A DNA stretch of 64,000 nt. Source: Rhizoclosmatium globosum. Lineage: Eukaryota > Chytridiomycota > Chytridiomycetes > Chytridiales > Chytriomycetaceae. Made by a program: the position numbers and the translations under genes. Within the stretch, counting starts at the first letter, position 1, and every line of letters begins with the position of its first letter. This document shows, in pieces, positions 1-64,000 of this stretch. The notes under the pieces were generated by a model. That model worked only from the letters and a program-made list of their open reading frames with translations, had not been told where the DNA came from and made no database searches. The stretch is taken from NCBI GenBank assembly GCA_002104985.1, contig MCGO01000030.1, forward strand, positions 62,001-126,000. Reading direction: 5' to 3'.

Positions 1-1592
1 GTTCCATGGGCTTCCGGCTTCACAAACACTCCTTGTACCGTCTTTGGTTCCGCTCAATGTGTCAACGGAATCACCTACCAGTGTGCCTACCAGAACACTG
101 CTCCATACAACCTCGTTTGGTGGCAATGGACTAATGTCTGTGTTCTTTCCCAGTCTACTGGAATCTTTGTGCCACAAGGTGTCGCGCCACCTGTTGCACC
201 AAGTGGTACTACTGGTCCATGGATCAATGGCTTCACCAACAATGCCTGTGCTACCTTTGGTTCTGCTACTTGCTCCAACGGAGCTACCTACCAGTGTGCC
301 TACCGTAACACTGCTCCATACGACTTGGTCTGGTGGCTCTGGACCAACGGATGCGTCTTGTCCCAGGCTTCCGGAATCGTGTACCCACCAGGAGTTGTTG
401 CTCCACCAGCTGTTGCCCAACTGCTACTCCATCCCCAGCTGCAACTGTCCCATGGTCCTCTGGATTCACTTCAAACCCATGTACCGTCTTTGGATCCGCT
501 CAATGCTTGAACGGAGTTACTTACCAATGCGCTTACCGTAACGTCGCACCATTCGACTTGGTCTGGTGGCAATGGGCTCCATCCTGTGTCCTCGCCCAAT
601 CTTCCGGAATTGTTCTCCCACAAGGTGTCTCCCAACCAGCCCAGCCAAACCCAACCGGAACCGTCGGCCCATGGATCAACGGTTTCACCAACAACGCCTG
701 TTCCGTCTTTGGATCCGCCCAGTGTGTCAACGGAGTCACCTACCAATGCGCGTACCGCAACGTAGCTCCATTCGACTTGGTCTGGTGGCTCTGGACAACC
801 GGCTGCGTCCTCCAACAATCCGCCGGAATCGTAACCCCAGCCACAGTCGCTCCAGCAACCGCAACCCCAGTCCCAACCGCCGCTCCATGGGTCGCCGGAT
901 TCACCACCAACCCATGCACAACCTTCGGATCCGCACAATGCTTGAACGGAATCACCTACCAATGCGCGTACCAGAACACCGCCCCCTTCGCGCTTGTGTG
1001 GTGGCAATGGGCTCCAACCTGTGTTCTCCAGCAATCCTCGGGAATCGTGTACCCACAGGGAGTCGTTCCACCATCTCAACCAGCTTCGGGTAGTTCTGTT
1101 GGGCCATGGGTTTCTGGATTCACAAACAACGCGTGTGCGACTTTTGGTTCGGCTCAGTGTTTGAATGGGGCTACTTACCAGTGTGCTTACCGCAATGTTG
1201 CGCCATTTGATCTTGTCTGGTGGCTCTGGACTAATGGATGTGTTCTTCAGCAGAGCTCTGGTATTGTGTACCCACCTGGTGTTGTTGCTCCTGTTGCTAC
1301 CTCTGCTGTTGCTGCTGCCACTAGCACTGCTTCTGCCGCTGCTGCTACTACTGCTACCGCTACTGCTGCGGCTACTAGTGCTGCTGCTACTACCGCTGCT
1401 GCTAGCTCTGCTGCTGCTGCTTCCTCTGCTGCTGCCTCTACTGCCGCTGCCTCTACTGCTGCTGCCTCTACTGCTGCCTCTGCCGCCACTACTGCTGCTG
1501 CCTCTACTGCCGCCGCCACTACTGCTGCTGCCACTACTGCTGCCGCCTCTGCTGCTGCATCGTCATCATCCGTTGCTCCAAAGCGCAGATAA
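1..1592 (+). CDS. Cys-rich tandem-repeat surface or secreted protein (5' end outside window)
   Basis: The gene is open from base 1, so its start and any signal peptide lie upstream. It encodes six modules of about 60 residues, beginning near 4, 217, 452, 667, 886 and 1102. Each has a PW..GFT start, four Cys, the motif TYQCAY and a tryptophan-rich WWxW followed by CVL. Modules alternate: 1, 3 and 5 carry WWQW, while 2, 4 and 6 carry WWLW. From about 1291 a low-complexity Ala/Thr/Ser tail runs to the stop and ends APKRR, like an O-glycosylated stalk; no GPI signal is visible. Cys plus exposed Trp suggests a wall- or carbohydrate-binding module, but I cannot assign a CBM family. Frame 1 is open to about 420 and frame 3 after it; one missing C in the CCC at 416-418 explains the shift. 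Confidence 0.75.
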
Positions 1593-1843
1593 AAAAGTAG
1601 ACATTTTGATGCAATACAGTTTATCGTTTTTGAGTTCCTTCTTCCGGAATAGTTTGTTTCAGGTGTGAATAAAAACCAATCATTTAATTCAACAGTTTCG
1701 GTCTTTCACTTTGTATGTGATTGGTGGGTTCTTTAGAAATGGGGAAAGAGGTCAGATTCCCGGGAAATCCATGAGTTTCTGAAATATTTCTTAATTTCTA
1801 CGGTATCCCTCTTTTATGTACAAGCTTTTATTGAATTTTGTGC
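1593..1843. other. Short 3'-to-3' intergenic region
   Basis: This is AT-rich sequence between the stop of the repeat protein and the stop of APC11 on the other strand. The two genes converge here. I see no coding signal. Confidence 0.5.
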
Positions 1844-2628
1844 TCAAGTAGATGCAAGTTTCCACGGTAGTCGATCCATAGGACACTGTGCCAGATGGTT
1901 ATTAGTGAGGGAACTGTGCGCCGCGGGGAATTGGTCGACGCGTCACATCGTTCCTCGTTTGAGGATATTACATTGTTGCGTATGTTTCCAGTCCCTCAAA
2001 CCTGTCCCATTTATCTCTTCAACGTAATTCAGTTCCACCCGTTTGTATTCCACTTCGCCGCTTCGGTTTGCGAAGTACACAAATCATCGTTCGATATAAT
2101 ACAAGCTTCAGCCAGTCGACGCACAATACCCTTTCAAAAGTTCCAATCACTTGTTCCTCATTCTGACAGAGGTCCACGCTGTATAACGTTCACACGTACC
2201 AGTTGTTTTGAGAGATCCGAGCCAATCCATTTGAAGAGACAGTGCATATGAAAGACGTGTTTGCATTCGCCTATGACTAAGTAAGAATGGAAAGGAGGTG
2301 AGTGTGACAGCAGTCAGGGTAGTGATTAGACGCACCAATGCTGCAGTCATCGCCAGGAGTCTTGCAATCAGGGCAACAGCCTCATGTGTTCAAGTCAGTG
2401 AAGATGATTAAAAGATTCAAGAACCAACCATCAAAGGGGCCGCGACAGATACCGCAAACATCATCGTCGTCATCGTCAACTTGAGAAGACTGCTTTGTTT
2501 CCCAGCGCCAGACAGCCACACCGTTCCATCTGAGTAGTTTAATTGATTGTTATTTGTCAGTGTCGGCAGGGTAGTTGTTTCGGACACTTGGTGGGCGACT
2601 GTACTCACTGTTTGATTTTGACCTTCAT
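1844..2628 (-). CDS. APC11: Anaphase-promoting complex RING subunit APC11
   Basis: Five exons on the minus strand: 2628-2609, 2529-2429, 2380-2336, 2276-2200 and 1885-1844. They join with matching phases and GT-AG borders into 94 residues. The exons are too short to stand out as open frames. The product starts MKVKIKQWNGVAVWRW, the APC11 N-terminus, then has VCGICRGPFDG, CCPDCKTPGDDC, GECKHVFHMHCLFKWI and, eight residues on, CPMDRLPWK. This is the RING-H2 pattern of APC11, the E2-binding catalytic subunit of the APC/C ubiquitin ligase that drives anaphase and mitotic exit. The last zinc ligand is Asp (CPMD), as in RBX1, where most APC11 proteins have Cys. The last intron (1886-2199, 314 bp) is long for this locus, so the final exon is the least certain. 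It is divergent from MSH5. Confidence 0.88.
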
Positions 2629-2659
2629 TTTAGTTGGTTTGAATTGCATCCAAGAGCCA

Positions 2660-5600
2660 ATGTTGGACATTCTCCTCGCACTCTCCAAATCAGGCAAAGG
2701 CGTCCTCGGAGCCGCGGCAATCGACGTTGGGACAGGAACATTGTTTTTGATGGAAGACGCGGCGGTGGCGGATGCGCGGGATTCTGTTGCTGCGAGTGTG
2801 TTCTCCTCTCTCAATGACACAACACGAAAACCAACTTCAAATTAATTGCACAGTTGTTCTCAGACTGAATCCAACGCGCGTGTTTGTGAATGCGCGATCG
2901 GGCGATGCCTTTGTTGATTGTGTGAAGGGCCTTGGTGGTTCGTGTTCATCCTCCTTCTTGATCGCCTCTCGTCTCTAACCACAAAGAATAAGACTTCGAA
3001 GTCGACGTGCGGCCGTCAACTGAGTTTGCGTTCAAGACCGCCAGAAACCGTTTCGTCGCCATCCAGCCGCATCCAGACTTCTTTCGGACTCCCTCAAACT
3101 TGAAGCATCAACATGTCTTTTTCGATGGAGCACAGGACACGGATAAGACGTTAATGTCGCTTTTGCTCGAAGGAATCGTCTCGCTCGACTGTCAGCAGAT
3201 GGTTGGATCTGTCGGTGCTCTCCTTCACTACTTTTCGCGTTCTTCAGACTCTGCTTCTGGAGACGGAGGCTTCAGCCAAATTCGTTCTATTGAAGCTTTT
3301 CGAATGTATGTGAATTTCCTTGGAGTAAGCTGCTACCAAGTAAAACGAAAACCAATCTTACTGCTCGTCATCATAATACTAGGGACACGTACATGGGTCT
3401 AAACCAGGATGCCTTGAGCTCTCTAAACATCTTTTGTAATGAAAAGCATCCCAATATGTTTTCATCCGACAGCAAAGAGGTATAGAACGTCTCTCCGTAG
3501 CCATATTCACCATTCAATGTCATTAGGGTCTGTCTCTCTTTGGATTACTGAATTTGACGCGTTCAAGTCTCGGAAAAGCTCTCTTTACAAAATGGTTTCT
3601 CTGTCCATCCATTGAACTCCAAGTGATTCAGTCGCGGCAAGCTGCGGTGAAACAGTTCCTGATGAGCAGACACGAAGATAGGGTCGACTCTCTCCGCTCA
3701 AGTGTGACATTTATTGCCAATATTCCGGTACTTAATTGTCCTTCTAATTCATCATCCGTTGAAACGCACCGCATTTGTAGAGGCTCTGCCAAAAGCTAAC
3801 TAAAAAGCTGACAATCCAAGAATGGGAGCAGCTTCTCAAGTTTTCATTCCATTCTCTCAAAATTCGGAGTGCGTGTGACCAGTTTAACGTTCCTACAGCC
3901 ATATTCCAGAAAGTGGGTCACATCCTTCGAATTTCTTTGTTCTAATTCATTAAATGTAGATTCGTGATGTTTTCAATGCCACTGAACTTCAAGAAGTTGG
4001 TGCACAAATCAATCACATGGTTTGTTGCTCCTCAACATTTATGCACAGACAAAATGTAACTCAACTATGATTTTAGATCGACTTTGATTCAGGTGGCACA
4101 GATTGTAATATTGTAGTCAAACATGGTGTCGATGAAGATTTGGATGAAATGAGACACTTGTACGATGGTAAGGCTTTGGTTCGTTTGCGTTAGCTGAACA
4201 GTTATTTGACTCTCATATCAGGGCTGGACGATATGCTGGTTGGTCTCCGGACAAGTAGTTCGTAGATACACTAACATCACACTCAATCAAATCAGTCGAC
4301 GGTGGCTAGAGAAATCGCTGAAACCATCCCAGATGATTTTTCAGACTCCCTGAACGTAATCTACTTTCCACAACTTGGCTACTTGATAACAGTACCTCTT
4401 CAAAGCCATATGACAAGGTAATCGTTTCGCCACTTAATTTTTCTGGTAGTTGACTTCATTCAGCCAAGAGTCCTTCATTATTCCTGGCCTCGATTTTCAG
4501 TTTTGTACACAAAAGACTGTGTTTTACAAGTCAGAGCAAATGTACCAGGTTCGTTGTTCGAACTTAAAAAAACGGAATCTGGTTTCCTCAAAAGGTATTT
4601 GAGTAGATGGACGAATCTATTGGCGATCTGCACAGTATCATTGCAGACAAGGAAATCGCATTGATTCAAGGACTACAAGATTCCGTCTCAAAATACTCTC
4701 CAATGCTTATCGATGTTTCGAGTGTCTGTGCCGAACTGGATTGGTACGGCATTTTTAAAAACTCGAATTCGTATAACACTTTCTTTTATAGCCTCCTGGC
4801 TCTTGCAGAAGCAGCCAAGAAATATGACTTTGTTTGTCCTGAAATGGTGGACTCGGACGTGTTGGAAATTGTTGAGGGACGGCATCCGTTGTATGAACAG
4901 TGCATGGACAGTTTTATTGGAAATGATGTTAGCTTTGGAACAGCATCTGACAATGGGACCTCAATGATGGATGGTGGGGGAAGTAATGCGACGAATATGA
5001 GTGTTGATGGCGAGGACTCCTTGAGGGTTATGTTGTTGACGGGGCCAAATTATTCGGGAAAGAGCGTAAGTCCCAAGTAACTTCTTTTCTGACCAATTTC
5101 ATGAACTGTTTTTACTGTTCAGGTCTATTTGAAGCAAGTTGGTCTGATTGTATTTATGGCACATCTGGGAAGCTATGTTCCTGCAAAGAGGGCGACTATA
5201 GGAGTGACCGATCGAATTATTACACGCATTCAGGCTGTAGAGTCGGATTCAAAGGTTTAATGGAGTTTATTCAACTCATCCCTCAAACTTTGAAACGTCA
5301 CAGATCCAAAGCGCGTTTATGATTGACTCCCAACAAATGGCGTATGCATTTCGAAATTCTACGCGCCGATCTTTGATTTTGATAGGTGAGTCGAGTCAGG
5401 TCCGTTTGTATCTTGGAGTGTCAAACTTCTGTTTCTAGATGAGTATGGAAAAGGAACACTTCATGCAAACGGTGTCGGTCTCTTCTGCGCATCACTTGTA
5501 AACTTTCTTGATCGCGGAGAAAACTGCCCAAAAGTTCTTTCCACCACCCACTTCCACGAGCTCTTTGTTCACAACCTCCTTCCTCAAAACCATCCGTTGT

Positions 5601-6042
5601 TGGGCCACTTCAAGATGAATGTTTTTCAAGGGACGCTTGAGAATGAGGAGCGATTGACGTTTTTGTATCGGTAAAGAGGCTTTTTTTGATTCAATTGTTT
5701 TGACTCTTAGCTTTGAAGTGTTGTTCCTGGAAATTCTGGGTCGTCACTAGGATTATATTGTGCCAAGTTGGCCGGAATAAGTGAATCTGTTCTTGAAAGA
5801 GGTAGTAGCATGTATCTAGGGCATACTCTAAATCAGGATCAGCTCATGGAATCGCTGAATCACTTGAAAGTGGCGTACCTCTGGTTCAATTGACGGCTAG
5901 GAGCAAATTTACTGAAAATTCGATCAAGAATTCGCGTGTTCATGATGTAGTTGAGCTGTTCAAGGCGTTTGATTGCGATCATGGAGATTTGGACGAACTT
6001 TGGGAAGCTGTGCGATGCTGCGAGATTGCGAATGAGGAGTGA
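2660..6042 (+). CDS. MSH5: Meiotic MutS homologue MSH5
   Basis: About 18 exons join into roughly 821 residues (human MSH5 is 834). Phases are consistent throughout and no frameshift is needed. The first exon (2660-2795) matches the start of the conserved MSH5 region. The middle exons carry the lever and clamp domains. The ATPase domain has Walker [10 protein letters not shown] (around 5041-5065), Walker B LILIDEYGKGT across the intron at 5386-5438, and [12 protein letters not shown]5 lacks the mismatch-recognition domain of MSH2/3/6. It pairs with MSH4 in a sliding clamp that stabilises meiotic crossover intermediates, so its presence implies a meiotic programme. The intron at 5802-5836 is only 35 nt (41 if the next AG is used). 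The ATG lies 31 bp from the divergent APC11 ATG; an upstream non-coding or coding exon cannot be excluded. Confidence 0.93.
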
Positions 6043-6340
6043 CACTCTATGCATTTATTTAGTTATTTTCCTTTTCGCTGTTGTCGGTTTGAGAAAGAAC
6101 AATGGTCTTGGTTTTGATGGGACACGTTTTTCACTCCAAAGACACACCACCCAAGGTCAGTCCCCCTTACCCATACTGGTGCTTCTGACAGCAGTTCTTT
6201 CAAACTAGAACTATCGCGTTGGCTCAGCAAACGTCTGCCGCGAATATCAACATCATCCTTGTCCCACCAAGGAATGAAACACATCCAACGAATCTGATAC
6301 AACAACTTCAACGCTATAATTATACCCTACTGGATATAGA

Positions 6341-7117
6341 ATGGAGAACAAAGTGGAGGGCTCACCAACACCGTCAACGGGTCGAAGTGTCCCAATGTCT
6401 CGAGCCATGAGCTCTGTTGAACGGGACAATATGAGATTTGTCGTCTTTGACGCCCCGAATGATTCAAATGTTCAGGTTTATCTTGACGTGAGTGTGGTGT
6501 CGATGAAAAGGAGGGTTTCGTTGATTAACTTTGTGTTGCAGGAGTTGAAGTCTCGGAATGTCAAATGCATTGTGCGAGTATGTGAACCTACGTATGAAAG
6601 AGTCACAGCGGAAAAATTGGGTATTCAAGTCTATGATTGGCCGTTTTCTGATGGAACTTGGTGAGGCTGATTCTTTGATGTTCCACATTGTACTAAATTG
6701 GAACATCCTTGAAGTCCGCCGCAAGACGTTATCGTTAACTTCTTGAAACTATGTGATGAGAAGTTCTCGGCTAAGGATGGATCTGCGATTGTAAGGATAT
6801 TGTTGAAACTGTCACATTCGCTAATTTAATGTTCACTCAAATAGGGAATTCATTGTATCGCTGGACTTGGAAGGGCTCCAGTATTGGTTGCAATTGCATT
6901 AATTGAAAGTGGTATGGTTCCACTTGAGGCGATTGAATATGTCAGAAAGCAGCGTCGAGGGGCTTTCAATACAGTACAACTATCTTACCTGGCGGAATCA
7001 TACAAACCAATGAAAAAGAAGCTATTAAATGGTAGTGGCGGAGGTGGGGACAGTGGGTTGAAAAAGAAAAGCTCAGGGCTTTTGGATTCTATCAAGAGTG
7101 TTTTCAAAAAAGGATAA
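6341..7117 (+). CDS. PTP4A/PRL-type dual-specificity phosphatase
   Basis: Four exons (6341-6487, 6542-6660, 6715-6790, 6845-7117), separated by three 54-bp introns, give 204 residues. After a 30-residue leader come [33 protein letters not shown] and the catalytic loop [16 protein letters not shown], then [10 protein letters not shown]. These match the PTP4A (phosphatase of regenerating liver) family over its full length, including the general-acid Asp of WPFSDG and the active-site Cys and Arg. In animals PRLs act at the plasma membrane on CNNM magnesium transporters and in growth signalling. Family members end in a prenylated CAAX box. This one instead ends in a Gly/Ser and Lys-rich tail, [12 protein letters not shown], with no Cys, so membrane attachment would have to rely on the basic tail. 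Confidence 0.9.
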
Positions 7118-7232
7118 ATATATGAATGTGTATGAGTTTGAACAGCGTTTGACCTTCATATGCACAGGGAGCTGATTCGCAAAAAACACAATTGACAATT
7201 TTGACAGCAATCAGCTGTGGATCACATCTGTC

Positions 7233-9778
7233 ATGACTTTAACCAAGTTATCAGCTTCAAATTCAAAAGATCTCTATAGTACTGTTGAACTTCATGTTGA
7301 AGGAGACTCTTCAGATGATTCTGACTATTCAGTTGAGACAAACCAGAGTCAAACAGCCCACACAATGGATCTCAACAACAAAGAAAAAAGAAGTCCAATG
7401 AAGTTACATAACCAACCGAAGCAGCGCGAAACTTGTGGCGATAGTGCTCAATTTAACTTTATTGATGGTTTTGGATCAAAGCCATACGTCACAACTCCTG
7501 TTAAGCCCGAGGCTGCGGAATCAGAACTGCTGGATTTTGATGACTTCTTCGATGATTTAATGGCTTCCTGTGAAACGGCCCTATCGTCTTTTATGGCTGC
7601 TTGTGATATTTTCACGCTGATTGCAGTTTGGTCAGGGTTGTCCATCCTTGACGTCATCAATCCTTCTCCATTACGCGTTGACTGGTCAACATTTTGCATA
7701 GTTTCTGTTCGAGTACTCCATCGATCAGTTCGAGGCTCTATCTTTATGCTGGTTCTGTTGCTGTTATTTTTCACGTTATCGAACACTCTGATTCTGGGGA
7801 TTTTCCACTTGCCGTTCGGAAGACGAATCCTTCCCGCCTTTGCGTCGTCTGCGTCTATGGGCACATAGCATTCTGTCGCGGTCCGTTGAAAAGATCGTCG
7901 TGGGTTGTTGCTGCCTGTTTTGTCCTTGCGGATATTATGTTCAAAGCAAGCCCAAAATCGGATAAAGAATTTCTATCTGGTGCTCATTGCATATCGTATG
8001 CTTTTCATTCGATGATATCTAAATTACTCGAAATATATGGACCCCAACTGTGTGCAGCCCTTTCGAATCAAAATTTATTAGAAAATGGTATTTATTCATC
8101 CATAAGATTATGACAACTTATTTAATTCAACTAGCTACTATATCTATCGCCGAGCAAGTAACCCTTCAGTTGCAGTCCATCGCTTCGGACCAAATTGTTA
8201 TATCTTGGCACCTTCCAGATTATACACTTTCTGATTTATGCAACCCCCCTGATGATAATTCCGATACTTTAAAGACGTGCCTTGCATCTGATTTGAGTGA
8301 CCCCTCTCAGAAGGTTGCCCCAAGACATCCTTCAAACAGACCATTTGAAAGCATTCCTCGTCAAAAGTCCATATCATTTAAAAAGCATTCTTCTCGGGTA
8401 CCAGCTGATTGGGACTGTCTTATATTCCGAGGCAATTCAGTCTCATCATCGTCAATACTTGCAGTCACAGCATCTGATATTCACCTGAAAGTGAATGGAA
8501 CGTTATTGAACAAATCAGATTACAACATCAGTATCAAAAACCGAACGGTTTCTTTCAAGCTTCCCTCTACTGAAGAAATTGATGTTGTTCTCCTTGTTGC
8601 AAACTTGGAAAGCGATGCTCTCAAAATTCTTGCTCCTAAACGACCCGTTGTGGGTAAGATGTTATATTTTCTGGTCTGGTTTCCCATCTCACTTACTCAA
8701 CAGAGAAACAACGGAAGGGGGCGCTTTTAGCTTCCAAATTCCAACCCGTTTTCCGATCAATTGGAGTTTTGGCTGTTGAGTCGAATTCTCAATCTGACAT
8801 CAATCATCAAGTGGGAAGCCCGGCATCAGATTCTTCTCTCGATGAGCCCCAAATTCAAATCAGCACAAATGGCTTGATGATGTCTGAGCTCAAGAAAGAT
8901 TTGGAAGAGCTTCAAACTCAATACAAAATAAGTCAGTCAAATTTACGAAGACTTAGAAGAGAATATACTCGGGCAACGTGCAATCTTAAATCGGACATAG
9001 AGGCGCATGAAAACAATATGGTCAAAGACTTGGCTATGGAACACAAAACAAGGCATAAGTTTCAGACTATCCAGGAGGCTATTGGTAGTACTGAGCACCA
9101 AATTAATGAAGCAATGCAGGAAATCAAATCAATTCAAACCATGCAGGCTACCATCAAACAAACCGAAATCAAAACAAAGTTCGATGAGGTCAACTCTTTA
9201 AAAGACACCCTCAAGCTCACAGAAAAAGCAAATTCGAAGGCAAACTCTCAGATAGCGAAAACAATCACTATTTCGTCAGCTGAAATTACTGCCCTCCTAA
9301 AAATCTTGGAAGAAGGGCAAAAAGAGTTAAAAGCTGCAGAGATTGGTATCGAAAGTTTAAAAGTCACAGAATTAATGGCTATTGAGTCTCTTGTGGATCA
9401 AGCTTGGAGTAAACAGAGTGAAATGAAAGAATCATCAGACTCTCGCTTTCGGCTCATAACCAAAGTACACGAAGAAAAGAAGGCTTCTTTGGAAAAGATT
9501 CGGCAACAGTGTGAAACCATTCACTCAAAAATGCAGAGCTGGAACGAATCATTTGCGAAAAGCGAGCAAGTAATGACCAGATCTGTGAAGAATTGATGAT
9601 TTTTGAAGATAGCCTCTTGAAATCAGAAACCCCTGAAATACAATCTCTCACGTCTCGAAGGATAACATCAGATGCTGCAGAGTTCCACAACGAGGATTGG
9701 ACTACACATCCGTTATTCGAAGAAGAGTTCAACCCATATTCTCCACAAAACTATTCTTTTAGAGACCTGGATCATTAA
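7233..9778 (+). CDS. Unrecognised membrane/coiled-coil protein
   Basis: I do not recognise a family. The N-terminus (7233 to about 7600) is acidic and Ser-rich with a hydrophobic patch around 7580-7660. A middle part (about 7690-8087) contains hydrophobic, membrane-like stretches, but its exact frame is unresolved. Well-supported introns lie at 8088-8134 and 8654-8703. The exon at 8135-8653 reads like a beta-rich domain. The last exon encodes about 300 residues of predicted coiled coil rich in Glu, Lys and Gln. The main frame stops at 9596, but the next frame continues the heptads (AELERIICEKRASND) and runs to 9778. One missing base in the A5 run near 9528-9533 would join them. The gene ends tail to tail with the adenylyl cyclase, 28 bp apart. 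It could be a structural or tethering protein. Confidence 0.5.
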
Positions 9779-9806
9779 TTTAAAGTTTATTTTATAAAGT
9801 AAAGTA

Positions 9807-12800
9807 TCACTTGAATCCATATTCGCCACCTTTTGCCCATTCCAACAATCCATTCATACCGGATTGACTTAAAACCAAAGAGGCACTTTCGGTATACTTT
9901 TGTTTTTGCGGTTCATTGGTAGTGAACCTGGCAAGGACTGCCAAGTGTAAACCTTGTATGAATGGCATTGTCTTCAAAATAGTTCCCTGGCACGCCTTTG
10001 CTAAAACGCTCATCGCAATGTCCGCTTTTCCTTGGAGAAGTAACTGACCTGCTAGATACATTCTGAAAGATGCAGCTCCTTCGACACACGGTACCATCCA
10101 CAACTTCTTAGCAATTCCTACGCCAACGTTTAACGTCTCAATGAGAGTTTGAATTTTCTTGGCGTCAGCATCTTTCACAATGGTGAAGTACAAGAAGGGA
10201 AAGATAGCGCAGTAGCCAAACAATTGCATTGGAAAGTGCTGTCCAGCAGTCATAAGAGCCATCCCGGCATTTATCATGTCTTGGAACGTTCTAAAGCTCT
10301 TGCATGATCTCCTTTTCGCAAATGAAAAATAGAACACGATCCAAGGAAAACTTTTGTCAAAGGAGTTGCAACATAGTCAGATTTGGACATAATCAACGAT
10401 GAGTACTTTGCTGCATCATCTGCTTTGTCCAGAAATACTGAGCTCATCTCCATCGAAACAGCATAAAATAACGTCATCACGTGTAGATCATTTGACTCCA
10501 CTTCTCGACAGTTTTCAACTGCCGCATTATAAGAGTCTTCCAACTTTCCTAGAGTCATAAGCGTTGTTGCGATAAAGACCTGGGTCACTAGAAGAAAATT
10601 AAATATAATGAAGGCTCTTTTAGCATCTCTTACGGTGGTAAGTTGACATGTCTTTCCGTTTCTTTGCACTTTCTGCACAAAGACGAAGGTAGTTCAAACC
10701 ACCCACAAAATCGCCTTTATAAATTGATATGCTCCAGGAGAGTACAAAAAAGATTCATAATCAACCAGATTATTGGAAAGCTTCTTTCCCTGTTGCAAAT
10801 AGATATTGCTCAAGTATTTGTTGTTGGCTAACCAATGCCATTCCGCGGATTTGAGACATCCATCAACAAATTCTGGTCTATATTGCTGCCCATGTCCTAT
10901 TGAAAGATTCAAGTAGCTCAAATTTGCGAGAGGTAGATCTTTGGGTGGAAGTGTAGGATCCAATGAGGCAAGAGTGTGCAAAACTGAAAGACATCTGAAC
11001 ATAATGCGATCTTTTTCTGGATTGGCTTCGCCAATGGCTCTACGACCTCCAAATGATTTTAACCAGAGCATATTTTGCTTTCTGGAGTTTTCCTTCAACT
11101 TGTCGTTATATTGGGCTTCAGTTTCTGGCCAGGTGGCTTCAATTAATGTCATCGCTTTCAGAGCATTTTTTCTGGCGTTTTGCACCAATTTTTTGCCTGA
11201 TTCAGCATAGGCTAGAGCTGAATACCAAGCAGCTTGCCGGATAGGCCGCATCTGTGTGCTAGACTCGTTCTTTTTCTCTGCCTCGTACATATGAATCAAA
11301 CGGGCTAAAGCACTTATTCCCTCTATTATTGTCATTCAATTATTAATATTGACTTATTCGTTACAAACCTTGAAATTGGAATCTATCCACGCATTCCAAA
11401 CCAAGCATTTCAAAGTAAACGTACATTTTGTCTTGCTCTGAAGTATTAGAGTAGTGAAATGCAATAGAAGGGAGCACGCATGCTCTGTTTTCAGAATTGA
11501 GCTGGTCTTCCAAGTATTTGGCTATTCTACGATGGATTTCCTGCCGTGCCCAAACGGCTGCGATCCATAGATAGTATTACAGATAGCATATGAGTAAAGC
11601 AGTATTTGTACTTTGTTCGATTGGTTGGTGAATTGTGGGGGTCATCCGCCGCTGGTGTTAAAAATGAAAACATATCGAGGGACTCAGCCATTTGAATTAA
11701 GTCATCCGCAGGATAGTTTCCGTCAATCACCGCTGATATCTCACAAAAATCAAATACATGCCAAACACGGACGCAACTCTCAACAGCTCTTGAAAATGAT
11801 GGTCGAGTTGATCAAATGTCACCAGTATAGCAGATTCGACATTAATAGCCAATATTTCTTGGTAATCAATATCGGTAGATGTTGATACGACACCTTTATC
11901 ATCACAGGCAATAGCTCTTGGTAAGGTTGCGAGGAGAGTGTCCGCAAGTTTATCGAGGAAAAAGGGACTTCCCGAGCTTCTTGAGTGGATGACTCGAAGA
12001 AATTCCTTATCAATAGAAGTAGCACCAAGGTCTCGGAATTTCCAAACCTAAAGCGTTACGTTAGCAAAATAAAACTCAATACGTCGTCATTTACCAGCAT
12101 TTTTTGGGTATCTAACAAAGACAATCCATTCAATGCGATATGCGTTGTAGAAGGCAGAGTTTGCAAGTTTTGGACAGCAGTGAGTTTGTATATAGTGAAT
12201 GGGCGGGAAAAGAGAAAATATAGTGTCTTTGAAGTAGTTTTGATGATCGTGCATAACAGGTCTAACGTCGTCGAGTCCATAAACTATATGCAGATTTTAA
12301 AGAGAGGAAAGGAGGAATTGTGGAAATACCTGTAAATCGTCACAAAGAATTGCGATTTTAACTGCATCTGTCATGGCTTTCATGATTTTCACAATCATAG
12401 CACTGAGCAATGTTTTCCTCTCTTCTGGATCCATGGCCCTAGTCGTTGACGTTTCTTGGTCTCCAATCCAATCCATCACAGGACTCAAAACTGCCACTAG
12501 ATCGGGATTTTCTCCACAAGCGAGAATAAAATTTCTTGTACTTTCAATTGATTCATCAATGGAGATCATTGACGCATTGAGTGGCTGTTTTCTCAAGGCT
12601 TTCTTTTGTGACTTCTTTTTCTCCACTGGCGTGTCCGCTGTTAAGTGAATACTCTTTGCAGGAGGTACAGGGGAAGCAGGATCGACTTCAATTGTAATTT
12701 GTGGGAAATTTCCTGAAGGGTCGGCTTCAAACGGAATTTCCGGTGCATTAAGTCTTGTCATGGCGGCTTTATCTGCCTCATTAAGTTTTCCGAATATCTG

Positions 12801-15154
12801 ATAGACGGAACGCATCAGATTTTTTATGGGGTAAAGCTATTGAAGAATGAGATTCAGATCGTCGTCAAGGTATTAATTGACGTACAGCGTTCATTCTTTC
12901 AATTTCCGAGCCTCGAATCACAATAATCTTTGCATCATTTTTCGACATGGATGACATTGCACTTTCTAGCAAGCTCGTTTTGCCCATTCCGCTTGGACCT
13001 TCGACAATAAGGACGGCTTGCTGTTTGTCTTGAATCCACTTGGAAAATATGGAATTCACTTTTGCCTTTTCTTCAGCATATCTAAAATATTTAGCGAAAT
13101 TTATCAGGCGATCGAATATACCCGAAGTTGCGTTTGTCTTTGTGGTTTATCTTCAAGTTATCGACACCGCTCTTGGAGTTCTTAATTGCCCAAATGGACA
13201 CGGGTTCCAACTTTCCTTTAAGCTATTAAAGTGTTAGATAGCCGAAAAGCAAGAGATCATGGTGGAGAACCATATGAAGCCCGATTTCTGCATGCTGATA
13301 AAGCTCCGAAGTTGCTTCATGTGTGTCATAATCACAAAAGATATTATATCCTTCAGCTTTGTTAAAAATCATCAATCGTGCCGCTACATTGACGACGTCG
13401 CCTGTAAATTCATTTAGGTTTTATGGAATAATCAAACACAATATACCCAATAGACCAGCTTCACTGCGAATAGTGCTTCCCATATGGGAAAATAGTAAAT
13501 CACCAGTGGATAGCCCGATAGTAAATGGTGTAAGTCCTTGGCTCTTAAGCATATCGGAGACGGTGATTGCGGCTCGAACAGCGAAGACAGCGTTGTTTTC
13601 ATGACTCCATGGTGGAAGACCAAATACGGCGAAGAAGGACTGTCCCTTGTCATCAACTAATATTGCTTAGCTTGGAACCGAAAAGAAAATTATATACCAG
13701 AAAACTGTTGAGTAACTCCATCGTACGGCATAAGACCTTTTATCAACACTGAAAACAGTTGATGCGCTCTCATTTTCGTGTACGAGAAACGGAATTTGAT
13801 AAACATAATGGTGACTCTACGATATTCACTGGACGGTCCATACTTATTAGTTGTAATAAGTTCATCGTCGTCAACAGAAGCAGATGTGTTCATTTGTCCA
13901 GGAGACACGCTCGAAGTTGCTGAAGTTATCGTATGTTTGCTGCTTAAGTCATAGCCTTGCAAAACTCCCAACCGACTTGAATTTTGTAAATTCTTGACTT
14001 TGTGGACCAAACTTTGATTCTGTTTTCTTGAATTTAAGAACACCTTCGACCCGTCTAATGCTTACCATAAATTGAAAACTAAAAGCATCGATTGTTTGAT
14101 TTCGTCAACTAAGTCCTGGCTTTCAGTTGTTGGAGTATAATCTGCACCAGAGGCTTTGCGTCGATTGTCTTCCAAAAAGTCAAGACGCGCAGGCTCCAGC
14201 AAAGACAGTTGCGTCTGAAGAACTTCAAGACTTTTAAATTCACATGTTTGACTTCCTCCCTTTGTTTCATATTTGCGTATCTTGATTTGCGAGTAGATAC
14301 TTTCAGGCAACTCCAAACTTCGACTGCACTCTTTGCGATACCCAGTTCACCTATAATGCTAATAATAAGCAATCATTAAATTAGTTTTTGGGCCCAAACC
14401 TGGCCTTGCGTTGTCTAGAGCGCCACCTATTTCTCCCAATGGGGGACCGTGAACGAAATAATCACATCTCTGCCCCGCAACTCCAACGATAACGTGGTGA
14501 AACGACCCCGCACTCAACCCAATATGAAGGTCCAGCAAATCTTCATCTACTTCGAACGTCTTCTTCTTCGTGGCGCCGTTTGTATTGGCAGAAACAGATT
14601 TTGTTTTTCCCTTGATTAACACTCTGGTTCCCAAATTAGCAAAAAAACAAAAACACGACCCAATAAACCGGATATATCACTTACTCCGTACAGCAGATAA
14701 GAGCTCGTCGAGTTGTGTAGCGCAAGTCAGTTGTGCTTCCACTCTTAGCTTCAAACACAATCAACAACGCGTCTCCCAGAAACTTGATGACGTCTCCTCC
14801 ATAATAGGAAATAATATCAATGATCTGTTGCTTGTTAGCATCAGAAACGCGCTTCACATCGTCAAACCTTGCTCATGAACTTTGACACGGCTTGTGTCAT
14901 TTCTTCTGAGGATCTACGACCTTGTTGAGCCTGAAGAGAAAGATACTGAGATTCAATCCAAATTCTCGTTTTTATATTACCAGTAATGTTGAGGTCAAGG
15001 CTGTGAATCCAGAAATGTCAATCAAGGCAACTGCCCCCACAGTTTCTTCGTCGAACGGTTGATCCTTCTCGAGGAGGTCCATGATTTTGGTGCGCTTAGC
15101 ACGGTTTCTGGACGCATCTCGAATGTATCGAGCTACAAATCGACTTGTCTTCAT
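9807..15154 (-). CDS. Soluble (ADCY10-type) adenylyl cyclase with STAND ATPase and TPR-like C-terminus
   Basis: This is a large minus-strand gene of many exons. The first cyclase domain starts with VALIDISGFTALTS (about 15040-14990), then YYGGDVIKFLGDALL (about 14830-14775), which supplies both metal-binding Asp, and LHIGLSAGSFHHVIVG (about 14550-14470). A second, degenerate cyclase domain begins SEYRRVTIMFIKF near 13840 and continues to VVNVAARL near 13380. An ATPase domain follows with Walker A GPSGMGKTS near 13000. Then comes a long helical, TPR-like region to the stop. This order (C1, C2, STAND-type ATPase, helical repeats) is that of mammalian ADCY10, the bicarbonate-sensing soluble adenylyl cyclase that makes cAMP from ATP without a membrane anchor. 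The C2 half lacks clear metal Asp, as in ADCY10. Exon borders are not fully resolved. Confidence 0.85.
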
Positions 15155-15306
15155 CCAGGTTGGTTTTAGACAAAGGATTTACAGAATATTTAAGATAAAT
15201 TTCCCTTCATTCCAACTAATAAAAACAAAACAAATAGAATCCCATAAGCTTAGGAGTTCACTAGAGACATCATGTAAGCTACTTGAACACAAGAAATTTA
15301 CAAAAC

Positions 15307-17009
15307 TCAACTGTAAGTGGCTGGGTCAATGGTCTCTGGAAGCTCGGTGATGTTGACCTCGAACTTTTCCTGGACTTTGTTCAAGACAGTCGAGTCTTCA
15401 GCTGAAGAGACAAAGGTGATACCAAGACCCTTAGTTCCAAAACGACCAGCACGACCAACACGGTGAAGGTAGGAGTCGGCACCATCAGGCATATCCTGTT
15501 CACCAACTCAGCTTCATGAACAATCAGGTTAAATAACTCACGTAGTTGATAACGATGTTCACACGCTCAACGTCAATACCACGCCCAAAAACGTCGGTGG
15601 CAACCATAATACGCTTTGTGAAGTCCTTGAAGCTCTGGTAACGACGAATACTGGAGAGAGCCAGTTAGATACAGAGAGACATCAGACGGTACATACCGCT
15701 CTTCTTGATCCATTCCACTGTGAATACAAATACTTGGGAAGTTACATTCAACAAGCAATTTGTTCAAGGAATTGGCACGAGCAACAGACTTGACAAAGAT
15801 GCAGACTTGGTTAAACTCGATGTGGTCAAGAAGGTCGTTCAATTTTCGGTTCTTCTCTGCCTCAGTCAACTTGACATAGTACTGCTGAAGACCGTGCAAC
15901 GTAAGCTTGGTCTCATCGTCAACGTAAATCTCCAATGGCTATGATAGTAGAAGATAGAAGAGGGTGTTTAGTTTATCTCGTGTGTTTCAATATGCTGCTG
16001 GAGTTTCAGGTCGAAGGGCAGCTGTAGCTGATCTGACAAAAGTCTCCAAACAGACTTGGAAGGAAGAAACAGCAGGAATGCTTACGTTTTGCATGAACTT
16101 CTTGCAAACTGGACGAATTTCCTTGCTCAAGGTAGCTGAGAACATCATGACTTGTTTGTGGTGTGGGGTAGATCGGAAAATGTCTTGAATATCCTTACGC
16201 ATGTCTGTAGTTTTGATGTCAGCAAGAGGTCACAAGAGCAGTCAACAGAAAATAATAATTCATGATACATACCAAGAGCTTCAAGCATCTTGTCACACTC
16301 ATCAAGAACAAAGTGCTTAAGTTTAGAGAGGTTCAAGGATTTATCACGAATCAAGGCCAAAATTCTTCCTGGGTACCCACAATAATCTGTGGGTGCTCGT
16401 TTTTCAAGGTATCTTGGTTCGCTTTGACGGGCATTCCTCCGTAAAACACACCAGTCTTCACATCAGGCATGTACTTGCTGAAACGAGCGTATTCGTTCTT
16501 AATTTGGAAAGCGAGCTCACGAGTGTGGCAGAGTACAAGGACGGCTGGCTCAGAACTCGTTGCAGTCTCGAGTTGCTGCAATGTGGTGAGGACGAACACG
16601 GCAGTCTTACCCATACCAGACTTGGCTTGGGAAAGAACGTCCATTCCCAAAATAGCTTGGGGGATGGCCTCTTGTTGGACTCTAAGAGTAGATTATTAGA
16701 GACCGGAGAGGAAAGATGTTAATGGACTTACTCGGAAGGGTGTTCAAAACCACAGTCCACAATAGCACGAAGAAGCTCAGGCTTAAGCAAAAAGTCACGG
16801 AAACCAGTGGCGTGGATACCAACATAGGAACCTTTCTTGACTTCTTTGGTGTCGGCAGCAGCGGCGGTGGTAGTAGTGGCCGCAGCAGAGCTAAGAACCT
16901 GTGTTGTTTGCTCTTCCTCCTCCTAATTGACCAAAGATTAAGTTCTCGCTCTTAAAACACCAATTTTATAACGTACCTCGTAGTCAATAAGATCGTCGTT
17001 GTCAGCCAT
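15307..17009 (-). CDS. SUB2: DEAD/DECD-box RNA helicase SUB2/UAP56
   Basis: The protein starts [15 protein letters not shown], the SUB2 N-terminus, with an intron after the first 11 codons (16923-16976). Motifs in order: Q-motif region FEHPSEVQQEAI, motif I AKSGMGKT, Ia HTRELAFQI, Ib GTPGR, II DECD, III SAT, then [20 protein letters not shown] and [10 protein letters not shown]. It ends [10 protein letters not shown]. This is the spliceosomal and TREX mRNA-export helicase, essential and nearly invariant in eukaryotes. The GTPGR motif is interrupted: the frame gives GTQEEFW unless one base is added to the GGG at 16371-16373. Because this is an invariant motif in an essential single-copy gene, a sequence error is far more likely than a mutation. 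It is divergent from RPB4. Confidence 0.95.
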
Positions 17010-17364
17010 TCTGTAGAACCAAGGAAGAGGCAGAGACAGGGGAAAGTGTGCAGGTTAACATCGGATGCAGGCACTTGAAAGCCGAAGGAGACTGAAGATA
17101 CGCACTAAATAATATGGGGTTAAATGGATGAGTCTTGGATGAAAGAAGAGGGTGGTGTTGATTTTTGAAAGTGCGTGGGAGAAGCTATGCTCCTTTTCGC
17201 TCCTTTCATACTGTCTCATCCTATCTGATTATATCTTCCGTAACTAATACATAGACGAGAGAGGGCAGTATATGTGCATGCTCGATGGTAACTGCGCAGT
17301 TAGTTCTCACCTTTGATTGTGTTTTGTCCTGAAAAAAGTGGAGCAGGAAAAGACATCTTCAAAA
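17010..17364. promoter_or_regulatory. Divergent upstream region of SUB2 and RPB4
   Basis: This 355-bp spacer separates the ATGs of two divergent housekeeping genes and must hold both promoters. It contains pyrimidine-rich stretches. I can name no specific element in it. Confidence 0.4.
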
Positions 17365-17949
17365 ATGAATCGCAACCGCAACCAAAAGATTGACGAAGAA
17401 GATGCGACAGAAAACAAGTTTGGAAAAGAGTTTCAGGAGGCTCAGGCGTTGTTGATTGCCGAAGTGAAGGTGCTCTTGGATGCCTCAGAACAGCGGAGGA
17501 TGATGGGCGAAGAACCAAGTGTTGCGGCAACAGACATTAAGCGGAAGACTATTGAATACTGTAATCGATTCGGGCGTTTCTCAGACAAACAGAGCATCAA
17601 GGAAGTGCGCCAGTGAGTCTTAACCACCTTTGGACCAGGCGTCCAATGTGGATCCAGGGTCCAATATCATGAACTCAATCTTACGACAGTTTTCTACTTT
17701 AGGCTATTCCCGCTGGATCAATTCTCGCAGTTTGAGGCGGCGCAACTGGTTAACCTTGGATGTGAATCATCTGAAGAAGCCAAGATACTTATTCCAAGGT
17801 TTGTTACCATTCACTTTCTCAGTCAAGTATTGCGTATTAATGCTTCTACTTCTAGTTTGGCAAAGCGAGAAGAGTTGGACGACAACCACCTTCAAGACCT
17901 TCTAGACCAAATGACCAACTTGCGCAAGTTCCAAGCGGGAGGATACTAA
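17365..17949 (+). CDS. RPB4: RNA polymerase II subunit RPB4
   Basis: Three exons (17365-17612, 17703-17798, 17856-17949) with introns of 90 and 57 bp encode about 145 residues. The order of conserved blocks matches RPB4/POLR2D: an N-terminal acidic leader, then KEFQEAQALLIAEVKVLL, TIEYCNRFGRFSD, FEAAQLVNLGCESSEEAK, ILIPSL and a C-terminal LQDLLDQMTNLRKF. RPB4 forms with RPB7 the stalk of RNA polymerase II, which binds nascent RNA and initiation and termination factors. The human protein is 142 residues. No frame problem is seen. Confidence 0.9.
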
Positions 17950-18055
17950 TACCGCAGCACTGTATGATACACAATTCAATTCAAATAAAGGGAATGTTCT
18001 TTTCTTCTCCTTCTTTCTTTCGTTTCTATTTTGGTGGCAAGCACAAATCGAAATC

Positions 18056-21000
18056 ATGTCAACCAACGACGATGTAGAGACGTCGACGGGGTTTGCGCTG
18101 ACGGATCTTCCTGAAAGCGAGGCCCATTCGTCCGAGGCGACGCTGGACGAGGCCGACGAGCGCCGCGACCGCAAACGAAAGCGCAAGATGAAGACAGCAA
18201 CAACTTCAACATCGGATCAGGCGCCAAAGAAGCCGAAGCCAAAGTTCCATCTTGCCGCTAAAAAGGGAAACATTGTCGATCTGCTGCTCTTTCTGTGGGG
18301 GTTCCGCCTGCTGCGTCTGGTGCGAGAAGCCCCGGACGTGCTCGACATCCATCTGCATCTGAAGTCAACGGAGTCGGCGAAGATTGCGGGTGCGTGCGTG
18401 CGTGCGTGCGTGTTCAAACCCTAACCCTTAACTTGACTTGTTGTGTACAGCCGAGGCTCTGGAACTGGCCTGGCAGAAGGAGGATCAGCGTGTTGCAAAC
18501 GACCCGCAAAAGCACAAGACCCTGTGGAGGGCCCTGCAAGCCGCGTTCGGCAAAAGCTATGCTCTTCTTGGTATCTGGAAGCTACTGTGGGCGTTCTTTA
18601 AATGGCTCAGCAACTACGCGATCTTGAAATGGATGATTGAGTTTTGTGAGGATCGCAACATTGGCAACGATCCACCCGCCTACCGAGGCCATGTCATAGC
18701 ACTAGCTCTTTTCTTGAGCTCTTTCTTTTCATCAATCTGCTACCACCAGTTGTCCATGCAAAGTACAAAGATTGGAATTCGGGTAAATGGTAATTGTTGA
18801 CTTGTCAAAAGAATTAACAAGCTTATGTCACAGTGTCGAGCGGCTTTGATGGTTCTCATTTACCGCAAATCGTTGAAGTTGAGTTATGTGAAGGGAGGCG
18901 TGGGAGACATTGTTAACTTGATTGCGAATGAGTGTAATCGGGTGGCTGAAGCAACTGTCAATTGGCACTTTCTCTGGAGTTCAGTTGCCGAATCCATCAG
19001 TATGTTCATATCCGTCATGAATCTCAGACTAATTTCGAAGCAGTCATTCAGGCCCTCATTCTAGCTGATGTTGGATTTGTTAATGGACTTCCTGCTCTTG
19101 TCCTCATCACTTGTATCCTACTTCCTGGCCAATACTATATTGCAAACAAAGCATCGCAAATTTCCATCCTCAGTACAGCCCATATCACTAAGCGAGTCCA
19201 TCTTGTTAGTGAAGTCCTAACTGCCATCAAGTTACTCAAGTTCTACGCATGGGAATCATATTACGTTGAAAAAATTATGAATGCACGTGTGATTGAGATG
19301 GATGAATTACGAGCCAGTTTGATGATGAGGATTCTGAGTTACATTGTTGTTTTCATGGCACCTGGCTTGATTATGCTCTGCAGTGTTGCTGTGTTTCTCC
19401 GTTATCAAGAGCAAAATATGGGTGCAGCCATCATCTTTGGTCTATTCAGTTTGCTCAATACTCTACGATACCCACTGATTTCATTACCAAGAGTGTTCGA
19501 ACTGTGAACGGTTTGTAAAATATGACAGCGCATATTTCAAAGCTAACGTGAGTGTCAAACAGCCGCAACTTCGTCCTTCACAGATTAGAAGAGTTCTTGA
19601 ATCAACCTGAAATTGACCAAGACATTACATCCCCACTTCCAGAGGGAAGCAACGTTCTGATAGACATCGTAAGTACTCCCTCTATTAAACGGAAACGAGT
19701 TAATGTTCACTAGAAAAACGCTGATTTCTTGTGGGATGGAGACTTGGACCATCCCCACATAACTGACCTGACTCTTAAAATTAAACGTGGTGAAATTCTT
19801 GCGGTGGTTGGAGACCTCTCATCAGGCAAATCTCTCATTGCCGCAATAATGGGCCAAATCAAACGTAGTGCTGGAACAATGCATACATACGGAACTTGTG
19901 GATATGTACCCCAAGAGCCTTGGCTTATCGACGCAAATATTCGGGACAACATTCTCTTTGGCCTCGACTTTGATGATCAGCGTTACACCGACACCATTCG
20001 TGTTGTTGGTCTTACTCGTGACTTGATGCTTATGAGTAATGGGGATGAAAGTCGGATATCGGACCTCAATCTGAGCAGTAGTCAAAACAAAGATTGTCTC
20101 TTGCGCGTTGCATATATCATAATTCTGATGTTATTCTGTTGGAGGACTGCTTGAGTGACTTTGATCCTGCTACGGCCAGACGCATATTCAAAGAGTGTTT
20201 CCGAAACAATCTACTCAAAACAAAAGCAATCGTTTTGGTAACGCAGCAAAAGCAGGTTTGTGCTGAATCAATTGGAGCTTTGAGCTAAATCTTAACTGCA
20301 CATCAGTTCTTGAAAGACTGTGACAGAATTCTAGTGTTAAAAAATGGAAGAGTTATCGAAGATGGCACTTTCACTGAGCTTAAGGCCAAGAAAGTAAATT
20401 TCTCTGCTTGGGTGAATGATTATGTTCCTATTGATGACGATCCACTGGGCTTGCTGGAGAAAGGTGCGTTGTTGTTCATGGATGACTGATTAAATTAACG
20501 CATATTTCATCAGTAAACGAAATCCGTCTGGATTTACCCATGCAAAACACGATCCGTGGACCATCTGTGTTGTCGCACTTTGCTAACAAGCTCAATGTTG
20601 ATGTTGCTGAAGTGCGGAACCCTATCGGCCTTGGCTTGCGAAGACCAGTTCTCCACAAATCATCTCCGCTTGTCACCAGCGAAGTCATCACTTCAGATCT
20701 TGAGCTTAACACGATTGGAAGCAGTTCATCTACTATTGAAGAAGCCAATGAGATGACGATCCGAGCTCTCATGGAGCTGAACAATGCTTCAATCCAAAAT
20801 GCGCAGCTCAACGAACAAACTATCTCCAAAATGATTGAAAAGAATCAATTGAGCGTTTTGACGGGTGGAGCTGCTCGACCGCCTGCAAATTTTCGAATCA
20901 GGATCCTGTGACAAGGACCATTGAAGCTAATCAGTTGACGGTGCATAGTATTATCGGATTTGAAAGAACTATGACAGATCGTGCAATTGTGTTAAGAACC

Positions 21001-23161
21001 GAGACAGGCCCGTGGCAATCGTATGCTCAGTATTTGAATGAAGGAAACGGCGTAGTTGTTGGGGTTGTATTATTTGTGTTCTTCTTTGTTGCCCATGCGT
21101 TTTTCTTCGTCAGTGGTACGTTCATTCCGTTTCTTTCTGCCAAAAGCTTACCTTGCTCAATCTAGATTGGTGGTTGACAAGAATCGTTGACACATGGACG
21201 ACAGATAGTTACGACACTTTGATCGGTATCTATGCCGGAATGGTAATAATTGCCATTATCGGGCTATTCATTCGTGGACACATGTTTTCCGTTCAAACCG
21301 TCAAAAAGAGCAAATCATTGCATGATCGTGCTCTCAAGGCGATCGTTCGTGCCCCCATGTCGTTCTTCGACTCAACTCCTCTGGGTCAAATTCTTTCAAA
21401 CTTTGCCCGACATCTATACCTCATTGACGATTCACTCCCGGAGTCCCTCTTCCAAGTCTTATCAATTACACCTCTCGTCCTCGGTATTCTTATTCTCGTG
21501 TCAGCAATCGTCCCATTTTTCATCACAACCATTCCTGTTACCTTCGGTCTGGGACTTTATATCATTTATATTTGCCATGATGCAGAAAAGCGATTGGCAA
21601 TGTTGGAAGGTAACAGGTTTTTTCATTGACTTTCCTTATTTAAATGCATTCACAGCAAGCAACAAGTCTCCAATGTTCTCACATCTTTCGACAACACTGG
21701 AAGGTCTCTTCAGTATTCGATTGTATAATGCTGAAGATAGCTTTGACACTTTCAACCGAGGACTCATTGACGCAGATCATAAGGCCCTCTATTCATTGAA
21801 CGTTGTTAAAACCGTCCAGGCCATGTACTTGGATTTCATTTCCTCTCTTATGATCTACTTCGCCGCTTTGTTTGTCGTAGTTCGTACTGATATCCCTGCT
21901 TCTCATGCTGGCTTAGCCATTGCTCATGTGCTCCAACTCCTATTATTTGTACAATGGCTTGCCCGATTAATTTCTAATGTGCACCAAGCTGTTACAAGTG
22001 TTGGAACTGTAGTGCAGTTTTCAAACCAAATCCCGTGTGAGGCTGTTCGTCACGTGCCGAGTAATCGAAAGCGTCCATTTTGGCCGGAAAGTGGTGCGGT
22101 GGAGTTTAAACAAGTGACTCTGCGATACAATCGGTATGGCGTTGCCATCTTGAAAGGAGTCTCGTTCAAAATTCAAGCTGGTGAAAAAATTGGAATTGTT
22201 GGAAGGAGTGGCAGCGGAAAGTCAACTATACTAGGTGAGCATGAAAGATAATGTCATACTGTGGTTTCTTATCTGCGTGGTAGTTGCACTTTTGCGCATT
22301 ACGGAATACAGCGAAGGGGATATCTTGATTGATGGGGTTGACATCAAAACTCTTGGGGTTGCTGATCTTCGCAGTAGAATTGCAGTGATTCCGCAGGATC
22401 CTGTTCTTCTTACAGGCACAATCCGATCAAACTTAGATCCATTCAATCGAAGGTCCGATGAAGAAATTTATTCCGCATTGAAGAGTGTTCACTTGGGACA
22501 AAAGATTGAAGAGATGCCATTGAAGCTTGACACGCTCATTGTGGAAAACGGACGGGCTTTTTCTCTTGCTGAAAGACAGCTATTCTGCATTGCACGAGCC
22601 ATATTGTTGAAGACCAAAATTGTGGTGTTTGATGGTGAATCTCATCGTTCATTTTATTTTCGTAGTTACTAAATTATCATAATTTTAGAACCAACTGTGG
22701 CGGCTGACAATGAAACCGACACACTCATTCAATCTACAATCTCAGAAAATTTCAAAGACTCCACAGTAATTATTCTAGCTTCTCGCTTCCGAATGATTGC
22801 CGAAACAGACCGCATTATGGTGATGAAGGATGGAAAGATTGTTGAGTTTGATACCCCATTGGCTTTGCTTGACAACCCCAAGTCAAAGTTCTCTTTAATG
22901 TTAAATCAAGCAACCGACTTGGATCAAGGACGGTTGAGGAAATTGGCTGTTGCCAGAGTGGAGAAGAAAAAAGCAGCAACTAGTGGTAAGCCGGCAGAAA
23001 GAAAAATATCTTTTTCTGCAAAGTCTTTCACTGGCTCCTCCCTTGGATCTTCATCTGTGAAAAGTGGAGTTGAGGGCTCAATCAATGAGACCACACCCAA
23101 TGATGTTGAAGAAAAAAAGGTTGCACAAATGCCGGCTTCATTACAAAGTCTTTTTAAGTAA
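18056..23161 (+). CDS. ABCC (MRP-like) full ABC transporter
   Basis: About ten short introns give a protein of roughly 1,500 residues. A charged Lys-rich N-terminus precedes the layout TMD1-NBD1-TMD2-NBD2, with no extra TMD0. NBD1 (about 19730-20460) has Walker A GDLSSGKS, a Q-loop region VPQEPWLID, signature LSSSQKQRLSLAR and Walker B VILLEDCLSDFD. NBD2 (about 22080-22900) has canonical Walker A GRSGSGKST, signature FSLAERQLFCIARA and Walker B IVVFDEPTVAAD. Family members export glutathione conjugates, organic anions or drugs across plasma or vacuolar membranes; the substrate cannot be read from sequence. Both signatures deviate from LSGGQ. Frame breaks at 20084-20087 (A4) and 20890-20893 (T4) are each cured by one base, as is one near 19500. 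The first intron holds a short TGCG repeat. Confidence 0.92.
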
Positions 23162-23450
23162 ATAAATACATGTCCCAGTAATAAGCATTTCGCTGTCTTT
23201 ATGGCAGCCACATATTTGCCTTCTGAAGAGTTTCTTGAACTTGAAAGCTATACTTAAGTGGAGTTTCAAAAGTAATCTTATTGCTTACCTCCCCCAAAGC
23301 ACCATTGGTTCCTCTGCTGCCTCTGGATTCCATTCCTTCACACACATCTGTTCCATGGGAACCACATCCTGGAAAATACAGAACAAGTGTTAAATACGTT
23401 CGGACAGAAGGGAGTAGTGTTTGGACAAATTCAAAATTTAACCTGTCAAA

Positions 23451-25146
23451 ATGGCCAAAGCACCCCTTCGCACCTACAGGTCTACTCTGATTCCAGTCAT
23501 TCTTCTCGTTACAGTTGCGTGGATATTGTACGCGACAAACAAATTGCCAAAAACGCAGCGAGTGTCATCAAGCAGCTACACAGATTTTACCATCCTCTCT
23601 GATATCCTTGGTCGTCCCTTCAGCAACCAATCGTCCAGTGACGATACATTTGACGAATCTATCACCACTTCAGCTGAAAAATCTTTGAACGCTGAGGTCT
23701 CAAATGAGCCGTACACATCATATCCCCAAATCATTCTCGAACACAATATTGTGTACATCAAAAACAAATCAAATATCGTGGCTGGAAATGAGTATTCCTT
23801 GTTGCTCCGTCCGAATGAATCTCATTTTGGAATTCGTCAAGGTCTTTACTTGATGTTTGAACATGAAGTTGAATGGATGGAACGTCAATTTCTATATCCA
23901 ACACTTTCTTATCGGAATGGGGATCTTGAGGTTTGTTGCTTGAGTTTTGGTTAGTAAGTGTAAACTCACGGCTGTCATCGCAGTTCACTTTCAAGATGTT
24001 TGTCCCAGGGACGTTCAAGGTGACATTGTTTTATGACAGCCTGGGTGAACTTCCATGGAACTGGAGCTCAGAGTTCATGCACTTTGGTGCGCAACTTCTC
24101 CGACTTGGCCAGTTCCAGATCCTCGTGACATCCTTGAAAACCCCTGAAAAGATTCTATGGGGCCACCTGGCTCTCCTCCCCACTGTACAATATCCGACCT
24201 CGAAAACTTGCAACATGGCCGCATTCTCTCCTCAAGTCTCTTTCCTGCTACAAAATTTAACAGCAACGACTCTGGCTACGAAGACTTTTTCGGACAAAAG
24301 TCTCCTCGTTGGCGGTTCCTCCCTGACAATTGCCAGTTGCACTACTTTTCAAATGATGAGACAAACATGTGTCTGCGTGACAGGAACGTGACTTTTTTGG
24401 GTGATTCTACGGTGTTTGAAGCTGTTTCGAGGCTTATGTATCAAATGACTGGGAAAGTTGAGGAGGACAAGTGGACATGTCCGAAAAGCACGGAGGGGTG
24501 TCCGGATCGTGCATCAAGGGAGATGGCGGTGTTGACATCGGCTAAAGGGTCGAAAACACGTTCATGGGTTAGTCATGTGTGGTCCGCAAATATTGATGCA
24601 TGTTGGAATGGGCCCGGCGCTGTGGCGTTCAAGGATAAATTGTTTGTAGAGTGGACCAAGTTCCGAATTACAGAGCCCGAGTTTTGCCATCACTTTGAGG
24701 AGTCAATGGGGTATAGTTTCAAAACCGATTGGAAGAATTTGAAAGGAGCATGGGTGAAAAAGGATTGGAGAAAGCAGGATACACTTGTGTATTCCACGGG
24801 ACTTCATGATTTGGTTTCGTTCCAGGGTGGTGATTATAAAATTGAGGAATATGGGAAGTGGGTTGGGAAAGCAATGCAGGAATTGGGACCTCTTGTTAAG
24901 CACAAGTTTATCCTTTCAACCAATCCACAAGTTGGACTGATGGATATTGCCAATCGACACATCAACAACATAGCGCGGAAAGTTGCGAAAGAACATGGCT
25001 TCCAATATCTAGATCAAAATGGAATCCAGCTTCATAGATTGAAAGGGACTGGTGAAGTTATCATTGGGGATACTCTTCATGGAAAGGGGAGCGACTTTGG
25101 TCTAGCTGTTGTCCAGCTTTATTTGAACGCCTTTTGCCCGAAATAA
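23451..25146 (+). CDS. Type II membrane SGNH/PC-esterase-like protein (NXPE/TBL-like)
   Basis: A short cytosolic N-terminus is followed by one hydrophobic anchor (LIPVILLVTVAWILY, residues about 12-27) and a long lumenal part with N-glycosylation sequons, a Golgi-type topology. A segment resembling the Ig-like part of NXPE proteins (FKMFVPGTFKVTLFYD) precedes GPPGSPPHC, then NVTFLGDSTVFEAV, a GDS nucleophile motif, and near the C-terminus GDTLHGKG, which can supply the Asp/His of an SGNH triad. Plant TBL and Cas1p-type relatives O-acetylate glycans, so polysaccharide or glycoprotein acetylation is the best guess; the family match is by motif only. Introns run from about 23931 to 23981 and at 24087-24152. 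A degraded fragment related to the GPPGSPP region lies at 36024-36110. Confidence 0.7.
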
Positions 25147-25348
25147 TTGTTTCAATAAATTAATGTATTATTTATCTATGAGTTTATACTCTTTCAGCAA
25201 CATTGAAAGACGTGTATCTGCTTGGAAACACATTCTGTAGTTTCTATTCACTGTAATAATTAAATTGCTATTGTTTGTTCAACCCTTTTTGAGAGTGTGT
25301 CCGAAAGCAGATTGTCACCACCACCAACCAAAACCAGCCAAAACCAGA

Positions 25349-27689
25349 ATGCTTTCGAGTGTCAGCCGCGCGGCGTCGGTGTCATCGCCGACGAAACACA
25401 GACGCCGTCCAACAGTCGCCTCTCTCTTTGGATTCGCGGGTGATTCAAACGCCGCCGAGCCGAAGGAGGACGTCGAAGAAGAGATTGAATCAACGCAACG
25501 AACGAATGAAGGACGCGCGTCTAAATGGGCCGCAGCTTGTCAGTTTACTTTATTAGTTGTTAATTAGTACTTAAATTGCCTTGTTGTTTCTTGGCAGTCG
25601 ACTCGGGCCTCTTTTCAGATGTCTCCGTCTCGTTTGCGGGTCGCGAATTCAAACTGCACAGGATCGTCCTCTGCCACGCGAAGCTGTTTGACATGCTCTT
25701 CAGTGGATCGATTAAGGCCTCGCTGCACTCTTATACTCTGGATGTCGCGGGCTCATTTGTAGTGCTTGAAAACACAGAGGAATGTGGAATCGATCCTGAC
25801 TCGCTTGAAGTATGCCCTGTCATTTTAGCATCCATCTCCTCAAACCATTTTTAGATTGCTTTACGAGACTTGTATTCCCCCACTCGTCGGTCGGCTCTGA
25901 TCACTGAACAAAACGTGTTTTCGATTTTGCTGGCAGCCTGCTTCATTCAAACTCAAGAGCTTATGTCTTACTGCACTTCGACTATATTATCCACTCTCTC
26001 AAAATTCAATATTGCTTTCTTTACCTCCCAAATGGACGCAGTTCTCTCCAATACCAACACTCGAATTGTCAATGTATCCAGCAACAGAGAATTTCTTCGA
26101 CTCAGGAACATTTCTCGGGAATTACTTCTTCCGCATATTGAATCATTTCTTTGTCATACTGTCAATACTGGCATCGCTGTCTGTGCTGAAATCGTTGACA
26201 CTGAGCCACCAAGTCCACTTTCTTCAGCCTCTCACAACGAGCTATACGCTCTTCTATCTGATCTGCCGTTAAGCTGGTTCAAATTTATCATTGAATCTCC
26301 TTTCCTTTGTGTCCCTGATGAATTCTCAAGATACCAGCTTTTGAAGCGGGCAGCCATCTATCGCTGGAGGAAGTCTTATATGTCAGTTTCATCCACTGAA
26401 GAATCTTCGAAGCGTGGCCTGCAACTTCCAGCCAAAAAGATGAGCACATTCTTTAACTCCCTTTTCACCAATACCACTGGCTCGCCCTCCAAATGCGACC
26501 CGTCTCCTAGCATTGCTACAAACAGCCCCCAAATCCCAAGCTCTCTTCGTGGGAGCGTCGCCTCCTTTGAAAGCAGTATTTTTGGAAGTGTCGCACCATC
26601 AACCACATCGCCACATTTGCATCCATCCACAACTAGTATCCTGTCACGCCTTGTAAACTTGTACGGCCAAGAATATCTACGCGTTGCAGCAGACGCTTCT
26701 AGAGACGAAGAAACGTGTACACTCAGTCTCTTTGAATCCGCAATCGTGTACACATATATGCCCTTTGCGCATCTCGAGCGTGTAAAGCAAGACCGAATTG
26801 TCAGTGACAGCGCAGTACTGACGTCATTTTGGATCCAAGCGGAACTGATTAACCGCTTCACAACGCCCTTCCAAACGGAAGTGGAAGTGGGCTTTCGTTG
26901 GGACCGTTTCGGTTTTCTGTTCGGTTTCCGGGAGTTGTTGGATGGGTGTTGGATAATTTGGAAGCTGTTGAGAGGGGTGAGAAGGTTGTTACTGCGGGAA
27001 CAGGTGTGAAATGTGCAGGTGTGGATTATCGCGTTTTGCTGACTGTGGAAATTGATGAAAAGTACCAGAAGGATAGTCAAGGGGATAAAGGAAATGCCGG
27101 GGTGTCGAAAGTGGGTATGCAGCCACCTAGCTTGTTTCGAATGAATCGGTCAAAATCGTTAGATGACTTGAAAGGACGGACAGTGGATTTGCAAGAACTC
27201 AAGAAAGGAATCGAGGAAGATTTGTTGACAAAAAAGTACATTCTCAAAGCGACTCTGCAAAGAAACCGAACTGCCCATGGAATGAGTGCTGTTTCGTCTC
27301 CAAGTGGACCTTCTCAACGATCAAGTCAGGTATCACCACAGCCTATTTCGTACGCGATCTACGCGTTTGATCCTCAAGCATTTCAAAATGGAACCTCTCT
27401 TGTGCAAAAGCCCATCACTACGTGTGAATTCGATGGAACTGGCTATATCAAAGGATTCGCTGTCCCTAAAGGATCGGGATCTTCTACTAGAATTTCAACG
27501 CACTCAATGTCTAGGACAGCATCCCAAACGAGTTTGATGAAGCAGATGCGAGACACGTTCAAGATTCGAAGTAGTAAGGGAAGACATAGCGGGTCTCTAG
27601 TTCGCAAAACTCCAATGATGGGCCATAGTAGATCGAGTGACGCGGAGGATTTGTGGCTGACTGTTAGCATTAACCTTTTTTCTTCGTGA
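25349..27689 (+). CDS. BTB/POZ and BACK-like domain protein
   Basis: After a basic, Ser-rich leader and a short intron (about 25540-25597), the sequence DSGLFSDVSVSFAGREFKLH followed by IVLCHAKLFDMLFSG is a BTB domain start, used for dimerisation and often as a CUL3 adaptor. A helical region with a BACK-like look follows (TEQNVFSILLAACFIQTQEL). Downstream lies a long variable part with Ser/Pro-rich loops (about 26390-26650), then a conserved-looking C-terminal domain and a Ser-rich tail. The frame breaks at the GGG at 26900-26902. One added G restores GFRWGPFRFSVRFPGVVGWV and leads into the frame that stops at 27689. Partner and substrate are unknown. Confidence 0.7.
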
Positions 27690-28054
27690 ATAAACTTTGG
27701 TAAATTTTGATTAGTTGAGGCAGCAATTGCCTTTCAGTAGAGATGCAATCCAATCCGATTATTTTTATTTTGGGTTGGTCGGTATTTTAGCGCAATGAAG
27801 TGCCGAATGTTTGAATCCATAATGCAGGTGATTGACTCATCAGATGGGCAACTGAAAAAATATGACCGACAATATCAACCTTCACTCTGTCCTTCTCCAG
27901 AGCATAGTGGAGCTCAAGTCTGAGGTGATAGCAAAGCTGATAAGCTGATTGCTCTTCTGCAGCAATCTGTTAGTCCGTCCTCGTATCCTCATCCCGTAAG
28001 ACAGGCCGTTGTCATCAAAGTACTTACCATCGCCTCTTCCAGCTTTCCGATAAA
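27690..28054. other. Intergenic, no gene seen
   Basis: This stretch of about 365 bp lies between the BTB gene and the channel gene and is mostly AT-rich. It must include the channel promoter and 5' UTR. I see no open frame or repeat worth naming. Confidence 0.4.
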
Positions 28055-30817
28055 ATGTCAAATCCTTCCATGAAATCGATTCATTTGGAGTTTGGTCTCA
28101 GGTGGGATGTTGAAGATTATACTACTCCAGCAGAAGTAAACAACTCTGTCCCTCAACCTCTCTTCAACGTAAAAGCGGGCAAATCTGCAAACATAAGCAC
28201 GTTATCAATTTCGAGAAGACGCAGTTCAGGAACTCCCGAAACTCAGATTCCTGATTTTCTTGCGTTTCAACAAAAGAAGCAAGCGTCTTACTTCAATATC
28301 TCGTCCCCATCTCCGCAAGTTACAAGACGCGCTAAGTCTCCATTTCAGCGACGACGTCAGACTGCAGACGCATCACCATCGACTCAAAATTTGTTCCTCC
28401 TATCCCGCATCGACTTGACACTTCTCAAATTCGGCTTCTGTTGCAACCAAATAGCACAGGAGGTATTAATGCAAGTCAGCAGGATGCAGCGCGGCATACG
28501 TCATTGAGTCGAGCTGCAAGAAAATTGAAGATATAAAGTCTGGCAGTCTTAAACGGAACCACGACTTGCCAGCCAAAAGGGGATCTTTTTCACTCGATAG
28601 AAAGGGAACAATGAAAAACTTTGGAACGCTGGTGAACAATGGGAAGGAGACATATTCCTGAAAACTGAAACAATTTCAAACCCTCAAGACCTTCATGCAT
28701 GACGAGCATCTTTCACCGAAGTACTACCAAAAAGCGAACCATCAAATGTAACTCCAGCAGACACAAGGATTGAATTGAGTTCCACAACATCGCTTGAAGC
28801 AAATGCATCAGATCAATCTTTCCAGTCCCAGGATATGCAAGATTTCATCCAGGAAATACACGCACTAACAGTTGGCGGCGTATCACCAAATGACGACTTC
28901 GACAAGACCCAACTTGATTCCACGTCTCGACGAGAATCTGACGCGTCAAATATGACTGATGTTGCAAGTCCCTATGGAACTCCAGAAAGATCGAAACTTC
29001 GGTCGAACACAATAAAGAAAACTGAAGTCACTAGACGTCAGCATCTCCGTCGACTACCAACTGTGGCGAGCGCAACTGCACCTACAGTAGATTTGGAAAA
29101 CATACAGGAAGTTTCACCACCAATCACGTTTTCAGAATGGTTGTTCGACTATTTCTCGTATTATTGTTTGATTCCAGCGTATGATAGTAAAGGGAGAAGA
29201 ATCACTTGGGATCAATTTGATGCATCTGATTTCAACGAAATATCGTTCCTGAGGAACGGATTGCATCCAAAGTCGATAGTTATTACTTATTTCGACGTAA
29301 TAACAGTGCTTGCCTATATCGTTTGCTTGGCGGAAGTTCCATTTATTATTGGGTTTAATAGTGTTCTACCAGATTCTTATGGAGAGTATTTCAGCGTAAT
29401 GTAAGTATCAAGGTATTTTATTTTGTATTAAATTTTATTGAACAGTTTTACCATCATGTTTTCTATTGAATCACTCGTTGCAATATCGACACCTAATTCG
29501 CAAATTGGAAAAACGACAATCTACAGCATCCGAGAGTACGAATCATTAAGGCCTTTTCTTAACCTTTGGATTCGCGAATGGCTCTCGTCTTACCTCTTCG
29601 TCGATCTAGTTTCTATTGTAACTTTAATTTATGTTCTTTCAACTTCACTCTTTAATTATTATCTTTTGTAGATTCCATTCAGTGCCATTGTAGGCTCTGA
29701 TGTCGTCTGGTTACGGCTACTTCGCTTACTAAGAATCCTTCGACTTGGCCAAAGCATCTCCCGATGTGCCATCTTTACACGAGTTAAACTATATGTGGAA
29801 GAAAGGATTGGAGTTGTGTCTGCTAAAATTTTGCCCATTGGAATCGGAATTATCGTCTTTTTACATTACAATGCCTGTGCTATATTTTATGCGGGTCAAC
29901 TACATGGCTTTCTTGGATGGAGCCAATTTTGGGGGCAGAATCAAACTGTGACTGTTTGGGACAGCTACCTTTGGTGTTTTTTACTTGCTGTTGGAAATTT
30001 GTTCCCAATGTCATACAAGTGAGTTTCGTTTATACATCCAGTGGAGAAAAAAGGCTTACGCGCCGCATTTTAAAGGCCGCAGACAAAGATGGAGCAACTT
30101 TTTGCTATTTTATTCATTTTCGTTGGAGCTGGAGTCTACGCTGTTCTTGTCGGATACATCTCCAGTGCAGCGATCTCTGTGGATAACTCAGGACGACTCT
30201 ACAATCAGAAAATGGAAGAATTGAAAGAATATATAACATGGAGACAGCTAAGCAACGAAACCAAAGATAAGCTAATCAGTTACTATGAAACCAAATATCG
30301 TGGCAAATATTTCGAGGAAGACACTCTGTTGGGTGAAATGAATGAAGCATTGCGAACTGAGATCGCGTTGCATAACACAGTCGACTTGATTACGAAAGTG
30401 CCCTTCTTGCGGCGGTCAGCAGGTGATGGCCGTGACGAAATATTTTACGCTCGAATCGCATCATGCTTGCATATACGATACTATATTGCGGGTGACTGTG
30501 TGACAAAGGAAGGCGACAGTGGAGCCGATATGTTCTTTATTCTCAGTGGAAAACTTGATATCGTGATTGGAGGAGAAGTGTATAAGTCGCTGTATGATGG
30601 AGCCTACTTTGGAGAAGTTGCACTCATCAACAAAGTGTTGCGAACTGCAACGGTACAAGCTAAAATGCCTAGTGTGTTGTATCGCCTCACGTATCAAGAC
30701 TTTCACACTGTTATAAATGAGTTTAGTGATATCAAGACTCGTATTATGGATTTAGCGCTCGAAAGGGAAAGAATTTTGATGCAAGTAGCTGCTATGGCCA
30801 CAGAAAAACGGTCATGA
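28055..30817 (+). CDS. HCN/CNG-type cyclic-nucleotide-binding ion channel
   Basis: A long disordered, Ser/Arg-rich N-terminus (28055 to about 29090) is followed by transmembrane helices from about 29270. S4 (about 29700-29760) has the voltage-sensor pattern WLRLLRLLRILRLGQS, with Arg every third residue. The pore region reads LWCFLLAVGNLFPMSYKPQ, then S6 IFVGAGVYAVLVGYISSAA. A C-linker (WRQLSNETKDKLISYYETKY) and a cyclic-nucleotide-binding domain follow, with a phosphate-binding cassette YFGEVALINKVLRTATV. Together these define a cAMP/cGMP-gated channel. The usual GYG (HCN) filter is absent, replaced by VGNLFP. Clear introns sit near 29401-29444, 29661-29670 and 30019-30074. The N-terminal exon frames need one extra base in A4 at 28386-28389 and again near 28518, so this part is uncertain. 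cAMP from the nearby soluble cyclase is a plausible ligand, by inference only. Confidence 0.85.
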
Positions 30818-30906
30818 AACCTAATTTTGAGCCTAACCAAATAAACCTTAAATTCATAATTTAGTGGTTTTACACAATTGAAATAACAAATCTCTAGAAC
30901 GCCCCT

Positions 30907-31480
30907 AAAATCGAATCACTTGGAGCTTGGGCTTAGGGGATGTTGCGGATTTCGCTGCCCCCACAGAAGTCAACAACTCGGCCCTACTTAAAGCAAAACC
31001 AGCACTTCTGCAAACATCAGCTCGTTATCAATTGCAAAAAGTTCTGTAGCTGGAACTTCAGGATCGAATATTCCCGAGTTTGCGACAAACGAAGCAAGGA
31101 TCTTCCATATTTGTTGTGTCCTCCCAAGTTGAACGATGAGCGAAATCACCGTTCCAGGTGTGTAAGCATATGGGCCTGTCGATTTGAAGACATTGATTCA
31201 GGAATTTTGAGTCCATCAAGTGAACGGATTGATTTGTTGCGAAGTCGAACATATAAAGTGGCTTGAACCAGAAAGATTAACTCATTCATTAAATTGAGCC
31301 GTCAACAAAATTAAAACGCAATATTTGAACAGTCTTCAGCAGAATCACAGCTTGCAATCATGGAATTGGTGGTGTGGCCTCACTTGATTGAAGAGGGATT
31401 GAAAACTATGGGTCTCTGGTGAACCATGGAGAGATACTGCCATACCCACTTCTAACTCCAACAAGTTAGCGTACTGATGG
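30907..31480 (+). pseudogene. Decayed duplicate of the 5' end of the channel gene
   Basis: The sequence aligns by eye with about 28076-28670, the N-terminal coding part of the channel just upstream. Shared blocks include AAATCGA.TCA.TTGGAG, AGAAGT.AACAACTC, CTGCAAACAT.AGC.CGTT and a late block GGAAC..TGAAAA/CTGGTGAACCATGG. The copy is full of substitutions, gaps and stops and has no transmembrane or binding domain. It is a tandem partial duplication that lost function. It could also be the relic of a second channel gene whose 3' part was replaced by the NLR-like gene. Confidence 0.7.
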
Positions 31481-31643
31481 AGTCAAACCATCAATATTTG
31501 AGGACGTTCTCGTCATAGCCATCCCTTTTTTCTGTGCAATTGGTATCATTTTAATAATAGTGCGCACTGGGTTTTCCACTGAACCCTTCAATTCTTTCCA
31601 ACAAGTCTTCGCTGACCTTCCACTAAAGTTCAGCCACAGTCCC

Positions 31644-34600
31644 ATGCTCCATGTTTTGAATGACCAGGAGGTCTTTGCAAACTCGCCAGGTTAGATAAGC
31701 GATTTCATCAAGTTTCGCAGACCCAATTTGACACTCAATTCAACATCTTATCGCCCAATCATTCAGAACCAGAGTCCCTGGCAAGTAGAGACGACTTCTT
31801 TGATGGAACAGGTGAGTTACATTGGGTTGGAAGCCGGGGACTGGTCCTGACATATTGTTTGGCGTCAGATCCTCATCCGTCAAGGAAGCCACTGGCGTAC
31901 ATGGAAATCATTCCTCTTCCTCAGAGTTCGTTCTCATCGTTTCCATGCATAAGGTTAACCTGACAACTGCGTATCAGATGTTGTGAACTACGACCATCAA
32001 TACCCTCTTCAGGTGAAGATCATCAAATACTTGGATCCAAATGACTACGAAATCATTGCTATTGATAAAGCCACAAGAGGCCGGGATCTCAAGGCTAAGG
32101 TACACTGGTCTATTTTGCGTAGGGTTCTAACAACCATAGTAGATCCGAGACGCATTTGAACTTGGAAGTGCCTTCAACGTGTTAATCTTTTACCATATGT
32201 ACTCTGCCACAGGTGTAAAACGCAGAATGTTGACTGATCGAAGTCGTATCGAACCATTCTTTCTCAAATGCCAACTCCAGAAGAGAAAGCTGCATTTGAT
32301 TATTCTGACTTTGTCGAGGTCAGTGTGAATCAGGCTGGATCCAAGGAAGTTGTCATCAGAATCTTTGACTTTGATTTGGACCATCTGAAAGCTCAGGTAT
32401 TACAGTGTCTGCTGGAACTGCAAAGTTAACCATATTGTAGATTGAAAAGCATTTTGAAGTTCGAGGGACTGATTATAAACTACTTGCAGCAGAGTCGTGG
32501 ACATCTCCAAAGTCTGTGTTGAACCATCAACACTCAAAGACTTCTGTATCAATGGTTTCCACTTCTTTGTGGAGCGACCAAATGAAGAAGTCAAGAAGAA
32601 AGCAGACCAGCAAATTCCTCGATCAATTAAGAAGCTTGATGCCACAGAGGTCAACGAGTTTGATGTGATGATATCTTACTCATGGGCTACCAAAGACCAA
32701 GCTCTTGGCCTGTGTGATGCCTTGGCTGAAGCACTTCCTGGCATTAAGATCTGGGTTGACCGAAATGAAGTGAACGGAAACGTGAATGTCGCAATGGCGC
32801 GTGGGATTTTAAAGAGTTCTATCATGATTGTTTGCTTATCTGTGCCATACCTGGTATGTATAAGAATTATAATGGAAGCTTAGTCTAACAAGCTTTTCAG
32901 AATTCTTGGTATTGCAACAAGGAAATCAATTTTGCGGACGAAAACAAGAAGCCCATTATTCCAGCATACATGTTTGGAGACTTGACTGCGGATGAAATCC
33001 AGAAGCTCAAACAGACTCCCGAGCTTGCAGCTCCCTTCATCATGTCCACAGGGAGAATGTACAGTGACTTTGGATCCTCGCTGAAAGGGTCTCCCAAGTT
33101 TGAAGTCGCTGTCAAAACTATTGTCGACGAGTTGCGAATCTTGATTCCTCGATTTAGAGCCGTGTCTCCATTGCGAAGTCCCCCAGTTTCACCAGCTCAA
33201 ACTCCAACCCCCCTCATCACAGTTCTGAAGACCCTCTCAAGAAATGGGTGAAACCAATCAACTTCTCTCTAGATTTAGCCAGTTACAAGAAAGATTATGT
33301 GCCTGGAACCCGCGTTTGGCTTGGAGATGAAGTTATTGAATGGGCTGAACGACTGAAGAGTCCGCCGTTATGTGGGTCAGTGGGGCGGCTGGAACCGGAA
33401 AGTCTCTGTTATCATACTACATTATCAACCACCTACCCCAGGACAAATTTATCACGGATGTGTTCTTCTTCTGCCGTCACAACGATGAAGAAAAGAATAA
33501 TCCAGCAATTGTAATTAGAACACTGATCTGGATGCTCTGCCAACATATTCCTGCGTTAAGAAAACATGTCGACAGTGGAATGAAAGAAGATGAGGCACAT
33601 ACCAAGACTGGACGTTCAAGCATATTGTTGGACGCATAAAATCATTTGAACAATTAATTGTCAACGGTTTCAAGACACTTACACATCCTGGCAAGACTGT
33701 CCTCATCACAATTGATGCGCTCGATGAATTGAATGGGAAGACAAGATCTTCTGTCCTTCGCATTTTGTCAGAATTGGTCCCAAAGCTTCCTTCGTACATT
33801 AAGTTCTTTGTGACAGGTCGCCCAGAAAAGGATATTTATGACTGTCTAACCAAAGTTGGCTCTTTTGAGCTTGAGCCATCAGCGACTGAGAACATGGCCG
33901 ACATCAGAATGGTTGTGGCCAATCGTTCAAAAAGATTTGGGGTGTTGAGGAGCCATTTGCAGGAGTGCTTTTAGAATGCCTTGAAAGTGTGGTGGAGAGA
34001 TCTGAAGGTGTCTTCATATTCGTAAAGGTTGTTTGTGAATATTTGAGGGACAGCAAAGTGTCTCCTGAGGAAGCAATGGCTGCCATTGAAGGGTTTTCTG
34101 CTGGTCCAGATGACGTGTACGATGCAATTGCAAAGCGTGTTATTGATGAAGTTGGATCTGATCTGTACCATAATGTGCTTGGAGCCATTTTGTTCGTTTC
34201 AGAACCTCTGGATTTGGAATCACTCAGCATCCTCGCTGCAACTCCATTGGACCCCACTTGCGACTTCTTTGACAAAGTAAGTTGTTTAGTGAGTATCAGC
34301 GAGAGTTTAATTCACGATGATAGATGCGCTCATTGTTGAGAATCATAGATGGAGACGTTTCAGTAATTCACAAATCTGTGAAGGACTACTTCACATCAAA
34401 ACTCCGTTGTGATCCAAGTTACTATATTGACACCACAGCTGCGAACCTCCTCCTCGCGACCTCCTGTCTTGACATACTTGCCTCACTTCTTGATGCAAGT
34501 CACACTAGAATCCTTCCAAAGAGCTTTAGCAGAAATTCTTCTTTCTCGGTTCAAGGACGCAAATCCTTCTCTGGTAGTTTGCGTAATTCTTCAATCTCAG

Positions 34601-36021
34601 AGAAGGCCGGAACATCATCAAACGTTGGCAGTGTCTTCTCCAAAATCACGTCACTCCTCAAAAAGTACGGTAAACCAATGCCCGGTCCAAAAACATCCAC
34701 ATTCGTTCCTGCAAAACTCGATTTGTCGAATTTATCGACTGTTTCTCGCTACGCGATCCAGAACCTTGTCTTGCACCTAGATCCAACAGTACTGCCACCA
34801 AATATTGAAGATTTTCTTGAAAAGTATGGGCCAGAAGTTTTGTTGCACTTGTCGGCACGAAGTGGAAGCTCCAGTGTGGCGGTTTGGCTCCTCCAAGAAA
34901 AAGGTGCTGACATTGAAGCAAAAGATGCACAGGATAAGACTCCTCTTCAACTGGCTGTTGAAAATCGACACGCAGATATGGTGGAAATGTTGCTAGATAA
35001 CGGTGCTCAACTAGAATCGAAAGATGCAGTGGGATGGACGGCGTTACACGGAGCTGCATGGAACGGACAAAGGGAGCTTGTTCAAGCTCTCTTGAATCGT
35101 GGAGCTGATGGAAATGCGGAAAGTATGTTGAAGCGCACGCCACTTCATATTGCGGCTTGGAGTGGAGACCTCCAAATGGCCAAAATGCTGGTTGCAAAAG
35201 GCTCTCAACTGGAGATTCGCGATACGGAAGGAAAGACCCTTTAATTATGGCTGCAGAGAAGGGACAGCTGGAAGTAGTCTCGTATCTGCTTGATCTTGGG
35301 GCCAATATTATGGCTCATGGAATTTGGGGTCAAACTTCTCTTCACAGAGCTGCTGAGAATGGTCACTTGCATGTTATCAAGTTCCTTGTTGCAAAAGGTG
35401 CAATTGTTCCTATCTCGGATTTCTACGGCCGCACGTCAGTCTCAACAGCTGCATTTGGTGGTCACACTCATGTAATTCAATACTTACTCGAACATGGCGC
35501 GTCAGTTGACACTGAAGATGCTAACGGCATGTCACCTTTACATGAAGCAGCCAAACAAGGTCACAAGGAAACTGTTGAATTTTTGTTGGCAAAGGGAGCT
35601 CGAGTCAATGCTGAAGACAAGAGTGGCCGCACTCCACTTATATTGCGTCTTTAGGTTGCCATAAAGATATTATTCAGGAATTGATGGATAATGGAGCTGC
35701 AATTGACCATGCCAACCAGTATGGAGAATCAGCCTTATTCCTTGCTACTGCTGGAGGGCATGTGGACGTTGTGCAAACTTTACTTGAAATGGGGGCAAAT
35801 GTGACGTTACTAATAGCGATGGAGATACGCCTTGTTATATTGCGGCCAGTGTTGGACTCAAGGACATTGTGCAATTATTAGTTCATTATGGAGCAAATCC
35901 AAATGCTGTGAATGCACGTGGTGACTCTGTTCTTCAAGCGGCTATACGTGGAGGTCACCTTGAAGTAGTCTACCTTTTTCGAGAGAAGGGAGCAGTGGAA
36001 AAGCCATTGAATGAAGAATAA
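31644..36021 (+). CDS. TIR-NACHT-ankyrin NLR-like STAND protein
   Basis: Exons 31644-31689, 31767-31811, 31869-31925, 31978-32099, 32143-32396, 32441-32853, 32901-34276 and 34324-36021 give about 1,340 residues. Two successive segments (about 32000-32260 and 32315-32590) look ubiquitin-like. A TIR domain follows (about 32660-32960): FDVMISYSWATKDQALGLCD, KIWVDRNEVNG, then NSWYCNKEINFADE with a Glu at the NADase position. A NACHT-type NTPase comes next, with Walker A WVSGAAGTGKS (about 33370) and Walker B VLITIDALDELNG (about 33700), then FFVTGRPE. About ten ankyrin repeats (34900-36010) end the protein. This is the sensor-switch-effector plan of NLR immune and cell-death receptors. All needed frame changes are single missing bases, mostly in homopolymers (32266-32268, 33208-33213, 33939-33942, 35237-35239, 35638-35639 and others). 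The start is uncertain. Confidence 0.82.
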
Positions 36022-36023
36022 TT

Positions 36024-36110
36024 TAAGGGGTCACCTGGCTCTCTTCTCCACGTATAATATCCAACCTGAAGAGCCTCCAAAATGGCCTTGCCAGGTCTCT
36101 TCCAATGCAA
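36024..36110 (+). pseudogene. Fragment related to the SGNH/NXPE-like gene
   Basis: Just after the NLR stop, about 87 bp resemble 24155-24245 inside the NXPE-like gene. Shared blocks include GGGG.CACCTGGCTCTC, CAC.TATAATATCC.ACCT and CAAAATGGCC. With one added base it would read PGSL.RIISNLKSLQNG, which fits a protein-level relative rather than a recent copy. No other part of that gene is present. It is a relic of an ancestral gene arrangement or a transposed exon. Confidence 0.55.
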
Positions 36111-36962
36111 ATAGTATTAAGAATAAAGAATAGCTGCTAAACATTTATATCTTATATGTATAGATAAGATTGTTTCAAAACATTCCAGCTTCATATATGC
36201 TGCTTGTTGTTCTACTTCTTTCAAGCTTTGTTGCTGCATCAGAGCAGAAGAGTTGTCTTTGGACTGAGTCCAATTTTAACCTTCTCTGTCCCCAATCTGC
36301 GTCCCTGTATTGCAACTGTTGCAGATTATACAATCACTCTGTCTCTGTCTGAGGTATTTTTTGGAAACATATGAGCAGCAATTTGAGGTGGCAATTATTG
36401 ACCCAGAAGATGATACAGTTCTTGCTTTGCTACTTACTTAATACCATAGCGCTGGTTGACTAAGTCTCATTGTATTGTTTCCAGTTGATTTAGAGTGACA
36501 ATTTATTCACTACAATAAGAATAACTTTGAAGATCCTTTTGCTATTCATCTGGATACAATTCAAGTATTAAGGATAATGGTTCAGGATTTTCTTTGCCTC
36601 TTTATATTGGTGCTATGAAGTTTCCAACTACTGTCTTGCAAACTCAATTTGATAATTTCATACCTCTTACTTGGAACACATTGATTGGCCTACAATTGTT
36701 TGTCTGTTGAGCCCAAAATTGGCCCATTAAATACCTCTGTTGTTGTTTTAAGCTGCTTCTTCAAGTGGCTACTACTGCTTTAAGGATCTGGTTCTTTGTT
36801 TTATTTCAAGTCATTTCAGATGCTTTGAATTGATTGAAAATAAATGATTGGATTACTCCAGAATCACCTTGACAAAGTGTTTTTCACATATTGGACCAAA
36901 TTATTTTTGAAGGAATATGGAAACAATTTGAAATATTTCTCACTCAACATTCAAAAGAGACA
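36111..36962. other. AT-rich spacer left of the Harbinger element
   Basis: No recognisable gene. A short hydrophobic frame at 36170-36352 and an AT-rich frame from 36844 that runs into the transposon are not convincing as genes. The sequence continues beyond the transposon at 39774. Confidence 0.4.
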
Positions 36963-36965
36963 TAA

Positions 36966-36984
36966 GAGCAACTCCACCGGGAAG
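36966..36984 (+). repeat. Harbinger left terminal inverted repeat
   Basis: The sequence starts GAGCAACTCCACCGGGAAG. It matches the inverse of the right end over about 19 bp with a one-base G-run difference. The target duplication TAA lies directly before it. Confidence 0.88.
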
Positions 36985-37089
36985 GGGGCAAATTGTCAGT
37001 TATATCCAAGCAAAAGTCCTCTTGAGAAAAAAAAGGACGGGTCAAATTGTTTTTTTCTACATCGCCCCATCTACCAAATCACAGACCAA

Positions 37090-38563
37090 ATGCAAAGTTG
37101 TTCCCCTGAAGCCCTCCACGCACTGGCACATACCTCCATCAGCCAGCTTCTTCTTAATGGGGGTCAAATGCTTCAAACAGGTGGCGAAAATGACTCTTTT
37201 GAAATGCTACTGTCTCTCGTTCATCACTCCACCACACAACAACACTCGCATGGCGGCTCGGTACCAGGACGAGCACCAAATATTGATAGAGAGTTTGAAA
37301 AGTTTCATCAAATTCTATTTGAAGACTACTTCGCTGAACGGCCACGATACAATGAAACCATTTTCCGCCGACGCTTTCGAATGCCCCGGGTTTTATTCAA
37401 TCACATTACCAACACTGTCATTGCAAATAATTCCTACTTCCAGCAGCGGCCAGACGCAGTTGGGAAAATGGGCTTGTCAGGACTGCAAAAGGTCTGTGCA
37501 GCGTGGCGGGTCCTCTGTTACGGCTTGTCTGCAGACCTTGTTGATGAATACTTCAAAATTGGTGAGAGCACTGTTCTTGTTTGCGTGAAAGGTGAGTGAA
37601 GTTTGTATTGGTTGTTCCATTGACATAAAACCAGAGTTCTGTGCTTCCATTTCGACTCTATTTGGGATAGAGTACCTACGATCTCCAACAGAAGAAGATA
37701 TGATAAGACTGTTAGCCGAAAATGCTGAACGAGGCTTTACCGGCATGTTGGGATCGTTGGATTGTATGCACTGGGTTTGGAAGAATTGCCCTCGAGCGCT
37801 GAAAGGACAGTACAAAGGGAAAGAAGACGGAGCAACTGTGATTCTGGAGGCTGTTGCGTCGTATGATTTGTGGATATGGCACGCTTTTTTTGGGCTTCCA
37901 GGAACGAACAATGACATCAACGTCCTCTCGAAGTCTCCGCTGTTGGATCTCCTAATGGCTGGACAGTCGCCTCCTTGCGAGTGGGAGATACGAGGAACAA
38001 AGTTCAATCATGGATACTGGCTTGTGGATGGTGAGTACCATGATTGCAGTTGTTGCACTATCACTCACTGATACAATTCCACAGGAATTTACCCGCCTTG
38101 GCCTGTCTTTGTCTCCACCATTTCGTCACCGTCTACGGCTGCAGAAAAGAACTTTGCCAAGGCTCAGGAGGCTGCACGAAAGGATGTCGAACGTGCGTTT
38201 GGAGTATTACAAGCTCGATTTGAGTTTTTGGTGAAGCCATGCAAGTTGTGGTACCGGGAGGAAATGAAACTGATCATGGAGGCGTTAATAGTTGTGCACA
38301 ATATGATTGTGGAGCACTATCGACTGCGTCGCGAAACATTGGAAGAATTTGAGTCCCCTTCCGAGCTTCCAAATCATATTCTAGAAGGAAACGAAGCAAC
38401 CGTTGCACTCCCTCAAGCAAATATGCAGATGCCAGCGACAGTACCTATGCCTCCATTTGCAACAATGTTACAGAACTTGGAGACTTTGAAGGACAAGTCT
38501 CAAGCTCAATTGTTGAAGAACTTATTGGTCCAGGAATTGTGGAATAGAAAAGGAAATAAATAA
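37090..38563 (+). CDS. Harbinger-type DDE transposase (plant-transposon-protein family)
   Basis: The start at 37090 is the first in-frame ATG inside the element. Three exons, with introns near 37593-37634 and 38033-38084, encode about 450 residues. The core has GSLDCMHWVWKNCP (first Asp), LPGTNNDINVLSKSPLL (second Asp) and RKDVERAFGVLQARF (Glu), the DDE triad of the PF04827/PF13359-like Harbinger nucleases. Upstream, RYNETIFRRRFRMPRVLF and GLQKVCAAWRVLCYG match the usual N-terminal helical region. The enzyme cuts the element's ends and joins them to TWA targets. The frame is intact throughout, so it may be active. Confidence 0.9.
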
Positions 38564-38588
38564 TGTATTTGATTTATTCTGGTTTGTT

Positions 38589-39581
38589 TTAAATGTTCTC
38601 TCTGAGCTCTCTGGCATCCAACACAGCCTCCTGCTGTTTCTGCCAGTACTCTAATACACGTCCCTTAAAATTGCTGAGATCCATTTGTAGAATCTTGTCT
38701 TCACGTGCAAGTCGCCCCTGTTGGTCGATCAATTGCGTCAACTTCTCTACACTTGCAATACCGCGCTCAAATGACTCCTTCTGTGCTTTCATAATATCAT
38801 TGCGCTCCTTATTTGTCTTTGCAGATTCCTCCAACGTACGCTGCATCTGTTCTCCTTTAAAGTCCTTCACTTCCTGAGCCTTTGCAGCTTTCACACCAGG
38901 TTCCCTCCCTCTGCATGGCGTCTTTCCAGGTTCAGAGTCAGGTGCTTCCACAGCATCTGGATCAAGTGCAGTAGAATGAGTAGATGGTGTCTGTGTAGTA
39001 GAGGAAGCTGCGGGCGTGCGTGAAGTTGTAGTTCTGATTTTTGCGTCAACATGATCCTTGTATTTGTCGGCGTCATGAAGAACTTGGTAGCAACCAAAGT
39101 ACTTGAATGGTTTGTTCTTGTTCTGCTTTGCATAAGCTTCAAGGGCTGATTGGAATGCCTGTTGCCGAAGAGTACCACTTGGTGGGATTGAGCGAAGTAG
39201 AGGTGAAAGAATACCAATAAATACTTGAACTTCTGCGGAGATTGTTGCCCAATGGGACTGAATGTGATTCCAGAGCCGGCTCTTTGTAGATGGATTTGGA
39301 GGGTAGACTGTGCCTTTGGTGCCGATGAAGCCATTTGCAACTAGGTCACGAATGCCAGTGTAGAAAGTTTCAGCCTTCTGGTCTGAAGAAGTGATAGCAT
39401 TCATAGATCGTACAAGGAAGGCGTCTGCTATAGCGATGAATTCGCCTTCAATGTAAGCAGCGCCACGTACGCCAGCCTTTTTGACAGGTAGTTCAGAATC
39501 ATCTTGAAGAGCGCGTTTGCTTCCTGTAGCCACAGCTGCATATGGCGGGTCAAATAGGGATGGCTGGATGGTGCTGGACAT
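38589..39581 (-). CDS. Harbinger accessory Myb/NAM-like DNA-binding protein
   Basis: This is one uninterrupted minus-strand frame of about 330 residues from MSSTIQPSLFDPPYA. It carries YIEGEFIAIADAFLVRSMNA and FWTRI-like positions (ETFYTGIRDLV), then LRQQAFQSALEAYAKQNKN and FKYFGCYQVLHD, the trihelix/NAM-associated pattern common in Harbinger partners. A Ser/Thr/Pro linker precedes a C-terminal coiled coil (EESAKTNKERNDIMKAQKE). In known systems the partner binds the element ends and brings the transposase into the nucleus. A longer frame starts at 39707, but the conserved part begins after 39581. Confidence 0.82.
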   Translation of the reverse strand: MSSTIQPSLFDPPYAAVATGSKRALQDDSELPVKKAGVRGAAYIEGEFIAIADAFLVRSMNAITSSDQKAETFYTGIRDLVANGFIGTKGTVYPPNPSTKSRLWNHIQSHWATISAEVQVFIGILSPLLRSIPPSGTLRQQAFQSALEAYAKQNKNKPFKYFGCYQVLHDADKYKDHVDAKIRTTTSRTPAASSTTQTPSTHSTALDPDAVEAPDSEPGKTPCRGREPGVKAAKAQEVKDFKGEQMQRTLEESAKTNKERNDIMKAQKESFERGIASVEKLTQLIDQQGRLAREDKILQMDLSNFKGRVLEYWQKQQEAVLDARELRENI

Positions 39582-39751
39582 TGGGAATAGGGTGTGTATG
39601 TGTATGTTGGCGTCGACCTTTCCCTCGACCTTTTTGCCTCGATTTGTTCCCAGAATTGTCCTGGGACTTTTTTTGCTCGGTGGTTTTGTCACGCGATGCA
39701 AACACAAAAAACAAAATTGTCAGGTTTATTTGTTTTGCTCAACGATTTGAT

Positions 39752-39770
39752 CCTTCCGGTGGAGTTGCTC
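39752..39770 (-). repeat. Harbinger right terminal inverted repeat
   Basis: Read on the minus strand, it starts GAGCAACTCCACCGGAAGG and pairs with the left end at 36966. It is followed on the plus strand by the target duplication TAA (39771-39773). Confidence 0.88.
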
Positions 39771-39773
39771 TAA

Positions 39774-40860
39774 GGAAGGGTATTAATGATTTTAACCAGA
39801 AGATTACCACTCACTATCCTGCCTGTGCATCACTTCAGGAAAGTTTGGAAAGGACGTTTGCGTGGGAGTTGACTCAGTCACAGGCAAGGATAGGAAACTT
39901 GGGCACGGTTGGATATGACTGCTATGCCTCTGGCTTTTGTTAGATCACCTTTTTGAACAAAAAGAGAGAAGCTTCTATGCCTTCTCTTGAGCAAACTTGA
40001 TGGCGCATCTAGCGTAATTAAATTAATGGATTAACGGCAATGCTGGCTGGTTCCAGGAACAAGAGTTAGAGTCAATATAACAACAAAACAATTTTTTCAG
40101 CACTTTGACTCATTTGCCATATCCTTCACCATAAAAAAAATTATGTAATTCTGAGCATGAGTTGCAGCCTGAGAGTCACACTTAGTTGGTGGTAAAATAA
40201 ATGGAGAAGACCAAAATCGCGTTCAAATTTGAGAGAATAGGTAGGTATGCTGTTGGCTTTTGAGGAGTCTTACATCTAATTTGAGAAAGTACGCAGTTAA
40301 GATCACAATCATTGTTGAACCTTACCTAACAGACGGCATTCGCTTTTTCACACCTTTTCAAATGAAAATTCATTCCAATGGACACAAAAATTCTTATTCT
40401 GTCAAGAGTAACATGGTTTTCCCCATCATTGGCAGCAAACGTGCTTTCATCTTGAAACCAAAACAGTACCTTCCTCTGCAGGAGTGGCAACTGGAAGATA
40501 CTTACACCAACATATATTTATCCGTCCTACTGAGTTGAACATAGTTATTTTTACAGACCTGCAGAAAGTGTTATCATTCTCATCATGGATGAAAGTTTAT
40601 CTTTAATATGAGGTTGGGCTTTTCGCAAACGTCGCTTTTTTTTCATTTTTGTTGACTATCTTTGCTTTGTTTGTCTATTTTAAAATGCAATCTGTTTGTA
40701 ACGTCATAAGCAGCTTCACATTTTCACTTGATTGATTTGAGCCACAGCTGTGATGATGAGACAACGTTACTTCCAACTGCCTTTTATCAACTTTGAGAGT
40801 AACTACAAGATGACTCAGATCCTTTTTCAGACATAAAACATGTAACATTGACACATCAAC
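39774..40860. other. AT-rich spacer, no gene recognised
   Basis: A short coding-like tail reads on from 39774 to 39943 (KGINDFNQKITTHYPACASL). It could be a remnant of the sequence the Harbinger element jumped into. The rest, to 40860, shows no gene. Confidence 0.35.
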
Positions 40861-42230
40861 TAAGGCCCCGTTCAGTGAGAAAAAATTGCTATTTGTTTGG
40901 TGGTGATTTATGTGAATTTATAGAAATTTATGGACTGGCTATTTATCAATAAACTGTTTATTAGAAATAAACTGAAAAAGCTGTTTATGTCAAATAAACT
41001 ATTTATCAATAAATCGTTTTTTTCACAAATTCCATAAACAGTTTATCACAATCCATAAATAGCCATAAATTCCATAAATTCCATAAGTAGCTCTGGACCA
41101 GCTTTTGGACCTGTTTATCACCATTTCCCACCAATTCCACCAACAATAAAAAGATGATATAATACATTTTACATTTGTTTATTTGAACACACCAGACAAG
41201 AGATAGTAATATTAAAGGAGAAGGGATTCAAGGAGAAAGAAGCTCACACCAGGGGAATCGGCAGTCATTGCTCAATGCACTACTCACTGTTACAACACCA
41301 ATTCAAGCAGTCAGAAGCATTAGTAGAAGCAGTAGAGCAATGGATTGAAAGGGACAGTATCAGGCACTGACAAAAGAGAGATGGTGACAAAGAACAAACA
41401 TAGAGAGACGTGTGAGGGAAGGGCATACGGGGAAGAATGCAGCAGATACAGAAAGGGAAAGGGGAGAGGCGTACAGAATGGTCATTGTGTGTGCAAGATG
41501 AGTGAGTTGTGAGCTTGAAGGGTGGGTGGGTTTGGAACTTGGAGAAAAAAAGTGGAAGGAGGGTGGCAGGGAGGGAGGTGGAGCTCACAGGCTGATTGAA
41601 TTCAAATTGGAAAATTTTGTAACACAGCCACGCTGCCATCTTCATTTCCACCAACTTTTTCCTTCTCGAACTCAAGTACCTGGCCCTGCGCATACCACCA
41701 AGTGCTGCCATTGTTGTCTTCACTTTCATTGTTGAACGCATCAACGGCAGACATGTCCCTACCCTCTATTCCAGTCTGCTGGAAGCCAGTGGCCCCTATT
41801 TCTCTTTTCCCTTCTCGTCTCTCATCTACTCCCTACTTCCATTGCATCAACTTGATACTTGTATTTCGTTTGTTAAATCCTGGATGAGATTGAATGTTTA
41901 TTTCACTCACAAGCAACAAAGTACCTGATTGTTGGTATTGCGACTACTCTCGCACTGGACTTGAATTGAGGGCATTTGAGCCGCGTCTCCTTTGCTCTGT
42001 AATCATTGCTATCTTTCCTAACATTGTTTGAATATCAATAAACCAATTTCTGACCTATGTTACCCTGTTTTTGAATTTATTGCTGTTTATGGCTATTTAT
42101 GGCCGGAATTTATCAATAAACAGCTCGGAGCTATTTATCAATAAACAGGGAAAGCGAATTTATTGATAAATAGGCATTTCAGGAAATAAACAGTTTATTG
42201 ATAAATCACTGAAACACCTAGTCAAGTTCG
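40861..42230 (+). mobile_element. MITE-like element with AT-rich palindromic iterons
   Basis: The left end reads TAA then GGCCCCGTTCAGTGAG. The right end, inverted, reads AGGTGTTTCAGTGA, an imperfect inverted terminus. Both flanks (about 40900-41110 and 42090-42215) are packed with TTTATTGATAAA/TTTATCAATAAA palindromes and CATAAATAGCCATAAA units. No transposase is encoded. The right half (about 41598-41900) matches an arm of the larger element at 43806-48530. The GGCCCCGTT end and TAA flank suggest a PIF/Harbinger-type non-autonomous element, but the ends differ from those of the element at 36966. Confidence 0.6.
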
Positions 42231-43171
42231 ATTGAACCAAAAAAAAAGAACCAAAATGTAATCTTCGTGTTCCTCTGGTCAGATTTAACTTTTTCTTCCC
42301 GTTCACGTTCTATATCTGTCAAGTCCAATTCCAGACATAATGATAGAAAATTTTGGTCCAAATATTTTGGCCACACTTGATGAATCAAATCAGTGGCTAC
42401 TATAGATGAGAAACTTGTGTTTGGGCAGCAACCACAGTTCTTCCAGTTTGGTTCTACGAGGTCTATATGGGAAATTAAGAATTTGATTCAACTTCTCAAC
42501 TGTTTTGTCTCCCTCAATGAAGTGGAATTTAATAATTGACAGAAAAGATAACAATATGATTGGAACAAAGCTGTACTATAGTTGCCAAGAATTTCCATTT
42601 TGTGCAATGGAAACTTGGAATCTTTTTTTAACTGTTGGTAATTTTTGAGTGTTTGCACCCCTTAACTCCCATTTCCAATCACCTTGGAGTATAAGATTCA
42701 TCACAGCATACCAGGTGGGACCGTGGCATTCCATTTGAAATCGTAATTACAAGCTTGTCAACCAACAAGCCAAGCAATCTCTCCTGTTTGACAACTTGCC
42801 TTCAATCCAGTCACACTGCAATTACAAAATCAGCTTGTGCAAGCAAAAACCGATAGGCATATGTAAAACCAGGGGTCCAAGCAGGCTCAAATAGGGAGTG
42901 CTTGTGGTGCACTTGATTTGCAAAAGCAGCCACAACCTCATCCCCAAATCCAAAGAGCAATTAGCACAGAAGTCTTTCCTTGGCAGAACTGACAACAGTC
43001 TCAATCAAATTTGGATATATACGCAATGCTTGATAATGAAGCAATAAATTTCATTCTATCTTTTTTGTCTGGACTAGGAAAAATTTTACCAATGGGTGGT
43101 GATGTTGACAGTTTATTATGTACTCTATCCTCACTTTTGTAATTACGCAGTACTCCTTAGTCTCCAACCAA
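42231..43171. other. Repeat-island spacer
   Basis: This is AT-rich, stop-rich sequence between two repeat elements. No gene, RNA gene or clear repeat was recognised. Confidence 0.35.
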
Positions 43172-43360
43172 CTCAGTAGCTCAGTGGTGTAGTACGGTGG
43201 AAGTGCAAGCAAAAAAGGCTTTGGTTTGAATCACTGGCACAGGACAATAGTCTTGTGTGACACCAGGGTTACCTGCCGTCATCTTTTGTCTGGCCTATTT
43301 TAGGTGGGATCTCCATATTGTCTGGACATAAAAGTCTCGGAATATTCCATTCCCACTTAT
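43172..43360 (+). repeat. tRNA-derived SINE-like sequence
   Basis: TAGCTCAGTGG at 43177-43187 matches a pol III A box. GGTTTGAATCACT at 43223-43235 matches a B box, with 35 bp between them as in a tRNA gene. The intervening bases do not fold as a normal tRNA, and B-box position C is T. The downstream body (GTGTGACACCAGGGTTACC onward) is non-tRNA, as in a SINE. Length and 3' end are not certain. Confidence 0.45.
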
Positions 43361-43805
43361 TGCTGTTTTGTTCAGCATAAAGAGTCATGTACTTTTTCTA
43401 ATAATCACGCGCTGTTAATTGGGGAACAGCTTAATTGTACACAGTTTTTAAATCAGTAATCCACTGATTAATAGTCTTAAATCCAGCATGACATTCTGGA
43501 AGGTAAAGGTAAGGAAAAAGAAAACATCCAAGACAAAGAAACTGTCTGCTTCCCAAACACGCCACATATCATTATACAGCTTTTGAACAACTGGGTTTTT
43601 TTGGGAAGAGCCAAAGCGAAAACTCAAAGGCAAGTTTCTTTTTAGCTGCCTTTGCTTCCTTGGGTATTTGCTCAACAAACTGACAGGGAAAACAGACAGC
43701 AGGATGGGTTTTATTTCATTCAGACTTAAATTTGTCGGAATTAATTGGAAAAGTTATTTCGGGAAAAATGTAGCTAAGTTTGTCTCTTAGACTTATTGGA
43801 ATTAA

Positions 43806-44470
43806 GGCCCCGTTCAGCGAGCAAAAACTGTTTTTCCCTGTTTATTGATAAATAGCTCAGAGCTGTTTATTGATAAATTCCGGCCATAAATAGCCATAAA
43901 CAGCGATAAATTCGAAAATAGCGTAACATTGATTTAAATTGGTTTATTGACATTCAAAGCAAGGCCTCATGAATCCAAAATACTCGCCATTTCAAGATGC
44001 ACCAGAAACATGGAACATAGAATCTAGATGTTTCCAGGCTTGTCAGTGAAGAATAACATTTCAGAGGTGGGTCTGAGTCATAATGATCGTTACTCATTGT
44101 TGCTATTCCTCCAACATAGGCTCAACCCTATTGCCCTTATCGACAGCCACCGCAAAGATGTCCACAGCGGCGCAGTTCTCCTTCCCGAGCTCTAATTACC
44201 CATAAGTAAAATAAACACTCAATGCCAAAACGTAAAACGAGGATCAATCTACTTCCCTAAACTTTGAGGACGTTGACGCAATACGGAGGCAAGGAGTGGA
44301 AACAAAGAGAAGAGAACAGAGAAACGGGGCAATGGCTTCCAGCATGAGAAATGAAGGAGTAGGGGGAAGGATCACGTCTGCTGTTGATATGTTCAACAAT
44401 TGGAGCGAAGACATCAAAGGCGACGATTGTACGTATGTGCAGGCAAGAAACTTGTGTTGAAGAAAAAAAA
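43806..44470 (+). repeat. Left inverted arm
   Basis: An arm of about 665 bp, homologous by eye to the inverse of 47940-48530 and to the right half of the element at 40861-42230. The outer 120 bp contain TTTATTGATAAA palindromes. Confidence 0.6.
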
Positions 44471-47400
44471 GAAGGGGGGAGTGGAAGGTGGCAGTGTGGC
44501 TGTGGAAGAAAAATATTCCAATTTGAATTCAATCAGAGGAACCATTTGTCAATACTGTGATGAAGCGTTCTGATTGGTTGAAAACCATTGAATCTTCTTA
44601 ATCTCTCTAAAACTGCTAGATCCAAAAGCACAACCCACAGATGGTCAAGGCGTCCCTTTCACTATATCTCCTAGGAAGATGTTAAGTGTTGTGTCCTTCA
44701 AAGCAAGAAGTATGAGTTGAGAAGATGTGATTTATTTACAATTAAATAAAGATAAATATAAAGAGTTTATATTGTGATAATCTCTGTTGACGGAGCAGAG
44801 GGATAATGAATCCACACTGGATGTGAATTCAATCCTCAAACATCAACAGAATCCTGTCTTTGCTGTGAGAATGGCATAAGCAGGAAGCAGCTGAAAATCT
44901 GCATATTATTTCCCTTTCTGGAAAGACCTTTTATCAGGTTCTACAGACCTCAAAAACTCGCAACAAGCAGCTTGAATAATCATGGATCAAACTTTTAACT
45001 TTGATGTGGTTTCCTTGATTAATCAATGGCAGCATAAGGTTATTGAAGTAAATATTGGCCCAGTCACGCAAAATCCGTGCACCCCAAGCTTCACGCGACA
45101 ACACAATTTTCCAATGCTGGAATCCACTGCTTTCCTTCCAAAATAAGCTTGAAGTATGAATTTAGAGCCATTTATGTGGGAAGGTCGGTAAAAGCCATAT
45201 CACCAAACTCTTACTTAGATTTGCTATCATTTGTCAGTGTTTTGATTCGATCTTGTACAAGGGAACGCTCTTCAAGTTTGAAGGCAATTAGAGGTAAGCT
45301 GACTGTGTTGTGATGATGTAAATACCCAACCCCACATTCACTTTTCCTGGCAGCTATAACTTTTAGGCTGTTCCCCAACTACAGTAGCTGTGTGCTACCC
45401 CACAGAACACAGAGTCAAAACATACCACAATATGCTGTTGAAAATAGTTGTCTTCTACAATTTAATTGTTGTTAAAGCAAAGAGCAAGTTGCCCCTTTCA
45501 AAATTCAAAATTCAAAATTCAAAAACCAAGACAAACATCCATGCTGTTGTTGATGGCCTGAAATTGACTCAGATGAATTCAAAAGAGTGCCTTTTGTTCA
45601 TACGACCTTCCAATTCATTTCCCTGATGTACAATCCACGTTCATCTACTTGGTCACTGTGGCAACAAGAAGGTTTTTGTCAAGACAAAGAATGATTATCT
45701 CTGAAACCTAGCTGTTGACTTAAGTTTTTGCTCTTTGCTTTAAGCGCTATCTCGAAAATGAAATTAATTATTGGTAGTATAAAAATTGGTATTGATGTAA
45801 ATGAGAAGTTACTTGGTCAGTACCAATTTAATTATTAAAGCCAAACTTTTCTTTCCGTAAACTCCTGTGTATCCACTGTTTATGAACAAAGCCTCTTGCA
45901 CATAGGTAATTACAGTGGTGGAAATGGCAAAGCTCCCAAAGGAGTCATCTCAATACCAAATTCAAAGGCCTGCAAAAAGTAAAAGCAGCCATCTGGATTA
46001 TATGCCCTTTGCACTGGAATTGATTGAGTGTGATTGCTCTGATAGTGATGAGTCTGACCCTGAGCCATTGGAGTTGGAGCTGTGGCTTAAGTTTCCGAAG
46101 TCCTCCTTGCTCATTGTAAATGAACTCAAATGGACTCATGCTGCAGAATTGATTGATTGTTTTGGGGTCCAGTGTGTTTGGAAACAGGAGTAGAACCTGT
46201 TGCTACCATACTACTCAATACAAAAACACAGATTAAAACACCCACACAAAATTTCTAAGGCCCTTAAAATATTGTACATTACATTTGGTTTGTGCCTAGG
46301 AAATTTGTGAGAGCGCACAGTTGCAATTCATGGTTATGCCATAATTTGCAGCCACAAATAAGAAATGGTGATGTTATTTGTTAAGCAGTTTGAATCTGGT
46401 TCAAACTTAAGATTCGCTTGTTTCCTGTCCTCCACCTGTTTGCACATGAAGCAGGGAGGAACTCAGCCCTATTCAATATAACATGGGCTTGAGCAATCTG
46501 GCAGACTGTGTGTGTAACTTCTAAAAGCTGAAAATGAGACCTTGTTTGACACAACACAGTCTTTAGAAATCATGTTACAGCAAATAGAACGTAAAGCAAA
46601 TCATTTCAGAAAATGTTAAATTAGTATACAAGTTGAAATTAATATATATTGATTTTTGCTTGCTTTCCTTTGATTGACTGTGTTTGTTGCGCATCTGTGT
46701 GCTAATGCTTGCTGTTAAACAATAACTTGCATACTTGGATTTCTGCACTCTTGCACCATCAATTTCATTTTGTATATGAGTGGAGTTTTAACTGGTGGAA
46801 GATTCTGGTTAATATTTGGTGCCATACCACCAGAATATGCCTGGATCCAATAGAAGTACTTTCTGCTTGATTTTCGTTCCAGTTTTATTTTATCAATAAA
46901 TGATTCAAAATATACAACCTTGCTTCTGCCACACAGGCAGCGTAATGTCTTTGATCACCAGAATACTACTGGAACTGACTATTTCTAGTTGCAGCTGTAT
47001 CTTCTTAGCCCTTGTCCCTTGTCAAGGCAGGATGCAAAATCCTTCAGCTGTATAGTGCTGCTCCATTGTCTAGTCTTAGATCAAGTGTGACCAAGATAGC
47101 AACTCACTGATATAACAAGACACATATTATGAAAAATCTGCATAGATTGCCATATTCTATCTTTAAGGCTTGTTTGCTTGCATTAATGACATCAACAACA
47201 GGATAAATCCAACAAATCTGCAGATTGTATACCGTAGAATAGGTTGTCTAAGACCACCCCTTTTTGTTCGTTTGTCCTGTACCCCCCCTCAATCTTGCCT
47301 TCCAATTCTTTGCAGGTTTTTAAGAGAATGCACTATCGCATTATTCGCTCATTCCTGCCTTCTGGTTTTCAACAGAATACACTCTCATTATTTGTTTATA

Positions 47401-47939
47401 AATTTCTTGTCAAATGACAGTTGTCCTGTCAAACCAACCAACCCCACGCTGCACCATTGAAGTTACAGGCCTCACTTCGGGCAACAATGGTCGTTCTTGT
47501 GAGGCGCACAATATTTGCGGAGCTGTTGTCAAATTGTATGATGTTGTTGCATTTGAGTCAGTGTTGCTGCCATCCTTTACACTTGAATCCTTAGCTGTGA
47601 AACACGTTGATTCTGGATGTTGAATTGGATTTGTGCCAGATATTTTGCATTGGTACTTTAAGCACTTGATTCAAATGGGAACTGGAATGGTTGTGGAGAA
47701 ATCAAGGGACATAATTGCAGGACTAAACGTCAGCTCTGGCATGCAAACTATGGCATGATTATTGTTGAAATTGATGCAGAACTTGTTTCGGATGATGACT
47801 TGACAGACAAGTATGTCTCAGATGTGTCTGATTGCCCGCCTCCTGAACCAATTGTTCGCAAGAAACAGCCATCCACCTTTGAGCGTAAACCAACTACATG
47901 CGGGGGGGGGGGGGGGGGGGGGGGGGGTCGTAGACAACC
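44471..47939. other. Interior of the inverted-arm element, no gene recognised
   Basis: Only short frames occur. One of 92 residues at 45915-46193 (with SDSDESDPEPLELEL) is the least random but has no known relative that I recognise. An uninterrupted G26 run lies at 47902-47927. Confidence 0.4.
47902..47927 (+). repeat. G26 homopolymer
   Basis: Twenty-six consecutive G lie just inside the right arm of the inverted element. This is a slippage-prone and G-quadruplex-capable tract. Its true length is doubtful, given the homopolymer errors elsewhere. Confidence 0.8.
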
Positions 47940-48530
47940 TATTCTACGGTACTCCTTTCTCTCTTATGCTGGAAGCCAGTTGGCCTGTTTCTCTGTTCTC
48001 TTCTTTTTACATCCACTTCTTACCTCTGTACTGCGTCAATGTCCTCAAAGTTTAGGGAAGCCAAAGTATAGGATCCAGACAAAAGCAATTTGTATGTGGA
48101 TTTGGCGACGTTGGTGTAGAGGAGTAGAGGAAATTGAGGTGGTTGTTTGAGGTAAGGCAGTTGACGCAGAGCTTGGGAAAGAGAACTGCAGCGCCATGGA
48201 CGTCTTCGCAGCAGCTGTCAATGAAGGCAGTAGGGTTGAGTCAATGTTAGATGGATAGCAATGAAGAGGGAGTAATAACATTGATGACTCAGACCCACCC
48301 CTGAAGTGATATACTTGACTGACAAGCCTGGAAAAATCTAGATTTTGCTTTCAGTACATTTGTTGTTCATCTTGAAATGGCAAGTATTTGGAGAGTTGGA
48401 TTCATGAGGCCTTGTTTTGAATGTCAATTAACCAATTTCATATCAATGTAACACTATTGTTAAATTTATTGCTGTTTATGGCTATTTATGGCCGGAATTT
48501 ATTAATAAACAGGGAAAGCGAGCTTATTAA
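47940..48530 (-). repeat. Right inverted arm
   Basis: The inverse of the left arm at 43806-44470, with many substitutions. It ends in TTTATTAATAAA iterons without the terminal GGCCCCGTT. Confidence 0.6.
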
Positions 48531-48826
48531 TAAATAACATGGGAAGAGGAAGCCGTAGCAATCACACCATCAACTGATAAAATTAATGAAGTTCTGTAGT
48601 TGAATACTCTGCTTATAGATTTATGTCAAGTTCTGTGCAAGATTGCCAAGAACACAGGATTTCCTGGGTTTGAATTTGAGAGGTTGGTACATTCAAAATG
48701 TCACTAACAAAATCAAATGTAGCCTTACAATTATTTGTGTTTGTATGTTTTTATTAAGAAGTCCTTGCCTTGCAAACTTCATCAATAAAAACAGTCCTTT
48801 CAACACTCCTTGTGCTTAACTACTTG

Positions 48827-51800
48827 TTATGCCATCCATCTGCCATTCTCCTGTATTGCTTCCCACTTTCTAACTAGTTCTGCAAGCTAAAAGAATGATT
48901 GAAAGAAGTTTATTTGGTTCTCAATATTTTCTTGGAATTACTCCCTCCTTTCTTTCGCCTTCCCTTATTTCCTTTATAAAACCCAAAATATCAACAGCCC
49001 CATTTTGAGTTTCAGAGAAAGAAGTCTCAGGTGGTAGGACCAGTAATAATGGAGAGCTGACCAATGATGGGACACGATCTTGAACAAATTCACCAATATC
49101 CACATTACCTCCATCAATCCTATTCAGACTGTCTGCTATCTTATCAGACCCGCTAACACTGACTGATCTACGCCTTGAAAGCTTCCTTGCATGGGTTCTG
49201 GCATTCTCTAAATCAGCTGCACACTTTGCAGCATCAGCCACTTTATCACCCTCCCTCATGAGCGAAGCTTCCATAGAAATCTCATCCTCATCAGCTTGAA
49301 TTGCTATAACAGTATTTTGTTTGGTGCTTTGTTTTGTAACCCATGGGTTACCAAATGGATCACGCTTCAGCTTTGCCAGGATATCATCATCTGATTCAAA
49401 TGGGCTTCTCAAAGGCGGAATATACAACTTTGAGTGATGATTACTCATTTCTGATATTGGAACTGAATGCTGTGCATCTGTTGTTTTTATGTCAGTGTTA
49501 AATAAAAGTAAATGACTAAATAACAACATATACAAACCTTCATAGCTTTGGTCCCTAACAAGTTTTTTCAATGTTGGCTGACTTTGCTTAACAACTGTAT
49601 TGAACTCAAATTGCAACAGTCTGAGTTCACCAAGGACACAATCCCTTGATACATCAAATACATTTTCAACAAGATTTGAAGTATGTTGCAAGATTTCAAT
49701 AGTGGTGTGTTGTTTCTTGTCAAGCTATGGCATGAATCAGTACAGCATTTGTTTCTTCTTGTTTTACCTTGTTCCTGAGCTTGATGCTGGTTGAAAACTT
49801 TTCAAATTCAAATTTAGACTGCAGAAATAGCAAATAAATAATTCAGTGATCTATCAACCAAAAAATTAAAACCTGTTCTATTATGGTGTTGAGAAACGTT
49901 GATATTGGCCATTCAAGCATGTTTGGAACCAATGAGAGGGGAAAGAGCCTCTCCAATCCAACTTTGCATATTATTAACCTGAGTTTCTGTACAAATGAAC
50001 ATGTTAAATTGATAGGGCGTAAGAATATCTCACTGTATGATAATATGGTGGAATTTCATGTAAATAGGCATGAAAAGCATTGATATACTGTGTAGGTGGA
50101 TTGGCTTTCATGCGAGGATCTTTGGTTAATGGATCTAACATTGTTGTAAGCAAATATGTCTGTCAATGAATATAAACATACCAATTAGTTTAAACAACTT
50201 TGGAAAGTTATATGGCAACAGGTACATCATGACCCCACTCCTTTGCGATGCTGTGCTTACTTTTAAGAAACCAATTGGCTCTCCCAAACCATTATTTGCT
50301 GGACTGCTGTGTCGCATATACAGCTACAATTTCATCAGATTTAGTTTGTATGCAAAACGTTCTTATGATAGCTACCGTCCAACAGATTCCTGTCTGAGAG
50401 CTTGAAGACTTGGCTGACGATCTGGCCAACAACTCCTTGAATGAGCTTTGTTCAATTGTAAAACGATCATATGGAAACCCATGTGGAATTGTATAGGTCA
50501 TATCAGTTGTAGTGTATACAAGATATGGGATAGCTGATTTTTGAGGCTTGTGATTTGAAGAATTTAGAACCATTTAAAGTCAGAAAAGACGTACTGGCAT
50601 GTTCAATCGAGAATCCACAACATATGGTTCAGGGAGGGGAAATGTTCCTCCTTGGTCTGCTTGTGGAAATATGTTCATTCTGAATACTTTTGGTCTTGAA
50701 TTGCCAGAAGGAGAAGCTAATGGACTAGTTAAATTCAAATGATTTTACAATTTTGTTCATGTATCACCTGATATCTCTTCCATGTGCACCCAAACACTTG
50801 GTTGTGTGACTGATGAAGTTTGAGGAAGCACATCAGGATGAGGAGGTTTGTGAGCCCCCATACAATTTTCAATACACCTTTTCATGTGGTCTTTTGTCCA
50901 AATTGCGTAAACATCACTGTACATTGCCCCACTCATTGCCCCAACTTCAGGATGTGTCTTTTTACCTTCAGGAGCAAGCAGGAAGGTATGAAGTCGCTGA
51001 TCCCAACGAAAGGGTTCCAAATAAACATTTGAACCAGGTGTATGTAGTCCAGGTATTTGGAGCTATAGTACAAGAAGGTTGGAAAGAGGTAGAAAGAATC
51101 AACAAATGCTCACTCACTCGATTTTGAATCACACACTTGCTGTTTGCCTTATCATAAAACGAGAAGTTTCCGCCATCAGTGAACCACATCAGCATTGTTG
51201 GTTCTATTGCTGATACATATCGGCCCTTGCCAATGGTTTCAAGTCCGGCTTGATATCGATACGCGTTCAAATAATCAAATGCAGCGTGAAAAGCTTGCCC
51301 GGATTCGAAATGTCTGTGGCATTGAGAGTTTTGAGTTGAAGAAGAAGCTGCGGAATTGAGTCATGAACGCCAGCCTAAAAAGATTCCATCAGAAACTGGA
51401 AGAAGGGACTATGAAGCTTATTCGATATTCTTTGTTACGGAACATCTGTTCTTTTTCTCTGTTGCTCTCATTCTCTTTCGAAACAACAATAGGTACTCAA
51501 AAAGAAAATCAATATATATCTACCTTTATACACCCTGGCGGATCACTGTAGTCGATAAGAACGTATTTGTTCCCCTTTCTGTCGGACCGTCGTTGCTCCC
51601 ACTGTTGAAAATATGTTGTTCATTAACGAAGCATTCACATTCTATTCCGCTCTTCTGTGTCCTATGTCTTCCACACGACAATTGCTATCAGAATTCGATG
51701 AAGGTGGCAGTATTCAACTCTTTGATGCGTATCGCCATAACATCGGTGGCCTGTTCCAGACACATTATGAAGCGAAAAGTACCTGAAAGAAATGCTCGAT

Positions 51801-51890
51801 GCCACTCTTTGCGCAATCCAGATATGATAAGCCATGAGAGAAGACTTGATTCATCGATGCGCTCGTATCGACAACGAAGACATAAATCAT
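48827..51890 (-). CDS. INTS6: Integrator complex subunit 6 (VWA domain)
   Basis: The start MIYVFVVDTSASMNQ, with HGLSYLDCAKSGIEHF after it, is the INTS6 von Willebrand A domain with its DTSAS MIDAS motif. Further exons contain EPFRWDQRLHTFLL, PSVWVHMEEI, GLGEPIGFLKVSTASQR with YLLPYNFPKLFKLI, and GNPWVTKQ. All lie in the order of human INTS6. The last exon pair gives KEIREGERKEG joined to LAELVRKWEAIQENGRWM, ending at 48827. INTS6 recruits PP2A to the Integrator complex, which cleaves nascent snRNA and attenuates mRNA transcripts. Integrator is missing in common yeasts, so its presence supports an early-diverging fungus. Many introns are resolved only roughly. Confidence 0.87.
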
Positions 51891-52016
51891 CGGCTCTGTT
51901 GTGTCGACTTGGTTGAGTTTTCTATCAGAAAAAACAGACAAAGAAACTTCATTTTACTTTGCAGAAAGAAAGAAAAGGTACCAGATTCGTTCTAGTTCTA
52001 AGGATATAACAATTTT

Positions 52017-56210
<4,194 letters not shown>

Positions 56211-56259
56211 CTTTTTCTTTCCCCTTCTGCCTCCTTGCCTTGCGGATTTGCAAACAACA

Positions 56260-57212
56260 ATGTCTCTGAGAAACTCAACCTCTGTAGTCGATAGCGACTT
56301 TCTTGAAACAAGGAGAAATTGGGACCTTGCTTTGTTTTACTTTGAGGTCGCTCTTGCGGCTGGTTTTGGTTTGCTGTCGATATTCCTCCTCTACTTTGTG
56401 ATTATTGTGGAGTTGCCCGCACGAAATCTTCCTCGGACTGTGGTCATATATGCTCAGCTTCAAACTTACTTCTTGGTTTATTGACGCTGGATATGGTTCT
56501 CTTCTATGTATCCAATGGATTGTTCTGTCTCAACCGAAGCCATATCTGGGAGAAGGTGACAACAATTTCCCTCAGCACTGGCCAGTGCTTCTTTGCTTAT
56601 TATAGTTGGTTACGTGGATATGAAGTCTTCAAGTTACAAGCGTCCGCGAGAATGAACAAGTTCTTGAAAGTATTGTTGTTGCTTTTACCGATTGTGAATA
56701 GCTGTCCTGGAATAGTCTTATTTATAGTTTCTGAACGAGATTCACGTACGAAAGCATATCTGTTTATGGGTGCCTTCAGTGCTCTCTTGACGATAGGAAC
56801 AGATTTGGTTTTCTGCTTCTCATACGTCAAACATATTTCGGGAATGAAACATAGTAAAATCGATGTTCCACAGTACTATTTTGTGATTTCATGCTATGGC
56901 CTTGCAGCTTCTATTTGTGCATTTGCTGCATTTGTTTCTTTCGTTGTGTTGCAGCTGTTCTCACCCAGTGCGACACCAACCACAAGAGTTTTGGTGATTA
57001 ACTGCATTGCCACATATGCATTCTGTATTTTCCTCGCCATGAGTGTTATTTTATTGGTTTTGATGAAAATTGCTTTGGTTGCTCCGGGTCTTTTGAACGG
57101 GCAGCGAACCACAGTGAATGCCGTCAAACGATTTTTGGGAGAAAGTAGTACATCTAATAGCATAAGCAGCAAAGATCATGGGAAACGCGCCTCGGCTTCA
57201 ATAGAGTGCTAA
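56260..57212 (+). CDS. Multi-pass (probably seven-helix) membrane protein
   Basis: The product has about 315 residues and a short N-terminus with an N-glycosylation sequon (RNSTS). Hydrophobic segments follow near FEVALAAGFGLLSIFLLYFV, YAQLQTYFLV/LDMVLFYV, SLSTGQCFFAYYSW, VLLLLLPIVNSCPGIVLFIV, YLFMGAFSALLTIG, YYFVISCYGLAASICAFAAF and VINCIATYAFCIFLAMSVIL. The C-terminus is Ser-rich and cytosolic. This topology resembles a GPCR, but I see no diagnostic motif of a known class. The frame break near 56480 is cured by one T in TTT at 56477-56479. It converges on the TLC gene, with only 14 bp between stops. Confidence 0.7.
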
Positions 57213-57226
57213 CGAAATATAATCTT

Positions 57227-58070
57227 TATTCTTCTTTTCTTCCTTTTCCCGTCTTTTTTCTTTCCCGTCGCTGCTGTTTTACCCAACCGTAGAACCAATG
57301 GCAATGAAGTGGAAGGGGAATGAAAGGCACAATCGCGTATGCACTGGGGTAGTATGTCACGAACGCGTGAAACACAACGTATGCATGAAACAGGACACGC
57401 GTCATGAAGAAACTATGTGCGATAAATGTCAGTATCGCGTTTCAAGAATTTGTGTAAATAATAAAACTGACGTTATTCCGAATATTAAGTCGTGCCGCCA
57501 TGCCTTGTTTATCATTCCAAGGGCCAAAAAGACGGTTGAAACTTCCATAGCACTTCCCATCGTCAAGTATGCTCCAATTTGTCCCATTTGCATTTGTGTC
57601 ACCACAACAACAGCATAACCGATATGATGAACCCAACCCGAGATTATACCGAACTGTGATGGATACTCGATGAGCCCAATTGCTGTATCTGCAGTTAAAT
57701 ATGCCAAAAAGAGCGAACCCAAAGTCCAAGCGTAAGCAGTGTCGAGGTTTGGGTGGTCGGCAATAGTTGCTGTTGCTGGAAGAGTCACGAATTGAAGGAA
57801 GAGGGGACTGCCCAATGAGATCATAAGCATAGCGGAATAAAGTGTCATGATCCAGGCTTTTTGGCGGGGACTGAGAGGCTGCTGAAAGTGTGCTGTCAGA
57901 GCAGCTTTCCCTATGAGGTACACGACGACTGGAAGCATCAAACCCCACAAGTATGGGTACAGAAACTTGGGTGAATACAGTACAGATTGCAGACTTCGGC
58001 GAGGCCAAGGCAAAGCGGGGTCAACTGGGATGAAGCCGTGTTCCATATTTGGCAGAAGATTTGAAATCAT
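57227..58070 (-). CDS. TLC-domain multi-pass membrane protein
   Basis: Two exons (58070-57472 and 57412-57227) with a 59-bp intron encode 261 residues. Several hydrophobic helices are present. The motif YLTADTAIGLIEYPSQFG with SGWVHHIGYAVVVV is the TLC (TRAM-LAG1-CLN8) signature, with the His pair. FFMTRVLFHAYVVFHAF in the second exon is the usual last helix pair. The protein ends in a basic tail. TLC proteins act in ceramide synthesis or lipid sensing at the ER. The short length fits the TMEM56/TLCD group better than ceramide synthases. No Hox-like domain is present. Confidence 0.8.
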
Positions 58071-58114
58071 GTCAAATCCTCAACCCATTCCCATTTTATT
58101 GCTATTTATCATAG

Positions 58115-58858
58115 CTAATTGTACGAAGGCAAACCAAACTCAGCTGGATCAAAGTCCTCCATCGATTTCAGAACTTTTGCACATCGCTTCACCAATTCGG
58201 GATCCAACTCCAATTGAGAATCAGGAATCCAAACTACCTGCATCCCAGCGTTAAGGCCAGCAAGTACTCCTGACGGTGCATCTTCAAAGACGAGACATTT
58301 TTGATAGTCTTGGTCTGTTGCAGCATTGAACCCCAACGACTTTGCTCCAGCCAAAAAGATATCAGGAGCCGGCTTTCCCTTCTTAATTTGAGCATCATCT
58401 CCGCATGTAATGTTGCCATCAAAGAGTCCAAACAGTTCCCCGTTCTTTGAAGATTTCAATTCAAATGCCTTACGGTGCGACGAAGTGGCAACACAGATTG
58501 GAACGTTGCTCTCTTTCAAGTGCTTGATTAAGCGCAAGACTCCAGGTAGGGTTTGCAATCTGGGAACCTTGATTCGTGCATAGCATTGCGTTCCTTCAGG
58601 TAGTCGTCGGCAGTGTATCCCTCAATACCATAGGCTTCAATCAGAATATTGGCGGCATCCCTTTCTTTGGCACCCATCTACTTGGTGTTAGTCTAGGAGC
58701 ATTTGAAGAAACGTTCATACCATGCGACTCTTGACGGACCAATCGAACGTCTTTCCGAAACGAGCAAGGATTGCATTTGTAACTTCTGAATATACTCGTT
58801 CGGTATCGAGCAAGAGCCCGTCCATGTCAAAGAGAACATGCGTAACTGGAGTTGGCAT
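58115..58858 (-). CDS. HAD phosphatase, pseudouridine-5'-phosphatase-like
   Basis: The homology starts [20 protein letters not shown], with the DxD nucleophile motif of HAD enzymes. Motif [12 protein letters not shown], the Lys of [15 protein letters not shown] and motif [21 protein letters not shown] follow. The end, FGLPSYN, matches human PUDP (HDHD1). The enzyme dephosphorylates pseudouridine 5'-monophosphate or similar small phosphates. An in-frame ATG 14 codons upstream (58900) is possible. There is one intron near 58680-58715. A missing base near 58555 is needed to join RFPD to [10 protein letters not shown]. Confidence 0.88.
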
Positions 58859-58969
58859 TTTGAGATGATTCAACGTCAAGTCAAAACCAGCAATTCTCAT
58901 TAATTTTATTCTGTATCTTCACCATGTAAGCCATTAACATCTCCTATGAAGTCTAATAAATCGTCAAAG

Positions 58970-60345
58970 TCAAGTTCCCTTCCGTATCGTCGTCGCTGCA
59001 TCGTCTTCATCTGCTGCGTGGTGTCCCACATCAACCAATAAATTAGTTTCAACCGGCCTCTGAAATGCTGCAAAAGCAGTTAACCGCTCCTGTTCATTTT
59101 CAGAAACCAAAGTTCGAGCAATATCTGGTTCCAAACTCTCTCTGATGCGACGATCTTCCACCAACAACTTCACACATTCTTGATGACTTCCTTGAACGGC
59201 TTTCCGTAAAGCTTCATTGTTATCCTGTTGTGGAGCAACAACTCTTTCATTCCCAAGTAAAACCCGAACGACATTCGCATGTCCTACAGAGCTTGCTAAA
59301 TAGAGTGGAGTCCGCGGTCCAGCCTGTGGATCGCACCGAGGGTCATTTGCCAAAAGATTCACGACTTCATGGTGTCCAGCCTTCGCCGCATCTTTGATTG
59401 GTAAATTGTTGATGATTCCCGGGTTCACTCGTGAATCCGCAAGAAGTAGACGAACAACTCCTGCGTGTCCATTCGCAGCTGAATTTCGAAGCGCTTCATC
59501 CATATTCACGGACGGGTCGACACGAGGGTCGGCAAGTAGTTTTTGGACAACTTCCGTATGGCCATGACGACTTGAGAGCTTGATTGCATAACCTCGGTTC
59601 GCACTTGGATCGACAGCAGGTATATTCAATAGTTTTTCCTTCGTGATTGGAGTTAGTGTTGAAGTTTGGGGAATATCGGTGGCGCTCTTACCACAATTCG
59701 GATTTCTCCTGATTCACTCGCACATTGGATAGCATAGTTGTCATCGTCCATAGGATTTACTCTTGGATCCTGAAGTAGTAACTGCACAACATCAAAGTAT
59801 CCACTTCTGCAGCTCCATCGAAACAGCCTTCCTTTCTGTGACGTCGGAGATACCCAAGGAAATGATAGCATGGTTGTAATGACTCTCAACGCCAGCGAAG
59901 GAGGCATTATCCACCGTCTATACCACATCAGGTTGCGATCCATATTGCTTCCGATCCAACCTTTGATCCCAGCCCAATCGTTCGCTTGACATACTTCCGC
60001 ATAGATGGCTGTGATATAATTGAAGGGAAAGTTGAGAAACTCTTGATTTTTGATGTTGTATTGATCAAGGAACGTCCACAAGTTATCGTGCCCTGACACT
60101 GCCATTTGAAACTTGATGTGTCGTCGAGCGAAGCATGCATCGTGCAGAATAGTTTGACAGAAGAGAGATTGGGAGGCAAGGGCAAGGTTGCGGAGGTCAT
60201 CGCTATTTATGGAAACCTGAAGCAATACCTCTTGCAGGATTTCAGGTGGAAGCGAATATATTGTAGTTCTATGCTGTATTTAGTTGCCGGAATGAGAGCC
60301 AGTTACTCACTGTGGGTCCGAGAGTGACGAGTGTGACCAATCCAT
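58970..60345 (-). CDS. F-box/ankyrin-repeat protein A
   Basis: Exon 1 (60345-60311) joins by a 42-bp intron to exon 2. It gives TTIYSLPPEILQEVLLQVS, an F-box-like N-terminus, then a helical linker with NDWAGIKGWIGSNMDRN. Ankyrin repeats follow in the DPRVDPS style (VVQLLLQDPRVNPMDDDNYA, HTEVVQKLLADPRVDPS and others). Another short intron follows GEIRIV near 59650-59700. The C-terminus is acidic. F-box ankyrin proteins probably select substrates for SCF ubiquitin ligases. It is a tandem paralogue of the next gene, same strand, 20 bp apart. Confidence 0.8.
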
Positions 60346-60365
60346 CCGCATTTTTTAATTTTCCT

Positions 60366-61817
60366 TTATTGATTATTAAATAGGAGAGGAGGAGATCGTA
60401 AACATTCTCCCACTAGATCATAGTCTTCCATAGACATAGAATCCCGGACTCGAGTATCAGTCAACATCAATGACACCATCTCCTTGTCTTTGTTGTCCAA
60501 CGCCATATACAAACAAAAATTATTGTTTGCCGATGGATCGACTGAAGGAACTGCGTTATAAGGTATTTTGCAATTTCAAGCTGTTTGCATTCGGCAGCGA
60601 CTTGAACCGCCAATTGTTCTTCGACAGCAGGATCAATGACAGTACACAATACTTCACAACTTCCAAATGACCATTCATGACAGCATCTCTTAACAAATGT
60701 GGTTCACGATGGTAGGATCGACACGATGGTCTTGAAGGAGAATTTCAACCACAGCAGAATTTCCATTTGAACAAGCATCCCGTATCGCTTCATTTACATT
60801 TGCAGCAGGATTTACTTGAGGGTGCTTAAGCAGCATTCGTACAATATCAGCATGACCGTTGCGTGCAGCCAGAATCACTGCATAATTATTTGCATCGCCA
60901 GGGTTCACACGCGGATCAGAGAGCAACAGAGCCACAATTTCAGTGTGTCCATTATCTGCCGCTAGTCGACCGGACCATTTTGGTCTCGTTGAGAAGGATT
61001 CACTCTGGGATCTTGCAGTAGTCTTTGGGTGACTGCAAGGTGGCCGAATTCCGTGGAATATTGAATCGCAAGTTGATTATCAGCCGATGGATCCACTCGA
61101 GGATCATTTAAAAGATAGTCCACAGTTTCAACTTCGCCAGAGGCTGCGGCGCAGTAAACGGCGTAATTATCGTCGTCTCCCGGATTTACAAAAGGGTATG
61201 TTTCCACCAGCATCTTGACGATATCCAGATTCCCATTTCGAGCAGCCCATCGAAGTGGGCGATTCTTTTGGCAGGCAGGGTTGAAGAATGCAGCCTCTTG
61301 GCAGAGCCGTTGCATCAGTGACAAGGCCTTCACCTTGCACGGCAGCTGCCACCGTTTGTACCACATTTTGTTTAGCGTCATATCGTTCCCTGTAGTTGAA
61401 AGCATCAGCATCCGACTTCATTCCCATGTGTGCAGTTTAGACACTTTGAATCTAAGTAGTACATACCCTTCACGGTCTTCACGCCCGCCCACTCGTCTGC
61501 AGCCAGTACTTCAGCGTACACGGCGCCTGGTAGTTGAAGGGCAGCCTGAGAAAGCCGTCGTAAACAAGGCCGTTCAAGTCAAGAAACATCCAAATATCTT
61601 TTGCCGCCGCCGATCTGAACCGCCGTCGCACGTGACACCGCGCAAATGAAACGTCCCTCAAAACAAAGGAAAAGTGCGCCTTGGACGAACGACCGACGCT
61701 GAGAAGGTGCTCATCGATTGGAAGGTGCGAAAGAACCTCGCACTTGATCTCGTGCGGAAGTCTGGTTTTGGTGGTGGTGGTTGGTGGTTGGTGCGTGCGC
61801 GTTAGTGCTGCATTCAC
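60366..61817 (-). CDS. F-box/ankyrin-repeat protein B
   Basis: It starts MNAALTRTHQPPTTTTKTRL, then PHEIKCEVLSHLPIDEHLLS, an F-box-like start, and DIWMFLDLNGLVYDGFLRLP, colinear with protein A. The linker keeps WAGVK and MTLNKMWYKRWQLP. Ankyrin repeats follow: NLDIVKMLVETYPFVNPGDD, VDYLLNDPRVDPSADNQLAI and HADIVRMLLKHPQVNPAANV. The last part reads VDPSANNNFCLYMALDNKDK and ends at 60366. At least three single missing bases are needed to keep frame. Same domain plan and adjacency show a tandem duplication with A. Confidence 0.78.
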
Positions 61818-62034
61818 TCAAAGTTGCCAGTAGTGCTTGCTGGGAGGGAGGGAGGGAGGGCTTACGATTCAAGGGTCGTCATTGCTTTGGACAGAGCGGT
61901 TTTTGCTTGATTCTCAACACACCACTATCTCCACAACATATCATATACTTGCTAGAGTGTTAGTTTTTATTGCTTTTCTTCGTCATGCACTTTCTCAAGG
62001 TCCTCTTCTTCTAATTCTTTTACAGCTGTAAGTT
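61818..62034. other. Intergenic with GGGA microsatellite
   Basis: A GGGA repeat at about 61846-61860 and AT-rich sequence lie between the Sel1 gene stop and the start of F-box/ankyrin B. Nothing else is recognised. Confidence 0.4.
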
Positions 62035-64000
62035 CTATCTTGCTTTTTCCCTTCCCTTTCCAACTCCAGGTCCAGCTGTGTCTCGCTGCAACAAAACACT
62101 TTCCGAAATAGCCAATTCAGCTTCAACAACACCGAATTCTAACGCCCGTTGAAACCACATTAGAGCTGTCCCTTCATTCTGCATACAACCCCGTCCATCT
62201 CGATAGCATCGTCCCAAGTTGTACATGGCTTCTGGCAATCCTTCGATTGCTGCTTTTTTAAAGAACGTCATTCCTTGAACATCATTGCGCACTGTCCCGC
62301 GACCCATCATATACATTTCTCCAAGATTATTACAGCCCGTGCATGAGAACCTCGAGCAGCATAATGATACCAATGCAGAGCCTTTTCAAAATTCTTTTGA
62401 ACTGGTTGAACTTTTGGCTTTGAGTATGATTTTGGTGTTTCGACATCTTTTCCCTTATCGACAACTTCAGGCCATACAACAGGTTTTGCGTACCCTGGTG
62501 GATATCCTGTTGCATATGCCAGTCCACAAGCAAATGCAGCATCGACGAATGTACCAGCATCCCAAGCACGAGAGTACCACAGAACAGCCTTTTGAGGATC
62601 TGCAGGAACGCCAATACCTTTGGTAAAAGCATCTCCAAGAGCCATTGCTGCATCTTTGTGTTGGGAGGAAGCCCATGCTTTCATGAACCACGCAACAGAT
62701 TGGCCTGGATCAGCACTTGGAAGACCACGTCCGGATATTAAATATGTTGCATAGAGAACTTGCGCATCAGCATGATTCACTTCTGCAGCATTTCGGTACC
62801 TATTTGGCGAGTCAGCATATCATAACACAACCTATCAACAATTCTGGACTAACCACTTTGCAGCACGTTTATAGTCTGATCGCTTGGCAAAATATTCTCC
62901 AAAGGTAAACATTGCGGCGCCAGAGTAAGGTTTGTCTCGAGGCATTGGACTTGTGTCAGCATCCAAAAATTCTTGTGCATCAACATGACCTGCTCGTGCC
63001 ATTCCACACAGTTCATCAACTGCGTATGTTCATGGATGAGTTTCTTTGTAATACGATAATAATGTACTCACTAGCAATCATGTAATAGCCCCATTCCAAG
63101 TGACCCATGACTTCTTGGTATGCTTTATCCCCTTCTCGTCGCTCCCTCGCATCTCGTTCAGCTCTTTTTCGCGCTTCATCTTTCCGATGTTTCTGGAATG
63201 CCATATACTCGTTTTCAGCACGATACTTGTTTTCCTTTTCTTCCTCCTCCCTCCGCTTTTCTTCTTGTTCTTGCAAAACATGTTCTTCGTACTCCTTAAC
63301 TTTTTGTCTCCACTCAGCCGCAAGCTCTGGATCTGGCGCCATTTCATTTGGAATACCCCTTTCAAGAAAATACAAGATCCACGCAGCGGATTCGGGAACT
63401 CCTTTGTCAAATGCCTTCTCGAACCATACCAAAGACTGTGTTGTTTGTATTAGAACGTTAGAATTTCGTATCCTGCGAATGCAGAAAGTGCACATACCTC
63501 TCTCAGTTTTCCATTTTCTTTCAGGTACACAGCATATGCATGAAGCGCCGGTGGATACCCGGACGCCGCAGATTGACGAATCAGAACTGCTGCCTCCATA
63601 TCTCTCGGATTGTCCATCCTCCAAATGATTCCATGCTCATCACCATACTCATTTCTTGATGGACCCGACAAGTCACCAAACAGCCCCTTTCCATCGCGCA
63701 AAAATCGTGCCTGAGAAAGCATTCCCTCGGGAGTGGCTAGAACCATCAATCGCATTTGGGCCCATTCGACAGCTTTGGCTGAGTCATAGACAGAAGATGA
63801 TGGATCTGAATAAAGGTCGACTAAATAACGCATCGCTTCAGGATGTGGATCAGGACCAAGTGTTGCTGCAAGTGTGAATTCTGATGTTGCGAGGACAGAA
63901 TCGCTGGAGGCTAGTGCGGCCACGCCCTTCTTGAAATGCATTTGAGGAATGGCAGACTCTTGAAGAGAAATCGAGGTATTTGATTGAATAGATGTTGGTG
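62035..64000 (-). CDS. Sel1-repeat protein (5' end outside window)
   Basis: The frame is open to the window edge (PTSIQSNTSISLQE), so the N-terminus is missing. Sel1-like repeats (TPR relatives with A..LG..Y..G) run through the gene: AVLIRQSAASGYPPALHAYA, SLVWFEKAFDKGVPESAAWI, SVAWFMKAWASSQHKDAAMA, AVLWYSRAWDAGTFVDAAF and MTFFKKAAIEGLPEAMYNLG. A charged coiled-coil insert (about 63280-63130, EEKRREEEEKENKY) separates two repeat blocks. Family members are scaffolds, for example in ERAD or chitin-synthase activation. One extra G in the CCC at 62336-62338 is needed to reach the last repeats. Introns sit near 63500-63440, 63075-63015 and 62860-62800. Confidence 0.82.

Follow-up and report, generated by a model that had tools for sequence, protein, structure and literature searches.

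A locus of the fungus Rhizoclosmatium globosum joins a TIR domain, a NACHT-type STAND NTPase and ankyrin repeats; this domain plan is real, and the copy in the window (the whole 64,000-nucleotide stretch that was analysed) is broken as assembled. We consider it fairly likely that the locus belongs to a large family of TIR-NACHT-repeat NLRs, in which the window copy is a broken representative and the intact members probably serve as nucleotide-switch receptors. An initial annotation had attributed the DNA to a chytrid and described TIR, NACHT and ankyrin modules in a single gene; the chytrid origin was correct (R. globosum belongs to the Chytridiales), and the domains were recovered with Pfam and are unbroken in paralogs, but the frame of the window copy is interrupted nine times.

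Domain plan and reading frame of the window locus

Pfam searches of the open pieces within 31978–36021 place TIR_2, NPHP3_N and 11 ankyrin stretches in that order on the + strand (Table 1). TIR_2 scored 38 bits against a cut-off of 28 when an open piece was searched with hmmscan, and was recovered with an E-value of 8.8e-8 in a profile scan of the genome. NPHP3_N, the Pfam model for one class of NACHT-like STAND NTPase, gave 71.1 and 27.9 bits (cut-off 24.8), its matches lying at 33352–33651 and 33639–33821. The generic NACHT model, PF05729, came just below its cut-off of 26.7 in the window pieces (24.7 and 22.7 bits), a value that many paralogs pass, and NB-ARC reached 13.3 bits against a cut-off of 23.5, far poorer than NPHP3_N. 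Ankyrin model PF00023 matched four, four, one and two stretches in four open pieces of 34324–36018, against about ten repeats estimated initially; only ankyrin models matched the repeat region, so no LRR sensor was found there. The HMM scan for TIR, NACHT and Ank that had been proposed as a check therefore returned TIR_2, NPHP3_N and PF00023 above cut-off, with PF05729 as the near miss. The two motifs named at the outset, GAAGTGKS (Walker A) and ITIDALDEL (Walker B), are both present, though in different reading frames. The conserved TIR glutamate, which we take to be the catalytic one, is found in the window copy and in all 19 alignment rows that cover the site. By analogy, the VIHKS segment may occupy the position of a winged helix.

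Table 1. Exons, introns and domains of the TIR-NACHT-ankyrin locus, in window coordinates.
Feature	Coordinates	Strand	Frame breaks	Evidence
Exon, first part of conserved N-terminal module	31978..32099	+		Aligns with intact paralogs C14 and C57
Intron 1, GT-AG, 43 bases	32100..32142	+		Position common to paralogs
Exon, N-terminal module continued	32143..32396	+	1	Stop-to-stop reading, paralog alignment
Intron 2, GT-AG, 44 bases	32397..32440	+		Position common to paralogs
Exon, end of N-terminal module and first TIR half	32441..32853	+	1, upstream of TIR	Pfam, paralog alignment
TIR domain, first half (TIR_2)	32665..32853	+		Genome scan, hmmscan
Intron 3, inside TIR, GT-AG, 47 bases	32854..32900	+		Position common to paralogs
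Exon, second TIR half (Cys-x-x-Glu), NACHT-type STAND NTPase and following helical region	32901..34276	+	4	Pfam, paralogs
NPHP3_N/NACHT core with Walker A GAAGTGKS and Walker B ITIDALDEL in different frames	33352..33821	+		Profile matches
Intron 4, GT-AG, 47 bases	34277..34323	+		Position common to paralogs
Exon, VIHKS segment, linker, 11 ankyrin stretches and stop, without CaaX tail	34324..36021	+	3	Pfam, paralog alignment

Five exons were matched, and the four short GT-AG introns are placed as in two paralogs. Similarity to the intact paralogs can be traced from about 31978, which an AG at 31976–31977 precedes, and the stop codon lies at 36019–36021. Of the gene limits proposed initially, 31644 to 36021, the end therefore stands; the start at 31644 has no support from any paralog.

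Stop-to-stop reading combined with paralog alignment located nine frame interruptions between 32.2 and 35.8 kb, each with a net change of −1. One of the nine falls in a variable linker, as a 4-base gap relative to C14 only. A further gap near 34633 and a TAG were rejected as alignment artefacts of a different variable linker, through which the window copy itself reads openly; with both dropped, nine breaks remain. No stop-making substitution occurs in properly aligned codons of the window copy. As assembled, this copy is unable to make a TIR-NACHT-ankyrin protein, and the suggestion that it is itself a candidate receptor does not hold, since a frame-broken copy is not a working candidate. A domain reading made by eye can overlook a broken frame. 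The features that mark fungal NLRs are otherwise in place, namely an N-terminal effector, a STAND NTPase with Walker A and B motifs, and C-terminal repeats. A single continuous coding sequence, which is the mark of a working gene and not a condition of family kinship, is missing from the window copy and present in the paralogs C14/C2 and C57/C26.

Several neighbouring features were observed. Just downstream of the NLR gene, at 36963–39773, lies a complete-looking PIF/Harbinger-type transposon with TAA on either flank, 16-base terminal inverted repeats, a Plant_tran transposase on the + strand and a NAM-associated protein on the − strand; it is 99.4% identical to a copy on contig C146, with 18 differences in 2778 gap-free columns. 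Upstream, at 28700–30830, is a channel-like gene with a cyclic-nucleotide-binding domain. The same contig carries a 90% copy of this gene in inverted orientation, some 164 kb away; the allele of that copy, on contig C382, contains two single-base gaps in its coding sequence. Further along, on the − strand, 52469–53002 and 58973–59629 hold a piece of a USP7-like ubiquitin protease and a separate ankyrin protein.

Intact paralogs and the origin of the frame breaks

Within the genome, the DNA closest to the window copy lies on contigs C14 and C2, at 68–69% across the first two thirds and 64% across the ankyrin region, together with contigs C57 and C26, at 65% and 69%. The frames of C14 and C57 are unbroken through all domains, over at least 1339 and at least 1312 residues respectively with the first exon excluded; the C57 splice that was used loses one codon at each of introns 1 and 3, where GT-AG borders shifted by a codon give a better fit, so that the query protein is without two residues, leaving the frame unaffected. 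Because these two paralogs, each with an allele, are open through all domains, the one-gene plan holds for the family.

Comparison of alleles revealed no coding indels in either pair; C14 and C2 differ by 99 substitutions over 4020 columns, C57 and C26 by eight over 3939. The C14/C2 differences comprise 87 synonymous and 12 non-synonymous changes, divided 43 to 0 in the N-terminal module, TIR and NACHT and 44 to 12 in the remainder; the C14 gene, at least, is therefore strongly constrained, most of all in the effector and switch. The C57/C26 differences (two synonymous to six non-synonymous, two of the six in NACHT) give no sign of constraint and are too few to judge. The C57 protein is absent among the 25 database relatives listed, and therefore seems to be without a full-length annotation.

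Two explanations of the frame breaks have to be weighed. We see an even prospect that the window copy became a pseudogene very recently, in an NLR family that evolves by birth and death: the breaks cluster in the NLR gene, and the coding sequence around it is clean. On visual inspection the second C57 locus (L062+L024), the locus on C179 (L064+L033) and that on C26 near 57 kb (L065+L029) look damaged as well, showing frame changes or stops, which means that the window copy is not alone in its decay or assembly damage. Nine shifts in the same direction with neither stop gain nor relaxed substitution would, however, be an odd record of decay.

That record is what lends credence, which we put somewhat short of even, to an intact gene whose breaks are residual long-read consensus errors, for example where assembly merged a highly divergent second allele into this contig. 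If directions were even, nine shifts all of net −1 would have a probability of 2 × 0.5^9 = 0.004 (hand arithmetic), and a series of losses in one direction, with no stops gained, resembles the pattern of consensus errors. A crude bootstrap puts the 95% interval for the neutral fraction of the window branch at −0.67 to −0.02, so that this branch shows no neutral component. Substitutions found only in the window fall at codon positions 1, 2 and 3 in the ratio 164:73:259 over 3734 columns, which include one badly aligned linker; the same count gives 137:93:256 for C14 and 168:97:242 for C57, and the window's split shows that the broken copy retains coding constraint, which hardly allows for a long spell of neutral evolution. 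A passage of PMC6757388 describes the R. globosum JEL800 assembly, presumably the one analysed here, as likely diploid, and on the allelic contig C382 the channel gene has its two coding gaps relative to its partner copy. On the other side, the channel gene in the window has two single-base gaps in an intron and none in coding sequence, the window's transposon copy is gap-free, and the intact NLR members lack coding indels between alleles. Were gaps spread evenly over the three stretches, the chance that all nine fall in the NLR would be about 0.0008; with the two intron gaps counted as well, at least 9 of 11 would fall there with a chance of about 0.015 (both by hand arithmetic). A second haplotype of the window region was not found with the NLR and three flanking stretches as queries. 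A likely diploid assembly in which no second haplotype of this region was found would fit both collapsed divergent alleles and a very recent pseudogene.

The TIR-NACHT family in R. globosum and other chytrids

The TIR-NACHT-repeat NLR family of R. globosum is large. Counted per exon, with alleles included and as lower bounds, the genome holds at least 92 TIR_2 matches at E ≤ 0.001 (86 above the curated cut-off, counted by eye) and at least 66 NPHP3_N matches. When the 66 NPHP3_N matches and three NACHT-only places were taken as the STAND set, 37 of the 92 TIR matches had a STAND match at most 2.5 kb downstream on the same strand, as against about 0.1 pairs expected under random placement (hand arithmetic); the remaining 55 had none within 2.5 kb. 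Parallel TIR arrays were observed on contigs C55 and C112, with no STAND match nearby. The sensor is ankyrin on C14, C57 and C35, WD40 in P0065 (R. globosum) and in P0066, which UniRef names TIR domain-containing, and Sel1 at locus L038 (C135:88675–92193), together with TIR and NACHT. Locus L038 also has a SAM-like stretch by eye, with no Pfam match. An annotated R. globosum protein with TIR and NACHT, P0004 (BCR33DRAFT_848072), corresponds to locus L040 on contig C13 (99–100% over two pieces totalling 617 residues, 89–96% over three exon-edge pieces).

The initial annotation had also proposed a search of chytrid genomes for the same architecture. Searches by shared words (25, 38 and 12 rows, two of the three scoring best candidates only) found TIR-NACHT relatives in Rhizoclosmatium, Podochytrium, Entophlyctis, Physocladia, Chytriomyces, Blyttiomyces and Borealophlyctis, and among 13 aligned relatives NPHP3_N was present in all and TIR_2 in 11. 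No TIR match was obtained in P0003 (Obelidium) or P0031 (Siphonaria), which have NACHT and Ank. By eye, both show a helical start without a domain name ahead of the N-terminal module, and P0063 (Rhizoclosmatium sp. JEL0117) shows a helical start domain together with TIR and NACHT; P0030, a partial protein of Blyttiomyces sp. JEL0837, appears to hold two tandem TIR/STAND units. The TIR of P0063 has Val at the position of the conserved Glu, and catalysis may therefore not be universal in the family.

Ahead of the TIR lies a conserved module of about 200 residues without a Pfam name. Residues 3–90 of P0004 are predicted to fold as strand-strand-helix-strand-helix-strand, with pLDDT mostly near 80 in the first half of the module and 54–67 in residues 41–70; in this paralog the first half is predicted to be beta-grasp-like. 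Three of six pieces of the module had Pfam matches, all sub-threshold and including ubiquitin-like, PB1 and SAMP2. The module is mostly below pLDDT 50 in the model of P0001 (HDU79_009123 of Rhizoclosmatium sp. JEL0117), and structure searches of P0004 barely covered it. At the other end, the C14/C2 and C57/C26 proteins terminate in CVVM and CVLM, respectively, which fit the farnesylation box. The window copy ends earlier, with no CaaX in the three + frames of 35900–36900; no such tail was seen where the termini of C35 and of the second C57 locus were read, or in any of the 18 relatives from databases that were checked, several being partial sequences, and a possible third tail, CALM on C179, rests on an unjoined reading frame. 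The pre-TIR module and the CaaX-type tails of the two intact paralogs may both be new. As a tentative and rather speculative extension, Chytridiales may have a branch of NLRs in which the TIR sits behind a ubiquitin-like beta-grasp pair and some ankyrin members bear a farnesylation-type CaaX that would yield a lipid-tethered TIR resistosome, with swapping of sensors (ankyrin, WD40, Sel1) and of effectors (TIR or a helical domain).

Known receptors and a proposed mechanism

TIR-STAND receptors occur in plants, animals and bacteria; to our knowledge, fungal examples are few and functionally untested. A 2014 survey, in the passage concerned, found no NLR in chytrids (PMC4986451), and TIR has since been reported in NLRs of Chytridiomycota in a passage of PMC9815663 that cites Daskalov, Dyrka and Saupe 2020. 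The architecture had been called rare at first, which may be true across fungi, but TIR-STAND pairs are common in R. globosum, and chytrid TIR NLRs are already in print in that passage. Among the matches listed, no publication treats Rhizoclosmatium TIR-NACHT-ankyrin genes, a weak test, and the 2020 chapter may have them. The locus thus represents a known kind of receptor family, possibly with new details. The chytrid NLRs of PMC9815663 resemble it in their N-terminal TIR, NACHT-type NTPase, fungal-type repeats and chytrid host; the pre-TIR module, the CaaX tails of two intact paralogs and a broken copy set it apart from what that passage gives, which contains no gene-level description.

The protein P0001 is alike in N-terminal module, TIR, NPHP3_N and ankyrin, and is 45% identical to the C57 paralog, 88% of which the alignment covers. 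It differs in having no CaaX tail, and its annotated model is without the Cys-x-x-Glu part of the TIR, which its near relative P0002 has. The structural model of P0001 contains an ankyrin solenoid, and ankyrins filled the list from its structure search. A sequence search of the PDB was swamped by WD40 or returned one unrelated row. The plant TIR-NLRs RPP1 and RUN1 likewise place a TIR before a STAND switch, and single domains of the P0004 model, which includes a TIR fold, match theirs. The R. globosum family differs from them in having NPHP3_N/NACHT for NB-ARC, ankyrin, WD40 or Sel1 for LRR, and about 200 residues ahead of the TIR. TM-scores of 0.16–0.27 and an rmsd of 23–25 between P0004 and RPP1 indicate that it is single domains that match, not their arrangement. 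The Podospora HET-NACHT-WD40 (hnwd) proteins are also fungal and combine a TIR-related effector with NACHT and repeats; they differ in their HET domain and WD40 repeats, and in an ascomycete allorecognition role backed by genetics in passages of PMC12881547 and PMC10197012.

A receptor mechanism for the intact members is based on domain order, intact paralogs, constraint, motifs and predicted fold. The ankyrin solenoid (WD40 or Sel1 elsewhere) would keep the receptor off or read a ligand; the NACHT-type STAND NTPase would then swap nucleotide and oligomerise, and the gathered TIR domains would cleave NAD+ or make a nucleotide signal, with cell death or a defence response as the outcome. Ligand, oligomer, NADase activity and outcome are what we infer from fold and motifs, and the immune or self-recognition role proposed in the initial annotation is likewise a putative one. 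It is unlikely, in our estimation, that intact members signal outside immunity, for example in development or symbiont contact: TIR and STAND modules are known in other settings, but the TIR-STAND-repeat plan and high copy number resemble those of known immune and allorecognition receptors. That TIR and NACHT are separate adjoining genes joined by eye, as the failure of the window frames to join might suggest, is highly improbable and contradicted for the family, given that C14, C57 and C135 carry the second TIR half and NACHT in one open exon (478 and 537 codons in the intact paralogs) and that P0004 and P0001, both annotated, each hold TIR and NACHT.

For the family of TIR-NACHT-repeat NLRs that we favour, R. 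globosum is a chytrid that can be cultured, and its dozens of TIR-STAND matches, constrained paralogs and varied sensor types would allow NAD+ cleavage and cell death by a fungal TIR to be tested; a transcriptome of strain JEL800 is published as ENA PRJNA1076503, which passages of PMC12115818 name. The family also bears on whether TIR-STAND receptors are old in fungi or were acquired.
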